DNA of 64,000 bases from Bartonella queenslandensis. Its GTDB lineage: Bacteria; Pseudomonadota; Alphaproteobacteria; Rhizobiales; Rhizobiaceae. Location: contig NZ_NAAI01000002.1 of NCBI RefSeq assembly GCF_018155095.1, positions 1 to 64,000 on the forward strand. The letters are read 5' to 3'. The notes under the pieces were generated by a model, which was not told the origin of the DNA, made no database searches, and worked only from the letters and a program-made list of their open reading frames with translations. Below, in pieces: positions 1 to 64,000 of the stretch. How positions within the stretch are numbered: position 1 is the first letter of the stretch; each line of letters opens with the position of its first letter. The translations under genes were made by a program, and so were the position numbers.

Positions 1-1964
1 CCCCGCAAATTGTGCTATGGGCTGAATTGCTGTTTTTCCTCCTAAAAAACTTGGCAAAAACTCTCTGACATCAATGGAACCAATCCACCCCTTAATGCGG
101 TGAGGCAACGATTTACAATAATTCATCAATTGTGAGATGGACGACATAAAGCCATCGACAATCCGATTAGCCAGATCTTCGCCGGCTTGTTCCATACCAG
201 CCTTGGCACTCTCTGTGAGCTTTTCGCGGGTAAAAAAACGCTTCAACCATTGCCAAAAGTTGGAAAAGCTTTGGGCAACAGAGGAAAGTCCTTGTTTGAA
301 CTTTTGCCAATGGGAAGAGAGATCAAAAGCAGCAGCAATGATGTTTTTCCATCGGGTGATGGTAGTGGTATCAGCACCAAAAAAACGCATGACGGCTTCA
401 AAGGCACGCCCAAAAGCCTGTATGATCCCCCGTGCAAAGCCTTTGACAAAAGAAGAAAAACGATCCCAATATTTCCACAAAACAAAACCAGCAGCAAGAA
501 TGACAGCCACAACAGCAGCAATGACCGCCCCAATCGGGGTAAAAATCCCCCCCACAACAGAGGAAATAAGCGCCCTGAAGCGACTAATCCTCGCCAACTT
601 GCTTTTAGCGTGCGGCTAACAGACCCCATCTTGATAAAAGAAGCCATCAATTGAAGAAGCCCAAGGCGGGTTCCCGCCATGGTAAAACGTACAACCCGCA
701 AAGCAATATTAAAAGCCATAAGGGCGGCAATGGTTTTGATGATCACACCGGTTAAAACAGGATGAGCATTCGCCCATGCCATAAGTCCATTAACAAATCC
801 CCCAACACTCGCCATGAGACTGTTCACATGGGGCAACAAGACTTCACCAATGGTGATCCCCAAAGCCACAATGCGATTTTGCAACAGTTCAAATTGCCGC
901 ATGGCACCGGTTGCTTGTTTGTCTGCCTCTTGTTCCACAGAGCCTTTAAAGACTTGTGGATCTTTGATATAATTTAAAGCTTGCCCTAACAATTGGGGGT
1001 TACCCACCAATTTGGCAAAATCGCCGGTAAACTCCCGCCCTGCAATGGCAATCAATGAGCGCATCCCTTGTTTGGATTTGCCCAACACATTAAAAAAGCG
1101 CACCAAGGTACCGGTGGCATCCTTCTCCAAATCTTCTATAAATTTCTGACGGGAAAGCCCAATATTGGTAAAAGCATCTTCAATATGTTTACCCCCTGCT
1201 TGAATACGGGCACTCATCGTATTAAAACCACGCGCCGCACTCTCTGGTACAATCCCAGCAGAAATCATCGCTGTACCAAAGGCTGCGGTTTCACGCGCTG
1301 TCAGCTTAAACATGGTGGCAGCACCGGTGGCACGATTGGTAAAATCAGACACCTCACTTGCCTTTGCTGCCATGTGGTTGGAGAGATGATTGATCGCATC
1401 CCCTAGATCTTCAATACCTTCCTGATTAAGCTTAAAGACATTGCGCAATTTGGCAAAGCGTTCCCCAATCTGATCACCCGTCATATCAAAAGCAACAGCT
1501 GCTTTGGCAGCATAAATGCTAAAAGCCTCGAGATCTTGTTCACCAATGCCTGCTTGGCTGGCACTGGTCATCAATTCTAAAACTTCACGGGCTGCCAAAG
1601 GGATTTTTGTAGAGGTTTCCAAAGCAAAACGGCGCAATTCTTTTAAACGATCAAGGGGGGCATCCAGAACCTTTTCCAAGCCTTTCATTGATTGATCAAA
1701 TTGCATGGCTTTATAAAGAGGGGCAATTAAGGTTGCGGTTTGCGCAATCGCCCCCACCATACGCCCACGCGCATGGTGAAAAGCATTTTCTGCATGGACT
1801 GTTGCTTCGCTCAAATGCTCAGGGTCAAACCACCCTTTAAAATGCTTTCGTGTTTGTTGTTGGAAATGCGCCACATCGCTACTAAAGGCTTTTAGATCTC
1901 GCTTAGCAGAAGCGATCCCCTCTTGCAGATGATTAACAAAACGCACAACAAGGGAAACATCCAT
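1..1964 (-). pseudogene. Phage tail tape-measure protein, frameshifted and cut by window start
   Basis: Tape-measure protein sets tail length and is threaded through the tail tube. The first ~450 residues are open from an ATG at 1964 and contain the alpha-helical TP901-type core (repeated AAKAAVAFDMTG-like helices) and hydrophobic segments. Near 600-620 the coding frame changes by -1. The old frame runs on to 243 as leucine-rich nonsense, while the true frame resumes as KLARISRFRALISSVVGGIF and stays open to base 1. The shift must lie below ~621 because the -1 frame has a TAG just upstream; a run of four A near 610 is the likeliest spot. Its position after sheath, tube and E/E' matches gene T of P2-type tails. 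Seen: the two frames. Inferred: inactivating indel, less likely recoding. Confidence 0.8.
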
Positions 1965-1973
1965 GATTGCATC

Positions 1974-2509
1974 TTATCCTAACATTTGGCTTTCATATTC
2001 TTGAGCTTTAAGGCGCGCGAGTTCTTCTCGATAAGCAATCACATCAAGCCAATCCATCTGGTTAATCTCTGAAGGCGCCCAGTGATAATAAAGGGCTAGT
2101 TCTGCTCCAAATTGTCTGGCAGAGAGGATTGGCGTGTGGGAAAAAAAGCAAAAAAAGCCTTCAACACCGCAACAATATCGATAACATCAAGACGATTAAT
2201 GAGTTCAACAGATTCATGAGACATATCGGCTAAAAGCACAGCTATTCCTTCCATCGCCTCATGGGGAAGCAATGCCTCACAAACTTTAAGAATGAGCACA
2301 TCATTGCTCAATGTTGTTTTATCCTCTTCTAAGCCAGGCAGAACAAGCTTTGCCAACTGCGGTCCAATCAACACGGCTAATTGGCGTGCTTGCTTGAAGT
2401 TTGGGCGATAAAAGGTCAATTTGTGCCGTGTCAATTCTTTGCCATCCTTGTCTTGATAAACAAGGGGAACCTGCAATTCCACCTCAACACTTGTTTGTAA
2501 ACTTGTCAT
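1974..2509 (-). CDS. Tail assembly chaperone gpE-gpE' fusion made by -1 frameshift
   Basis: Predicted long product of the tail chaperone gene. Translation starts as for gene E at ATG 2509, slips back one base on a T7 run (2141-2147 or 2150-2156) and continues without a stop to TAA at 1974, giving about 178 residues. The extension holds the GpE-family signature ALYYHWAPSEINQMDWLDV followed by a charged helix. In P2-type phages E and E+E' chaperone the tape measure during tail assembly, and the short and long forms are made by exactly this type of slip. Gene order sheath-tube-E-E'-tape measure is conserved here. The E' segment has no plausible start of its own. Confidence 0.8.
2096..2509 (-). 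CDS. Phage tail assembly chaperone gpE (unshifted product)
   Basis: Zero-frame product of the tail chaperone gene, 137 residues, from ATG 2509 (upstream TTG in frame is less likely; AGGA lies just upstream). It resembles the P2/Mu-type tail assembly protein E family: an N-terminal beta-rich part (VELQVPLVYQDKDGKELTRHKL) followed by a helical part with QARQLAVLIG. It ends shortly after two adjacent GCT-TTT-TTT stretches, AFFAFFPTRQ, at TAG 2096. It lies directly between the tail tube and tape-measure genes, as expected for a tail chaperone. Confidence 0.8.
   Translation of the reverse strand: MTSLQTSVEVELQVPLVYQDKDGKELTRHKLTFYRPNFKQARQLAVLIGPQLAKLVLPGLEEDKTTLSNDVLILKVCEALLPHEAMEGIAVLLADMSHESVELINRLDVIDIVAVLKAFFAFFPTRQSSLPDNLEQN
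2141..2156 (-). other. Tandem T7 slippery heptamers for -1 frameshifting
   Basis: On the minus strand GCTTTTTTTGCTTTTTTTCCC contains two identical T-TTT-TTT heptamers nine bases apart, both in the phase needed for simultaneous P- and A-site slippage in gene E. Slipping at either leads into the open E' frame. Two slippery runs in tandem are unusual; P2 uses one. Confidence 0.75.
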
Positions 2510-2546
2510 GATCAATTCCTATAAATTGAGAATAGAGCGGCGCCGT

Positions 2547-3038
2547 TCACCGATCTCTTGTCCATTGCGCACAAGCCAACCACCCCGTTTTAAAAGAAAA
2601 GCGGTGTAAAACAGAACCATCCCAAAATTCCGTATAGTCCCAAATATTTTTGATCTCGCAATCATAGCCTGTGGCCTTTCCAGCCGTTAAGCCTTCGCTA
2701 TCCACCTTGACCAATCGCCCTGTCACATCAATGGAATGTTCATGCTCGCGCCCGTCTTCTTCAGACACCACATGTTTTTTGCCGGTAAATTTATGACGAA
2801 AACCAGGAGGACCACCAAAGATACCGATGACCTCAGGGGTGTGGCTGCGGATTTTCATTTGCAAATTTAAGGCTTTGACACCAAGACCGCTCACATCAAT
2901 TTGCATATCAGAGCCCCCCGGTTGATAGGTTTCGGTGATTTCTTCTAACGTAGGCAATTTGAGGGTTTCAAGATCAAGATGGAGATTGACATCATCATCA
3001 ACAATCAGGGTATACCCGCGAACAATTCTTAAAGTCAT
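2547..3038 (-). CDS. Phage major tail tube protein (P2 FII-like)
   Basis: 163 residues. It forms the inner tube of a contractile tail. The sequence matches the P2 FII tail-tube family in length and layout: a beta-rich fold, LPTLEEITETYQPGG near residue 30, and a conserved middle IGIFGG...GREHEHSIDVTGRLVKVD. The start ATG overlaps the stop of the upstream sheath gene (ATGA) and has AAGGAG in front, so the two are translationally coupled. It looks intact. Confidence 0.88.
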   Translation of the reverse strand: MTLRIVRGYTLIVDDDVNLHLDLETLKLPTLEEITETYQPGGSDMQIDVSGLGVKALNLQMKIRSHTPEVIGIFGGPPGFRHKFTGKKHVVSEEDGREHEHSIDVTGRLVKVDSEGLTAGKATGYDCEIKNIWDYTEFWDGSVLHRFSFKTGWLACAQWTRDR

Positions 3039-4324
3039 ATGTCACTCCTTGCTGCTTTGCGATAACCCTCTAGCGTATCACCAAAGGCATAGGTCATTTT
3101 CTTTTGGATATCTTGCGCCAGCCGATTAAAGTAAGCCCCGTTGCGCCGACTGCCAAAGCTTAAATCTTCGAGAGGGGGCACTTCTTCTGCATCAAATTCC
3201 ACCCGCAACTTGCCCAGTTGTAAATTGCTGTTTGAATTTAAATCACGATCAAACCAAACCCGCCCACCAAGCAGCGCACCGCGCGCAATCATATCATCAA
3301 GAAAGCTGGTCAAAGAGCGGGTAATGGCAATAACATGTTGACCGGTGAGATTCTCATCATTGGCAAAAGGGCGTAAATTGTTAATGATGGTTTTTTCCAG
3401 TGCCCCACGGGTGCGCACCACATTGACAAAACGCCAGAGTGGATCACTGGAGGTGGTATGATTGCCCCATAAAATACGTCCATTGGCAGCCATTGTACCA
3501 TGCCCATTTTGGCTAAGGCGGGCGGGAATAAAGGTGGCAATATCGGCTTTATTGAGACGGTTAGCCTCATGATCAATTTCCCCATCAAAGTAGCTAATGG
3601 GGCGTGCGGTGCCTAAAATGCCATGCACATCTTGGTTGGAGGGAGACCAGAAAACACCACCCCTTTGCTTGTCACGTTTGATAAACATAGCTGCCACAAA
3701 ATGACTTGCGGGTTTTATACTCACACCCCCATCACCATTTGCTACCCGTACAAAGGGATCAATCAGATAACAAAAGCGTGAGGAAAAATCTGCACGATAG
3801 GCAAGGCTTTCTTGCGTATTTTTACCCCCCGTATCAAACACAGCAATAGCTTTTAGCTTTTCTGCCACCTGTTCCAAAGCATCTGCCACAGGGTTTTTGC
3901 CATTATCAATCCGCCCCACACTATAAGCCGGTGCTAAGAGAATTCCAGGTTCCACACCCAAATGCCCCCGCGCATGAGCCAAGGCATGCACACCAGTCAA
4001 CGCCGTATTGGATCCCACCATTTCAGCTTGTGTCTCAGCAATGGTTGACTTTTCTTCCACCCGCACAAGGATCACTTGTGCCTCGATCCCTTGCGCGCGC
4101 ACTGCATTGATAACATCAAGGGCTGTGCCTCGTGTCCCAAGCTTTTGGATTTTGTCTGCCTCATGGGTGAAGACCAACACGGGCTCGTTAAGGGGATAGG
4201 TTCCTGCATCCGCATCAGGGGCTGTAACAACCGCCCCAAGGGCGGTTTGGCTAAACATCTCTAAAGGTCGAGATGCTTGACCGTCCTCAACAAGGCGGAT
4301 ACCATGATTAAATTCTATTGCCAT
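3035..4324 (-). CDS. Phage tail sheath protein (P2 FI-like)
   Basis: Contractile tail sheath subunit, 429 residues from the ATG at 4324. That start (MAIEFNHGIRLVEDG) is preferred over an upstream one at 4396 because GGAGAG precedes it and the extra 24 residues are Cys-rich and unlike the family. It has the expected features of FI-type sheaths: N-terminal strand for sheath-sheath interaction, ALGAVVTAPDAD, a central domain with ARGHLGVEPGILLAPAYS, and a C-terminal domain ending in a coupling helix (NRLAQDIQKKMTYAFGDTLEGYRKAA). First gene of the sheath-tube-E-tape operon. Intact. Confidence 0.9.
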   Translation of the reverse strand: MAIEFNHGIRLVEDGQASRPLEMFSQTALGAVVTAPDADAGTYPLNEPVLVFTHEADKIQKLGTRGTALDVINAVRAQGIEAQVILVRVEEKSTIAETQAEMVGSNTALTGVHALAHARGHLGVEPGILLAPAYSVGRIDNGKNPVADALEQVAEKLKAIAVFDTGGKNTQESLAYRADFSSRFCYLIDPFVRVANGDGGVSIKPASHFVAAMFIKRDKQRGGVFWSPSNQDVHGILGTARPISYFDGEIDHEANRLNKADIATFIPARLSQNGHGTMAANGRILWGNHTTSSDPLWRFVNVVRTRGALEKTIINNLRPFANDENLTGQHVIAITRSLTSFLDDMIARGALLGGRVWFDRDLNSNSNLQLGKLRVEFDAEEVPPLEDLSFGSRRNGAYFNRLAQDIQKKMTYAFGDTLEGYRKAARSDI

Positions 4325-4397
4325 TTTGCTCTCCAAATCAATGAAGAAACAATAACAACAAGAGCGCCCTCTCATAAGCCTGACACTGTCAGTCAAA

Positions 4398-4418
4398 AAA
4401 GCCCTTTAAAAGGGCTTT
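4398..4418. terminator. Hairpin between tail fibre and sheath genes
   Basis: Perfect 9-bp inverted repeat AAAGCCCTT / AAGGGCTTT with a 3-base loop and A/T runs on both sides. It can end the tail-fibre transcript before the sheath operon, as in P2 where these are separate transcripts. A second perfect palindrome (TTTTAAAAGATCTTTTAAAA, 4427-4446) lies beside it. Confidence 0.6.
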
Positions 4419-4526
4419 GAAAAAGGTTTTAAAAGATCTTTTAAAAAAGCCTATTATAAACTTAAGTATTTCACAACAATTGTCCGTTTAAAGTGTATCA
4501 TTGTTTTTTATACCTGCATAAGATAT

Positions 4527-5801
4527 TCATTCTTTCCACAATCTTATAAGGACAGCACCATCCGCTCCAGCACCACTTGGAGAAGAATCAGAGTGAGCAC
4601 CAGCTCCTCCACCACCAAAACCACGCCCTGCTTTTCCTGAACTATAGGAACCTTGTCCTATTCCTCCAGAGCCACCCCTTGATGTATCGCCCCCAGCATC
4701 ACCCCCATTACCGCTTGTCTTGCTCGTAATTCCGCTTGTTCCAGCATAACCATTTCCGCCTTTAGAAAGCCCTAGATTTTCATCTGTTGCCAAGCCAAAG
4801 TTTCCACCTGTACCTCCAGTACCACCAGAGCCTGAATAGAAGGAAGTATAACCACCCCTTGGGGTATAGTTATAGCCACCACTACCACCATCTCCTCCTG
4901 TAGCGGTAATAAAATTCTTTCCAACGGTTGTTGTTCCTCCAGAATTACCTGTTGCACGGCGCGAGGCAACAGAAGCTCCCCCTTTACCAACGATGATATC
5001 CTCATGACCATTTAAACTGGCTTTATAGCCATACCACACGCTGCAACCGCCACCGCCGCCACCACCCCAAGCTTGGATTTCAACTTTTGTGTTATCTGTT
5101 ACCCAATCGGGCCATTGAACTTTCCCATCCTGCGTATAGAGCAATTCAGCATCAGCAAGTGCAGGCCAATTCGTGATTTTATCGGTCAAATCCTTTTTAA
5201 GCCTCTTTATTTCTGCCAAGATGGCTTCATCTACTTGCGTTTTCGTATAAACAAGATCACCCTCCACTTTAAGCGGTCCTTTCAACGTGCTTCCATTTGC
5301 GCTTAAACTTGTCACCGTTTCACCATTATGAATGAGGCTAAACGGAGAATTACCCAAAAGTTCTAAGCCACCACTCATCGTGACTTTGCTGGTAAATTTA
5401 TTGTAATTTTTCCATTCATTTGGGCTTGTGAGGCGCCCATAGCTGGTCAGATCTTCATTGATCTTAGCTCTAAAGTCATCAAGCCCCACGATATCTTCGG
5501 TTTTATGTTGGTGCGCGCCTAACAGTGAGACAGCACTGCCAAAAGTAAAATTATTGTTACTTGATTTATAGAGAACATAATTGTTGGCGGCATCTTTTGC
5601 CCCCTCGATATCGTTTAAATCAGCAAAAGTGAAGGTTTTATCCGCTGCCATTTTGCCATTGAGAGTGCTTTCTAGATCTGTGATTTCGCTTATGGTATGC
5701 GTGTGGTGTAAAGGCGCCTTTTCGTCTATCTTTTCCTCAACAACCAAAAGTGCTTGGTCAAGTTTGCCCAAGTTCTCGCGCAAGATTGGGAATTCTTGCA
5801 A
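4527..5801 (-). CDS. Phage tail fibre with poly-glycine receptor-binding tip
   Basis: 424 residues, probable host-binding fibre. Start is a TTG at 5801 behind a purine tract (GGAAAGGAAAGGGGGGG); the frame is closed upstream by the stop of the transposase gene. The N-terminal third has the HTHTISEITDLESTLNGK motif common in tail fibre shafts; the centre is a repeating fibrous segment; the last ~170 residues are glycine-rich (a run of seven Gly after EIQAWG, many GGxGG blocks) and end in the typical tip closure GADGAVLIRLWKE. Position before sheath and tube matches P2 gene H. The N-terminus is short for such a fibre, so it may be truncated where it abuts the transposase. Confidence 0.8.
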   Translation of the reverse strand: MQEFPILRENLGKLDQALLVVEEKIDEKAPLHHTHTISEITDLESTLNGKMAADKTFTFADLNDIEGAKDAANNYVLYKSSNNNFTFGSAVSLLGAHQHKTEDIVGLDDFRAKINEDLTSYGRLTSPNEWKNYNKFTSKVTMSGGLELLGNSPFSLIHNGETVTSLSANGSTLKGPLKVEGDLVYTKTQVDEAILAEIKRLKKDLTDKITNWPALADAELLYTQDGKVQWPDWVTDNTKVEIQAWGGGGGGGCSVWYGYKASLNGHEDIIVGKGGASVASRRATGNSGGTTTVGKNFITATGGDGGSGGYNYTPRGGYTSFYSGSGGTGGTGGNFGLATDENLGLSKGGNGYAGTSGITSKTSGNGGDAGGDTSRGGSGGIGQGSYSSGKAGRGFGGGGAGAHSDSSPSGAGADGAVLIRLWKE

Positions 5802-5819
5802 ATCCCCCCCTTTCCTTTC

Positions 5820-7838
5820 CTATCGTTTAGGAAACTTTATCACTTCACGCCCCTCATCAGAGGCAGAAAGCCGTCTTAAAGCTTTGTGCAAATGTTGACT
5901 AAATTCTCGAGCGTCCAAAGCTTCTTCATCCCCTAAATTTTCACAACTCTTGGCTTTCAAAGCTAAATTCCCCACATGGTTTGGCATCAAGCGGCTAACC
6001 TTTGGCTTGACAACAGACTTAGATGTTGAACCATCATCCTTTTTCTCAAGGCGTCCATAAACATCAGCCAAGTGATCAGGCGCAAGCTTTGCTGCCAACT
6101 GTTTTTCGGCTTTAACTGCCTTCACATATTCTTTACGCAAACGCCCATTCAAACGCGCTGCCTGCTGGTCATAAAAGCCCACATCCGCAAGACAGGGTGC
6201 TATGCAAAGCAACCGATTGTTCAAATCATAAACCCGTAAATCTTGGTGCAAATGATCTGGATCAAAGCGCACAATCACCTTCTTCCCCGCATACTCATTT
6301 AACGCCCGCGCCCAATAACGATTGCCATAAAAATGAATCTCCCCCGTGCCCTTTTGTGTACGCAATGCCTCGGAGGTTAAAAGCCATAAAGCACGCTGTG
6401 CCGGCGTTGCTTGCCGAATAATCGTCCCCTCTGCGGTCAAACTTTCTGCAAAAGTCTCATCAAAACTACGCCCCGCACATGTCAGCGCCTTGCGCCCTGC
6501 TTGCCCATTATGCGCCACAATCTGCGCGCCAACATGGGCTTTAAACGCTTTAAATTCTATCGCACGTTTTCCATAGTCTTCAGGTTTAGCATCCGGTTTA
6601 TTGCCCGTATAAGCCCCCGCACAAAAAGGATGCTTCGAAATCGCCTCTGCCAAATCACGCCATGCTCGCTCAATCGGTTTTGACTGTCCACTATAAGGGG
6701 TCGTCCATTGCAATTGCACACCCAAACTCGTCAAAAGCCCCTGCGGATCATCCGGCTTAATTTTAAAGCGAAAGCGGTTTTGCACACCCCCAGAAATCCA
6801 CTTGCTGGTAAAAGCACGCCCATTATCCAAGGTCATGCGCTCCGGTATCCCATAAGCCTCCACCATATCACCAATCACCAAACGTACGATTTCCCAACTC
6901 TCCGCATCCGACAAGCGCCACGATAAAATCTTGCCCGAATAAAGATCTTGTATCGCTATCAAATAAAGCCGCACGGGCTTTGAGCTCCACGGAACGCTCA
7001 CAAAAACATCCAGCTTATGCCCGTCCATATTCACCGCTTGCAAAGCATGCAGTGCACTGCGATCACGCCGTTGTGCCGGATAAAGCTTCTTTGCCTTTTC
7101 CTCACCCTCACGCGCCAACACCACAACTGCTTTGGAAATTTGCGCTTTAAAACGGCGCCGCAAAGCCCGCTCTGAAGGAATGGGCTCCCACCCTTTCTCA
7201 CGTGCCACCATCACCATGCGTCGATAACAGGCCGAAAAAGCAGGGCGGGACGAACGCAAGTAATCCGAACACAAAACCTCCCATGCCCCCTCATGACACT
7301 CAGCCCATTGGGACAAACGCTCCTCACCATAACAAGGTGCTAAAGCCGCCAACCAATCAGTGCGCTCATACCCTTCCACCATCTGCCGCCAATGAAAAAG
7401 TGATCTGTAACTCACGCCAAATTGCACCGCGCACAAACTTGCCGCATCATGCACACCCATACCAGCTTGGAGCAAATCATCCAGAGAACAAAGTGCCTTC
7501 AAACGCTCTTCACAACGTCTTTTATGCGCCTTTGAAAGCCCTTCATAACGCACCCAAACACTTGTCTTTTGATCACTTTGCTCAGCTTTTTTCTCACCTT
7601 GACTTTGTTGCGCAACACACACCCCACCACAGCGCACTATCAATGCCGTCCGTGCAACTTCCGGTAATAAGGAAATGTGATACTCCCAAACCGGCTTCGT
7701 TTTGCCTCCCACTTTCCTTGAAAGCTCAGCATTTTTTCTCCAATATGCCCGTCCATGGTTTTCAAGACTTTTATAGGTCGACGGCAACCTTGGCAAAGCC
7801 GCCTCTGCCAATTCAGCAATAGTAAACCATTCCTTCAT
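5820..7838 (-). CDS. MuA-like DDE transposase
   Basis: 672 residues, close to MuA (663). It catalyses strand transfer for replicative transposition of the phage genome. The N-terminus (residues 1-35, MKEWFTIAELAEAALPRLP) is the Mu-type winged-helix DNA-binding domain. The RNase H core carries the catalytic triad Asp272 (NMDGHKLD), Asp338 (TLDNGRAF) and Glu390 (SKPIERAWRD), with spacing as in MuA (269/336/392). A basic beta-barrel and C-terminal domain follow. The ATG overlaps the upstream stop (ATGA). No MuB-like ATPase gene follows; the next gene is the tail fibre. Frame and active site are intact. Confidence 0.93.
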   Translation of the reverse strand: MKEWFTIAELAEAALPRLPSTYKSLENHGRAYWRKNAELSRKVGGKTKPVWEYHISLLPEVARTALIVRCGGVCVAQQSQGEKKAEQSDQKTSVWVRYEGLSKAHKRRCEERLKALCSLDDLLQAGMGVHDAASLCAVQFGVSYRSLFHWRQMVEGYERTDWLAALAPCYGEERLSQWAECHEGAWEVLCSDYLRSSRPAFSACYRRMVMVAREKGWEPIPSERALRRRFKAQISKAVVVLAREGEEKAKKLYPAQRRDRSALHALQAVNMDGHKLDVFVSVPWSSKPVRLYLIAIQDLYSGKILSWRLSDAESWEIVRLVIGDMVEAYGIPERMTLDNGRAFTSKWISGGVQNRFRFKIKPDDPQGLLTSLGVQLQWTTPYSGQSKPIERAWRDLAEAISKHPFCAGAYTGNKPDAKPEDYGKRAIEFKAFKAHVGAQIVAHNGQAGRKALTCAGRSFDETFAESLTAEGTIIRQATPAQRALWLLTSEALRTQKGTGEIHFYGNRYWARALNEYAGKKVIVRFDPDHLHQDLRVYDLNNRLLCIAPCLADVGFYDQQAARLNGRLRKEYVKAVKAEKQLAAKLAPDHLADVYGRLEKKDDGSTSKSVVKPKVSRLMPNHVGNLALKAKSCENLGDEEALDAREFSQHLHKALRRLSASDEGREVIKFPKR

Positions 7839-8293
7839 GGCTGCCCCCGTTTAATTTGCACTGGTGTTGCACGCATGGCTTTCAAGCGCGCTGCAATCTC
7901 ACGCTGTTCCTGCTGGAGACGCGCAATCTCTGCTAAACGCGCCTCATCCCCTTGCAACAGCAACAATCCATCTTCACTCACAACCTCATCCCAAAGCCAA
8001 TAGGCTTCTGTTGCCCGCACAAAGGCTTTAAAACGCGGCAGAGAAATATCAACCTGCTTACTTTCTGCCACATACGCATCCAAACTCGCCTTACTTAAAC
8101 AAGCAATCCCTAAATAATGCGCCATACGCTCCGCTATCACACTGCGCTCATGCCGGCATTCTCTCAAAGCCCGTGCCATCGCACGCTTAATGCGTGAGCG
8201 AAACCGCACCAAATCAATCCGCGCAACCGGTTCACGACAAGGAAAAACCGGCTTTTGAAAAAAATCAAGCTGTTGAGAACCACGCGTCTTCAT
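7835..8293 (-). CDS. Early phage protein of unknown function
   Basis: 152 residues from ATG 8293, which overlaps the stop of the ParB-like gene (ATGA); the longer reading frame start at 8368 lies inside that gene and is rejected. Not recognised. Visible features: a basic N-terminal half (RFRSRIKRAMARALREC) and a C-terminal coiled-coil-like helix (ARLAEIARLQQEQREIAARLKAMR). It overlaps the transposase start by 4 bp, so it belongs to the early transposition operon, at a place where other Mu-like phages carry small DNA-binding regulators. Confidence 0.7.
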   Translation of the reverse strand: MKTRGSQQLDFFQKPVFPCREPVARIDLVRFRSRIKRAMARALRECRHERSVIAERMAHYLGIACLSKASLDAYVAESKQVDISLPRFKAFVRATEAYWLWDEVVSEDGLLLLQGDEARLAEIARLQQEQREIAARLKAMRATPVQIKRGQP

Positions 8294-9228
8294 GCTTGCT
8301 CCTCCACCGGTTGCTTTTCCAAATACGCACAAAACCGCGCCCGTGTTTGCGCATCCGCTCTCTGCCATACCCCCAACAATTGGGCAAAAATCCGTTCCTG
8401 TTCATTGATTTGCGGTGGCGTATTAACCCCTTTGACCAAATCAACAGCCCGCCGTAAATCCCCCTCAACCTGTTGCAAAGCAATCGCCACCCGCCGTTGC
8501 GAAACCGGCTCCATCTTCGCAAGCTTCAACAATTGCGCTTGATTATCTGCCAATGCCGTCCCACGCAAAACCGCCCGCAACTCCGGCTGTAAATACTTGG
8601 AAATACAGTTGAGACGTTTCACGACATCTTGAGAGAAACCAATGCGATCTGCTACATGTTTGGCAAAGTGCAAATTTTGCATTTTGCCATTCAAGTCACC
8701 TTCATTTGGCAAAGGGTAAACTTTACCCTTTGCCACTTTGTCCCCTTCACACCCAGTTTCATTGTGCTCTGAAGAACCATCTTTTGGCAAAGGTGCAAGT
8801 TGCACCTTTGCCACTTTGTCCTTTGTATATTGATTACCGTGATCCCCACCACGTTTAATTTCCCCATACTTCTTTTCCCACAATTCACGGTAGGTCTGGA
8901 CAAACAAAGCGCGATCAATTACTGACAATTCATTGCGAAAGAGGTTTTCCGCAACCTCTAAAAGCGCAGCATTATCCTTATCCGCTTGCACCACAACCGC
9001 ATCAATTTCGCTATAGCCTAAAAGCTCCGCAGCACGAAGCCGATGCGCACCAGCAATCAGCGTGTAATTGCCTTCCTTAGCATTGGGGGTATGGCGCACC
9101 GTACTCGGATTCATCAATCCCTCCCGCGCCATCGATTGTGCAAGTGCCTTGGCATGCTCATCATCCACAGGGCGTATACGCTCCGGCACAACAATCAAAT
9201 CTAAAGCAATCTCTTGAAACTGTGCCAT
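8290..9228 (-). CDS. ParB/Spo0J-like nuclease-domain protein
   Basis: 312 residues from ATG 9228, chosen because it overlaps the upstream stop (TGATG) and starts the conserved domain. Residues ~5-100 are a ParB N-terminal domain: VVPERIRPVDDEHAKALAQSM, EGLMNPSTVRH and the phosphate-binding box IAGAHRLRAAELLG. The middle is low-similarity and contains two near-repeats (DKVAKVQLAPLPKDG / DKVAKGKVYPLPNEG). A C-terminal helical part follows. ParB-like proteins occur in many phages as DNA-binding or CTP-dependent proteins; the exact role here is unknown. Confidence 0.82.
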   Translation of the reverse strand: MAQFQEIALDLIVVPERIRPVDDEHAKALAQSMAREGLMNPSTVRHTPNAKEGNYTLIAGAHRLRAAELLGYSEIDAVVVQADKDNAALLEVAENLFRNELSVIDRALFVQTYRELWEKKYGEIKRGGDHGNQYTKDKVAKVQLAPLPKDGSSEHNETGCEGDKVAKGKVYPLPNEGDLNGKMQNLHFAKHVADRIGFSQDVVKRLNCISKYLQPELRAVLRGTALADNQAQLLKLAKMEPVSQRRVAIALQQVEGDLRRAVDLVKGVNTPPQINEQERIFAQLLGVWQRADAQTRARFCAYLEKQPVEEQA

Positions 9229-9626
9229 CACGCCCCCGCCTTTCTGATCTCTCTTAAAAAGAGATCCTGCGCACGCTTTGCCCACTTGTAATAGGTTTTA
9301 GCAAAAACTGGTTCCATTAAACGTCGATTAACCGCTTGGAGAGACAAAGATATAGAAGTCCGCTGCCGTGCTTGTATGGCAACAATACGCCGCCGCAGCA
9401 CTCCAAACTGATAATGCAAAATATGAATGGCAATTTGCCGCGCCAACATCGCATCAAATAAGCCATGCGGCGGATCTATAATAAAGCGGATCGGCAGATG
9501 CCTAAAGCCACCATTCACCGCTCTAAAAGAACAGGCAAGCATGGCTTCCAAACGTTCAGCTTCTGAATAAGGATTAAGAATTTCTCTTTTTGCCTCGGGC
9601 GTCCATAAATTATAAGCAGCAACCAT
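9228..9626 (-). CDS. Early phage protein, weakly DnaA domain IV-like
   Basis: 132 residues from ATG 9626 (GGGGGTGG just upstream; a further upstream start is possible). The middle, DAMLARQIAIHILHYQFGVLRRRIVAIQ, loosely resembles the helix-turn-helix of DnaA domain IV (ARQIA...). That is a weak resemblance and not a functional assignment. It is the second early gene after ner and overlaps the ParB-like gene. Confidence 0.6.
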   Translation of the reverse strand: MVAAYNLWTPEAKREILNPYSEAERLEAMLACSFRAVNGGFRHLPIRFIIDPPHGLFDAMLARQIAIHILHYQFGVLRRRIVAIQARQRTSISLSLQAVNRRLMEPVFAKTYYKWAKRAQDLFLREIRKAGA

Positions 9627-9802
9627 AACCACCCCCGATAAAGCTAATCTGATCACCACCTATAACGGCTGCCCCATGACACAACGCTATGCAATTTATC
9701 TTGCCTATTTCGTATTGATCTTTAGACATTGATAAACCTTTTCATCTTATGGTAATAAATTCATGGCAAATGCGTATGACACACGCAAAGCCAACACAAT
9801 TT

Positions 9803-10096
9803 TTAAGCAGCGTTACCACGCAATGTGGAATGCTTTATCGAATCCGTATGAGCGTGTTTTGCTGCTTTAAAAATACGACGGCGACTTTTGGGGTAGCGGT
9901 CGGAGAAAACTTGCTCGACGGGCAAACCGATAAAGTCGGCAATAGCACGCTCGGCTTTCTCGTTAGACCGTGTCCAGATATGTTGAACGCTGGATGAGGA
10001 GAGTTGATACGCTTTCGCAAGCTCCGCCAAGGTCATGTTACGGCGGCGTAGCTCGGCTAAAATACTATGGCGATCCCATTTTTGGGTGGTTGTCAT
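9803..10096 (-). CDS. ner: Ner/Nlp-type DNA-binding regulator of the Mu-like prophage
   Basis: 97 residues from ATG 10096 with AGGAGCG upstream; the longer frame starting at 10204 runs through the operator region and is rejected. It matches the Mu Ner / SfsB family: WDRHSILAELRRRNMTLAELAKAYQLSSSSVQHIWTR with a lambda-like HTH, then ERAIADFIGLPVEQVFSDRYP. In Mu, Ner is the early negative regulator that dampens both the early and repressor promoters. First gene of the leftward early operon, divergent from the repressor. Confidence 0.88.
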   Translation of the reverse strand: MTTTQKWDRHSILAELRRRNMTLAELAKAYQLSSSSVQHIWTRSNEKAERAIADFIGLPVEQVFSDRYPKSRRRIFKAAKHAHTDSIKHSTLRGNAA

Positions 10097-10114
10097 AAGT
10101 TTCGCTCCTGCTTT

Positions 10115-10139
10115 AAACGGATGCTCAAACCATCCGTTT
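10115..10139. promoter_or_regulatory. 9-bp inverted repeat in the ner leader (operator or hairpin)
   Basis: Perfect inverted repeat AAACGGATG / CATCCGTTT with a 7-base loop, followed by a T run on the plus strand. It lies between the divergent ner and repressor genes. It could be a Ner or repressor operator, or a terminator that keeps repressor-side and early transcription apart. Confidence 0.5.
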
Positions 10140-10193
10140 TTTGTGGGATTAATTGTAGAATATCTGCCCTCAATATCGGGCGGTAATATGAGA

Positions 10194-10199
10194 TATAAT
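10194..10199 (+). promoter_or_regulatory. Probable -10 box of the prophage repressor
   Basis: TATAAT on the plus strand, about 50 bases before the repressor TTG start. No clear -35 is visible at the ideal distance, which fits a regulated promoter. Confidence 0.4.
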
Positions 10200-10249
10200 G
10201 CCAAATTCGGCTTTTATAAATACCGAAAAAGCATTTGGAGTGATTTTTT

Positions 10250-10780
10250 TTGGCACGCCCTGAAAAAGAACCTAAAACAGAACTAGCAAAACGATTACGT
10301 GAAATACGGCACACCCTTGGTTTTGCAGAGCGTAAGCAATTTGCTAAACATTTTGATATTCCCGAAACGACTATGCGTAATTATGAAACGGGTTTGCAAG
10401 AACCCCCTGCATCTATAATGCGAATATATAAAAATCGTTGTGGAATATCCTTAGATTGGCTCGTTACGGGTGAAGGTGAGATGTTTAGTGACATGGCAAA
10501 AGCGAAAGCTGCTGGTTTTAAAGCGCCTACCATTCCTACTGGATTGATGAAAAAACTCGGTCGCATAGCTTATACAACCTATCGCGATGCAAATATAAAA
10601 CTCCCCCCTGAAGATATAGCGGAATTAGCGGCAGAGCTTTATAAAAAGTTACAAGAGCTTGTTCAAAACATCAACGACCCAGAAGAAGTAGAACTTACTT
10701 TGCCTCTTTTAAAATTGCATTTAAAGCGTCAAATCGAGGCTGAAAGTGCACATCTAGAAACTACACAAGATACGGCTTAA
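10250..10780 (+). CDS. XRE-family prophage repressor (c-type)
   Basis: 176 residues from a TTG start at 10250 with GGAG about 10 bases upstream. Residues ~8-70 are a Cro/cI-type helix-turn-helix (KRLREIRHTLGFAERKQFAKHF, IPETTMRNYETG), followed by ISLDWLVTGEGEMF typical of small phage repressors. No LexA-type peptidase domain is present. Divergent from ner; expected lysogeny repressor of the Mu-like phage. Intact. Confidence 0.85.
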   Translation: MARPEKEPKTELAKRLREIRHTLGFAERKQFAKHFDIPETTMRNYETGLQEPPASIMRIYKNRCGISLDWLVTGEGEMFSDMAKAKAAGFKAPTIPTGLMKKLGRIAYTTYRDANIKLPPEDIAELAAELYKKLQELVQNINDPEEVELTLPLLKLHLKRQIEAESAHLETTQDTA

Positions 10781-11304
10781 TGCCCCTTTAAATATGAAAA
10801 ATCGATATGAAAATCTTTTTACATTAGAAAAATTACATAACTATTTGATTTACAATTATATATTGCCTCTAAAAATAGATAATCATCAATAGGTGAAAAT
10901 CTTTTTTGCTTTTTAGGTCATTTTGGGTTGATTTTGGAGTCGATTGAACTTTTGGATTGATTTTTTTCAAAGGGTCTTCAAAGGCGGTTTTCTGGGCTTT
11001 CACAGACTTTTTAAAAATCTTCAAAGGATTTTCAAAGACCTTTCAAAGCTTTCTCTCACTTTTACCATGAAAACGCGCTTTTTACCATTTTTCGCATTCT
11101 TTGATCATTTTAGGTGTCAAAATCTATTTTGACAAAACGCGCATTTAATGCTAAATTTTATGCATAAAAACAACAAATTATCACCTATTCCTAACTAATC
11201 CCACCTCTTCCCACTTAATGCAAAACATACTGTCAAACTACATAGTCATGAGAAATCAAGGAACTAGCAATTGACCGGTTTGTTTAAGTTTATGGCTGTT
11301 ATTG
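10781..11304. other. Non-coding left end of the Mu-like prophage and junction to the next element
   Basis: No gene. AT-rich sequence beyond the repressor where the left end of a Mu-like genome is expected. It holds a cluster of five TTCAAAG motifs (listed separately) and then the border with the differently composed element that starts with the 3' end of the minus-strand gene at 11305. The exact phage terminus cannot be fixed. Confidence 0.5.
10966..11048 (+). repeat. Five TTCAAAG motifs, mostly spaced 11 bp
   Basis: TTCAAAG begins at 10966, 10977, 11020, 11031 and 11042, giving spacings of 11, 43, 11 and 11 bases. Helical phasing suggests a protein-binding array, for example transposase sites at the phage left end. 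A similar pair lies near 38,065 and near 63,893, so a chromosomal repeat family is an alternative. Confidence 0.5.
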
Positions 11305-12363
11305 TCAACCAGTGAGCTGGCGTAGTACATTATCATCTGCACGAATGGTGAAGCGGGCTTTATAGCAATTCTCTTTGCGCGACCATGGAAGCGGGTCTTC
11401 GGAAAGGCCAAAGGTTTGTTTTAGCTTGTTCGCCAACTCCTGCTTATGCTTTTTTAGCTTATCGTCTGCATCTTTATCCTGCCACGAGAGACTCCCCCCG
11501 GTTTTTGCGAGAATCAATAATATCGTCCACTGGTTCGTCCTTTTCCCAGACCGTTGATCTTTCATCTTCAGATGCTCAGGTTCCAGTCGTTTTTGAATCT
11601 GTCCGCATGATACTAATAACATTTCTGTTGCAGTAAATTCGAATACAAACTGTTCCCACGTTAGGCCTGCGGGTGTTGGGAATTGATACTCCGAACCCGG
11701 CTTGGCAGATTTTGGCAACACCGTTTCCAGCCAAATGGATAGGATAGTTTGAGCACTATCTTTCGCCGTGACTTTGCCTGCAGCATCAATGGCAAGCACA
11801 TCATCTATGCTGATGAGCTTGGATTTATGTCTGCTACTTGCCTGAGCGCTGGCGTCGCTGATGAGAGTATCGGTCGCTGCAATGAGTAAGAATCGCGACT
11901 CGCCCATGCAAAGTTGATTGATAACTTTATCAAGCTGTGAAGCTGTTTTCCCTAAGAAACAATAAACGGGAAATCTGTATTCAGCTTGAGGATTCAGCAC
12001 GCCAAATTTCCAAAGGCCTCTCTGGTCTTTAATCTGCTCAACTTGCTCAGCAAAGCCAATGGCGGCGGCAATCTTGGTCGCCAGTTTTTTATGATCAATG
12101 CGATAAATCGCCAGTTCTGATTTTTTGAGCGTGCGGCGGTTGCATTGCTTGGTATCTGATGTGCAGATGCCGACAATATCGCTTGGCCCATGCCACACGA
12201 CATTCATGTAACAGCCGTACTGTTTACCACAAGGAACAGCAGAGGCTTGGCTACTGGTGAGTGCAAGAAATTCTTCTGGAAAACCTAACCATTCAGATTT
12301 TACACCCTTTCCCCCAGAAAGCTCTGTAAGTTTATGCCATGGCTGCGCTTGATCCGACATCAT
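11305..12363 (-). CDS. Unrecognised protein with N-terminal Cys4 motif
   Basis: 352 residues, ATG 12363 with GGAGAAC upstream. Not recognised. The N-terminal ~80 residues contain Cys45-x5-Cys51 and Cys67-x6-Cys74, which could bind zinc. The middle has alternating strands and helices (FLLIAATDTLISDASAQASS). The C-terminal ~100 residues (LTWEQFVFEFTATEMLL, WTILLILAKTGGSLSWQDKD, then a charged helix) look like a winged-helix DNA-binding domain. It follows the 392-residue gene by 15 bp and the LexA-like gene before that, so the three form one operon at the edge of a decayed prophage. Confidence 0.7.
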   Translation of the reverse strand: MMSDQAQPWHKLTELSGGKGVKSEWLGFPEEFLALTSSQASAVPCGKQYGCYMNVVWHGPSDIVGICTSDTKQCNRRTLKKSELAIYRIDHKKLATKIAAAIGFAEQVEQIKDQRGLWKFGVLNPQAEYRFPVYCFLGKTASQLDKVINQLCMGESRFLLIAATDTLISDASAQASSRHKSKLISIDDVLAIDAAGKVTAKDSAQTILSIWLETVLPKSAKPGSEYQFPTPAGLTWEQFVFEFTATEMLLVSCGQIQKRLEPEHLKMKDQRSGKRTNQWTILLILAKTGGSLSWQDKDADDKLKKHKQELANKLKQTFGLSEDPLPWSRKENCYKARFTIRADDNVLRQLTG

Positions 12364-12378
12364 AGTTCTCCTGCTGCG

Positions 12379-13557
12379 TTACGGCTGCATGCTATATCTT
12401 TCTTCTTTCTGCTCATTCACAAAGCCACGCTTGCGCAGCCAAGTTTCAATCAGGTGAGAATCTTCCTTACGATCAAAATTAGCCACATTGGGTGTTCGTA
12501 CCTTGACCATGCGCGGACGCTTAGCATTTTCAAATTTCAACAAAAAAGTAGCAGAGACAAGCCGCCCCGAATTTGGAAACTCACGATCTCTTGAGGCTAA
12601 AGAGGCAAAAATATCGTTTGAACGCAGTGTTTTCCTATCATTATAAGGTCCCATAAACTGGTGCTGAGTTTCCACCAATTTTACATCTTCTAGTCCATCA
12701 ATATCGGCACAAGTCAAAGCATCAACGCCATTATCGATCAGTGGCTGCAATGTATATTTTTCTACACCGGAGAAATATCCAGCTTGATTGAAGAGATGCT
12801 GGCTGAACAAATCCAAATACATAGTACGCTCTTTCTTAGAACCAGACTTATTAAAAACCGCCAACTCATTGTTAGCGCGGTCATAGACGATCACATCATG
12901 AAACTCTGGTCGATAAAAAATCATCTTGGATTTTCCGGATTCAATCTTACCCTCACGTTTAAACGGCATGCCATGACGGATTAGGAAATATGTCTTGTCT
13001 TCGTCCTGTGCGCTGACAGGCAAAATACGACAGCCAGTGCCGCGTTTATTTTTCAAAAACCATGCATCCATATCCGCTTCTAGCCTTCGTATAGTTTCAG
13101 GTTTTGGAAGAGTAAACGTGTTCGGGGATTTGTGTTCTGACTGGAAATACATGAATGACTTTGGTTTTAGGATCATCGCTTCCGCATGAGGGCGCTTTAA
13201 AAGTTCAGGATCATGTAGCCATAGCGCCAATGCCAAATCGGCTGCAGTTGAATTTTCATGCGTGTCAATATGATTGGCTTCAGCCTGTTCGCTCAGCTCT
13301 TCAAAATGATCATCATCGGACATTTCCTCAATGAAGAATAAGGCCTCCACGAACTCAATATTCATCTCCTCAGATGGATTCATCAGAACTTGGCAAAGTG
13401 TTTCAAAATTCAGCTCATTATCCTCATTCAGTTCAAAGCTGAATCCGCGCCCAGTTAGGTAGGTTTCATATCGCTTAAGAAAAGTAAGCAGATTATCTTG
13501 TTGAATCTTTTTCAAAACATCAGCTTGGGCAAAACGTCGTAACTTATAGCTACTCAT
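12379..13557 (-). CDS. Unrecognised 392-residue protein in LexA-like operon
   Basis: Starts at ATG 13557, which overlaps the stop of the LexA-like 3' part by 8 bases. Not recognised. The sequence is acidic in the first 130 residues (FFIEEMSDDDHFEELSEQAEANH) and more basic later. The centre (TYFLIRHGMPFKREGKIESGKSKMIFYRPEFHDVIVYDRANNELAVF) looks beta-rich, and the C-terminal part ends with HLIETWLRKRGFVNEQ. No transmembrane segment or nuclease signature is evident. Intact frame. Operon position between a LexA-like regulator and a Cys4 protein suggests a phage accessory or defence role, which is inference only. Confidence 0.7.
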   Translation of the reverse strand: MSSYKLRRFAQADVLKKIQQDNLLTFLKRYETYLTGRGFSFELNEDNELNFETLCQVLMNPSEEMNIEFVEALFFIEEMSDDDHFEELSEQAEANHIDTHENSTAADLALALWLHDPELLKRPHAEAMILKPKSFMYFQSEHKSPNTFTLPKPETIRRLEADMDAWFLKNKRGTGCRILPVSAQDEDKTYFLIRHGMPFKREGKIESGKSKMIFYRPEFHDVIVYDRANNELAVFNKSGSKKERTMYLDLFSQHLFNQAGYFSGVEKYTLQPLIDNGVDALTCADIDGLEDVKLVETQHQFMGPYNDRKTLRSNDIFASLASRDREFPNSGRLVSATFLLKFENAKRPRMVKVRTPNVANFDRKEDSHLIETWLRKRGFVNEQKEERYSMQP

Positions 13558-14204
13558 TTGGTTCTCCTTCTTGGGGGTCATCTAGGAGGGTCTCGGTATC
13601 AGCATCCGAGCAGACGTATAAGACCTTCCCAATTATTGTAAGTTCATCTTGTTGTCCAATAATGATGGGTTTTAGTTTCTTATTTTCAGGGCGCAGCTCA
13701 ATATGCTCTCCTTCAATGCTCAGCCGCTTTACAGTGACCTTCACCGATCATAGCCACCACAATATCTTTGTTTTCGGCAATCGGTTGCTGGCGCACGACC
13801 ACGTAATCTCCTTCGAAAATATCAACGTCAATCATGCTGTCGCCTTGTACTTTGAGCACAAAGCATTTTACGCGCAGAATATGAACAGACACCATGAATT
13901 GCCCAATCTGGTTTTCAAGAGCAAGAATGGGTTGGCTGGCCGCGACCATCCCCAAAACAGGAATAGCCCTCATGTTCAGTTTAGAGGATGTTTGTGTGTG
14001 AAGGATTTTGATGAAGCGCGCCTTTCTTGCCTGTCTGCGAATATAGCCTTTGTCTTCCAGCCGTTTCAGCCCTTCAAACACACTGGGTGCTTTCATACTC
14101 AATTCCGCAGCAAGCTCTTGTACCGTGGGCGACATCCCCATGGCATGTTTCAGGCGCTCAATGGCCTGTAACAGCGTATTCTGTGCGTTTGTCAGTTGCT
14201 CCAT
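13550..14204 (-). pseudogene. LexA/S24-type repressor with frameshift
   Basis: The N-terminal part (14204 to 13713) has a LexA-like winged HTH (AIERLKHAMGMSPTVQELAAEL...SVFEGLKRLEDKGYIRR) and the S24 peptidase domain with Ser123 in GDSMID. At ~13736 the frame is lost: the family motif EVTVKRL, which carries the catalytic Lys, continues in the next frame (13744 to 13550) as VTVKRLSIEGEHIELRPENKKLKPIIIG. GGTGAAGGTCACT versus the expected GGTGAAGTCACT indicates one extra G. The self-cleavage site is Ala89-Ser90 (VAASQP) rather than the usual Ala-Gly. It probably controlled its own operon and the divergent recombinase operon. Confidence 0.85.
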
Positions 14205-14231
14205 AAGTGTACTTTCAATTTTGATTCATAA

Positions 14232-14276
14232 CCTAATATAAATTAGCCTTATTCTTTTCACAAACCTAATTTAATC
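14232..14276. promoter_or_regulatory. Candidate operators of the LexA-like repressor
   Basis: In the divergent intergenic region CCTAATATAAATTAGCC holds the inverted repeat CTAAT-N4-ATTAG (14233-14246), and the half-site is repeated as CCTAATTTAATCC at 14264-14276. Placement between the repressor gene and the promoter-like element suggests binding sites; unverified. Confidence 0.4.
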
Positions 14277-14297
14277 CAATACAATAGCATGGACTAA

Positions 14298-14341
14298 GCC
14301 GACAGTTTTCAAGTCATTTCAGTAAGTAACTCCTTAAACGA
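14298..14341 (+). promoter_or_regulatory. Promoter-like element, copy A
   Basis: GCCGACAGTTTT followed by an AG-y-C...GTAAgTAACTCcTT block. Nearly the same 44 bases recur at 17552-17595, roughly four of five positions identical. Both copies lie just upstream of plus-strand phage operons and neither resembles a sigma-70 consensus. Confidence 0.55.
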
Positions 14342-14367
14342 TGCAATAATTCTCAAGGAAGTTCGCC

Positions 14368-14568
14368 ATGTCTTCACTTTCCCCAAGCCTAATAAATGAA
14401 CAAGATCGCCGCAGCAAAGTGGCACGTTTGCTAGCACTTGGCATCTTGCGCCACAAGCTACGCCTGAAAAGTCAATTTGAACCAGCAAACCTCTCTAATT
14501 CACTGGACTTCAGGGATTTTCGAAGCGTTCATGCTCAGGACGAAAAACAAGGAGAAACAGATGGATAA
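14368..14568 (+). CDS. Small phage protein ahead of DUF2924 gene
   Basis: 66 residues, ATG with AAGGAAG upstream. Basic and helical (DRRSKVARLLALGILRHKLR). Short proteins of this kind commonly precede the DUF2924 and serine recombinase genes in alphaproteobacterial prophages. Function unknown. It overlaps the start of the next gene by 8 bases. Confidence 0.6.
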   Translation: MSSLSPSLINEQDRRSKVARLLALGILRHKLRLKSQFEPANLSNSLDFRDFRSVHAQDEKQGETDG

Positions 14569-15016
14569 AACACTTCTGGCGCGTGTAGCAGCACTTCCTA
14601 ATATGCCGCTAGCAGATCTAAAAACATTGTGGAGGCAGGTGTATAATGATGAACCACCCAGCGGCAATAAAAACCACATCGTCCGCAAGCTAGCTTATCG
14701 CCTGCAAGAACTTGCTTACGGTATTGACCAGCAGATTGAGAAGCAGATTGAACAACACGCCAATGATTTATTTGGATCAGGTAAAAAAACCAAGCAAAAA
14801 CAAAAGGTACAATATCAACGCCCTATCCCTGGTAGTAAACTGGTTCGGGAATATAAGGGTATCGAATATCAGGTCACTATTTTAGACGAAGGCTATGAAT
14901 ATGCAGGCTGCCTATACAAAAACCTGTCAAAAGTTGCGCTGGCCATCACAGGCAGCAACTGGTCAGGGCCTGCCTTCTTTGGATTAAACAACAAAGCCCA
15001 AGGAGGTAAACATTGA
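14561..15016 (+). CDS. DUF2924 family protein
   Basis: 151 residues from ATG 14561 (AGGAGAAAC upstream; the frame is open further upstream but without a site). Characteristic DUF2924 features: MPLADLKTLWRQVYNDEPP, VRKLAYRLQELAYG, PIPGSKLVREYKG and the C-terminal KNLSKVALAITGSNWSGPAFFGL. Function unknown, but it is almost always next to a large serine recombinase, as here; it may be a recombination accessory factor. Intact. Confidence 0.88.
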   Translation: MDKTLLARVAALPNMPLADLKTLWRQVYNDEPPSGNKNHIVRKLAYRLQELAYGIDQQIEKQIEQHANDLFGSGKKTKQKQKVQYQRPIPGSKLVREYKGIEYQVTILDEGYEYAGCLYKNLSKVALAITGSNWSGPAFFGLNNKAQGGKH

Positions 15017-16397
15017 GCACAACTATGCCGAAAAAACGCTGCGCGATTTATACGCGCAAATCCACAGAAGAAGGCTTGAACATGGAATTCAATAGTCTTG
15101 ATGCCCAACGTGAGGCTTGTGAGTCCTATATAGCCTCACAAAAGCATGAAGGTGGGGTCCAGCTTCAAGATTACTATGACGATGGTGGCTTTACGGATGG
15201 GAATATGGATCGCCCAGCTTTAAAACGTCTGATGAATGACATTAAAAGCGGCCTGATTGATACGGTTGTTGTGTATAAGGTTGATCGTTTATCGCGCTCC
15301 TTGGCTGATTTTGCCAAATTGATTGATCTTTTTGACGAGCACAAAGTATCCTTTGTTTCTGTTACCCAGCAATTCAACACCACCACATCAATGGGCCGAT
15401 TAACGCTGAATATTCTACTTAGCTTTGCCCAATTTGAACGCGAAGTGATTGGTGAGCGTATTCGCGATAAATTGGCGGCTTCTAAACGCAAAGGTATTTG
15501 GATGGGAGGCGTTACGCTCATGGGCTATGTGGTAAAAAACCGCGAGCTGGTTATTGAGCCGAATGAGGCTGAAGGTATACGTAAAATATTCAACCTGTTT
15601 TTGATGACAAAATCACCGACGCAAATGGTGAAGATGCTACCAGACATGGGCGTATTGAGCAAGCAGCGTACGGCTAAAAATAGCCGCATCATAGGTGGCA
15701 CAGCATTGGATAAAGGTGCCCTCCATAAGATTTTGCAAAACCCTATCTATATCGGCAAGATCAAGCATAAAGACAAATCTACGAAGATCGCCATCCAGCC
15801 ATTATCGATATCGATACCTGGAATAAAGTCCGCGCTATCATGAAAGAAAACACCATCAATCGAGGCGCGATCATCAGACAAAAAAGCAAGGCAATTTTAA
15901 TGGGGCTTTTAAAATGCGGCGAATGTGGATGCTCTCTTGTGCCTAGCCATACGCGTAAAAAAGTCGGCCGGCTTTATCGCTATTACAGCTGTGAGCATTA
16001 CCGCAAGGGAGTCAATCCTAATTGTGAAATTCGCAATGTTAGTGCCAATGAAATAGAAGCCTTGATTTTGTCGCAACTTCAAATCGTTTTTAGCTCACCA
16101 GAGATGATCATGGAGACATGGAGAGAGGCACAAAAAGATAGCAAGACGATAACCGAGCGTGAGGTTTATAGCCATTTGCATGATCTTATCCCGCTCTGGC
16201 GAGAACTATATCCAGCTGAAAAACAACGTATTCTTGAGTTGATAATTGAAAAAATCATCGTCAATTATGAGTTTGTCGACATTCGCATTAGGACTGCCGC
16301 TATCGATAATTTAGCTTGGGAATTAGCTGGACAAGACAAGCGATTAGAGGGAATTGCATCCCCAAAACTGGAGGGGAAGGCATGGATAAATGCGTAA
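15013..16397 (+). pseudogene. Large serine recombinase, split by a frameshift
   Basis: TTG start at 15013 with AGGAGG at the right distance. The first part (to ~15780) has the resolvase catalytic domain (YTRKSTEEGLN with the nucleophilic Ser, YKVDRLSRS, ERIRDKLAASKRKGIWMGG) and the start of the recombinase domain. One base is missing near 15780; the family sequence continues in the next frame as EDRHPAIIDIDTWNKVRAIMKEN. The second part (to 16397) has the zinc ribbon CGECGCSL...YYSCEHYR...C and the C-terminal helical region. It would have integrated and excised this prophage. Both halves together make ~460 residues. Confidence 0.88.
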
Positions 16398-16402
16398 AGA
16401 GG

Positions 16403-16769
16403 ATGCCTAATAATATTATTTCAATCCGTGTACCCATGCAGATCAAAAAAATATGGCGGCAAAAAAATGATCATTTTGTCTAAAGGTCATCAGATGATCT
16501 AGCATCAAGAAACATCTAAGCCCGATGAGGCGCTCATAACAACTTTGGCCAAAGCCTATTACTGGCAAAATTTACTTCATACTGGACGTTATAAATCTAT
16601 TGATGACATGTCGAAACAGCGCAAAATCAATGCCTCTTATATGTCGTGGATACTGCGCCTCAATCAACTCGCGCCACAGATCAAAAAAGAGATTTTAGAT
16701 GGCACTCAGCCACGCCAGTTGGGCTTGCAAGACATGCAAACCCCATTTCCCGATCTTTGGGACGAATAA
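16403..16769 (+). pseudogene. Remnant of recombinase-associated HTH protein
   Basis: ATG 16403 gives MPNNIISIRVPMQIKK, after which the frame shifts by one base in an A run; the continuing frame reads YGGKKMIILSKGHQMI, meets TAG at 16500, and goes on in the same frame to KAYYWQNLLHTGRYKSIDDM...ASYMSWILRLNQLAP ending TAA 16769. This matches the HTH protein that typically follows serine recombinases in alphaproteobacterial elements (RVPM...GGRK...; YVSRVLRLTLLAP). One frameshift and one stop. Confidence 0.75.
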
Positions 16770-16854
16770 TTAAAGCATTTTGGATTTACTTAATCTTGCC
16801 TCGGTGAAATTTCATCAAACGCCCTGAATTTTTTTCAAAAAATATGCACCCACC

Positions 16855-16886
16855 AAAGCCCTGCATTTGCGGGGCTTTTTGTTTTT
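16855..16886 (+). terminator. Rho-independent terminator of the recombinase operon
   Basis: AAAGCCCTGC-ATTT-GCGGGGCTTT stem (one mismatch) followed by TTGTTTTT on the plus strand, directly after the recombination genes. Confidence 0.75.
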
Positions 16887-16936
16887 GCGCCTTGAGTAAC
16901 GCACCGATTTTCAGGACCTCCAGTGAGTTTTCACCA

Positions 16937-16992
16937 ATCCCAGTTGACCCGCCCCAATGAACGCTTCGCGGGCGGTTAACCTCAACTGGGAT
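16937..16992. promoter_or_regulatory. 11-bp inverted repeat spanning the sigma-like gene start
   Basis: ATCCCAGTTGA (16937-16947) and TCAACTGGGAT (16982-16992) are perfect inverted repeats 34 bases apart. The second arm includes the first ATG of the downstream gene, so a folded mRNA could hide its start, or the arms could be an operator. Confidence 0.5.
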
Positions 16993-17548
16993 GAAAACAA
17001 TGAGTAAAAATAATTATGCAGGTATCCACCCTTATATCGTAAAACAAGTCCGCTATCACGCACACAGACTAATACGACACTCTGCTATTCATGGCGTAGA
17101 AGTCGAGGATCTCGAGCAAGAACTGATGCTGGATTATTTATCCCGCAAGCAGGCTTATAATCCCGAAAAAGCAAAATGGTCGACCTTTATTGACCGTATC
17201 TTCAACCACAAATGTGCCTGCTTGATTGAAACAGCCTGCGCCCAAAAGCGTGGGACCGGCCTTGCTGAGTTTTCACTCGACACATGGCTTGAGGATGGAG
17301 ACGGCGAAGACAACGCTTTGCCTGATCCTGCAACTGAAGACCTGACAAGCCATGACCTTCAAATCGATCTTGAACGAGCTGTTCAGCAGATGCCGCCGCA
17401 TTTCGTGTTGCTGCTGGTTGATCTGCGAACGCTCAGCATCAGTGAAATATCACGCAAAACCAAAACCCCACGCTCAACGCTCTACGGGACGCTATCCAAA
17501 CTTCGCGCATCGCTGGAAAAAGGTGATTTTGCCGAATATCTGCACTGA
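16991..17548 (+). CDS. Sigma-70-like RNA polymerase factor, phage type
   Basis: 185 residues (182 if starting at ATG 17000). The N-terminal half has a sigma region 2-like pattern (YIVKQVRYHAHRLIRHSAIHGVEVEDLEQEL, NPEKAKWSTFIDRIFNHKC); the C-terminal part is a region 4-like HTH (AVQQMPPHFVLLLVDLRTLSISEISRKTKTPRSTLY). It sits alone between two operons that share a promoter-like element absent elsewhere in the window, so it may recognise that element. Intact. Confidence 0.75.
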   Translation: MKTMSKNNYAGIHPYIVKQVRYHAHRLIRHSAIHGVEVEDLEQELMLDYLSRKQAYNPEKAKWSTFIDRIFNHKCACLIETACAQKRGTGLAEFSLDTWLEDGDGEDNALPDPATEDLTSHDLQIDLERAVQQMPPHFVLLLVDLRTLSISEISRKTKTPRSTLYGTLSKLRASLEKGDFAEYLH

Positions 17549-17551
17549 ACT

Positions 17552-17595
17552 GCCGACAGTTTTTGAGCCTTCTCGGTAAATAACTCTTTGAAGGC
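17552..17595 (+). promoter_or_regulatory. Promoter-like element, copy B
   Basis: Second copy of the element at 14298-14341: GCCGACAGTTTT, then GTAAaTAACTCtTT. It begins just after the stop of the sigma-like gene and lies upstream of the replication operon. Confidence 0.55.
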
Positions 17596-17602
17596 AAAAA
17601 CA

Positions 17603-17712
17603 TGTCGGGTTTTCACGGAAATACAAGACCTGAGCAGGAAATACCGGGACCGCTTTGCTCTTTGGGCGGCGTCAGAACCCGACAGCTAGAGCCGATACGA
17701 CCAAAGAGCAAA
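17603..17712 (+). ncRNA. Structured leader with interleaved inverted repeats (pseudoknot topology)
   Basis: TGTCGGGTT (17603-17611) pairs with AACCCGACA (17676-17684); TTTGCTCTTTGG (17654-17665) pairs with CCAAAGAGCAAA (17701-17712). The order is A-B-A'-B', so both perfect stems can only coexist as a pseudoknot or as alternatives. It lies between promoter-like copy B and the first gene at 17740. A 40-codon frame (17602-17724) crosses it but has no ribosome site. Confidence 0.55.
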
Positions 17713-17739
17713 TTTTACAGTTGATACCAAGGAGATTCC

Positions 17740-18033
17740 ATGTTTAAGCCATCATTTCAAAAGCTGATTCAATACAGACACTACGCCAAATATGTCCCGG
17801 CATTTATTCAAATCCTGGCGCTTGGTACCATAGAAGAAGACACAATCAAACCTATCTCTGAGGCCACTCTAGATGATTTGGTCTTTGCCGCACAGGCTTT
17901 GGATAAAGAGCAAAGCGCCATTTATAAACGCCTGTCTGCCATCCGAGAGCTTTACACAGAAGCACGCTCCAAAGGAGCATTAGGCGCTGAAAATATTGTC
18001 GATGCACTCTCCCGTAAAGGAGGTACCCAATGA
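17740..18033 (+). CDS. Small phage protein of unknown function
   Basis: 97 residues, ATG with AAGGAG upstream. Not recognised; predicted mostly helical (LVFAAQALDKEQSAIYKRLSAIRELYTEA). First gene of the replication operon, overlapping the ATPase gene by 4 bases. Intact. Confidence 0.7.
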   Translation: MFKPSFQKLIQYRHYAKYVPAFIQILALGTIEEDTIKPISEATLDDLVFAAQALDKEQSAIYKRLSAIRELYTEARSKGALGAENIVDALSRKGGTQ

Positions 18034-18920
18034 GCCTCCCTATCATCTCAGCTGATGAACGTTTGAAAGAAACCAAGGGCATTAAAGGGTGCATATTCGG
18101 CAAAAGCGGTATCGGTAAAACCTCGCTCCTTTGGACGCTTCTCGCTGAAAAGACCCTGTTCTTTGATTTTGAAGCTGGTGATCTGACCATTGAAGGATGG
18201 CAAGGCGATACTATTCGTCCGCGCACATGGCAAGATTGCCGGGACATTGCTGTCTTCATTGGCGGCTCTAACCCGGCCTTGCGTGATGACCAACCTTACA
18301 GCCAGGCGCATTATGATGCCGTCACAGCCAAATACGGTGATACCAATAATCCAAATAACAGTGCACTTGACAAATACGACACGATCTTCATCGACAGTAT
18401 TACCGTGGCCGGGCGCTTGTGTTTTAATTGGTGCAAGGGCCAGCCACAAGCATTTTCAGACAAGACTGGCAAAGCTGATACGCGCGGCGCTTACGGCCTG
18501 CATGGTCATGAAATGATCGCATGGCTGACGCATCTACAGCACACAAGCGGCAAGAATATCTGGTTTGTTGGTATCTTAGACGAAAAGATCGACGATTTTA
18601 ATCGCCGTTTCTTCCAGCCGAAAATTGAAGGCAGCAAGACCGCATTAGAGCTTCCAGGCATTGTCGATCAGGTCATTACCATGGCCGAGATGACAAGCCC
18701 GGAAAATAAGTCATTCCGCTCCTTTATCTGCCACACCATTAATAGTTCTGGATATCCGGCCAAAGATAGCTCTGGTCGACTTGATTTGATGGAAGAGCCC
18801 CATCTCGGGCGTCTCATGCAGAAAATTTCGGGCAAAGCCAAGCCTGCTGCTGAACGGCTCACTTTCTCCATTGAACAGAGCGTGCCTGACAACAGCTCCT
18901 CAATTTCCCAGAAACTTTGA
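18030..18920 (+). CDS. Sak4-like phage recombination ATPase (AAA_24 type)
   Basis: 296 residues. P-loop ATPase of the RecA-like family often annotated as phage AAA/Sak4, which pairs with a phage ssDNA-binding protein in recombination. Walker A GKSGIGKTSL near residue 29; Walker B DTIFIDSIT near residue 117; FFDFEAGDLTIEGW after Walker A is typical. ATG overlaps the preceding stop (ATGA). Next gene is the putative single-strand binding partner. Intact. Confidence 0.82.
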   Translation: MSLPIISADERLKETKGIKGCIFGKSGIGKTSLLWTLLAEKTLFFDFEAGDLTIEGWQGDTIRPRTWQDCRDIAVFIGGSNPALRDDQPYSQAHYDAVTAKYGDTNNPNNSALDKYDTIFIDSITVAGRLCFNWCKGQPQAFSDKTGKADTRGAYGLHGHEMIAWLTHLQHTSGKNIWFVGILDEKIDDFNRRFFQPKIEGSKTALELPGIVDQVITMAEMTSPENKSFRSFICHTINSSGYPAKDSSGRLDLMEEPHLGRLMQKISGKAKPAAERLTFSIEQSVPDNSSSISQKL

Positions 18921-18938
18921 AACACAAAGAGGACAAGA

Positions 18939-19523
18939 ATGAGTTGGAATGATTTTAATAGTGCAGATGATCAACGTGAATTTGATGTCATCCCCAAAGG
19001 AACGCTGGCTAAGGTCCGTATGACCATCAAGCCCGGTGGCCATGATGATGCATCACAAGGCTGGACGGGTGGCTGGGCAACGCGTAGCAACACCACAGGT
19101 GCCGTCTATTTGAACTGTGAGTTTGTGGTGCTGGAAGGCAAATATGCTCGCCGCAAAATCTGGAGCCTGATCGGGCTTTACAGTACCAAAGGACCGGACT
19201 GGGCCAATATTGGTCGCGCCTTTATCAAGGGGATTTTGAACTCCTCTCGCGACGTGTTCAACAAGGACAATTCGCCAGTGGCCCAGACTGCTCGCCGGAT
19301 CAATAGCCTTGGTGATTTGGACGGTGTCGAGTTTGTAGCCCGTATTGATGTTGAGAAAGATCCAAATGAGCACGACAAAAATATCATCAAATTGGCTGTT
19401 ACACCAGACAATAAGGAATACCCTTCCCTGATGGGCGCTATCACTGGTGCAACTTCTACGCTCCAGTCCAGCACAAATCAGTTCACGAGTTCTGCCAATA
19501 ACTTACCATCATGGACACAATGA
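18939..19523 (+). CDS. Putative phage ssDNA-binding protein (DUF669-like)
   Basis: 194 residues, RBS AGAGGA. N-terminal beta-rich domain (FDVIPKGTLAKVRMTIKPGG, GAVYLNCEFVVLEGKYARRKIWSLIGLYS) resembles DUF669-type phage proteins thought to bind single-stranded DNA; Ser/Thr-rich tail (STLQSSTNQFTSSANNL). It follows the Sak4-like ATPase, a usual pairing. The assignment rests on position and overall pattern. Confidence 0.65.
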   Translation: MSWNDFNSADDQREFDVIPKGTLAKVRMTIKPGGHDDASQGWTGGWATRSNTTGAVYLNCEFVVLEGKYARRKIWSLIGLYSTKGPDWANIGRAFIKGILNSSRDVFNKDNSPVAQTARRINSLGDLDGVEFVARIDVEKDPNEHDKNIIKLAVTPDNKEYPSLMGAITGATSTLQSSTNQFTSSANNLPSWTQ

Positions 19524-19535
19524 TCGGGGGGCGGT

Positions 19536-21203
19536 ATGTTACTGAGACCAAGACAAAAAGAACTCGTCTCCAAGACAGTTGATGCGCTTTATACCCATGG
19601 CAATACGCTTGCGGTCGCACCGACAGGTGCAGGCAAGATGATTATGCTATCAGCAGTGCTGGGGCGCATGTTTGACCGCGATATTAAACGTGCATGTGTA
19701 CTTGCTCACCGTGATGAGCTGACCTTTCAAAATGAAGGCAAATTTAAACGCGTAAATCCATCACTTTCCACCAGTATTTTCAATGCGAGCGAGAAAAGCT
19801 GGGATGGCCAAGTGGCCTTTGCCATGGTGCAAACCCTCTCGCGGGAAAGCAACCTGCAATCATTGCCACCGCTTGATGCATTGGTCATTGATGAAGCTCA
19901 TCACGCCCGCGCTGACAGCTATATGCGGGTGATTGAGCATGCGCAAAACATCAATCCAAACATGAAACTGCTTGGCATGACCGCTACGCCTAACCGTGGT
20001 GATAAAAAAGGTTTGCGCCCGCTATTCTCTAATGTATCGGATCAAATCACGGTTAAAGAGTTGATTGCTTCTGGCCATCTTGTGCCGCCGCGTACATTTG
20101 TCATGAATGTTGGCGTTCAGGAAGAGTTAAGCAAAGTCCGTAAAACCGCTCTTGATTATGATATGGGGGCGGTGGCCGATATCCTTAATACACGCCCGAT
20201 TAATGAGGCGGTTGTTCAGCACTGGAAAGAAAAAGCCGAAGATCGTCAAACGGTTGTATTTTGCTCAACCGTAGAGCATGCACGGGATGTCATGACCAGC
20301 TTTATCAGCGCGGGTATCGCCACAGGCATGATCTGGGGCGATATGAGCGAAACGGATCGATTGAATAGCTTGGCTGCTTACGGCAAAGGCGATCTAAGAG
20401 TGATCGTCAATGTTGCGGTACTGACCGAAGGTTGGGATCATCCACCAACATCCTGCATTGTTTTACTGCGACCAAGTTCTTACAAATCCACAATGATCCA
20501 GATGATCGGGCGTGGTTTGAGAACAGTTGACCCGGCTGAGTTTCCCGGCATCATCAAAAAAGACTGTGTTGTACTCGACTTTGGTACATCAACACTGATG
20601 CATGGCTCACTGGAACAGGAAATCCAGCTGGACGATGAGTTTATTAAAGGCGATGCGCCATATAAAGACTGCCGGGAATGCGGCGCTGATGTTCCACTGG
20701 CCAGTAAGGAGTGCCCACTTTGCGGCTATATCTGGGAAGGACAGACCCAGGCTGACACCACGCAGACCGCTGATTTCTACATGACGGAGATCGACATCCT
20801 CAAACACTCCTCCAGCTTTCTTTGGTGTGATTTGCGCGGTGATGATCAGTATTTCATTGCAACGGGCTTTGACGCTTGGGGCGGTGTCTTTTATCGTGAT
20901 TATATTTGGTATGCTGTTGGTGGACGTAAAAATCACGCCGTACAACTTTTAGCACTTGGTGAACGTCAAGTGTGTTTTGCTGCAGCGGATGATTGGATCA
21001 ACACATTTGAAACCGAAAGCGCAGCCCATAAAACAAAAGGTTGGCTGTACCAGCTAGCTACAGAAAAGCAACTTAACTTTTTGCCGTCCCAATATCGCAA
21101 TGACTTTAGCCTAACGCGTTACAAGGCTTCAGCGTTGATGACCATGCAATTTAATCATAGGGCGATCCGTCAGGTCATTGAAAACGGGAGAATCGCCGTA
21201 TGA
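19536..21203 (+). CDS. DEAD/DEAH-box helicase with altered Walker A
   Basis: 555 residues. Superfamily 2 helicase: Q-like motif RPRQKELVSKTV, Walker A APTGAGKM (residues 28-35), DEAH (VIDEAHHA), motif III GMTATP, motif VI QMIGRGLRT, and a zinc ribbon CRECGADVPLASKECPLCGY. The Walker A Thr/Ser is replaced by Met35 (codon ATG at 19638-19640), explained by one C-to-T change from ACG; this should abolish ATP binding. Otherwise the frame is intact. Would have served phage replication. Confidence 0.85.
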   Translation: MLLRPRQKELVSKTVDALYTHGNTLAVAPTGAGKMIMLSAVLGRMFDRDIKRACVLAHRDELTFQNEGKFKRVNPSLSTSIFNASEKSWDGQVAFAMVQTLSRESNLQSLPPLDALVIDEAHHARADSYMRVIEHAQNINPNMKLLGMTATPNRGDKKGLRPLFSNVSDQITVKELIASGHLVPPRTFVMNVGVQEELSKVRKTALDYDMGAVADILNTRPINEAVVQHWKEKAEDRQTVVFCSTVEHARDVMTSFISAGIATGMIWGDMSETDRLNSLAAYGKGDLRVIVNVAVLTEGWDHPPTSCIVLLRPSSYKSTMIQMIGRGLRTVDPAEFPGIIKKDCVVLDFGTSTLMHGSLEQEIQLDDEFIKGDAPYKDCRECGADVPLASKECPLCGYIWEGQTQADTTQTADFYMTEIDILKHSSSFLWCDLRGDDQYFIATGFDAWGGVFYRDYIWYAVGGRKNHAVQLLALGERQVCFAAADDWINTFETESAAHKTKGWLYQLATEKQLNFLPSQYRNDFSLTRYKASALMTMQFNHRAIRQVIENGRIAV

Positions 21204-21394
21204 TTTCCGCATCAGATTTTGAACGTGATTGCATGAGTAAGGCTCTGCTGCCCCTTGGTGAATATGTCGCTGAGATTGGTATTGGCAAAGACTTTAAAGA
21301 TTTGACCCGTGAGCAAGTCCTGAAGCTGATTGAAGTCGTTGTGGCGGCTTACATGGACGAGCTTTCTAAGGGCTCGGAGGAGATTCCATTTTAG
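21200..21394 (+). CDS. Small phage protein
   Basis: 64 residues, acidic (KDFKDLTREQVLKLIEVVVAAYMDELSKGSEEIPF). Overlaps the helicase stop by 4 bases and abuts the nuclease gene. Not recognised; similar small proteins with a DLTREQV... helix occur in phage replication operons. Confidence 0.6.
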   Translation: MISASDFERDCMSKALLPLGEYVAEIGIGKDFKDLTREQVLKLIEVVVAAYMDELSKGSEEIPF

Positions 21395-22147
21395 ATGCTT
21401 GATTTTAATCACAGGCCCAATTTTACTGAGCGTGTGTCTGAGTTGATTGATCAGGCACTTTGCGCGGAACATAAGGCCCTGTCCGAGCGAGATTATTTAG
21501 GGGCTTCCCGTCTCGGCGAGAACTGCAGCCGTAAATTGCAATATCAATATACCAATGCGCCCAAAGATGAAGATTTTTCCGGGCGAACTTTACGGATATT
21601 TGCGGCAGGCCATTTGTTTGAAGATTTAGCCATTCGCTGGTTGCGCCTTGCCAGTTTTGCATTTTTTACCGAAAAATCAAGGGGCGGCCAGTTTGGATTT
21701 TCGGTCGCCGATGGGCGTATTCATGATCACGTTGACGGCATTATCAATGGCGCACCGGAGGCACTGGGGTTGACATTCCCAATGCTATGGGAGTGCAAGT
21801 CACTCAATGCCAAATCATGGAAAGACACTGTCAAACGCAGCGTTGTTAAATCAAAACCTGTCTATGCCGCGCAGATGGCCACCTACCAAACCTATATGGA
21901 AGGCAGTGTGCCAAACATCAGTAAAAACCCGGCGCTATTCACAGCCATTAATAAAGATACGGCAGAGCTGCATTTTGAGCTTGTACCCTTTGATGCCAGC
22001 CTTGCTCAAAATTTCAGTGATCGGGCGGTTACCATCTTAAAAGCAACCGAAGCGGATGAATTATTGCCGCGCCACACCACTGATCATGAACATTTTGAAT
22101 GTCGTGTCTGTGCCTACCGCAACCGTTGTTGGGAGGTGCCAGCATGA
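21395..22147 (+). CDS. Cas4-like PD-(D/E)XK exonuclease
   Basis: 250 residues. Nuclease with the arrangement seen in Cas4/RecB-family phage proteins: Cys44 near the N-terminus (RLGENCSRKLQYQY), catalytic Asp in HDHVDGII, WECKSLN (E-x-K), QMATYQTYM, and three C-terminal Cys in HFECRVCAYRNRCW, which with Cys44 would hold a 4Fe-4S cluster. Likely a phage recombination exonuclease. No CRISPR array is near it. Intact. Confidence 0.8.
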   Translation: MLDFNHRPNFTERVSELIDQALCAEHKALSERDYLGASRLGENCSRKLQYQYTNAPKDEDFSGRTLRIFAAGHLFEDLAIRWLRLASFAFFTEKSRGGQFGFSVADGRIHDHVDGIINGAPEALGLTFPMLWECKSLNAKSWKDTVKRSVVKSKPVYAAQMATYQTYMEGSVPNISKNPALFTAINKDTAELHFELVPFDASLAQNFSDRAVTILKATEADELLPRHTTDHEHFECRVCAYRNRCWEVPA

Positions 22148-24333
22148 CAGCAAGCTGGTTCGACTTCAACGATGCGCCAAGCCAATATCTGGAATTCAAA
22201 GAGGCTCCTGTTCCTACGGATGATATCCGTCAGCAATTGATCGGACGGCTGGATCAAGTTTTGTCTTATTTGCTGCCTGCAGGCCGCATCAAACGCAGCG
22301 TGTATAAAATCGGCGATATTCAGGGCAATAAGGGTGATAGCCTTTTAAGATTGAGCTTAACAGCGACAAGGCTGGCATGAGGCATGATTTTGCCACAGGA
22401 GAAGGCGGCGACATCTTTGATCTATGTGCCGCTTGCCACAATTTGGATACCAAATATCAATTTCCGCGAGTGGTCAGCTCGGCCAGCCAATGGCTGGGAC
22501 TGTCTGCACCTGTACCGTTGTCTGTTCCTCAAAGCAAACCAACAAAACATATCTGCGAGGATGAACTTGGCCCATACACAGCCAAATGGAATTATTTGGA
22601 TGGTTATGGCAAGCTGATTGCTTGCGTCTATCGCTATGACACAGCCTCTGGTAAGCAATTCAGGCCATGGGATGTGCAGGCAAAAAAACATCGCGCCCCG
22701 ACACCAAGGCCGCTTTTTAATCAACCGGGTCTCAAGGAAAACCAACATATTGTGCTGGTTAAAGGGGAAAAAGCTGCCGAGGCTTTGATGGCTCATGGCA
22801 TTGCTGCCACAACCGCGATGAATGGCGCCAAGGCTCCACCAGAAAAAACAGACTGTTCACCACTCAAAGGCAAGCATATGCTGATCTGGACCGATCATGA
22901 TGCGGCTGGCCGTGACTATGCCGAGGCCGTCACTACATATCTAGGTGCACAAGGGATTGCGTCCTCACTCACCGTTTTGGATGTACCGAGCGACAAGCCC
23001 AAGAAATGGGACGCAGCTGATGCTGTAGCTGAGAGCCTAGATATTCGCACCTTTATTGCTGAGTGCATCAAAACCGAAAAAGCCGCTGTCACTGCTGTGC
23101 CTACCTTCACGGTTGGGCATTTTTTAGATGACACATCGCCCATGCCGGAAGATTTGATCCTACCGCGTGTGTTAACGCCAGGTGAGCTGATGGTCTTTGG
23201 TGGTGCACCCAAAGTCGGCAAGAGTAATTTTCTGCTCTCGCTGCTGGCCCATATGGCAGCAGGCATTCCCTTCCTTGACATGAAGCACCGCGTCCGTTGC
23301 GGATATTTTATCTGCAAGCAGAGATCGGATACCATTATTTGCGTGAACGCCTACAAAATATGACATTTGATAAAAACCTGCTGCCGCTGGTTCGCAAAAA
23401 TCTGGTCGTTATACCGCAATTTAAAATGTTGCTCAATGACTACGGCGTTGCAGCGACGTGTGAGGCTATTCGTCACCACTTTGGCGCGTTAGACGTTGAT
23501 ATTATTGTCGTCGATCCGCTTAGAAACGTTTTTGATGGTGGTGAAGGTGATGCGGTAAAAATGACAATGCCGCTATGCTGTTTTTCCTGCAGCAACGGCT
23601 CGATGCCTTACGTAATGTCGTCAACCCTGAGGCTGGGCTTATCCTTGCCCATCACACACGCAAAATCCCAAAGAATCAGCTTGAAGAGGATCCGTTTCAG
23701 GCACTCTCTAGTGCCAGCAGCTTGCGAGGCTATTACCCCACCGGGCTGATCATGTTTCAGCCGGATGAAAACCAGTCTTATCGCCAGCTGATTTTTGAGT
23801 TGCGAAACGGCCCACGCCTGCGCTCCAAAGTGATCGATAAGGTCGATGGCGCTTGGCAGGAAATGGAATACAGATCAGATCGTCTGGTCAATCGTGACTA
23901 TGGTCAAAAGCTGGATGCAGAGCGCCATCGCAAACCTGATGTCATTCTTGAAATCATCTACGGGGAAGCCAGCGCCGGCCGTGTTTACACTATGAACCAG
24001 TTTTGTCAGGCATTTGAAAATCGCGCCGGACTTGGTGGCAAAAACACCATTCGTGGTCGCTTAGATGTGCTCTCCACCAAGGGCTACGTCAAGTTCTTTA
24101 AAGACGCAGATAATTACGGCCTAAGCAGTCCCTCTCGCACAAAATACGGCTTTTTGTGTGTTGAAGACATGCATCTTGGCACTAGTGAGGAGATACGCGA
24201 CCCACAGACAGGCGAAGTCTCCGCCAAGCTGCAAGCGGTCTATCCGACCCATTATAAATGCCGTCAGACAGCCACTGTTTTGCCTATCGAAAACCCTCGT
24301 AGGTGGATTTATGACGAGGAAGATCAGGCATGA
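22144..24333 (+). pseudogene. Primase-helicase, three frameshifts
   Basis: A TOPRIM primase fused to a RepA/DnaB-like ATPase. Segment 1 (22144-~22340) ends in the wrong frame; the true sequence KIELNSDKAGMRHDFATGEGGDIFDL crosses into the next frame. Segment 2 (to ~23310) has TOPRIM motifs (LVKGEKAAEAL, LIWTDHDAAGRDYAE) and Walker A GGAPKVGKSNFLLSLL. The frame changes at ~23310 (LQAEIGYHYLRERLQ, then Walker B DIIVVDPLRNVFDGG) and again at ~23560 (FLQQRLDALRNVVNPEAG, LAHHTRK). The final part is helical and ends TGA 24333. Three separate single-base lesions; non-functional. Confidence 0.85.
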
Positions 24334-24506
24334 TAAACCAACCCCAAAACACCCACAAAAACCAATTTTCCCACCCGGGAAAAATGGTCTGGTGCATTCC
24401 CAAACTGGAGCAGTTTCGGCCCAATCTGAAACTGCCGCAAATCTGCCAAAACTGGAAAATGCCAGCCATATCAACGGTTTCAGCGCAGTTTCAGGCCAAA
24501 TGCTAG
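24330..24506 (+). CDS. Possible short ORF overlapping the repeat cluster
   Basis: 58 codons starting in the ATGA overlap with the primase stop. The protein contains KLEQFRPNLKLPQICQNWKM, which simply reflects the AAACTG repeats in the DNA. Whether it is translated is unclear. Confidence 0.3.
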   Translation: MINQPQNTHKNQFSHPGKMVWCIPKLEQFRPNLKLPQICQNWKMPAISTVSAQFQAKC

Positions 24507-24580
24507 TTTTGGTCATCCAGTTTCGTTCAAAACTGCCCAAACTGGAGAAAAAGCCTTTTATTTCAAGACTTAGCCAGTTT
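24402..24580. repeat. Nine AAACTG/CAGTTT motifs
   Basis: AAACTG occurs at 24402, 24429, 24449, 24530 and 24539; its complement CAGTTT at 24411, 24486, 24518 and 24575. CCAAACTGGAG occurs twice exactly (24400 and 24537). The cluster lies directly after the primase-helicase gene, a common place for phage origin iterons. Confidence 0.55.
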
Positions 24581-24603
24581 GGAAGTGTTTAGGAAAAAGA
24601 CTC

Positions 24604-24620
24604 CCTCTCCCTACGGGAGA
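24604..24620. terminator. Hairpin before the resolvase gene
   Basis: CTCTCCC-TAC-GGGAGAG, 7-bp perfect stem, with further short complementary segments downstream. No T run, so termination is uncertain. Confidence 0.35.
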
Positions 24621-24707
24621 GAGTGCCCCTATGGGTGCAACTCTCCCCAGTCGAAGGGTTTGTGGGTGCTCATTTCATCTTTCCCAATAATCAAACAGGA
24701 GGTCTCC

Positions 24708-25262
24708 ATGGAAAAAACCAATCTCGATCCAGTTATCAAGGATTCCTTGACAACTCCAGTTCGTCGGAATTCCCGACAAACTGAAAATGACCAACCGATT
24801 TTGCTCAGTCTCGATCTTGGCACAGCCACGAGATGGGCACTATCCAACAAACATGGACGCATTATGAGCGGCACAGCGCATTTTCGTCCCCATCGCTTTG
24901 AAGGTGGTGGCATGCCTTATCTACGCTTTTTACGCTGGCTAAATGAAACCCGTGATGTGTCGGGCGAGATCAACGCGGTCTATTTCGAAGAAGTCCGCAG
25001 GCATCTTGGTGTGGACGCAGCCCATGCTTATGGCGGCTTTTTGAGTTCATTCACCATATGGTGTGAAGAGCACAACATCCCCTATGAAGGTGTTCCGGTC
25101 AGCACGATTAAAAAGTTCATCACGGGCAAAGGCAATGCTGGCAAGGCAGCGGTTATCACAGCTGTCAAAGCCCTTGATCATCAACCGGAGGATGACAATG
25201 AAGCCGATGCACTTGCACTGCTCTATTTTGCCCGTGAGCAAATGATGAGAGGCCAATCATGA
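24708..25262 (+). CDS. RuvC-like Holliday junction resolvase, phage type
   Basis: 184 residues from ATG 24708 with AGGAGG at 24697. RNase H-fold resolvase: LLSLDLGTATRWAL (first Asp), VYFEEVRRHLG (Glu), VSTIKKFITGKGNAGKAAV, and the C-terminal DDNEADALALL with paired acidic residues. Resolves branched phage DNA. Overlaps the next remnant by ATGA. Intact. Confidence 0.85.
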   Translation: MEKTNLDPVIKDSLTTPVRRNSRQTENDQPILLSLDLGTATRWALSNKHGRIMSGTAHFRPHRFEGGGMPYLRFLRWLNETRDVSGEINAVYFEEVRRHLGVDAAHAYGGFLSSFTIWCEEHNIPYEGVPVSTIKKFITGKGNAGKAAVITAVKALDHQPEDDNEADALALLYFAREQMMRGQS

Positions 25263-25543
25263 AACATGCCAACCAACTTTTGACTGAAGCAACAAGGATA
25301 CTCGCTGATCGTGGTGAAAGCTATGGATCGCCACAATCATTATTCGAAAACGTGGCCAGACGCTGATCACTGACGTTGGGCGTAGATGTGCGTGTTGAAC
25401 AAGTCATCATCTGCTTGATTGATCTGAAGCTGACGCGGTTGAACAACAATCCCTGACATCAGAACAGCATTATCGACGTGGCCGGCTACGTCGCACTTTT
25501 AAACGAAATCATCCATAACACCGGAGGCGCCTATGAAGCATAA
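25259..25543 (+). pseudogene. DUF6378-like protein with two in-frame stops
   Basis: A single open phase interrupted by TGA at 25364 and another TGA after LNNNP. It reads MKHANQLLTEATRILADRG...ENVARR, stop, SLTLGVDVRVEQVIICLIDLKL...stop...IIDVAGYVALLNEI. The family pattern predicts Trp at the first stop. No frameshift is needed. Confidence 0.65.
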
Positions 25544-25916
25544 CTGGACAGAAAAAGACGTGGCAGGTCAATTTGAAGAATCTATTTCAACTTTGAAAAA
25601 GCTGCCGCCTGCGCGAGCACAAGGTTATTTTAATGCCTAGCCCGAGATTGTTCGTAGCATAGAAGAGATTGCGGGAGTTTAACCCATGCCGCTTCACTTG
25701 CGTGCGACGTCTGATGCTATTTCACGCATGGAGCAAACACTATGCTGGATTACATGGGTTGATATTGAGAAGCGTCACTTGATCTGGCATCGCGCTGCTC
25801 ACGGGCGATGGGAAACAATTTGCTGGGAACTCGGCTGTGATCGTAGCACCGCATGGCGCACATGGAATATTGCGCTGGCAAAAATTGCTGCTTGCTTGAA
25901 TGCAGAACAGAAATAA
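25533..25916 (+). pseudogene. DUF6362-like protein with two in-frame stops
   Basis: One frame from ATG 25533 to TAA 25916 with TAG at 25638 (where the family has Trp in the YFN-W-PEIVR motif) and TAA at 25680. The second half, ISRMEQTLCWITWVD...WETICWELGCDRSTAWRTWNIAL, is an HTH region typical of this phage family. Confidence 0.68.
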
Positions 25917-26229
25917 AATGTTGCAACACTTTAGTATTCGACATTTGCATCATTTTTGGCTACTATAAGACCTATCTATAATCCGCAGCAGTGTACACAC
26001 AGGCAGCCGTCCAGAATTCAAGCGAGCCGCCATCAATCTGATTACGGCTTTTTTGTTCCTCACACCACCATTTACCAATGCCGCTCTCATAGACCAAGCC
26101 ACGGGTCCTCCCTAGGGCTTGATCCTATGCGGGCTGGCTGGGCGCAATATTTCGCTAGCGTCAGGGCAGAAAAAGCGGTTCGCAGTTCGCAGTAGGTTTG
26201 CACGTCATGAATATATAAAAAGGTTTAAA
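25917..26229. other. Stretch without recognisable gene
   Basis: About 310 bases between phage remnants. No frame has a convincing start and ribosome site. Probably degraded coding sequence of the prophage. Confidence 0.4.
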
Positions 26230-27087
26230 ATGGATTTAAATGTTCAGCAGATTGCGCTCGAGCAGCTCATTCCCTATGCGCGCAATGCTCGCACCCATAG
26301 CGATGCTCAGGTCACGCAAATTGCAGACTCCATCGCTGAGTTTGGCTTTGTAAACCCTATTCTGATTGGTGGCGATTAACATCATCATCGCAGGCCATGG
26401 TCGTGTTATGGCGGCCAATAAGCTGAGGCTAAAGACAGTTCCCAGCATCAGGTTGGATCACCTGACCGAAAATCAGCGCCGCGCTTTGGTGATTGCTGAT
26501 AACAAAATCGCCGAGAACGCTGGATGGGATGAAGAGTTACTACGCTTAGAATTACAAAATCTAGCAGATGAAGATTTTAATCTTGATCTGTTGGGCTTTG
26601 ACGATGTGGAGTTGGACGATTTGTTGACATCATTGGATGACGATGAAGCAGCCGCATTTGATGAAAACATTCCAGAAGTACAGGAAAACCCTGTCAGCCG
26701 TATCGGCGATGTCTGGATTATGGGTGAGCACCGTTTGCTCTGCGGCGACTCCACAAGCAAGGCTGATATGAAAAAACTGATGACAGAGGAACTGGCCGAC
26801 ATGGTCTTTACCGATCCACCCTATAATGTGAATTACGGCGATACAGCCAAAGACAAGCTGCGCTCCAAAAGTACAGTTAAAGCTGGTCGCAAAATTATGA
26901 ATGATAATCTGGGAGATGATTTTGAAGCATTTTTAACCTCAGCCTGCAAAAACATGCTTGAATATACGAAAGGCGCTCTCTACATCTGCATGAGTTCCAG
27001 CGAGCTTGATCTAAATATGTAGATGTGATTGTGCGTCGCTGGCAGGATATGACTGGATTGCAAGCAACACTATCTGGCACAGGATAA
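26230..27087 (+). pseudogene. ParB-domain DNA methyltransferase, frameshifted and internally deleted
   Basis: Starts MDLNVQQIALEQLIPYARNART (ParB-like N-domain). One extra T near 26377 shifts the frame; it resumes as NIIIAGHGRVMAANKL and runs through the methylase motif IV FTDPPYNVNYGD to MSSSELD. There it jumps, with a frame change, to KYVDVIVRRWQDMTGLQ, the end of the methylase (normally after motif I and CELDP). The catalytic motif I region is missing. Such enzymes protect or mark phage DNA; this copy is dead. Confidence 0.82.
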
Positions 27088-27156
27088 ATGTTTGCAGATG
27101 TTGCAAATGAACGCCTGTCCTTTGTGAATAAAACTATATCATCAGGTGAATAGACA

Positions 27157-27699
27157 ATGGGCGTATCAATCCGCGCTTATGCGCGCCAACGAGGTGTGAG
27201 TAATACAGCGGTGCGAAAAGCCATAAAGCAGGGACGAATTACGACTGATCCTGATGGTACGATTGATGTAGAACGCGCGGATCGCGAATGGTCATCCAAT
27301 ACGGTTAAACCGCAAACAAAGTGGACGGCAAAGACCAAACCAGTGCCTACTGCTACGGTGGAAGCCGTTGAAGAAACCTTAAAAGAAAGCGGTACTCCAT
27401 TTTCATCAGGCGGCACGACCTATATGCAGGCCACAACCGCCAATGAGGTGTTAAAGGCACAAACCAATCGGGTCCGCCTCAAGCAATTAAAGGGTGAGTT
27501 GATTGACAGAAATGAAGCAGTTGCTCATGTGTTTAGGCTTGCACGTCAAGAACGCGATGCATGGCAAACCTGGCCGTAGAGGATTTCAAGCCAGATGGCG
27601 GCAGAACTTGACATGGATGCCCATCAACTGCACGTGACCTTGGAGCGCTATATCCGGGAGCATTTGGAAGAGCTGGGGCAATTAAAACCAACTCTGTAA
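27157..27699 (+). pseudogene. Small terminase subunit with one amber codon
   Basis: 140 codons, TAG at 27577, then the same frame continues RISSQMAAELDMDAHQLHVTLERYIREHLEELGQL to TAA 27699. The N-terminal HTH (SIRAYARQRGVSNTAVRKAIKQGRI) and the long helical middle fit phage packaging small subunits of the Nu1-like type. Apart from the stop it is complete. Confidence 0.75.
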
Positions 27700-27710
27700 A
27701 ATCTATGCCC

Positions 27711-27986
27711 TTAATTCTGTTTTAGGTCACGATAAAAATTTTCATGGGAGCCAAGCGCCAAAAGGGTTAAAGTAATAGTCTGGTCTTCATAACTATAGGC
27801 AAGCAGTGTTAATTGTTTAGCCATTTTAAACTTATGGACAAAAATACCAGCCAGATCGCCTATTTTTGCATCACCAAGGGTTGGGTCGCTTATAATATCA
27901 CGCACGGCTTGGTCCAGATCTTCCTTCTGATTAGCGTGCAATTTTTTAACAGCCTTTTTAAAGGAATTTGTTTGTAAGACCTGCAT
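27711..27986 (-). CDS. ParE/RelE-family toxin
   Basis: 91 residues from ATG 27986. Typical RelE/ParE fold sequence: SFKKAVKKLHANQKEDLDQAVRDII, GDLAGIFVHKFKMAKQLTLLAYSY, TLLALGSHENFYRDLK. Follows the antitoxin gene by 4 bases. It lies opposite to and between the small and large terminase genes. Both frames intact. Confidence 0.82.
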   Translation of the reverse strand: MQVLQTNSFKKAVKKLHANQKEDLDQAVRDIISDPTLGDAKIGDLAGIFVHKFKMAKQLTLLAYSYEDQTITLTLLALGSHENFYRDLKQN

Positions 27987-27990
27987 GGCT

Positions 27991-28209
27991 TTAACCAAAT
28001 TCGAATGGCGTTACATTGCCATCGCTATGTTCTTGCAGACCAATCAAAATAGCTTGAATAAATTTAAAGGAAAGATCAGGATTTTCCTCGGCGATTTTAC
28101 CTATACGGGACCAATACTCAATTTGTTTGGGTAGTGAGCGACTATAAACTGTTGCGTAGCGTTTTGCTTCGCTCACAAGCTCATCTGAAAGTTTAATACT
28201 AATTGACAT
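27991..28209 (-). CDS. ParD-like antitoxin
   Basis: 72 residues. N-terminal ribbon-helix-helix-like start (SISIKLSDELVSEAKRYATVYSRSLPKQIEYWSRIGKIA), the ParD-like pattern with QIEYWSRIG that is frequent in type II antitoxins. First gene of the toxin-antitoxin operon; expected to repress its own promoter around 28210-28370. Confidence 0.8.
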   Translation of the reverse strand: MSISIKLSDELVSEAKRYATVYSRSLPKQIEYWSRIGKIAEENPDLSFKFIQAILIGLQEHSDGNVTPFEFG

Positions 28210-28373
28210 GACGTTTTCCTTATTGGTTCAGCATGAAAGAATAACCCAAAAAGGGGAAAAAGCAACCTTTTGCATTAAAAAGCAGCAAGATAGCGCTTTT
28301 GTTCCAAGCATAGATCCAAGCACAATCTTTAGAAGAACCGAATATAAATTGAAAAAAATGAATATAAAGTGAT

Positions 28374-30333
28374 TTGTATGAGGGCGCGCAATCAGTGATC
28401 GAGGCTTGGTTTGAAGGGTTAAAGCCTGATGCTTTTATGACCATTTCGCAATGGTCGGATCAATATCGCTTTTTATCGCCAAAATCGGCGGCTGAGCCTG
28501 GACGCTGGCGCACTGAACGCACGCCCTATTTACGTGAGATCATGAATCAACTTTCGCCACATCAACGCGCGCAGCGGGTTGTTTTTATGAAGGGTGCGCA
28601 AATCGACGGGACGGAAGATGGCAATAATTTGGATTGGATATGTTATCCATATGGCTCCCGGGCCAATGATGGCCATTGCGTCCACGGTGGAGATGGCCAA
28701 ACGGAATTCAAAACAGCGGATTGACCCGCTCTTGGAAGATTGCGTCGAGCTAAAAGCACGGGTAAAGCCTGCACGCTCACGCGATTCCGGCAATACGGTA
28801 TTGTCAAAAGAATTTCCAGGCGGGGTTCTGATGATGACAGGCGCCAATTCCGCTGTAGGATTGCGCTTGATGCCGACGCGGTATCTGTTTATGGATGAGG
28901 TTGATGGCTATCCGGGTGACGTTGAGGGTGAAGGTGATCCGATTTTACTAGCAGAGCGCCGCAGCGCAACCTTTCAGGGGCGACGAAAGGTTTTTCTTGT
29001 GAGTACACCAACCTTAAAAGGCGTATCGCGGATTGCTCGAGAATTTGACCATTCAGATCAACGTTATTTTCATGTGCCGTGTCCCCATTGCAGTCATAAA
29101 CAACCGCTGAGATTTTCGCAGCTGCGTTGGGTTGAAGGTAAACCATGGGATGTGCACTATGAATGTGAGGCTTGTGAAGAATTGATCGCTGAGCATCACA
29201 AAACAGCTATGCTTGCCAAAGGCCAATGGGTTGCAATGGCCCAAGGAGATGGCTAAACGGTCGGTTATCATCTCTCCTCGCTTTATAGCCCTGTCGGTTG
29301 GTTTAGCTGGTCGGATGCTGCGCTCATGTTTGAACAGGCGAAAGAGCACTCTGAATTGATGAAAAGCTTCGTTAATACGGTGTTGGGTGAACCGTTTGAA
29401 GAAGAGCACGAAGCACCGGATTGGGAGCGACTTTACGCGCGACGAGAAACCTATCAACAAAGCGTTGTACCAGACGGTGGCTTATTTTTAACCGCAGGCG
29501 TTGATGTGCAAAAAGACCGGCTTGAATGTGAGGTGGTTGCTTGGGGTCGTGATAAGCAAAGCTGGTCGGTTGATTATATCGTGCTAGATGGCGACACGGC
29601 ACGCCGTGATGTGTGGCAAAAACTAGAAGATGTTCTGCGCCGCGACTGGCCGCACGAAACTGGACTTACCATGCCCATCCGAGTAATGGCAATCGATTCT
29701 GGTTATGCCACACAGGACGTTTATTCATGGGTCAAACCCCACCCACAGGCCGTTTGGGGTGCTGGTGGGGCCCGCACGAACCAACCGCGCACAGCCGTAG
29801 CGATTAAAGGCCAAGATCGAGATACAGCGCACATTCTCAGCGTTTCAAAAGCGGATATTGGTGGGCGTCGACGTGGGCTTCGTGTTTGGAATGTTTCAGG
29901 CCCTGTTGCCAAGGTTGAACTTTACCGCTGGCTAAAATTGGATTGGCCATCGCAGAATGAATTGAAAGACGGCACGCCTTATCCAGCGGGAAGCTTCCAC
30001 TTCCCACAATATGGGCCAGAATACTTCAAACAGTTAACGGCTGAAAGACAGATTATTCGGGTTTATCGCGGTTATCCTCGCGCTGTGTGGGAAAAAGACC
30101 CCATGCGCAATAATGAGGCGCTCGATTGTCGCGTCTATGCACGCGCCGCTGCGAGCATTTATGGCTTGGACCGTTTTTCTGAGCGCCATTGGCTGCAGCT
30201 AGAAGAAGTTTTGGGAAGACCTGTGGCAACGGCGCAAATTCAAGCCCAACCAACAGTAACAAAGGAACCAACGGTTTTGAACGAGCGCTTGAAGCAGCGA
30301 CCTGTTCAGATGGCTGATGATCCGTATTTGTAA
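28374..30333 (+). pseudogene. Large terminase subunit (GpA family), frameshift and stop
   Basis: ATP-driven DNA packaging nuclease. The N-part reads FMTISQWSDQYRFLSPKSAAEPGRWRT and reaches the Walker A region (KGAQIDGTEDGNN, where GGTEAGNN is expected). One extra T at 28628-28630 shifts the frame, which resumes as WIGYVIHMAPGPMMAIASTVEMAKR. A TAA at 29254 follows GDG; the same frame continues TVGYHLSSLYSPVGWFSW and through the nuclease part (TAGVDVQKDRLECEVVAW) to 30333. Its 5' end is uncertain and may have been lost beside the toxin-antitoxin insertion. Confidence 0.88.
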
Positions 30334-30382
30334 AGACAAGCGACGAGAAAGGGCAAGCCATGACAGGAAATAGGAAAAGGCA

Positions 30383-30610
30383 ATGACAGATTTGTCGCTC
30401 TTGAAAAATCGTTTGAGTGAGGCAGAAGCCGCCTACCATATGTTGATGACGGGTAGCAAAGAAGTCTCGGTTAATATTGGTGGCTATGGCGACGTCACCT
30501 ATCAGAATGTTGATGAGCCGAAGTTAGAAAAATATATCTTGCAGCTGAAAATTAAAATCGACCGCAAACAAAAGGGCTTTGGTCGCAAAGCTCTTTATGT
30601 GGAGTTTTAA
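30383..30610 (+). CDS. Head-tail joining protein gpW
   Basis: 75 residues, complete. Matches lambda gpW: LSEAEAAYHMLMTGSKEVSVNIGGYGDVTYQNVD, then KLEKYILQLKIKI. It closes the portal after packaging. Flanked by terminase and portal as in lambda-like phages. One of the few intact head genes here. Confidence 0.88.
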   Translation: MTDLSLLKNRLSEAEAAYHMLMTGSKEVSVNIGGYGDVTYQNVDEPKLEKYILQLKIKIDRKQKGFGRKALYVEF

Positions 30611-30612
30611 GC

Positions 30613-31755
30613 ATGAGCAGTCCTAATGGCCAAGCAGATACAGCCCATCGCACGGCTTCAAGGATGACGAGAGAGCTGGCCTCATGGCTGCCCGCTGCGG
30701 GCTCTGCCGATAGCGACTTAAATCCTGAGCTGAGTACTTTGGTCTCACGCTCACGAGATCTTGTACGCAATCATGGCGTGACCTCAGGCGCATTCCAAAC
30801 CCTCATCGATAATGTTGTTGGCACGGGACTGCGTTTGGCTGCACAGCCCGATTATCGCACGCTAGGTCGTGACAAAACATGGGCTGATGCGTGGGCACGG
30901 CAGGTCGAAGCTCTATGGCGAAGCTAGGCGGATACCACGGATTGCGATGCTGCGAAATCGCTGACATTTGCAGGATTAACGGCACAAATTTATCGTTCCT
31001 CTATGCTCAATGGCGAGACCTTGGCTTTGCCTCTGTGGTTAAAAGACCGACCATTTGCAACGACCTTACAATTGATCGAACCTGACCGGCTGAGTAATCC
31101 AAACGATAAGCCAGACTCGCAATCGCTGCGCGGAGGCATTGAAATTGATATTTATGGTGCGCCCATAGCCTATTGGATCCGCAAACATCACCCGGCAGAG
31201 GCTTCTTCCACGGCGTGTTCATCGCAAGATTGGCAGCGTATACCAGTGGAAACAGCTTTCAGGCGTCGCCGCGTTTTACACCTTCACACGCATGAGCGGA
31301 TTGCGCAGCGGCGGGGAAAACCGCTTTTAACCAGCATTATGCCCCTGTTCAAAATGCTTGATCATTATGAACGGAGTGAACTCCAAGCCGCGGTTGTGAA
31401 TGCTATGATTGCTGCTTTTGTCGAAACGCCGCTCGATGGTGAGGCAATTGGCGAAATGTTTGGCGGCAGCGTTGACGACTATCTTGCTGAACGCAATGAA
31501 TAGAAAGTGCGTCTGCAAGGTGGTGCTATTATTCCGGTTTTTCCCGGTGACAAAGTATCCCCCTTTACGCCAAGTCGCCCAAATAGCGGTTATGGGCAAT
31601 TTGTTGAGAATGTGTTGCGCCATATCGGTGCGGAGCTCAACATTCCATTTGAATTATTAATGAAGGATTTCTCAAAAACCAATTATTCAAGTGCGCGGGC
31701 AGCGCTTATGGAAGCATGACGCTTTTTTATGGGCCGCAGGCAGTGGTTAGCGTCC
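30613..31755 (+). pseudogene. Lambda-family portal protein with three in-frame stops, 3' end lost
   Basis: A single reading phase from ATG 30613: N-terminal STLVSRSRDLVRNHGVTSGAFQTLIDNVVGTGLRL, TAG at 30925 (before ADTTDCDAAKSLTFAGL), ISRSS-type core, IEPDRLSNPND, RRVLHLH, TAG at 31501 (before KVRLQGGAII), PFELLMKDFSKTNYSSARAALMEA, TGA at 31717, then RFFMGRRQWLAS. The first and third stops fall where the family has Trp. After ~31755 homology ends in a GC-rich patch. Confidence 0.85.
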
Positions 31756-31756
31756 C

Positions 31757-31826
31757 ATTGGGCGCGGCCAGGATGGCCACGATGGTGTAGCCGGCCAGGC
31801 GCGGAGAGCGGGTCATCAGGCGAGAG
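31757..31826. other. GC-rich patch unlike its surroundings
   Basis: About 70 bases of distinctly G+C-rich sequence between the broken portal gene and the next remnant. On the minus strand it translates without stops to PSRLMTRSPRLAGYTIVAIL, which looks like a piece of a membrane protein from a GC-rich genome. Too short to identify. Confidence 0.4.
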
Positions 31827-31834
31827 GGAACGAT

Positions 31835-32089
31835 GCCGTTTTCCGAGCGTTTGCAACGACGCAGAACCAGGGCGATGCCCAGCAAGTTGCGGAAGAACTG
31901 CAAAAAGCAGAAGATGATCTATGGGCCATGACGCACTATATTTTGCACGTTAAAGCGGTCGTAAAAAATGATGAATGCTCCATTACAGTAAATCCAACAG
32001 ACCCTTTTTTTAAAAAGCTGCGTCTTTCTCAATTGCACTATCAAATGGGGCGTAAAGTGCCGCGCGGACAGCGTTATAACCTCTCGTAA
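31835..32089 (+). pseudogene. 3' fragment of an unrecognised protein
   Basis: Open frame without a start codon: AVFRAFATTQNQGDAQQVAE, then DDLWAMTHYILHVKAVV and a basic end HYQMGRKVPRGQRYNLS before TAA. Not recognised. It lies between the truncated portal and the R-M genes. Confidence 0.45.
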
Positions 32090-32218
32090 CCTTTAGCAAA
32101 GGCCGTGTTGACGCATTGTTTGGAAGGCGATTTAGAGTGCGCCCATCTTGAAATTCAAGCCGGCAATGGATTCCAATCAGGTGATAGAGGCTGTTTAGCG
32201 CTTTGGCGTGAAACGATT

Positions 32219-32554
32219 ATGGCGCAAACATTTTATCAAAATAAACTCATTTTATGCGGCACAATGCCTAATCATCATTTAACGCAGGAAGAATGCGCGA
32301 CGCTCAAGCTTGCCCCCGAGAGCGAAAGAACACAGCTCAACGAGCTGAAATCAACAGCGCAACAAATTTCAAATTTTGCTGAACGATTTAAGCTCAAGCA
32401 AAAAATCGCCGGTCTTGACAAAAAACAAAAAGATGAAATATGCAAGGGAAGACAAGCAATAGAGCTGTTAAATCTCAAATATAAAGAAGAAATGCAAAAG
32501 GCTACGCATTATCATAAGCAGCGTTCTTTTGTTTTGTTTACATTTTTATGTTAA
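32219..32554 (+). CDS. Hypothetical coiled-coil protein upstream of type III R-M
   Basis: 111 residues from ATG 32219 (frame open upstream, weak ribosome site). Charged and helical (ERTQLNELKSTAQQISNFAERFKLKQKIAGLDKKQKDEI); no family recognised. It ends 36 bases before mod and may be part of the same island. Confidence 0.45.
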   Translation: MAQTFYQNKLILCGTMPNHHLTQEECATLKLAPESERTQLNELKSTAQQISNFAERFKLKQKIAGLDKKQKDEICKGRQAIELLNLKYKEEMQKATHYHKQRSFVLFTFLC

Positions 32555-32590
32555 ATAAAACAATCAGAATCAAGAGATTAGAGGTGTTTT

Positions 32591-34465
32591 GTGGCGCAAA
32601 AAAACATTATTGGAAAATCCCACGACAATATAGAAGAGCGGATTGAAGAGCTTAAGCGGCTTTTTCCTGAGGCTGTAGTTGAGGGCAGATTAGAGGAAGA
32701 TGTTTTGCGCACATTGTTAGGTGATGAATTTGACAATGAGAATGAAAAATATCGCTTTGAATGGAAGGGCAAGCAAGAAAGCTTAAAGCTTGCGCAAAAG
32801 CGCTCCAGTGCGACATTACGGCCTGATTTTGCTGAAAGCAAAGATTGGGAGACGACGCAAAATCTTTATCTTGAGGGTGATAATTTAGAAGTTCTGAAAC
32901 TACTGCAAAGAGCCTATTTGCGGCAAGTGAAAATGATCTATATCGACCCGCCTTATAATACGGGTAATGATTTTGTTTATCACGACGATCTCAAAGACCC
33001 GGTCGCAAATTATAAGGAACTCACAGGCCAAACCCTTCGCGCTAACCCTGAGACCACGGGGCGTTATCATTCTAATTGGCTGAATATGATGTATCCGCGG
33101 CTTTTAATTGCGCGAAGCTTTCTTCGGGACGACGGGGTGATTTTTATCTCCATTGATGATCATGAGGTGCATAATCTCCGCAAACTTTGTGATGAGGTTT
33201 TTGGCGAAGAGAATTTTAGGAATATGATCACTATTAGGCGTGGTGCAAAATCAGTGCAAGCTCAATTTTCTACGTGGGATAAACTAGGTCAGGACTTGGA
33301 GTATATTTTATTTTATACAAAAAATAGTCAATATAGATTCCCAAAGCAGCTAAAAAAGTTAGAAGATACTCGATCGGGGACGTGGAATAACCATTGGAGA
33401 GGTACTGATCGTCCCTCTATGCGCTATGAAATTTTTGGCATTAAACCTGAAAACGGCCAATGGCGTTGGAGTAAGGAGAGAAGTCTGCAAGCGATTGAAA
33501 ATTATAAAAATATGCTGCAGGAGCTAGGAGAAACAAATGAAACTATTTCTCAAGAAAAAATAGATTTATTTTTTCGAGATAAAGGGCTCGAGAACTATGA
33601 TATGTTACGCCTTTCCAAAAGTGGAAAACCTGAGCATTATATCCCAGAAAGTAGTCATACTCTATTGAACAGTTCATGGGTTGATTTAGTGGTTGGTAAT
33701 TCTTCAGAAGTTATGAATTTATTTAACCATAAATTATTTGATACACCTAAGTTGACGTCTACCATTAGAAGAATGTTAAATTTTACGGAAGCAGACGACC
33801 TGATCTTAGACTTTTTTTCAGGCTCAGCGACCACGGCCCATGCTGTTATGCAACTAAACGCTGAAGATGGCGGCAAGCGGCGCTTTATCATGGTGCAGCT
33901 CCCGGAAAAAACCGCCGAAGACTCCGAAGCCTATAGAGCGGGTTATAAAACCATTGCCGATATCGGCCGTGAGCGTATCCGCCGTGCGGGCGAAAAAATC
34001 AAAGCCGAAAACCAGCCAATTGCCTATGATCTAGACATTGGCTTTCGCTCGTTTAAACTTGACAGTTCTAACTTAAAGCAGTGGAACAGCGACTTTTCTG
34101 GCATGACGCAAGAGCAGCAATGGAATTTATTTCTAGAGCGCGCTGAAAATGCTTTAGAGTCATTCATCCCCGGCCGTTCAGAATTGGATATTATTTATGA
34201 AACTTTGCTCAAATATGGCTTACCGCTTACCGAAAAGCTTTCGACAATGACAATTGAGGGCAAGCAGTTTTATGTCGTGGGAGAAGATGGCTATGTTGTT
34301 ATTTGTTTGGAGCAAAATATAAAGGTCGAAATGATTGAGCAGTTGATCAATGTTCATGCACCGGGGGCCATCCTCTTTGCCCAACATTGTTTTGCAGATG
34401 ACAGTGCACTGGCCAATAGTGAACTGATTTTGCAAGACGCTGAAATTGAATTTAGATGGATTTAG
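32591..34465 (+). CDS. mod: Type III restriction-modification methyltransferase (Mod)
   Basis: 624 residues from a GTG at 32591 with GAGGTG upstream. Beta-class adenine N6-methyltransferase: motif IV IDPPYNTGNDF near residue 118, then RYHSNWLNMMYPRLLIARSFL and DDGVIFISIDDHE; motif I DFFSGSATTAHAV near residue 412. The central ~200 residues between them form the target-recognition domain and are unlike the conserved parts. Mod methylates one strand of the site and guides Res. Intact, in contrast to the decayed phage genes beside it. Confidence 0.93.
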   Translation: MAQKNIIGKSHDNIEERIEELKRLFPEAVVEGRLEEDVLRTLLGDEFDNENEKYRFEWKGKQESLKLAQKRSSATLRPDFAESKDWETTQNLYLEGDNLEVLKLLQRAYLRQVKMIYIDPPYNTGNDFVYHDDLKDPVANYKELTGQTLRANPETTGRYHSNWLNMMYPRLLIARSFLRDDGVIFISIDDHEVHNLRKLCDEVFGEENFRNMITIRRGAKSVQAQFSTWDKLGQDLEYILFYTKNSQYRFPKQLKKLEDTRSGTWNNHWRGTDRPSMRYEIFGIKPENGQWRWSKERSLQAIENYKNMLQELGETNETISQEKIDLFFRDKGLENYDMLRLSKSGKPEHYIPESSHTLLNSSWVDLVVGNSSEVMNLFNHKLFDTPKLTSTIRRMLNFTEADDLILDFFSGSATTAHAVMQLNAEDGGKRRFIMVQLPEKTAEDSEAYRAGYKTIADIGRERIRRAGEKIKAENQPIAYDLDIGFRSFKLDSSNLKQWNSDFSGMTQEQQWNLFLERAENALESFIPGRSELDIIYETLLKYGLPLTEKLSTMTIEGKQFYVVGEDGYVVICLEQNIKVEMIEQLINVHAPGAILFAQHCFADDSALANSELILQDAEIEFRWI

Positions 34466-34476
34466 AGAGGGATATC

Positions 34477-37400
34477 ATGAAACTACATTTTAATACGCTT
34501 GCTTACCAACAAGAAGCCGTAGATTCTATCGTGTCTCTTTTTGCCGGTGAAGCGTCACTCGCGCAGCGATACAGCCAAGAATATGGCGATTTGGCCGGCC
34601 CATCAATCGTCAATCATCTTTCAGTGAATCAGGATCAGATATTACAAAATCTGCAAACCGTGCAAAAACGCAACTCTATCCCCGCCAGCTTGGATATCGC
34701 CCAGCGCCAGTTTTGCATTACTATGGAGACTGGTACTGGTAAAACCTATGTTTATACCAAGAGCATTTATGAGCTTAATGCGCATTATGGTTTGACCAAA
34801 TTTATCATAGTTGTGCCTTCTGTTGCTATTCGTGAGGGGGTAAAGAAATCACTCGAGATAACCCATGAGCATTTTCAAACGCATTATGGTAAAAAACCTA
34901 TTCGCTGGTTTGTTTATAATTCGTCGAAATTATCGGATGTGCGTGAATTTGCCCATAGCACCCATATTGAAGTGATGATCATCAATATTGATGCTTTTCG
35001 TAAAAGCGAAAATATCATCAACCAGCCGATGGACCGAATGAATGGCGACCGACCAATTAATCTGATTGCTAATGTTTGCCCTATCGTGATTATTGATGAG
35101 CCTCAAAGCGTGGCCAATACGGCTAAGGCTAAAGAGGCTATCAGCTGGCTCAATCCATTATTTGAATTGCGTTTTTCAGCAACGCACCATGAAGAGATCA
35201 ACCCGATTTACAACCTCAGCCCTATCGACGCTTATGAGCAAGGGCTGGTGAAGCAGATCAGCGTTTCCTCTCTCTCGACACAAGATAATTTTAACCAGCC
35301 TTATCTTCGGTTGGTTAAGGTTGATCATAGCAATGGCTACAAGGCGCGCATTGAATTAGACATTAAAAAATCGGACGGAACGATTGCGCGTACCACCAAA
35401 ACTGTCAAGCTGAAAGAGGATTTATATTTGGTTTCTGGCGAGCGCGAGCAATATCGTGATTGGCAGATTACCGACATTGATTGTTTGGAAGGCTATGAAA
35501 AGATAGAACTCAATGGTTCCCGATCGCTAGCGCTTGGGCAAGCGATTGGAGATGTGTCAGAAAAAGATATTCGTCGCGCGCAAATTCGCAAAACCATTGA
35601 GCACCACCTTGATAAAGAATTGCAACTTTTGCCGCGGGGAATAAAGGTTTTATCTTTATTCTTTTTAGACCGCGTCGACAATTATCGCGTCTATGGTGAA
35701 AACACAACGCAGTGCGGTGAATATGCGCGTATCTTTGAAGAAGAATATAACAACCTCATTCAATTGCAAAAATATCAGAGCTTAGAAAAGTTTTTGCCAT
35801 ATTTTACTGAAGCAAAGAGCGCCCATGATGGTTATTTTAGCAAGGATAAAAAGGGCAAGCTCAAGGATACGCGCGGTGACACGGCCGATGATCAAAACAC
35901 TTATGCTTTAATCATGAAGGATAAAGAAAAGCTCTTATCGATGGATACACCCTTGCGGTTTATTTTTTCTCATTCGGCCTTGCGTGAAGGATGGGATAAC
36001 CCCAATGTCTTTCAGGTTTGTACATTGTTAGAGCAAAGCAGCACTTTATCGGCGCGCCAGCGCATTGGCCGTGGTTTGCGCTTATGTGTTGATCAAAGGG
36101 GCGAGCGGATTTATGATAAAGAGCTTAATCGCTTGCATATTATTGCCACAGAAAGCTTTGCAGAATTTGCCGATAAATTGCAAAGGGAAATTGAGAGTGA
36201 AACCGGTATAAAATTTGGGGTTATCGATATTTCTACATTTGTAACGATGGAAATTCCTGTTTCTGCAGCTCAGCCTTTAGGTGTGGATGTGCCGCAAGAA
36301 ATCCAAGCAGATTATGAAAGATGGCAGCAGGATTCTAGCATGCCAGCTTCAGCCGCGCATGATGAGCCTATGGCCGGTGAAGAAAGTGAAATGGTCTTGC
36401 CAGAGTTTCAACCATCCGTACGGCCAGAACCAAAGGTACAAATGGGCCAGGCGCAAGCGGCAAAGTTGCTCACCGCCTTAGTCGCGCAAAATGTGTTGGA
36501 TAAAAAAGGAAAATTGACAAAAGTCGCTCAAGAAAAAATCCGCAGCGATAGTTTGATCGAAATGTTGCCCGCGGCCTATCAGCCGATTTCTAATCCAATT
36601 ATTGCAGAAATTCGCAAGGCAGATAGACATATACCTCTTCGTGACGCTTCTAAAGAAGTTAAAATTAAGCTTAAAAAGCAGGTTTTAGAAGACGCTGATT
36701 TTTTGGCCATATGGGAGAAAATCAGCCAAAAAACGCGTTATCGAGTGCAACTTGATCAAGAGAAATTCCTTGCAGAGATAAAGGAAAGGCTAAAGGCCTT
36801 GCCGCCGGTAGAAAAGCCCAAGATTGAAGAAATAACGGCAGATATAGATGTAAACCAGCAAGGCGTTGAGGCCGAGCAGCAGCAGACACGCTCATTCCAA
36901 TTAGATCAGTCGTTCACGACCATACCAGATGTGATGACAATGCTCAGGCAAGAAAATAAAATCACCGCGCGTACTTTATGGACGCTTTTAAAAGAACTCA
37001 AATTTGAGCAGGGTTTTTTAAATAATCCTGAAAAATTTGTTGAGCAAATTCATCTATTAATCAAGCAGACAAAAGCGGCCATGTTGTCACAAGGCATACG
37101 CTATATTAAAATCCACGGTGAGGCTTATGCAGCGCAAGAATTATTTGATAAAGAAGAACTCACGGCCTATCTAGAGCAGTGCGTTGAAACCAGCCGGAGT
37201 ATTTATGACCGTGTCAAAGTGGATAGCGCTATTGAGTCTGCTTTCGCACAAGATTTAGAAAAAGATCCTGATGTGCGCTTTTTCTTCAAGCTTCCCAAAA
37301 AATTCAAAATAGATACGCCTTTTGGTGGTTATAATCCAGACTGGGCTGTTCTTTTAAATGAATATGGCGCTGATAAGCTGTATCTTGTGGTTGAAACTAA

Positions 37401-37536
37401 GGGGTCTGTTCAGGAATGGCAACGCCGCGTAAGCGAGAACGCAAAAATCCACTGTGCGCGTCAGCATTTTGCAGAGCTTGGAGCCGTCACCTACAAAGAT
37501 GCCGACAGCTGGAAACAGGCTAAGCCAGCCGCGTAA
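34477..37536 (+). CDS. res: Type III restriction endonuclease subunit (Res)
   Basis: 1019 residues from ATG 34477 (GAGAGGG upstream; an in-frame ATG at 34456 overlapping mod is less likely). Superfamily 2 translocase with Walker A METGTGKTYVY, motif II IIDEPQSV, motif III FSATHH, SHSALREGWDNPNVFQVCTL and motif VI ARQRIGRGLRL; C-terminal PD-(D/E)XK nuclease GGYNPDWAVLL...LVVETKGS. Acts only with Mod. The length fits EcoP15I-like Res. Intact. Confidence 0.93.
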   Translation: MKLHFNTLAYQQEAVDSIVSLFAGEASLAQRYSQEYGDLAGPSIVNHLSVNQDQILQNLQTVQKRNSIPASLDIAQRQFCITMETGTGKTYVYTKSIYELNAHYGLTKFIIVVPSVAIREGVKKSLEITHEHFQTHYGKKPIRWFVYNSSKLSDVREFAHSTHIEVMIINIDAFRKSENIINQPMDRMNGDRPINLIANVCPIVIIDEPQSVANTAKAKEAISWLNPLFELRFSATHHEEINPIYNLSPIDAYEQGLVKQISVSSLSTQDNFNQPYLRLVKVDHSNGYKARIELDIKKSDGTIARTTKTVKLKEDLYLVSGEREQYRDWQITDIDCLEGYEKIELNGSRSLALGQAIGDVSEKDIRRAQIRKTIEHHLDKELQLLPRGIKVLSLFFLDRVDNYRVYGENTTQCGEYARIFEEEYNNLIQLQKYQSLEKFLPYFTEAKSAHDGYFSKDKKGKLKDTRGDTADDQNTYALIMKDKEKLLSMDTPLRFIFSHSALREGWDNPNVFQVCTLLEQSSTLSARQRIGRGLRLCVDQRGERIYDKELNRLHIIATESFAEFADKLQREIESETGIKFGVIDISTFVTMEIPVSAAQPLGVDVPQEIQADYERWQQDSSMPASAAHDEPMAGEESEMVLPEFQPSVRPEPKVQMGQAQAAKLLTALVAQNVLDKKGKLTKVAQEKIRSDSLIEMLPAAYQPISNPIIAEIRKADRHIPLRDASKEVKIKLKKQVLEDADFLAIWEKISQKTRYRVQLDQEKFLAEIKERLKALPPVEKPKIEEITADIDVNQQGVEAEQQQTRSFQLDQSFTTIPDVMTMLRQENKITARTLWTLLKELKFEQGFLNNPEKFVEQIHLLIKQTKAAMLSQGIRYIKIHGEAYAAQELFDKEELTAYLEQCVETSRSIYDRVKVDSAIESAFAQDLEKDPDVRFFFKLPKKFKIDTPFGGYNPDWAVLLNEYGADKLYLVVETKGSVQEWQRRVSENAKIHCARQHFAELGAVTYKDADSWKQAKPAA

Positions 37537-37564
37537 ATGCCAGTTTTCGCGTGCTATTTCGGTT

Positions 37565-37639
37565 ATGCGGCGGATAAACCGTCTAATTGCCGTACTTTAT
37601 GCGGTGATTATCTTGGCCTTGACACAACTAGGCTCTTGA
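37565..37639 (+). CDS. Possible 24-residue hydrophobic peptide
   Basis: ATG 37565 to TGA 37639 encodes MRRINRLIAVLYAVIILALT plus LGS: a basic start and one membrane-spanning segment, like small type I toxins or leader peptides. No ribosome site is visible, so it is only a candidate. Confidence 0.3.
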   Translation: MRRINRLIAVLYAVIILALTQLGS

Positions 37640-38248
37640 TACGACGTAGCACAAGATCCTGTAGTTAAAGGAAGGAGGCTTTTGTTCAAAATCCGGGCGG
37701 TGGACGTAGCACTTAAACCGTGAGTAGCGGTTTCCAATGAAAGCAAAGGCGTATGGATTCTTTTTGAACTATTGTACTAACTTATTTGCTCATGGTCTCA
37801 CCGCAATGCAAAGGGAACTTGATCAACAGTGCGTATTGCAACAAAGAAACGCTTTATAGTTGTTTTTAAAGGGCTTTTTCATTAGATTATAGAGAGCGCT
37901 ATCGCAAATTTGTTGCTTTGGGTGTCAATATACTGCCAAGCTTAACTAAATAATATTATTAAAATGTCTTTAATCGCAGCTTGTCCGTAGATTTTATGTA
38001 TTTTGGCTTGAGTTTTGTACCAATCTATTTTTCAAAATATTTTAAAAGAATTCATAAAAGATCTTCAAAACCTTTCAAATTCCTTTATCATTGTTGCTCA
38101 TAAATTCTCATTTTTACAGTTTTTGCACCTTTTTTGATTCTCTATCACAAAAATTCAATTCAACAATAAAGAAGAACATAGTAAAATTAAAGGGTTATCT
38201 ATATTTTCCTCTGATTTTATATTTGCTTAATTAGTACAGAACTTATCA
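37640..38248. other. Intergenic stretch between R-M genes and pgi
   Basis: No gene. GACGTAGCAC occurs twice (near 37642 and 37703); AAACCG-N7-CGGTTT forms a short hairpin near 37,713. TTCAAAA/TTCAAAT motifs near 38,065 resemble the array at 10966. It marks the change from accessory to core sequence. Confidence 0.5.
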
Positions 38249-39925
38249 TCAAATCACATTTATTTTTGTACGTCTTGTCTCAATATGTTCGAGCAACCCT
38301 AATGTCGAACTATCGCGATTATCCGCTTTACTTTCTCCACGAAGAATTGGTAATAACTCGTTTGCTAATTCTTTACCAAGTTCAACACCCCATTGATCAA
38401 ATGAATTAATATTCATTAAAATCCCTTCAACAAAAATACGATGCTCATAAAGTGCAATGAGACGACCGAGTGCAAAAGGCGTTAATAAATCTTGAACCAA
38501 CGTAATGCTTGGACGGTTTCCTTTAAAACTTCTATGAAGTGCTAAATGATCTGCTTCACGTTCATCAACGCCATTTTTTATCAAGATATGCCGAGCATCT
38601 TCAATACTACGGCCCTTCATCAAGGCTTTTGATTGTGCTAAACCGTTTGCGAGCAATATCTCATACATAGAATGTAAATTTTTCTCATGCCCTTTTATAA
38701 ATAAAATAAATTCTACAGGAATAACATCTGTTCCTTGATGCAGAAGCTGAAAAAAAGCATGTTGACTATTTGTTCCTGAATCACCCCAAACGATCGGGCC
38801 ACTTGAAAAATTTAATGGTTTTCCATCCAGCGAGACTTGCTTCCCATTTGATTCCATATCAAGCTGTTGTAAATAAGCTGGAAAATGTATTAAGCGCTGT
38901 GCATAGGGAATGATAGAACGTGATGAATAACCACAAATAACACGATGCCAGAACCCTAAAAGAGCAAATCGAATAGGAATATTTTTATGCAAAGGCATGG
39001 TTTTAAAATGTTGGTCCATTTGCAAAGCACCATTGAGAAATTGGCGAAAATTTCGCCCCCCTATTGCAAACATAACAACAAGCCCAATGGCGGACCAAAT
39101 TGAATAACGTCCTCCAACCCAATTCCAAAATTTAAAAACTCTGGTCGAATCTATGCCAAATTCTACGACTTGATCAAGCGCACTCGAAACAGCAACAAAA
39201 TGCGTGTCAATAGCTTCTTCCCCTAAATGTGAACAAATCCACTGACGTGCAACTTGAGCATTTACCATTGTTTCAGTCGTTGTAAAAGTTTTAGAAGCAA
39301 TGACAAAAAGCGTTGTTGCTGGATTCAAAATAGAGAGAGTATCAGAAATATGGGCACTGTCAGCGTTAGAAACAAAATGACAACGTGGACCATCATGATA
39401 AGGTTTTAAAGCATATGTGACCATTGCTGGACCAAGATCAGAGCCCCCAATACCAATATTGACAATATCACTTATTCTCTCGCCACTGCTTCCCTTATAG
39501 CTGCCATCACGTACCTTTTCAGAAAATCGTTCCATATCTTCAAGAACGTCTTGAATATCGGGAATAAGATTATGACCATCCAACATGAAAATTTCGTCAG
39601 CAGGTAAACGTAATGCAATATGAAGAACGGAGCGTTTTTCCGTTGTATTAATCGCCTGACCAGAAAACATCGCATCACGCCGGCCTAATACATCTGCTGC
39701 GACAGCTAAATCATCTAAAAGTTGCAATGTTTTAAATGTTACACCACATTTTGAAAAATCGAAAAGAAGATCATCAAGCCTAAGAGAAAAATGGGAAAAA
39801 CGCTGGTCATCCTCTAAAAAATGCTGACGAATATCATAAACCCCATCCTTTGCAGCATGCCTGTTTAAAGCTCTCAATGCAGCTTCAAAAGCCTTTTCAT
39901 TTCGAATCGAAAAGCCATCTCCCAT
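38249..39925 (-). CDS. pgi: Glucose-6-phosphate isomerase
   Basis: 558 residues, normal length. Interconverts glucose-6-phosphate and fructose-6-phosphate in the cytoplasm. Family signatures are present: NIGIGGSDLGPAMVTYAL, KTFTTTETMVNA, VFKFWNWVGGRYSIWSAIGL and the second signature GIVWGDSGTNSQHAFFQLLHQ-like block (PIVWGDSGTNSQHAFFQLL). Single gene, minus strand; no close partner. Intact. Confidence 0.96.
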   Translation of the reverse strand: MGDGFSIRNEKAFEAALRALNRHAAKDGVYDIRQHFLEDDQRFSHFSLRLDDLLFDFSKCGVTFKTLQLLDDLAVAADVLGRRDAMFSGQAINTTEKRSVLHIALRLPADEIFMLDGHNLIPDIQDVLEDMERFSEKVRDGSYKGSSGERISDIVNIGIGGSDLGPAMVTYALKPYHDGPRCHFVSNADSAHISDTLSILNPATTLFVIASKTFTTTETMVNAQVARQWICSHLGEEAIDTHFVAVSSALDQVVEFGIDSTRVFKFWNWVGGRYSIWSAIGLVVMFAIGGRNFRQFLNGALQMDQHFKTMPLHKNIPIRFALLGFWHRVICGYSSRSIIPYAQRLIHFPAYLQQLDMESNGKQVSLDGKPLNFSSGPIVWGDSGTNSQHAFFQLLHQGTDVIPVEFILFIKGHEKNLHSMYEILLANGLAQSKALMKGRSIEDARHILIKNGVDEREADHLALHRSFKGNRPSITLVQDLLTPFALGRLIALYEHRIFVEGILMNINSFDQWGVELGKELANELLPILRGESKADNRDSSTLGLLEHIETRRTKINVI

Positions 39926-40114
39926 AAACTTATCCTATACGGTTATTGATAATGAAATCTATGCACAAACAATAACAAAGCAGAAAACGTTTTCTTGATT
40001 GCTCGCTCTTTTCACTGCTCATATAAAGAATGAAGGAATATAAAAGTAGAACATAAAATCCGAAAATGATATTTTTTACAAGAATAAAATTTCAAATCCT
40101 TTCTACTCGATACA

Positions 40115-43100
40115 TTATTTAGCTTGATTGAGTTCTTTTATTAAGCGCAAATCTTCTTCTGCTTTTGATCTTATAAAACGCCCCCAAAAAAGATAAACAA
40201 CCGGCGTAACGTAAAGCGTAAAAATAGTGGCTAAACCTAAACCACCAACGATAACCCAACCTAAAGCTATACGCGCTTCCGCACCAGCACCTTTGGCTAA
40301 AACCAAAGGAATCCCCCCTAAAATGGCACAAATCATTGTCATACAAACTGGACGAAGGCGAATGTTTGCTGCTTCTTCTATAGCTTCACGCACGCTTCTT
40401 CCCTGATCACGTAATTGATCTGCAAATTCAACAATGAGAATACCATTTTTTGCCATGATGCCAATTAACAAAATTAATCCAATTTGACTGTAAATATTAA
40501 GACTCACACCACTTAGTAGCATAGCAATGATAGCACAACCTATTCCCAATGGGACAGTGGCCATGATAATGAATCCTGAAATAAAGCTTTCAAACTGAGC
40601 AGCTAAAATCAACAAAATAATCAAAAAGGCAATACCAAAAACAATCATAAAATTGGAAGATGTTTCATTAAGTGTTTCAGCTTCCCCTAAAGGAACCACG
40701 TAGGTTCCTTTCGATAACAAAGGAGATGCAATTTTCTGTACCGTTTGATAAGCATTCCCTAAAGTGATATCTGGAGCAAGATTTGCGCTTAAAATGACAG
40801 CACTCATGCGTTTTTCCCGTTTTAATTGGGGGGCGATAGCTTTTTCATGCAAACGCGCAATAACCGATAAAGGAACATACCGATTGTCTTTGGTCTTTAA
40901 AAAAATATTTTCTAAATCACTAGGACTCTTCATAGAATTTTTACGCGATATTAGTTTAACATCGTAAGAGTTGATCATCTACGTTAATAGAACCAATCTT
41001 TTTACCATCCAACATTGCTTGTAATGTATCGCCCAAATTGGTGATATCAATCCCTAAATCGGAGGCTTTTTTTCGATTGATTTCAATAAAAAATTGCGGT
41101 TGTGTGGCATCAACAGTAAGACGTGGGCGAATAAAACGCGGATCAGCTTGGAGAGCACGTACCAACTTATCAGCAATGGGTTGTAATGTTCCATAATCAT
41201 TGCCAAGAATTGCAAATTGTAATCCTTGCCCAGTTCCTCTCACACCCAGAGAATTTCCCTGCGCAGCAAAGACAAAAACTGCCGGAAACTGTCTAACCTT
41301 TGCATTAACATCTTTTACGATTTCTTGCTGACTGCGTAAACGTTTATCCCAAGATGAAAGCAATAAAACCAAAAAAGCAGTATTGGGTGAACCACTAATA
41401 CCCGCGATAGAGTAACTATTAGCAATCTCACCCGCATCACGTAATGGCTGTAGACTTTCTTCAATTTTCTCTACCTGCTCGTTCAAATATTGTGTTGAAA
41501 TACCTTGTGGTCCATTAATAACCAAAAAGATAAGAGCTCTGTCTTCTGCTGGCGTTAATTCTTGTTGCAACTTCGTATAGCCTCCAATGCAAAGAGCAGC
41601 AAAAACAAGTGAAGTAAAAACAACAGTCCAAGGCTTTTCTAAACACTTATGCAAACTGTAAGTATATATCTTATGAAAAAAAGTCCCTAATTTATATAAA
41701 AAAGCAAAATGATGGGACTTTTTCTCTTTCTCCTCAATATGTTCTTTGAGAAAACGTGAAGCCAACATAGGACAAAGCGTTAAAGCAACGATTGAAGAAA
41801 GCAAAATAGAAATTGCCAAGACAAAACCAAATTCTCTAAAAAGTCCTCCCACTTGTCCAGGAAGAAAGGAGATAGGGACAAATACAGCCACTAACGTCAA
41901 TGTTGTTGCAACAACGGCAAAAAATACTTCACGGGTACCCAACACTGCTGCGGCTCTAGACCCTATCCCCATATTGCGCCACCGAACAATATTCTCAAGA
42001 ACTACAATAGCATCATCCACAACAAGCCCTGTTGCTAAAACAAGTCCTAAAAATGTGAGAATATTCAATGAAAATCCTACAAGATAAATAGCTGCAATGG
42101 TACCAATCAAAGCAACAGGAAGAGATACTGCAGGTATCAGCGTTACACGAATGTCTCTGAGAAAAAGAAAAATAACCAAGATAACACTCAAAATAGCAAT
42201 AACCAATGCCACTTCAACCTCATGAAGGGCGCTTTTAATAAAAATTGCATCGTCACTAATAACGTCTATATGTACAGAAGAAGGAACGACACTTTTAAGA
42301 TTATCAACAACGGCTCTCACGCCTTCAGAAATATTAAGGGTGTTGGATTGTGCTTTACGCACAATCCCTAATCCAATACCGGCCTTTCCGTTGATACGAA
42401 GAATAACCGTTTCTATATCTGGCGATAAAGTAACATGTGCAACATCACCAAGATGTACATGAGGCTTTAAAACAACCTGTTCAAAAGATTCTGGTGTTGT
42501 TAAACGTGCCGTAGCACGCACAACTAAATTTTGTTTAGAATTGCGTAATGATCCTACTGGCACATCCGTTGTCATATCAGCAAGAACACGTGAAATATCT
42601 GCTACAGTTAATCCATAACTTGCAAGTTTTGCTTGATCTATATCAATCTGAAAAATCTTTGTGCGAGCACTATCGACCTGTACATCACCAACACCATCAA
42701 CAGCAGAAATTGCATCAACAATCTGATCGTCTACAACTGTTGTTAAATCATCAACACTCATTGTTGGTGACGTCACAACCAAATACATCATGGCAGCCGC
42801 ATTCGAATCTGCTTTAATAATCAAAGGCGAATCTGCATTTTTGGGTAAAGAATAAGCAATGCGAGACAGAGCATCACGAATATCAGATGCCGCAACATTC
42901 AAATCAACACCGACATTAAAATTAATCTGCACACGAGAACGCCCAAAAGAAGATGTTGAAGAAATCGTCTTAACACCTGAAACACGAGAAACAGCATCTT
43001 CTATAATTTTTGTAACTTCACGATCAATTGTTTCTGCCGAAGCACCAGAAAACACCGTTACAATCGTTGTTACGGGAGTATCAACATCGGGTAATTCTCT

Positions 43101-43250
43101 TATATCAACATTCAACCATGCTGCAAATCCTGCAATGATGATCATAGCATTTAAAACAAAAGTAAAAACCGGTCTGCGAATAAATAAGGCAATGAGACCA
43201 CCTTGCTCCACCTGTGACATAGGCTGTTTTGTGCTCAATTCTTGGCTCAT
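40115..43250 (-). pseudogene. RND-family efflux permease (AcrB-like), one frameshift
   Basis: Inner-membrane proton-driven drug efflux pump. The first 764 codons (43250 to 40956) cover TM1 (FIRRPVFTFVLNAMIIIAGF), the periplasmic porter domain, GLVVDDAIVVLEN in TM4 with the paired Asp for proton transfer, and half of the second porter domain, ending GSINVDDQLLRC. The remaining ~280 codons continue in another frame from ~40970 (SYDVKLISRKNS...) with the C-terminal helices (GIMAKNGILIVEF). CAACTCTTAC in place of expected CAATCTTAC suggests one inserted C. Would make ~1,040 residues if repaired. Confidence 0.88.
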
Positions 43251-43282
43251 TGTATATCCGCTCCATAAACCGCTGATAATTA

Positions 43283-44386
43283 CTATTGATGAGACTTTGG
43301 ATCATCAATCGTTACTTTACTTCCTGAATAAAGCATTTGTACTCCCTGAATGACAACTTGATCACCCTTTTCTAGGGGAGCTTTTACGAAAACTTGATCC
43401 GCTTTATGTTGAATAATTGATACGGGAATAGACTCTACTTTTCCTTCTCTCACACGCCAAACAAATGATCCTTTACTGTTCCATTGAACCGCAAGAGGAT
43501 TAACGACAGGGAAAGAACCACCATGAAATTGCAAGGCAATAGAAAAGGACATGCCAGACATGAGTGTATCTTTTTCATTATTGATTTCAACCTGAGCATG
43601 AAGTGTGCGACTTTCTGGGTCAATGACATTATCAATCGCGTAAATATGACCGATAAAAGATTTATCTGGCTGCGCGGTTAATGTTGCCGTTACCTCATCT
43701 CCCTTACGGATCTGTGATGCATATCGTTCAGGGACCCATATATCGACCAAAATACGTTCTCTATTCTCAATACGCCCTATTACAGTATTAAGGGTTACGT
43801 TATTCCCCGTATCAACGGGTAAAATACCGACAACTCCAGAAATCGGTGCACGAATTGTTCGCCGATCGAGGTCTACCTCAGCATTACGCAAAACTAGATT
43901 TGCGTTATCCAACTCTAAACGCGCTGTAATTTCTTGAACTTCCGTTGCTGTATTGCTGGCACGTAATTTAAGAATGCGTGAAAGCGTTAACGCATTATTA
44001 TCACGTTGTACTTTTGCTTTTGCGGCCGCTATTTCCTCCTTTTTAGAATCAAGCTTTGCAATCGCATCACCTACTTGTACTTTTGTACCAGCAGACACAA
44101 AAAGCTTATCAATAACACCTGATGATAAAGGGGTTAAATCTACTTCAGTAAGAGCTTGTCCACTCCCTAAAACGTTAAGCTGTTCATAAAAATCTTGAAC
44201 TTTTACTAGATCAACGACAACATTTGTCGGTGGTCTTCCCATTTTTTCCTTTGAATCTTTATATGATATACTTGTTTTATCCACTGTAGAGATGGGTTTT
44301 TCTGCACTCTGTTTTCCAGCCCAATAAGTAACCGTTAAAACAACAATTAAAAACACCAATGGAAAGATCTTTTTTAATAACGCCAT
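43283..44386 (-). CDS. Membrane fusion protein of RND efflux (AcrA-like)
   Basis: 367 residues. N-terminal membrane anchor (LLKKIFPLVFLIVVLTVTYWAG), then lipoyl-type half (TEVDLTPLSSGVIDKLFVSAGTKVQVGDAIAKLD), coiled-coil hairpin (AAAKAKVQRDNNALTLSRILKL...VQEITARLELDNANLVLRNAEVDL), second lipoyl half (TIRAPISGVVGILPVDTGNNV) and beta-barrel. Bridges the permease to an outer-membrane channel. Stops 33 bases before the permease start, so one operon; the permease is broken. Confidence 0.92.
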   Translation of the reverse strand: MALLKKIFPLVFLIVVLTVTYWAGKQSAEKPISTVDKTSISYKDSKEKMGRPPTNVVVDLVKVQDFYEQLNVLGSGQALTEVDLTPLSSGVIDKLFVSAGTKVQVGDAIAKLDSKKEEIAAAKAKVQRDNNALTLSRILKLRASNTATEVQEITARLELDNANLVLRNAEVDLDRRTIRAPISGVVGILPVDTGNNVTLNTVIGRIENRERILVDIWVPERYASQIRKGDEVTATLTAQPDKSFIGHIYAIDNVIDPESRTLHAQVEINNEKDTLMSGMSFSIALQFHGGSFPVVNPLAVQWNSKGSFVWRVREGKVESIPVSIIQHKADQVFVKAPLEKGDQVVIQGVQMLYSGSKVTIDDPKSHQ

Positions 44387-44754
44387 ACATCCACCTTTGC
44401 TGTGTCATGTTTATCTGAAATGGTTTTCAACGGTAATATCGGCGTTTTACAAAAAAACCAAACAGCAGGTATATATCTTACCCCCCACCGCAAAAAACAT
44501 ATATCATCTCTGGCTGACTATCGTTCATAGATGAAAACATCAAGTTAACTATCGTTCATATTGCGTGGCAGGGTCACAACAAGAAAATGACCTTCTCAAA
44601 AATCTAACCGAAACCATAATATATGATAACCTTTTTTTAATATCTCATAAAAAAAAGAGATTTTTTTTATTACAATCCAAGTTTTACTTGCATTTCTTTA
44701 ATGAAACGATTAGGAACCCTTGTGTCTTAGACAATGTAGAAAATCAAAATGTGT
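44387..44754. other. Intergenic region upstream of efflux operon and tRNA
   Basis: No gene. Contains the two 13-base direct repeats listed separately and AT-rich sequence that should carry the efflux promoter (minus strand) and the tRNA promoter (plus strand). Confidence 0.5.
44517..44560 (+). repeat. Two ACTATCGTTCATA direct repeats
   Basis: Exact 13-base copies at 44517-44529 and 44548-44560, 31 bases (three helical turns) apart, about 130-175 bases upstream of the efflux operon start. They could be regulator binding sites, for example of a TetR-type efflux repressor encoded elsewhere. Confidence 0.5.
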
Positions 44755-44831
44755 GCACCCGTAGCTCAGCTGGATAGAGCACCAGACTACGAATCTGGGG
44801 GTCAGGAGTTCGAATCTCTTCGGGTGCGCCA
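44755..44831 (+). tRNA. tRNA-Arg (ACG)
   Basis: 77 nucleotides including an encoded CCA. Acceptor stem GCACCCG/CGGGTGC, D-loop GCTCAGCTGGATAGAGC, anticodon stem-loop CCAGA-CTACGAA-TCTGG with anticodon ACG, T-arm with TTCGAAT. The ACG anticodon is normally edited to ICG and reads CGU/CGC/CGA. No integrase or att repeat is seen at its 3' end. Confidence 0.97.
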
Positions 44832-45539
44832 TCTATCAGTAATATCTTACTCATATTTAGACTCCCTGAATTCTTTTTATGTGATTTATTTTTTGCTTAT
44901 CTCTGATCTTTTTATGGTTTTTTATTCCATTTTATTGTGAGTCGTTTTTTAGCGATAACTGTAGCGATCGCGTGAGTTTGGGTGTTGATGCTTTCTTTTT
45001 CTCAATCTATACGCTTGTTTTTGATCTCTTCTGGATTATACTTTTTAATCAGTTGGATAATTTTTACGTGCTTGTTTTTCTTTTCCATTAATGGATATTT
45101 TCGAATATTTCATTTTTATCCACCCTATCTTAAGAGAGACTTTAGGTGTGCCCCCCAAAATTGTGGTTTATCGCTCTCTAAAGCTTTTTCAGTACGTGAT
45201 CCGAAATAACAAAGATGAGATATAAAAATCACATCAATATCGCTGTATCAAAAATCTTTAAATTAATTACTCAAAGACTTGCTTCTGATGTTCATCATTA
45301 GCTGATATTGAGAGTAATATTGCAGACTAGCTAAAAATTTACCGAAACTTAAAAAATAGAGATTTTTTTCCCAAAAAACGATTAAGAATTCTCTTGTAGT
45401 CCTTTAGCATTATCTCTTGCGTGCCATATCATTGATCTCTATGATATCGTATACTTTCTAGTCTTTATGGATTCTTCTTATTAATCCATAGAGGACAGAT
45501 CCCTAGCATTAATAAAAGCTCAATTTAGAGAATTTTTCC
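44832..45539. other. Non-coding region before fhs
   Basis: About 700 AT-rich bases without a convincing gene. ATATCAT-N8-ATGATAT (45426-45447) is a small palindrome ~95 bases before fhs that could be an operator. Nothing else recognised. Confidence 0.5.
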
Positions 45540-47213
45540 ATGCACAAAACAGATATTGAAATTGCTCGCACTGCTAAAAAGAAGCATATTACTGAAATTG
45601 CACAAAAAATTGGTATCTCACATGAAAATCTCATTCCCTATGGTCATGATAAAGCTAAAATTTCTTCTACATACATAAAATCACTCAATAAAAATCCAGA
45701 TGGTAAACTTATCCTTGTTACGGCTATCAATCCCACACCTGCTGGAGAAGGAAAAACAACAACAACAGTTGGACTGAGTGATGCTCTTAATCTCATTGGC
45801 AAAAAAACAATAGCCACTTTGAGAGAACCGTCTTTAGGCCCTTGTTTTGGTGTCAAAGGTGGTGCAGCTGGTGGTGGTTATGCGCAAGTCGTCCCAATGG
45901 ATGACCTTAATTTACATTTTACCGGTGATTTTCATGCTATTACAGCAGCCCATAATCTTCTTGCCGCAATGATCGATAATCATATCTATTGGGGGAATAC
46001 TCTAAACATTGATCCACGTCGCATTGTTTGGAAGCGTGTTCTTGATATGAATGACCGTGCATTGCGCGATATCGTTATTTCATTAGGGGGCATAACAAAT
46101 GGTTTTCCACGCCAAACAGGTTTTGATATTACTGTTGCATCAGAAATTATGGCACTTCTTTGTCTTGCTGAAAATTTAGAAAACCTTACACAAAGACTCA
46201 AAAAAATTATTGTTGCCTATCGTCATGATAAAACTCCCGTAACAGTGGCTGATCTCAATGCAGAAGGCGCAATGGCAGTTCTTCTCAAAGATGCCATACA
46301 ACCCAACCTTGTACAAACAATTGAAAATAATCCTGTTCTCGTTCATGGAGGACCTTTTGCCAATATTGCGCATGGTTGCAACTCAGTTATAGCAACAAAA
46401 ACCGCTTTAAAACTGGCTGATTATGTTGTCACAGAAGCAGGATTTGGAGCCGATCTTGGAGCAGAAAAGTTTTTCAATATTAAATGTCGGCAAACAGGTA
46501 TTGTCCCAAATGCAACAGTGATTGTCGCAACGATTCGTGCATTAAAAATGAATGGTGGTGTGGATAAAAATAACCTGACAGAAGAAAATATAACCGCTTT
46601 AGAAAAGGGAGCAGCTAATCTTATACGACATATCAAAAATATGGAGCTCTACGGTATCCCTTGTGTTGTAGCGATTAATCATTTTGACAGCGATAGCGAT
46701 GCTGAAATAAGAACATTACAGAAAATAGTTGCAACAACTGGACACAAAGCACTTATCTGTAAGCATTGGGAACAAGGTGGAAAAGGGACTATAGAACTTG
46801 CACAAGAACTCGTTGCCTTAATTGAAAAGCAAGATTCCAATTTTAAAGTTCTCTATCAAGATGATATTCCCCTCGTTCAAAAAATTAATTGTATTATAAC
46901 AAAGCTATACGGTGGGCGTGGCGCCATCATCTCAGCTTCTATTCTTAAACAACTTGAATCTTGGGAAAAAGAAGGTTTTGGCACCTACCCTATCTGTATG
47001 GCAAAAACACCTTATTCTTTTTCTGCTGATCCCAAGCAATATGGTGCTCCTGTTGATTTTGAAATTCCTGTACGAGAAGTTCGTCTCTGTGCGGGAGCTG
47101 GCTTTATCGTTGTCATTTGTGGAGATGTTATGACCATGCCCGGCTTACCGCATTATCCTGCCGCTGAAAAAATTCATCTTGATGAAAATGATCAAATACA
47201 AGGACTTTCATAA
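45540..47213 (+). CDS. fhs: Formate-tetrahydrofolate ligase
   Basis: 557 residues, normal length. ATP-dependent synthesis of 10-formyl-THF from formate, feeding one-carbon metabolism. Signatures: the P-loop [59 protein letters not shown], and C-terminal [28 protein letters not shown]. Single gene between tRNA-Arg and rpsU. Intact. Confidence 0.97.
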
Positions 47214-47382
47214 ATTTATAACCGTAAACTCTCTCTTCATTATAAAAAGAATAGAATTTTAAAAAAGCGATATAGACAAATATCTTATTTATATGATATA
47301 AATCTCTGTCCTTTTGAATTTACCTTTAAAAGGGCGGAAGTTTTTCCTATCATTTATGAAACTGAAAAAAGCAGGATAAATA

Positions 47383-47616
47383 GTGCAAGTACTCGTCCGT
47401 GATAATAATGTTGATCAAGCGCTCCGCGCGTTGAAAAAGAAGATGCAGCGTGAAGGTATCTTCCGTGAAATGAAAATGCGTAGTTATTATGAAAAGCCAT
47501 CTGAGAAGCGTGCTCGTGAAAAAGCTGAAGCTATTCGTCGTACACGTAAGCTTGCTCGTAAGCGTGCGCAAAGAGAAGGCTTTGTGAGTAATGGACGAAC
47601 TGTTGCGGTGAAGTGA
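47383..47616 (+). CDS. rpsU: 30S ribosomal protein S21
   Basis: 77 residues from a GTG with AGGA upstream. Typical S21: [51 protein letters not shown] and a basic C-terminal extension common in alphaproteobacteria. Helps initiation on 30S subunits. Intact. Confidence 0.97.
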
Positions 47617-49226
47617 TATACTTTTGATGCATCATAGAATTGCATAAGCAATAGAGAATAAGTTATCAGAGAATTTTATCTTCATAGGCAGTTGCAATAG
47701 GTTGCTTATGCGTGTGGTTTTGCCTCGTATTTTAGTTATATGAACTAACATGTTAATTATCAGTGATGAAGTTTCTTGTCATAGGGATAGAGTTTACTTC
47801 ACTCTTATAATTTTCAAAATAGATAGCAAATGGCACTTTAGATATAAGCGACTTGTTCCTATGTAGGATGTGGATTGAGTGTAAGTGTTTTATTATCACT
47901 TTTTTTATGATTTTCCTCCTTCTTTATTATCTCTCAAATAGCTGTTTCTTATAGCAGGTTTTATGATAATTTTCTTTTTTGTCCTTAAATATTCTGAAGC
48001 TTGCAAAGATTTTAGATCAGATTACAAGATGCAAATGGCTATCACAATATGCGATTGTGTGTGAGGATATGAAAATACATAATCCTCTTTCCCTTCACTT
48101 ATGTAATGAAACGATATAATTTCATAACTCTTTATATCTCTTGATGCTATCCTTCCAAAAGATGAAGAATTTCAACCCCTACACTACAGATTCTTTTTTC
48201 TTGATGAATTTCTTCTACTCATCACTTATGTAATTGACTTTATAAGCGTATCGAATAAGCTCTTCTCTTTCATCAAGCTTTTTATACTGAATTGAAACAA
48301 AAGAAAATTGAAAATAAACAGAGAAAACGCTGTATTTTAATATGGGTATAGGTTCCTTATATTATCATTTTTAATGAAAATGTTTTTACAATTTAATAAC
48401 GATTTTAAATTGATAACTTATTGATTTATCATCATAAGTAATCGTTTTTCATATGAAGTAATAACTCTGAACAGTAAATTATTTCAACACATTCTTATAT
48501 TGAATCAATTAAGATTTTTTGCTTGTATACATCATAAGCGGTTTTTTTTCGCAACTAGAACAAAAATGTTTCTTATGAATGCTCTAAATAATAGGAAAAG
48601 CATAACATTGAGGACTATGAAATAAGATGATGGTACCATCTTAACACGGATGAGCACTATCATTGCATAAGAGCATAGTATAGCAAATTTCATGCATTGA
48701 ATTATCACGGAAAACTATTCTGTTGAAATGAGCCCTTCATATATCAATCGACTCTATAATGTTGCTCATTTTTTACGCTTAAATGCTTCATTCATAGTAT
48801 TATTTTGTACCATTCAAAACTATCTTCTCAAGCCACACTATAATCCGTTTACTGAACAGTTTTCGTATTCATAATATGCATAACTATGCTTTTATTTCGA
48901 GACATCCCCTTGGAAAAAAGAGACAATATTTTAGCATTGAGCTCCTATAGAAAAACTGCCCCTACCACAATATACTTTACTGTTTTAATATCTTTCTCAC
49001 GCATACAGCGCGCTAAAAATCCAATATTTATTTACAGCTATCCCCTTATAAACACCATAAGTTCTAAGAAATTCAAACTTTTGTTTTCCTTATTTCTCTA
49101 TTCTCGTAACAATTTTTTCATTGTTTAGATCTCTTTAACGAGCGATATGGCATAATTTTTATTAGTCTCCAATCTTATCTTCCAGATTTTAAATGACCAA
49201 TATATGATGAAATAAAGGAGTTCAGT
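47617..49226. other. Long non-coding stretch
   Basis: About 1.6 kb, strongly AT-rich, with no frame that looks like a protein or has a ribosome site, and no RNA gene recognised. Probably eroded sequence; the promoter of the SH3 protein gene must lie at its end. Confidence 0.55.
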
Positions 49227-49787
49227 GTGCAAAATTCTCGTTGGTCTCACGTTTTAATGCTCGCATCATGTATCTTAATAGCAAAAGTCATTGTATTGGG
49301 TTCACCGCGTTTGTTGCACGCAGAAACACTTAATCAAAATTTAGGTCCCAGTGGTTTACCACTCCCGCGATTTGCTTCGCTTAAACCTACTCGTGTTAAT
49401 GTACGCGTTGGGCCAGGAAGTAACTATTCTATCATTTTTACTTACAAAAAGAAGGGATTACCTATTGAAATCATCCAAGAATATGATCAATGGCGCAAAA
49501 TTCGTGATGCAGAAGGTGATGAAGGGTGGGTGTATCAATCGCTTTTATCGGGAAAGCGAACTGCTATAACTATTCCATGGCAAAAAGATAAAACAAAAAG
49601 GCTAATGCTACGAAAAAAACCCACCGACAACGCAGAACTCGTGGCAGAAGTAGAGCCTAATGTCATCGGCAATATCCACCAATGCGATGGACAATGGTGC
49701 GAAATCACTCTCAATAACGTTCATGGATGGCTTTATCAACCTCAATTATGGGGGATTTATCCTGATGAAAAAATAAAAGGCTGGTGA
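49227..49787 (+). CDS. Exported SH3-domain protein
   Basis: 186 residues from GTG 49227 behind AGGAG. N-terminal signal/anchor (HVLMLASCILIAKVIVLGSP), then two bacterial SH3 repeats: FASLKPTRVNVRVGPGSNY...QWRKIRDAEGDEGWVYQSLLSG and RLMLRKKPTDNAELVAEVEPN...WCEITLNNVHGWLYQPQLWG. Such periplasmic SH3 proteins are thought to bind cell-wall or protein ligands; conserved near irr in related bacteria. Intact. Confidence 0.88.
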   Translation: MQNSRWSHVLMLASCILIAKVIVLGSPRLLHAETLNQNLGPSGLPLPRFASLKPTRVNVRVGPGSNYSIIFTYKKKGLPIEIIQEYDQWRKIRDAEGDEGWVYQSLLSGKRTAITIPWQKDKTKRLMLRKKPTDNAELVAEVEPNVIGNIHQCDGQWCEITLNNVHGWLYQPQLWGIYPDEKIKGW

Positions 49788-49833
49788 ATACTCAAATGCA
49801 TTAAGTTTAATTTTTATTTCTCATTGAACGCCC

Positions 49834-50346
49834 TCAATCCCTATCATGAGATTGATTTTTGGGTTTCAAGCGCACGATCAAATCAACATGTGAAATTTCC
49901 ATACCTTCTGGTGGCTTAGGCAAATTTCTAATAATGGAAGTCTTTTCCAAATCACATGGAATATCAAAAATACGATTTTCACCTTCTATATAAAAATGGT
50001 AGTGATCAGAGGTATTGGTATCAAACCAAGTTTTTGAGCCTTCTACGGCAATAATCCGTAACAATCCCGCTTCCGTAAATTGATGAAGCGTATTATAAAC
50101 CGTTGCTAAAGATACAGGAACACCTGCCATCACCGCTTCCTCATAGAGCTCTTCAGCAGTAATATGACGGTTGCCTTGAGAAAAAATCATCTGCGCAAGT
50201 TCTAACCGCTGACGTGTTGGACGCAAACCATTTCCACGCAAACGTTTTTCTAACATAGAAGTGGAATAATATCGCACACCTTCTCCACACTCTTTTGTGA
50301 ACTGTTGCTCTTCATTCATATCCAAATTATCTGCACTTTCTGACAT
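49834..50346 (-). CDS. irr: Iron response regulator Irr (Fur family)
   Basis: 170 residues from ATG 50346; a longer frame opens at 50415 and a TTG at 50358 is another option, since no strong ribosome site decides. Fur-fold: winged helix LRGNGLRPTRQRLELAQMIF, HITAEELYEEAVMAGVPVSLATVYNTLHQF, dimer domain with HYHFYIEGENRIFDIP. The lack of the C-terminal CxxC zinc motifs and the H-Y-H-F motif mark Irr rather than Fur. Haem-responsive global regulator in Hyphomicrobiales. Divergent from fabA, the usual neighbourhood. Confidence 0.9.
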   Translation of the reverse strand: MSESADNLDMNEEQQFTKECGEGVRYYSTSMLEKRLRGNGLRPTRQRLELAQMIFSQGNRHITAEELYEEAVMAGVPVSLATVYNTLHQFTEAGLLRIIAVEGSKTWFDTNTSDHYHFYIEGENRIFDIPCDLEKTSIIRNLPKPPEGMEISHVDLIVRLKPKNQSHDRD

Positions 50347-50579
50347 GTTACAAACCAAAATATCTTCCTGCTTCAATAAGATAAAAATAGAAAAAATGGG
50401 AACAGTACGGTGCAATCTTGTATTCCATTTTTAAATAATTATCTATGTAGAATACATAAAAAAGAGCCTTTGTCATTAAAAATGATATAAAATCATTTCC
50501 CTCTCTTTAAAATTTGCTCTAAAAGTTAAGTCGGGGAAAAGCGCAGAAATAAAAATGTATGCAAATAAATGGAGTCACA

Positions 50580-51089
50580 ATGGCTGAACAAAAGTCTCGC
50601 TACACTTATGAAGAGCTTCTAAGCTGCGCTCGCGGCGACATGTTTGGTAAAGGTAATGCGCAATTGCCAGCACCGCCAATGTTGATGGTTCATCGAATCA
50701 CTCAAATTAGTGAAACTGGTGGTAAATACGATAAAGGAATGGTTCGTGCTGAATTTGACATTACACCAGACCTGTGGTTCTTTAATTGTCACTTTATAGG
50801 TGATCCCGTCATGCCAGGATGCCTTGGATTGGATGGTATGTGGCAATTAACAGGTTTTTTTCTTGGTTGGTTAGGCGAACCAGGCAAAGGGAGGGCCATA
50901 TCAACAGGTGAAGTAAAGTTATCTGGTATGGTAACACCACAAACCAAACTTCTTGAATATGGAATAGATTTTAAGCGTATTCGACGTGGAAATTTAGTCT
51001 TAGGAATAGCTGATGGATGGCTAAAAGCAGATGGAGAAACTATTTATAAGGCAAATGATTTGCGCGTTGCTTTATTCAAAGAAAATTGA
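50580..51089 (+). CDS. fabA: 3-hydroxydecanoyl-ACP dehydratase/isomerase
   Basis: 169 residues from ATG 50580 (GGAG upstream; a further upstream ATG adds seven unlikely residues). Dehydrates beta-hydroxyacyl-ACP and isomerises trans-2 to cis-3-decenoyl-ACP, starting unsaturated fatty acids. Catalytic His in [20 protein letters not shown] and Asp in the same helix. First of fabA-fabB-fabI. Confidence 0.96.
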
Positions 51090-51146
51090 ATGTTATTTTC
51101 ATCAGGAAGAATTTTTTACTATTCTGTATGGAATAAGGAGGTATGA

Positions 51147-52367
51147 ATGCGCCGAGTTGTTGTAACCGGAATGGGAATTGTCTCCGCCATTGGAAACGAC
51201 CCCCAAACCGTTTTAACCAGTTTACGTGAGGCAAAATCCGGAATTTCTTACGCACCTCAATACGCTGAGTTAGGCTTTCGTAGCAGAGTTTACGGCAAAC
51301 CCGATATTAATATAGAAGAACTCGTAGATCGACGTGCTCTACGTTTTCATGGACGTGGAACAGCTTGGAATCATATTGCCATGGATCAAGCGATTGTTGA
51401 TGCTGGTCTAGAGCCTCACGAAGTATCAAACGAACATACAGGTATTATTATGGGTTCTGGAGGTGCTTCAACGCAATCAATCGTAGAAGCGGCTGATGTT
51501 ACACGCCAAAAAGGTCCAAAACGTGTTGGGCCTTTTGTTGTTCCTAAAGCGATGAGTTCTACAGCATCTGCTACATTAGCAACTTTCTTTAAAATAAAAG
51601 GAGTCAATTATTCAATCTCTTCAGCTTGTGCTACCTCCAATCATTGTATCGGGAATGCTTATGAAATGATACAATATGGTAAACAGAAGCGCATCTTTGC
51701 CGGTGGCTGCGAAGATTTGGATTGGACACTCTCTGTTTTATTTGATGCTATGGGCGCTATGTCTAGCAGATATAACGACATCCCTTATAAAGCTTCACGT
51801 GCCTATGATGTCAATCGTGATGGATTTGTCATTGCTGGAGGCGCTGGCGTTTTAGTCCTTGAAGATCTAGAACTTGCTAAAGCGCGTGGGGCAAAAATCT
51901 ATGGAGAAATCGTTGGATATGGTGCGACATCCGATGGACATGATATGGTCGCTCCATCAGGAGAGGGAGCAGAGCGGTGCATGCGCATGGCCCTTGCAAC
52001 AGTCAATAATAAAATTGATTATATCAACCCCCATGCAACAGCAACACCTGTTGGTGATCCTCCTGAAATAGAAGCTATTCGACGTATTTTTGGATCGGGT
52101 GATCAATGTCCACCCATTTCTGCTACCAAATCTCTAACAGGACATTCCTTAGGAGCCGCAGGTGTTCACGAAGCAATCTACACTTTGTTAATGATGAATC
52201 ATAATTTTATTTGTGAAAGTGCCCATATTGAAGAACTTGATCCAGCTTTTACTGATATGCCAATCGTTCGTGAACGACGTGATCATCAACAATTGAATAC
52301 CGTATTGTCAAATACTTTTGGCTTTGGCGGTACCAATGCAACACTTATTTTTCAACGCTATGTATAA
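51147..52367 (+). CDS. fabB: Beta-ketoacyl-ACP synthase I
   Basis: 406 residues, AAGGAGG upstream. Elongates cis-3-decenoyl-ACP. Active Cys in [12 protein letters not shown], His in [14 protein letters not shown] and [14 protein letters not shown], and the C-terminal [15 protein letters not shown]. 57 bases after fabA and 48 before fabI: one operon for unsaturated fatty-acid synthesis. Intact. Confidence 0.96.
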
Positions 52368-52415
52368 ATGAAAGTTCTTAGTAATTGAAAAAAGTACGGT
52401 CTTACGGAGAATAAT

Positions 52416-53234
52416 ATGAAAGGTTTGATGGAGGGCAAACGTGGCCTTATTATGGGGATTGCGAATGACCATTCAATTGCTTGGGGCATTGCCTGTCAAC
52501 TCGCACAAGCAGGAGCTGAATTAGCTTTAACTTATCAAGGAGAGGCTTTCGGAAAACGTGTTCAGCCGCTCGCAGATAAGCTTGGCTGCAAATTAATTCT
52601 AGAGTGTGATGTTGAGAAAATTGAAAATGTTGACTACGTCTTTGAAAAACTTGAAAAAGAATGGAAAACTATTGATTTTATTGTCCATGCTATTGGTTTT
52701 TCAGATAAAAATCAGCTAAAAGGGCGTTACGTTGATGTGACAACACGTGAAAACTTTCAACGTACAATGGTTATTTCAGCTTATTCCTTTACTGAAATTG
52801 CTCAGCGCGCGGGAAAGCTTATGCCTCATGGAGGAGCACTTTTAACCCTTACTTATGGAGCTTCACAGCAAGTTGTTCCTAATTATAATATCATGGGAGT
52901 CGCTAAAGCTGCTCTAGAAGCTATGGTCCGTTATTTAGCGGCAGACTTTGGCCCTCAAAATATCCGCGTCAATGCAATTTCTGCCGGTCCTGTTAGAACC
53001 CTAGCAGGTAATGGTATTGCAGCTGCACGTGCAATATTTTCACATCAACGCCGTAATGCCCCATTACGTCGTACCGTGGATATTCATGAAATTGGAAAAT
53101 CCGCTCTTTATCTACTCTCTGACTTGTCATCAGGCGTTACCGGTGAAATCCATTATGTTGATTCAGGCTATAACATCATGTCTATGCCTATACTTGAAGA
53201 ACTGAAAAAAACTGAAGATTCCCAAGAAGGATAA
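52416..53234 (+). CDS. fabI: Enoyl-ACP reductase (NADH)
   Basis: 272 residues, ACGGAG upstream. SDR-type reductase for the last step of each elongation cycle. GLIMGIANDHSIAWGIACQLA cofactor loop, FVFE...DFIVHAIGFSDK, catalytic Tyr and Lys in NYNIMGVAKAALEAMVRYLA, and IRVNAISAGPVRTLAG. Triclosan/isoniazid-type target family. Third gene of the operon. Intact. Confidence 0.96.
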   Translation: MKGLMEGKRGLIMGIANDHSIAWGIACQLAQAGAELALTYQGEAFGKRVQPLADKLGCKLILECDVEKIENVDYVFEKLEKEWKTIDFIVHAIGFSDKNQLKGRYVDVTTRENFQRTMVISAYSFTEIAQRAGKLMPHGGALLTLTYGASQQVVPNYNIMGVAKAALEAMVRYLAADFGPQNIRVNAISAGPVRTLAGNGIAAARAIFSHQRRNAPLRRTVDIHEIGKSALYLLSDLSSGVTGEIHYVDSGYNIMSMPILEELKKTEDSQEG

Positions 53235-54796
53235 AAAACATTCGACTTACAAAATAAAATCGATCATCTGTAGACTGCTTTAGTTTCGTACTGAATGCTT
53301 TCTCTATTAGACTGAGCTTCATGGAAACAGCCTTCAAGTCCAATCTGTTGCCTATATGATGATATACAACTTTCACTAGAGGAAGATGACCGGTTACAAA
53401 AAAAGAAATCATTACGAGATAGCAAACGGTTTGTTTTAAGATTTTTAATGCCTTTGATGAAAGGGGAAACCAGATTTTACTGTAGTATTATACTTTCTTT
53501 TCATATTTTCGAGGCAAGGATAATCCATATATTTTTCTCGATCTGACCTTTATGAATTAATACAAAGGATGCGTATTCCCCCGTAAAGATAAGCCAACAC
53601 AAAGCAAATTGTGTCATTGCTATTGTTTTACAAAATTTATAAAAAACCGATTTATCTCTCCAATCCATTTTGCTGGAAAGTTTTGTGTTTTATCATGTTG
53701 TTTTCCTAACAAAGCCCATGCTCTTCCACGGCTTTTAAATCAACATCCAATCCCAAAACCCCAACATATTTAGAACAAATATTAAGGCTGTTTAGTGTCT
53801 TCTCTACTGTTGCAGCTTCTCTATGCCAAATGGAAGCAGGTATGTTGGGTATCTCTGTTTTATTTATCTCTAAAACGGAGAGACACCCTAATTTCGCAAG
53901 AATATAAAGGCATAAAGGAAGGAGCCATCTTTCGGCTTTACCATCATCCTTTAATTCAGATGTACGGCTTTTTCAAAAGCATCTACAGCAATATCTTTTA
54001 AATAATGAAGATTATCCCTTCTCTCATGCCTTTGTTTATCACGTGTCTTTTTGGAGTCATAACCTTCATGCAAAACAAAGTAGCCTAAACCCAATGCATT
54101 TGGGTTGCCAATTCACGTGTTAAAAAAAAACATCTCGCTCCCAAGCTCACTTCGCAACGGAAGAAACCGTAAGTATAACTATAAAACCATTGCATACCTC
54201 AATCTTTCCACTTATGAATAAAAAGCTAACACCACCATCGTTATATTTGCTTCCCTCAATGTAGCGATCGTTTTTAGAACCTGAGACGGTTCATAAGAGC
54301 CATTTTTTAATCCTTGTCTATACAAATTTTATCCACACACTCATCCCGCTTATGACGTGCAAGGGAGTGGTTTTGATTGATTCAAGATAAGCAGGTTTGA
54401 AATAAGAGAATCTTACGGTATTTGGGACTCTCATTCAATATGAATAACGATAGATTATCATCTATAAATCAATATCTTGCCTAAATAAGAAGCTTCCCCC
54501 AATGAATCTTCTATTTTACTGCTTGAAAATATCATTTTGAGATGTGTTGAAGAGAAGATCAAAATATCCCTTTCATTATATTACACAAACATATTTAAGT
54601 GAAAACGATAATTTATTTCCAAAGAGATGTTTAAAAAGAGCCAAAATTTTTATATTTCAACTCTCTTCATAAAAAAAATCGAATGATATGAATCTGTAAG
54701 TGGCTAGGCGATAATAGCCTTGTACAATAATCAACGTAATCTATTTGATATTTTTATTTTTTACGATCGGAATTATTTAAAAACACAGGGTACGAA
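53235..54796. other. Non-coding region with a possible gene relic
   Basis: About 1.5 kb, no intact gene. On the minus strand at ~53,700-53,790 a short frame reads KYVGVLGLDVDLKAVEEHGL, like the end of a Cache sensor domain; the surrounding frames are full of stops. The rest is AT-rich and unrecognised. Confidence 0.45.
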
Positions 54797-55801
54797 CTAT
54801 ATTTCGTCCTTGAGAGTACGGCTTAATAACGCGTTAGCCGCTTCAGTTATATTTTTACCACAATAGAGAATTTGATAAATTTGTTCTACAATAGGCATTT
54901 CCACCCCAGTACGTTGTGCTAACGTGTACACTTCCTTGGTATTTAAGTACCCTTCCACAACTTGACCAATTTGTTTTTCCGCTTCTTTTATATCTATTCC
55001 TTGACCAAGAAGTATTCCAAAACGGCGATTACGCGACTGATTGTCAGTACATGTCAAAACCAGATCACCTAAGCCTGTCATTCCCATAAATGTGGAAAGC
55101 TCAGCACCCATAGCCCCCCCTAAACGACTGATTTCAGCTAATCCTCGTGTAATAAGAGCTATTCGTGCATTTGCTCCAAATCCCATGCCATCTGATATTC
55201 CTGCACCAATAGCAATAACATTTTTGACAGCCCCTCCTAATTGAACACCAATCATATCTGAGCTTTTATAAACTCTAAAACTTTTGTCACAATGAAACAG
55301 TTGCTGCAATTCTTTACCAAATTCAACATCAGAAGCTGCTATCGTCATTGCAGTAGGCCAACCAATAGCGAGTTCTTTAGCAAAAGTTGGTCCAGACAAA
55401 ACAGCTAAAGGGATTTTTCCACCCAAAATCTCACGAGCAACTTCTTGTAAGAAACGTCCTGTACCATGTTCTAAACCTTTCGTTGCCCAAATAACGCGTG
55501 AATGTTGATCCAAATAAGGCTGAATATTACACAACACTTGATGAAATACATGGCTTGGAACAGCGATTAATATATTATCACTTGCTGTTATTGCAGTTTC
55601 AAGCGAAGTTTCGAGGAATAAATTTTCAGGAAATCGAATATCGGGTAAATATACTTGATTACAACGTTGTTCTCGTAATTTTTTGATATGTTGAGAATTA
55701 TAGCCCCAAAGTAAAACATTATGACCATTACGAGCGAGAGCAATCGCTAATGCAGTACCAAAAGAACCCGCACCAATAACTGTCATTGCAATGGTTTTCA
55801 T
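54797..55801 (-). CDS. gpsA: Glycerol-3-phosphate dehydrogenase [NAD(P)+]
   Basis: 334 residues. Makes sn-glycerol-3-phosphate from DHAP for phospholipids. N-terminal Rossmann motif [22 protein letters not shown], substrate region [19 protein letters not shown], catalytic Lys in [15 protein letters not shown]-terminal [21 protein letters not shown]. Normal length, intact. Confidence 0.96.
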
Positions 55802-56150
55802 TAAGTTTTCTGATTATTCTCTAAATTACCAATTTCAACTACACATTATTATTAAAAATAACTTCAATGCTCTCTTTAATAAAATCCTGTAAAACTATAA
55901 TGTTACCTCTTCGTAGCTTTATCACACACAACCTGAAAAGTTGTTTTTCACGCTCTTTTTCTCTGGACTGAATTGTACAAAAACCATTCTTTGTAGATTC
56001 TACAAACAGCTATTTGCCTGAAAAAATTTGATTAAATATTCAATGGACTATCTTGTTAAAAATAAAAGCATATTTAAAATTATGATACTCATTCCACTGA
56101 TATCTTACACTTAGCCCCCTCTTCATATCCTACGAATCTCTGCAACACCT
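55802..56150. other. Intergenic region between gpsA and cyoD
   Basis: About 350 bases, AT-rich, no gene seen. It should carry the gpsA promoter on the minus strand. Confidence 0.5.
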
Positions 56151-56187
56151 CCTGTGGAGCTGATACATGCCGCATCAGCTCCACAGG
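56151..56187 (-). terminator. 14-bp hairpin just after cyoD
   Basis: CCTGTGGAGCTGAT / ATCAGCTCCACAGG is a perfect inverted repeat with a 9-base loop, seven bases after the cyoD stop. There is no T run on the minus strand, so it may protect the 3' end of the cyo mRNA as much as terminate it. Confidence 0.6.
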
Positions 56188-56193
56188 TATTTC

Positions 56194-57108
56194 TCACTCC
56201 TGTTCTACAGGAGGGTGCATATTTGGAACTTGCTCCACGGGCACTTCTGAACCAGGTACTTGACCTACAGGAGTTTGTATACTTGGAACTTGCTCCATTG
56301 GCACTTCTGAACCAGGAGCCTGATCTACAGGAGTTTGCATACTTGGAGCTCGCTCTATGGGCACTTCTGAACCAGGTATTTGATTTACAGGAGTTTGCAC
56401 ACTTGGAGCTTGCTCTAGGGGCACTTCTGAACCAGGTATTTGATTTACAGGAGTTTGCACACTTGGAGCTTGCTCTAGGGGCACTTCTGAACCAGGTATT
56501 TGATTTACAGGAGTTTGCACACTTGGAGCTTGCTCTAGGGGCACTTCTGAATCAGGTAATTGACCTACAGGAGCTTGCATACTTGGAGCTTGCTCTAGGG
56601 GCACTTCTGAACCAGGTGCTTGATCTACAGGCGTTTGCGTACTTGGAACTTGCTCCATGGACATTTCTGAGTCCAATACCTTTTCTGGCTGTTTTCTTAC
56701 GGATATATCTTTATTTGATAACTGCTCAGATACTGAAGAATCACCTACGCCTGATATTTCCGGTTCAATAACACGTCCTGAGCCCCCCATCATATTATAA
56801 TTCAAATGAGAAATAGCCCACCACGTACCTCCAATAACAATAAAAACGCAAATAGCAGCAAACCATAAAGCACTTAAATTCCACTTGGCATCTGGACCAG
56901 AATTCAAATGTAAAAAGAAAACAATTTGTACTATAATCTGAATAAGTGCCATCCCAATAAGATAGATAACCTTTGTACTAATTGCCCAACTTTCCATCAT
57001 TCCATACATCACAGGAATAAAAGAACCTAAGGTAAAAAATACAGCCAGAATAAAACCGACCAAATAGGAACCAACACTGGGACCATGTGTTTCATTTTGC
57101 ATGCTCAT
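56194..57108 (-). CDS. cyoD: Cytochrome o ubiquinol oxidase subunit IV with repeat tail
   Basis: 304 residues from ATG 57108 (AGGAGCG upstream, TGATG overlap with cyoC). Residues 1-~110 are a normal CyoD with three membrane helices (VGSYLVGFILAVFFTLGSFIP, VIYLIGMALIQIIVQIVFFLH, LWFAAICVFIVIGGTWWAI). The rest, ~190 residues, is extra: a spacer and seven ~20-residue Pro/Glu/Gln-rich repeats of the type TPVxQxPGSEVPxEQxPSxQ. Usual CyoD ends at ~110 residues. The tail is hydrophilic and acidic and would lie on one side of the membrane. Confidence 0.9.
   Translation of the reverse strand: MSMQNETHGPSVGSYLVGFILAVFFTLGSFIPVMYGMMESWAISTKVIYLIGMALIQIIVQIVFFLHLNSGPDAKWNLSALWFAAICVFIVIGGTWWAISHLNYNMMGGSGRVIEPEISGVGDSSVSEQLSNKDISVRKQPEKVLDSEMSMEQVPSTQTPVDQAPGSEVPLEQAPSMQAPVGQLPDSEVPLEQAPSVQTPVNQIPGSEVPLEQAPSVQTPVNQIPGSEVPLEQAPSVQTPVNQIPGSEVPIERAPSMQTPVDQAPGSEVPMEQVPSIQTPVGQVPGSEVPVEQVPNMHPPVEQE
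56215..56655 (-). repeat. 60-bp tandem repeats inside cyoD
   Basis: Seven in-frame units with a 60-base period plus partial units at both ends. Lines 56401-56460 and 56461-56520 are identical over the whole 60 bases and neighbouring units differ by a few bases, so recent duplication is evident. Confidence 0.95.
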
Positions 57109-57776
57109 CACAACGCTCCTAATAGATAAACCATGGTGAAAACACCAATCCATACAATATCAAGTAAATGCCAAAAAATGGAAAGACATGCTAAACGTGT
57201 TTTATTATTCTGATCTAAACCATTACGTCGAAGGTGAAAAAACATCACAACCATCCAAAGAAGACCGACACTTACGTGAAGCCCATGCGTGCCAACCAAA
57301 GCAAAAAATGCTGACCAATAAGCAGAGAGAATTTCCCGTCCAAAAAGCTGTAAACCCGTTGCAGGATCAATACCCGCATAAGCATTTGGATCGTAATAAA
57401 AGACTTCTCCCAATAATTCATGGAACTCGTAAAGTTCCATGGCAATGAAGCAACACCCAAATACAAAGGTTATAGCCATCCATAAACGCACACCACTGAT
57501 GTTATTTTTATGGGCTTGTACCATTGCAAAGCCATAAGTGACGGAGGAAAACAACAAGAAAGCAGTCTCAACCAAAACGAACTTTAAATCTATAAACTCA
57601 TTGCCCGCTTTACCACCACCATAAGAAGCAGAAAAGACAGCAAAACTTGAAAAAAGTGTCGAAAACAGAATCAAGTCTGAAAGAATATAGACCCAAAAAC
57701 CAAACGTCATTACCGAGCTACTATCGTGGTGAAGTTCATCCACAGTACTCTCATTATTCATTGTTACAGCACTCAT
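57108..57776 (-). CDS. cyoC: Cytochrome o ubiquinol oxidase subunit III
   Basis: 222 residues, five membrane helices, haem-copper oxidase subunit III family (FGFWVYILSDLILFSTLFSSFAVF, ETAFLLFSSVTYGFAMV, GTHGLHVSVGLLWMVVM). Overlaps cyoB by ATGA and cyoD by TGATG. Intact. Confidence 0.95.
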   Translation of the reverse strand: MSAVTMNNESTVDELHHDSSSVMTFGFWVYILSDLILFSTLFSSFAVFSASYGGGKAGNEFIDLKFVLVETAFLLFSSVTYGFAMVQAHKNNISGVRLWMAITFVFGCCFIAMELYEFHELLGEVFYYDPNAYAGIDPATGLQLFGREILSAYWSAFFALVGTHGLHVSVGLLWMVVMFFHLRRNGLDQNNKTRLACLSIFWHLLDIVWIGVFTMVYLLGAL

Positions 57777-59791
57777 ACTGTCACTCCTTGCTCTTTAAGA
57801 ACAGCTGTAAAGGCATCTTCAGTTTTTTGCACTTCTTCAGCTGGAATATAGTAACCATGGTGATCACCTGTTAATGAATGACACACAAGCGTTGCAACAA
57901 AACCAACCAGTCCGATCGCAACAAGCCACCAAATATGCCAAACAAGGGCAAAACCAACAACTAATGAGAAGAAGCCAGCAATAATTCCAGCTGATGTATT
58001 CGATGGCATATGAATTTTTGTAAATCCACTTGTCGGCCGTTGATAACCACTTTTCTTCATATTCCAATAAGCATCATCAGACTGTATCTTCGGAAGGTGG
58101 GCAAAATTATAGGAAGGAGGCGGTGAAGAGGTAAACCACTCAAGCGTACGTGCATCACCCCAAGAATCATTTAATGTTACTGGTAAGTGACCTTTATGCT
58201 TAATACCATACCAAATCGCCAAAACAACCTGTAAGACAAAACAAAGGATACCAAGTAAGATAATCAAAGCACCCAGAGCAGCAATAATAAACATCGGCTG
58301 CCAACTAGGTTCCATGTAATGCTGAAGACGACGTGTTGCACCCATTAAGCCAAGCGCATAAACGGGGAAAAAGGCTAGGTAAAAACCAATAAACCAACAC
58401 CAGAAAGATGCAATACCTAGTATGCGATTTGGTTTATAACCAAAAGCTTTTGGAAACCAAAAAGCAAGCCCTGCTAAATAAGCAAAAACCACACCTCCAA
58501 TAATTGTATGATGGAAATGCGCTATCAAAAAGAGCGAATTATGAAACTGCCAATCAGCAGGAACAATAGATAATAAAACACCCGTTAACCCACCACCAAC
58601 AAATGTAAAGATCATGCCCATACACCAAAGCATCGGAGGCTCAAAGCGAATCCGACCTTTATACATCGTGAGCAGCCAATTAAAGACTTTTACACCTGTT
58701 GGAACTGCAATGATCATCGTAGCAATACTAAAGAAGGTATTTACAGCTTCTCCGCCACCCATTGTAAAGAAATGATGTCCCCAAACAAGAAGCGAAAGAA
58801 TCAAAATAACCACCATGGCCCATATCATGGACGTATAACCAAAGAGGCGTTTTGAAGAAAAAGTTGAGACAACTTCTGACACAATGCCAAAAGCAGGAAC
58901 AACCAAAACATACACTTCAGGGTGGCCAAAAACCCAAACATAATTAATCCATACCATTGGATTTCCACCACCAACATTGGTAAAGAAATTCATGTTCAAA
59001 TAACGATCACATGCCAAGAGTGCAAAAGCAACAGTTAAGACAGGATAAATAACGACAATAAGAACATTGCTGACAAAAGCACTCCAACAAAAAACAGGCA
59101 TTCTCATCATTGTCATTCCAGGAGCACGCATTTTAATCATCGTTGCAATAAAATTCACTGATCCCATTGTTGTTGCAATACCAGAAAGCTGAAGAGACCA
59201 TAAATAATAATCTACCCCTGTATCTGGACTCGTTTGCAATTCTGTAAAAGGTGGATACATCAACCAACCACCACGACCAAAATTACCAACACCTAGCGAT
59301 ATATTAATCAAAATCGCCCCAGCTGCCGTAATCCAAAAACCCAGATTATTTGCAAAGGGAAAAGCAACATCACGCGCACCAATTTGAAGTGGTATAAGAT
59401 AATTAAAAAGACCAAATAAAATAGGTGTGGCCATGAAAAAAATCATGATCGTGCCATGCGCCGAAAAAATTTGATCAAAATGCTCAGGGGGCAAATAACC
59501 TGCTGTTTCACTCCCAAGAGCTAAAGCTTGATGCGTTCGCATCATAAGCGCGTCCGCAAAACCGCGAACAAGCATAATAATTCCAAGAATTATATACATA
59601 ATACCGATGCGTTTATGGTCAACAGTTGTAATCCAATTTCGCCATAAAATTCCCCACCACCTAAGCGCTGTTAAAGCTAAAACAGCAATCAAACCAATCA
59701 CAACAATCGCGATACATGTATACAAAACGATTGGTTCATGTGCAAGCGCATGAAAAGCACCTGCCGTAGGATCTGTAAGTCTTCCAAACAT
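57773..59791 (-). CDS. cyoB: Cytochrome o ubiquinol oxidase subunit I
   Basis: 672 residues. Catalytic subunit of the bo3-type quinol oxidase: reduces oxygen with electrons from ubiquinol and pumps protons. Conserved HGTIMIFFMATP (haem b ligand His), WVFGHPEVYVLVVPAFG (CuB His and Tyr), LLVWGHHFFTMG (CuB His pair), LIAHFHHTIIGG (haem ligands). About 14-15 membrane helices. Second gene of cyoABCD. Confidence 0.97.
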   Translation of the reverse strand: MFGRLTDPTAGAFHALAHEPIVLYTCIAIVVIGLIAVLALTALRWWGILWRNWITTVDHKRIGIMYIILGIIMLVRGFADALMMRTHQALALGSETAGYLPPEHFDQIFSAHGTIMIFFMATPILFGLFNYLIPLQIGARDVAFPFANNLGFWITAAGAILINISLGVGNFGRGGWLMYPPFTELQTSPDTGVDYYLWSLQLSGIATTMGSVNFIATMIKMRAPGMTMMRMPVFCWSAFVSNVLIVVIYPVLTVAFALLACDRYLNMNFFTNVGGGNPMVWINYVWVFGHPEVYVLVVPAFGIVSEVVSTFSSKRLFGYTSMIWAMVVILILSLLVWGHHFFTMGGGEAVNTFFSIATMIIAVPTGVKVFNWLLTMYKGRIRFEPPMLWCMGMIFTFVGGGLTGVLLSIVPADWQFHNSLFLIAHFHHTIIGGVVFAYLAGLAFWFPKAFGYKPNRILGIASFWCWFIGFYLAFFPVYALGLMGATRRLQHYMEPSWQPMFIIAALGALIILLGILCFVLQVVLAIWYGIKHKGHLPVTLNDSWGDARTLEWFTSSPPPSYNFAHLPKIQSDDAYWNMKKSGYQRPTSGFTKIHMPSNTSAGIIAGFFSLVVGFALVWHIWWLVAIGLVGFVATLVCHSLTGDHHGYYIPAEEVQKTEDAFTAVLKEQGVTV

Positions 59792-59865
59792 TTCTCAACC
59801 CATTTCAAATGAAATTCAAGTTTAAAAGAAACCTTATATTAAAAGGGCTCTTTCCCTATTGATCC

Positions 59866-60837
59866 TTAAATAACATCAGGATCAAATACTGAACAAAGTG
59901 CACCCCACAGTGTCTGAGCAGCAGCACGCTTCATTAAATCTTCATTACATACCGTATTTTCATCGACACACCGATTAACAATACGATAGTAAAGCCGCTT
60001 CTCAACAGGTGCAAAATAACGAACTTCAGCATCTTTTTCCTTCGCAGCAATATCACCCATACGAGGCGCAATAGAAAGTTGACGATAAGACGCACGATCA
60101 AGAGCCCGTCCATTAGCCCGAGCTTTCACAATCCAATCCTCAAAATCCTGCGAAGACACAGAATGCCACTTAAACCGCATCCCTGAAAAACCATCACCGC
60201 TGTAATTTGCTGAGGTTCCTTTGAATACTCCCTGTTCTTCAGCGACCAAATGCAACTTGGCATTCATCTGCGGCATAGCGTAAAGAACTGTCCCTAATTT
60301 AGGAACCCAAAAGGCATTGACAGAATTTTCTGACGTCAATTGCAATAAAACTTGACGTCCTTTAGGTGCATAAATTTCATTGATGGATGCAACGCCATGT
60401 TGAGGATAAATAAAAACCCATTTCCAATCAAGCGCTACAGCATCAATCTGCAATGGCTCTCCTTCACCCACAACCTCTACTGGAAGAGGATTTGTAGGCT
60501 CAAGCTTATAGGTATAATAAGCTGTTAATGAACCTAAAACCATTACGATTACAATCGGGATACCCCACATTACTGCTTCAATTTTATTTGAATGCGCCCA
60601 GTCAGGAGAATAACTCGCTTTCGTATTCGATGCACGATATTTTATCGCTAAAAATACCACACTCACCATAACTGGAATGACAACGCAAAGCATAACAAGT
60701 ACACAAGCAATAATCAAAATGAGCTGTTGACGTGCGACATAACCTGACGGCTGAAGGACATCCATTTTACAACCAGTCAAAAACAGTGCTCCCCCTAAAA
60801 CTACAAGCATTTCTAATTGTCTAATACAGCTTCTCAT
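59866..60837 (-). CDS. cyoA: Cytochrome o ubiquinol oxidase subunit II
   Basis: 323 residues. Lipoprotein signal with lipobox LFLTGC (Cys22 or so), two membrane helices (LILIIACVLVMLCVVIPVMVS; AVMWGIPIVIVMVLGSLTAYY) and a periplasmic cupredoxin domain (FIYPQHGVASINEIYAPKG, NAFWVPKLGTVLYAMPQMNAKL) lacking the CuA ligands, as in quinol oxidases. First gene of the operon; 74 bases before cyoB. No cyoE follows in this window. Confidence 0.95.
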   Translation of the reverse strand: MRSCIRQLEMLVVLGGALFLTGCKMDVLQPSGYVARQQLILIIACVLVMLCVVIPVMVSVVFLAIKYRASNTKASYSPDWAHSNKIEAVMWGIPIVIVMVLGSLTAYYTYKLEPTNPLPVEVVGEGEPLQIDAVALDWKWVFIYPQHGVASINEIYAPKGRQVLLQLTSENSVNAFWVPKLGTVLYAMPQMNAKLHLVAEEQGVFKGTSANYSGDGFSGMRFKWHSVSSQDFEDWIVKARANGRALDRASYRQLSIAPRMGDIAAKEKDAEVRYFAPVEKRLYYRIVNRCVDENTVCNEDLMKRAAAQTLWGALCSVFDPDVI

Positions 60838-60961
60838 CTTTATTTACCCCCGTCATACGCACTAAAAATCATCATAAATATAATACCTCGTATTGTACAG
60901 ATTTGAAAATAATTATCAAGTGAATTCAATGCCTATATTCCTCTTATCCAACGCTTACTCT

Positions 60962-61411
60962 TTACCTTTTACAATTTATTAATCGTTTTGCAATATACTC
61001 AAGCGCAAACCGATATCCATCACTTCCGCACCCACTTATAATAGCATCTACACCTGCAGATGTGTAAGAATGATGACGAAAAGCCTCACGTTGATAAATA
61101 TGGGATAAATGAACTTCTACTTTCGGTCCTGAAAACATTTTTAAAGCATCAAGAAGTGCAACAGATGTATGGCTGTAAGCCGCAGGGTTGATGATCAATC
61201 CAGAACTTAGCCCTATTGCCTCCTGTATCCATTCTACTAGCTGTCCCTCATAGTTACTTTGATAAAAATTGATGATAACATCGGCTCTTTTTGCCCATTC
61301 TCTGCAAATCTTTTCAATATCTTTTAAAGTTTCAGTTCCATAAATTTTGGGCTCACGTTGACCCAAAAAATTTAAATTAGGACCATTTAAAATCGTTATC
61401 ATAACAGACAT
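60962..61411 (-). CDS. aroQ: 3-dehydroquinate dehydratase, type II
   Basis: 149 residues from ATG 61411 (AAGG upstream; the longer frame adds nine residues). Third step of the shikimate pathway. Type II signatures: ILNGPNLNFLGQREPKIYG (catalytic Tyr), FYQSNYEGQLVEWIQEA, IINPAAYSHTSVALLDAL, VEVHLSHIYQREAFRHHS. Intact. Confidence 0.95.
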   Translation of the reverse strand: MSVMITILNGPNLNFLGQREPKIYGTETLKDIEKICREWAKRADVIINFYQSNYEGQLVEWIQEAIGLSSGLIINPAAYSHTSVALLDALKMFSGPKVEVHLSHIYQREAFRHHSYTSAGVDAIISGCGSDGYRFALEYIAKRLINCKR

Positions 61412-61463
61412 ATTAAGCCTTTTCTTCTCGAACACCACTTATTAAAAATATTTAGCATATTTT

Positions 61464-62606
61464 TTACAGCAATAAAGCGCCATCCTTAATCTCGAAAAAT
61501 TCTGCGCGTCCTTTTAAGTCATCAAATAAAAGACGGTCTGTTCCTGTCATAAATGTTTGCACAGATAAATCATCAAGAATATCAAATAAAGCAGCACGTC
61601 GATGTGAATCAAGATGAGCTACCATTTCATCAAGAAGAAGAATGGGAGCCCTTTCCGAGATCATACCTGTTAGACGTGCATGACACAAAACCAAACCTGT
61701 CAGTAGCGCTTTTTGTTCACCTGTTGAACAAGATGTTGCTGCTCTATTTTTATCCGCATAAAAAACTTTTAAATCTGTGCGATGTGGTCCTTCTAATGTC
61801 CGCCCAGCAGCACGATCCATAGCGCGATTACGCCGCAACAAATCACAAAATTGCTCTTCAACTTCAATCGCTGATATTCCACCAAGAGCTGTTTCTAAAA
61901 AGCCATCAATTTGCAAAAAAGCTCGTGGAAAGGGTATCTGAGATGGCATTTGTATAAACATGTCATTTAAAAGTCGAATAACATCAATACGCGCCGCAGA
62001 AATAGCTGTCGCTAATTCTGCCATCTGCTTTTCTAAAGCATTAAACCAAGCAGTGTCTTCACGTCCATCCAAAAATAAACGATTCCGTGCACGCATCGCC
62101 TTATCATAATCAGCTATGCGGCGACTATGCAAAGGATCAATTGCCAAAACCATACGATCCAAAAAACGACGGCGTTCAACTGACGGTCCTGTAAAAAGAC
62201 CATCCATAGATGGTGTTAATATACTAATATGACAATAATCTGTTAAGCAATCACTTGGCTCATTCACACCATTAATATGGACCTTTCGACTGTTATCGCT
62301 AACCTCCAAAGCAGTACCGATCTTTACTTCACCATAAAGAGCACATTCAAGACATGCAAATACAACAAATCCTTCACCGCCTCCATCTATAAAGCTAATG
62401 TCAGAATACGCAGCCCGTCGCAAACCACGACCCGGAGAAAGAAAAGATAAAGCCTCTAAAAGATTTGTCTTACCAGCACCGTTGTGGCCAGTAAAAACCA
62501 CATGCTGACCTGAAAAATGAATATTAAAAAAAGAATAATTGCGATAACGTAAAAGCTTCAGCTGCCTCACAGACACTTTGTGCACATGACTTTCCATGCA
62601 TTGCAA
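61464..62606 (-). CDS. recF: DNA replication and repair protein RecF
   Basis: 380 residues. Loads RecA at gaps with RecOR. SMC-like ATPase: Walker A FTGHNGAGKTNLLEALSFLSPGRGLR, signature CSTGEQKALLTGLVL, Walker B APILLLDEMVAHLD. Eleven bases after dnaN, so cotranscribed. Intact. Confidence 0.95.
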   Translation of the reverse strand: MQCMESHVHKVSVRQLKLLRYRNYSFFNIHFSGQHVVFTGHNGAGKTNLLEALSFLSPGRGLRRAAYSDISFIDGGGEGFVVFACLECALYGEVKIGTALEVSDNSRKVHINGVNEPSDCLTDYCHISILTPSMDGLFTGPSVERRRFLDRMVLAIDPLHSRRIADYDKAMRARNRLFLDGREDTAWFNALEKQMAELATAISAARIDVIRLLNDMFIQMPSQIPFPRAFLQIDGFLETALGGISAIEVEEQFCDLLRRNRAMDRAAGRTLEGPHRTDLKVFYADKNRAATSCSTGEQKALLTGLVLCHARLTGMISERAPILLLDEMVAHLDSHRRAALFDILDDLSVQTFMTGTDRLLFDDLKGRAEFFEIKDGALLL

Positions 62607-62617
62607 AACAATCGCCC

Positions 62618-63739
62618 CTAAACGCGAATAGGCATCAGCACATAGAGTACATCCGCATCATCATTATCACGAATCAGAGCTGGCGCTCCAGCTTCAGCCA
62701 ACATAAAAACCATCTCATCGCTTGAAAGCTGCCCAGCAATATCCAAAAGATAACGTGAATTAAACCCTATCTCAAGAGGTTCCGATGTGTAAGTTACCGA
62801 TAATTGATCTTCCGCACTGCCCGAATCAGGACTATTAACAACAAGCCTTAACTGTCCATGCTCAATCGTTAACTTAACTGCACGCCCCCGATCACTCGAA
62901 ATCGTTGAAACACGATCAACTGCAGAAGAAAAATCCTGCCTATTAACAACTAATTCTTTATCATTTCCAAGAGGGATAACACGCTGATAATCTGGAAACG
63001 TTCCATCAATTAACTTTGATGTAAAAATCACAGAACCTACAGAAAAACGAATCTTTGTCTCTGAAAGCTCTATACATACATCACCATCATTTTCTTCTGA
63101 AAGAAGTTTTTGCAACTCCCCTACAGCTTTACGAGGAACAATAACACCGGGCATTCCTTCAACGCCTGAAGGCGCTTCCATCTCAACTTGTGCCAAACGA
63201 TGACCATCAGTCGCAACCAAACGCAGTTTCAAAACATCATCGTTAATAACATGGAAGTAAATACCATTAAGATAATAGCGGGTTTCTTCAGTAGAAATGG
63301 CAAATTGCGTACAATCAAGTAAATGCTTCAACCCTGATGCCGAGAGAGAAAAGCGATAACCAAACTGCCCAGGAAGTGACTCTGGAAAATCTGCCTTCGG
63401 AAGACATTGAATCTGGAAATGTGCACAACCCGAAACAACGGACATTGTACCTGCCTGATTTTCATCAACGGATAATACAACTTCATTGCCATCAGGAAGT
63501 TTCCGAATGATATCATAGAGCAAATGTGCCGGAACAGTTGTTGCTCCAGCGTGCTCGACATTGACTGTAAAAGATTCTGTAATCTCTAAATCAAGATCTG
63601 TTGTCTTTAACTGCACATGAGCATTTTCTGCATCAATGAGCACATTCGATAAAATAGGAACAGTATTACGGCGTTCTACCACACGGTGAACACGACCAAG
63701 AGACTTGAGAAATTGATTGCGATCCACTGTAATACGCAT
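62618..63739 (-). CDS. dnaN: DNA polymerase III beta sliding clamp
   Basis: 373 residues, three-domain clamp. Family features: N-terminal MRITVDRNQFLKSLGRVHRVVERRNTVPILSN, DGHRLAQVEM in the middle, ISSDRGRAVKLTIEHGQL, and the C-terminal ending YVLMPIRV that forms the partner-binding pocket (PMRL/PIRV type). Followed by recF. dnaA is not in this window. Intact. Confidence 0.97.
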   Translation of the reverse strand: MRITVDRNQFLKSLGRVHRVVERRNTVPILSNVLIDAENAHVQLKTTDLDLEITESFTVNVEHAGATTVPAHLLYDIIRKLPDGNEVVLSVDENQAGTMSVVSGCAHFQIQCLPKADFPESLPGQFGYRFSLSASGLKHLLDCTQFAISTEETRYYLNGIYFHVINDDVLKLRLVATDGHRLAQVEMEAPSGVEGMPGVIVPRKAVGELQKLLSEENDGDVCIELSETKIRFSVGSVIFTSKLIDGTFPDYQRVIPLGNDKELVVNRQDFSSAVDRVSTISSDRGRAVKLTIEHGQLRLVVNSPDSGSAEDQLSVTYTSEPLEIGFNSRYLLDIAGQLSSDEMVFMLAEAGAPALIRDNDDADVLYVLMPIRV

Positions 63740-63927
63740 AAAAGCCCCGTATGATTTACCAAAAAACTATAAAAATTCTTTAGAATTAAAATAACAGATC
63801 CTTTTTAAAGAATCGTCTGCTAGAGTCTATTAAACCTCTTTTAAAATGGCAAGTCACTCCTGCAATAAGAAAAAAAATCCTTTCATTAAATTCTTCAAAG
63901 TTTCTTCAAAAAAAGGAATGATCAAGG

Positions 63928-64000
63928 CTATACAGCCTGCTCTCCAATCAACCGCTTCAGCAATTCAAGTTCCTTGGCCAAGGTCTGATCACCACAAACT
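63928..64000 (-). CDS. 3' end of an unrecognised gene, cut by window end
   Basis: The last 23 codons before TAG at 63928: VCGDQTLAKELELLKRLIGE plus QAV, read into the window edge. A helical, charged C-terminus; too little to name. About 190 bases upstream of dnaN on the same strand. Confidence 0.4.
   Translation of the reverse strand, partial: VCGDQTLAKELELLKRLIGEQAV

Follow-up and report, generated by a model that had tools for sequence, protein, structure and literature searches.

CyoD of Escherichia coli has three transmembrane helices and a periplasmic C-terminus, and its chain stops two residues past the motif NYNMM. A proline-rich periplasmic extension is found in TonB, where it spans the periplasm and ends in a folded domain. 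In tandem-repeat antigens of other vector-borne pathogens, repeat expansion and turnover are generally attributed to host antibody selection, and the tandem-repeat proteins (TRPs) of Ehrlichia are secreted or located on the surface. The Ehrlichia TRPs are described as immunodominant antigens (PMC7486380), and four of the five VNTR loci used for MLVA of Bartonella henselae, BHV-A to E, are intragenic (PMC3428342, PMC2687025).

The cyoD gene described here lies in a 64 kb stretch of Bartonella DNA (hereafter, the window) and shares features with each of these systems. Its product is like E. coli CyoD (6wti_D, TIGR02847) in the core sequence and in the cyoA, cyoB, and cyoC neighbors, but 197 residues follow NYNMM, 192 of which come after the GGSGR sequence. 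Like an Ehrlichia TRP, the product carries tandem repeats that are in frame, comes from a vector-borne pathogen, and is an antibody target (for Bartonella CyoD, according to whole-protein serology); unlike the TRPs, the Bartonella tail sits on a conserved inner-membrane enzyme. The combination of in-frame repeats and variable repeat number is the one that characterizes tandem-repeat antigens. The tail also resembles the TonB extension in being Pro/Glu-rich, probably extended, and anchored in the inner membrane, but it has no known domain at its end, and its length spans a more than tenfold range. With the B. henselae MLVA loci it has in common tandem repeats that are variable between isolates. 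In our view, Bartonella CyoD clearly exemplifies how a conserved subunit of the respiratory chain can acquire, in one genus, a repeat extension of free length.

Organization of the cyo Operon and of the cyoD Gene

The window is part of contig C2 in a genome of 2.03 Mb that belongs to a rodent-type Bartonella; the nearest named relatives of the window CyoD are those of B. tribocorum and B. queenslandensis, within the tribocorum group. The following features were recognized at the locus:

56194..57108, minus strand: cyoD, encoding subunit IV of the quinol oxidase together with the repeat tail, 304 codons plus stop, TIGR02847 above cut-off
56773..57108, minus strand: CyoD core, three predicted transmembrane helices, ending ...NYNMMGGSGR, phmmer match to E. 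coli 6wti_D
56671..56772, minus strand: proximal tail, non-repeated, 34 codons, the first 32 of which entered a comparison among 19 loci of this group
56251..56670, minus strand: seven in-frame 60-bp units (20 amino acids each, Pro mostly at every fifth residue), from TRF and the unit listing
56197..56250, minus strand: incomplete final unit and C-terminus, 18 codons, here ending ...PVEQE
57108..57776, minus strand: cyoC, subunit III, open reading frame with PF00510 above cut-off
57773..59791, minus strand: cyoB, subunit I, TIGR02843 at 1065.4 bits (cut-off 1020.35)
59866..60837, minus strand: cyoA, subunit II, TIGR01433 at 287.1 bits (cut-off 266.2)

The order cyoA, cyoB, cyoC, cyoD on the minus strand is the operon arrangement by which subunit IV of a bo3 oxidase is recognized. 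The cyoC product matched the PRK10663 and CyoC profiles, both under their curated cut-offs (CyoC, 219.7 versus 223.75), and passed that of Pfam COX3. The cyoD start codon at 57108 shares bases with the stop codon of cyoC (TGATG), and the same MS-start is present in many relatives; our scripts took the ATG at 57102 as the start, which gives 302 rather than 304 amino acids. The CyoD core reached 112.4 bits with TIGR02847 (cut-off 81.45; residues 9-105 of the 302-residue version) and 43.6 with PF03626 (cut-off 28.9), and 75.7 with PRK10582, under the cut-off of 144. Inspection of the sequence had led to the original prediction of a normal-length CyoD extended by ~190 residues, and the 304 residues indeed divide into a core of 112 (to GGSGR) and a tail of 192. 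At their C-terminal ends, the CyoD proteins of the other 14 listed loci finish in ...PVE or ...PIE in 13 cases and in ...PME in one.

When the window was searched with TRF, the array appeared at 56204-56670 with a period of 60, 7.8 copies, 89% match, and a score of 668, and the sole other row in the 64 kb was a weak two-copy 21-bp repeat at 492-533 (score 56). The seven units of 60 bp that had been predicted were recovered both by TRF and by the unit listing (56251-56670), and three of the seven full units (units 3, 4, and 5) have the same DNA sequence, rather than the two that had been announced. The cyoD frame is open across the whole array. No further copies of the tail were found in the window's genome at E<=1. 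A match of the tail to Pfam Extensin_1 was rejected, being under the cut-off (60.9 versus 105).

Distribution and Length of the Tail

CyoD was present in 70 of 71 Bartonella genomes, the remaining genome being 86% complete. The comparison was based on 71 cyoD loci drawn from 69 genomes, two assemblies contributing two copies each, and left out G057, which gave no match, and G062, whose match runs off the end of a contig. The tail after GGSGR ranged from 11 to 192 residues, with a median of 70, in the 64 Bartonella loci that are free of N and have a stop; in 7 of the 71 loci it holds N or runs into a contig end, and the copy number of drafts is therefore uncertain. TRF arrays were detected in at least 38 of the 71 loci, a lower bound because G031 and G035 were scored as array-free despite N runs, and the periods of all 38 were divisible by three: 60 bp (25 loci), 18 (4), 45 (2), 54 (2), 30 (2), and 57, 141, and 21. 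Assemblies that consist of just one or two contigs (G066, G025, G022, G027, G064, G023, and G011) also contain arrays. A variable repeat number had been anticipated, and both the TRF copy numbers and the tail lengths across the Bartonella loci differ between species; repeat counting, which had been proposed as a check across isolates, gave a number that is not constant across these loci. A fixed-length periplasmic ruler or spacer is disfavored, because a tail of 11-192 residues, with its more than tenfold range, could hardly serve as a ruler; the tail might otherwise act as a spacer of another kind or as a binding platform, roles that had also been suggested.

Among the 59 loci from mammal-associated lineages, 33 have an array with a period of at least 30 bp, compared with none of the 11 from the clade containing B. 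apis, the host habits (mammal-associated versus bee species) being those that we assume for these lineages. The tails of the B. apis clade measure 26-39 residues, and weak 18-bp rows were detected in four of its loci. In other genera of the order, all of 40 sampled CyoD proteins had at most 13 residues past NYNMM (median 9), compared with at least 16 in Bartonella; the sample came from 39 genomes spread over families, out of a pool of 90 matching non-Bartonella genomes among 297 of the order, and one non-Bartonella record with 31% identity (L054) was not used. Three Candidatus Tokpelaia relatives had tails of 17-29 residues after GGSGR. Searches for homologous tails elsewhere gave matches in 45 of 289 genomes of the class, one of which was the window's own and the rest weak (17-44% identity), many with internal stops, and these were judged compositional. 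The same judgment was passed on 8 of 72,556 plasmid records that matched the tail, all at <60% identity and four of them titled "hypothetical protein" only.

Turnover of the Repeat Array

Repeat units were 81% alike within a locus versus 58% between loci (101 units from 23 loci, G051 being represented twice, with units kept if they matched a typed reference at 7 or more of 20 positions), a pattern to be expected if units are re-amplified locally time and again. The upstream and core DNA of the window is 97.1% identical over 3,229 bases to that of G066, which we take to be the B. tribocorum type strain, yet the arrays contain 7.8 and 4.8 copies, respectively. Two assemblies with duplicated contigs suggested that repeat number also varies inside a single isolate. 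In G051, contigs C1 and C2 carry two 74 kb stretches that are identical save for the cyoD array, where 27 versus 207 bases correspond to a difference of three units, and in G052, contigs C33 and C55 are identical over ~108.7 kb save for the cyoD array, in which a gap of 59 bp disrupts the reading frame of one cyoD copy, and for 14 mismatches at the edge of a contig. These duplicates would suit the presence of two repeat alleles in one culture, but they would look no different if an assembler had split at the array; the estimated contamination of the G051 and G052 genomes is 7% and 10%, respectively.

In two further genomes, G001 (L106) and G007 (L138; presumably B. bacilliformis KC583), each represented by a single assembly, the reading frame of the tail is interrupted shortly past the core, tail-like remnants are found in another frame, and the core is intact. 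Judging from these sequences, the tail seems dispensable for the oxidase in G001 and G007.

Codon-level Constraint in the Tail

Differences within the arrays fell mostly on the third codon position (40.7, 27.2, and 72.0 at the first, second, and third positions). In 30 arrays, the pN/pS of 0.44 in the true frame was the lowest of the six frames, followed by 0.46 in the -1 antisense frame, a similarity that is expected where third positions coincide. When the frameshifted arrays of G017 and G052a were excluded, the remaining 28 arrays, which share ancestry and are not 28 independent tests, gave a pN/pS of 0.44 (bootstrap 0.33-0.57), compared with 0.74 +- 0.08 in a neutral simulation that distributed an equal number of changes randomly while retaining the observed transition bias; none of its 200 runs was as low. 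The arrays were the only segment simulated. By comparison between loci, dN/dS was 0.085 for the core and 0.46 for the proximal tail (19 loci of the tribocorum-grahamii group), and for the last 15 codons it was 0.441 without the window and 0.485 with it (14 or 15 loci). Since pN/pS in the arrays lies below the neutral value, the tail is read as a protein under weak constraint, about five times weaker than that on the core. Diversifying selection on the tail was not supported, dN/dS or pN/pS being <1 in every segment tested and the arrays lying below the neutral simulation. The suggestion that the tail might be exposed to immune selection was supported as regards a link to immunity (CyoD is a top antigen in cat serology, see below) and not supported as regards diversifying selection.

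Proline Periodicity

The repeat unit can be described as four successive pentads, each with a proline, of the approximate form x-Q/E-x-P-x. In 46 tails, 466 Pro-Pro pairs were counted at lag 5 versus 96 expected. The periodicity was also seen in the 23 mammal-lineage tails that have neither a TRF row nor X, with 29 pairs versus 10.7 +- 2.9 at lag 5 and 36 pairs versus 9.8 +- 2.9 at lag 10; it was weaker at lag 5 when all 36 tails without a long array were taken together (30 versus 21.9 +- 4.0), and two tails with 30-bp units had no pairs at this lag (0 versus 1.3 expected). A proline at every fifth position is the clearest kept feature of the tail, and in the array-free tails it could have been left by the decay of old repeats.

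Membrane Topology

The loops between the predicted helices of CyoD contain on average 0.00 (loop 1) and 0.99 (loop 2) Lys plus Arg residues per protein (70 loci, without G037), a pattern that by the positive-inside rule fits an N-in/C-out orientation, and the tail would thus most likely be periplasmic. A single-sequence AF2 model of low confidence (mean pLDDT 51) contained three helices and nothing of note in the tail, and Foldseek with this model gave no match at E<=0.001. Nothing useful on CyoD topology was found among the literature matches listed.

Antibodies against CyoD and the Possible Role of the Tail

The genome G023, which we take to be very probably that of B. henselae Houston-1, encodes a CyoD with a 116-residue tail of 3.8 units, and the location of its cyoD near 167 kb suits the tag BH01250. 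When B. henselae proteins on a microarray were tested against sera from 62 infected cats and from 62 that were uninfected, 105 of 1433 ORFs were seroreactive, and the CyoD protein BH01250 ranked sixth by reactivity in infected cats (PMC2897887). The same study reports a mean CyoD signal of 37k in type I cats (n=10) and of 18k in type II cats (n=14), CyoD being among the two most significant type I/type II differences, and the word "repeat" is absent from its main text (PMC2897887). No description of the CyoD tail in Bartonella was found among the literature matches listed, which came mostly from papers open without subscription. We propose that the tail explains the antigenicity of CyoD, of which it is a likely antibody target; the serology concerns the whole protein, and binding to the core could account for it too.

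Taking the sequence and serological data into account, we consider it fairly probable that Bartonella CyoD bears an accessory, disordered, and probably periplasmic repeat tail of free length that is the main antibody target of the protein. Such a tail would be made as protein; its DNA units would recombine, so that it grows and shrinks by whole in-frame units that become homogenized in each genome; and, on the periplasmic side, it might act as a length-tolerant flexible bristle or tether on the oxidase, unnecessary for catalysis. Its length, its repetitiveness, and its exposure when cells break open or release envelope would make it the main CyoD target of antibodies in infected animals.

A rather unlikely alternative is that the tail acts as an immune decoy or in antigenic variation, host antibodies having selected both the expansion of the repeats and their turnover. 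Such selection would fit the place of CyoD among the top antigens of infected cats and its type I/type II difference, as well as the occurrence of arrays of at least 30 bp in 33 of 59 mammal-lineage loci versus 0 of 11 in the bee-species clade and the differences between species that follow from homogenization of the units in each genome. It agrees less well with an array pN/pS below neutral that gives no sign of diversifying selection, with the inner-membrane location of CyoD, and with the short or truncated tails of some mammal-lineage loci, and the bee/mammal contrast amounts to one phylogenetic event.

We also think it improbable that the tail is a near-neutral by-product, that is, a tolerated disordered segment without a role whose in-frame repeats expand and shrink by recombination. 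A length range of more than tenfold, the two loci with a truncated tail and an intact core, and a tail dN/dS ~5-fold that of the core are what such a by-product would be expected to display, but none of the 200 neutral simulations was as low as the array pN/pS, the proline at every fifth residue is kept across species, including the 23 tails without a TRF row, and a long tail occurs in none of the 40 sampled CyoD proteins of other genera. An untranslated or artefactual array, with a real stop near residue 110 or a faulty assembly, is extremely improbable, since the N or contig ends in 7 of 71 loci and the arrays that differ between the duplicated contigs of two assemblies are outweighed by the arrays of one- or two-contig assemblies, the codon-level constraint, and the frame that is open through the entire window array.

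The accessory, probably periplasmic tail that we favor gives a simple, testable reason why so small a subunit of an inner-membrane oxidase ranks with the strongest antigens in B. henselae serology. Its defined repeat peptide and its variable locus could be put to use in serology and typing. A bolder proposal, which we regard as speculative and distinctly doubtful, is that a respiratory complex of Bartonella has turned into the scaffold of an expandable antigen, the CyoD repeats absorbing antibody in chronic infection of mammals and their turnover separating genotypes serologically; if true, this would account for the difference seen between type I and type II cat sera.

Other Features of the cyoD Locus

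Just past cyoD, at 56151-56187 of the window, two 14-base arms separated by nine bases form an inverted repeat, the first arm of which, exact or with few changes, is found after the stop in most of the listed relatives. The inverted repeat may be a terminator, although there is no T run downstream on the transcript. On the plus strand, an antisense open reading frame of 205 residues with a GTG start (56154-56771) spans the repeat array; it is open across the array because the repeat period is divisible by three, and it is probably no real gene.
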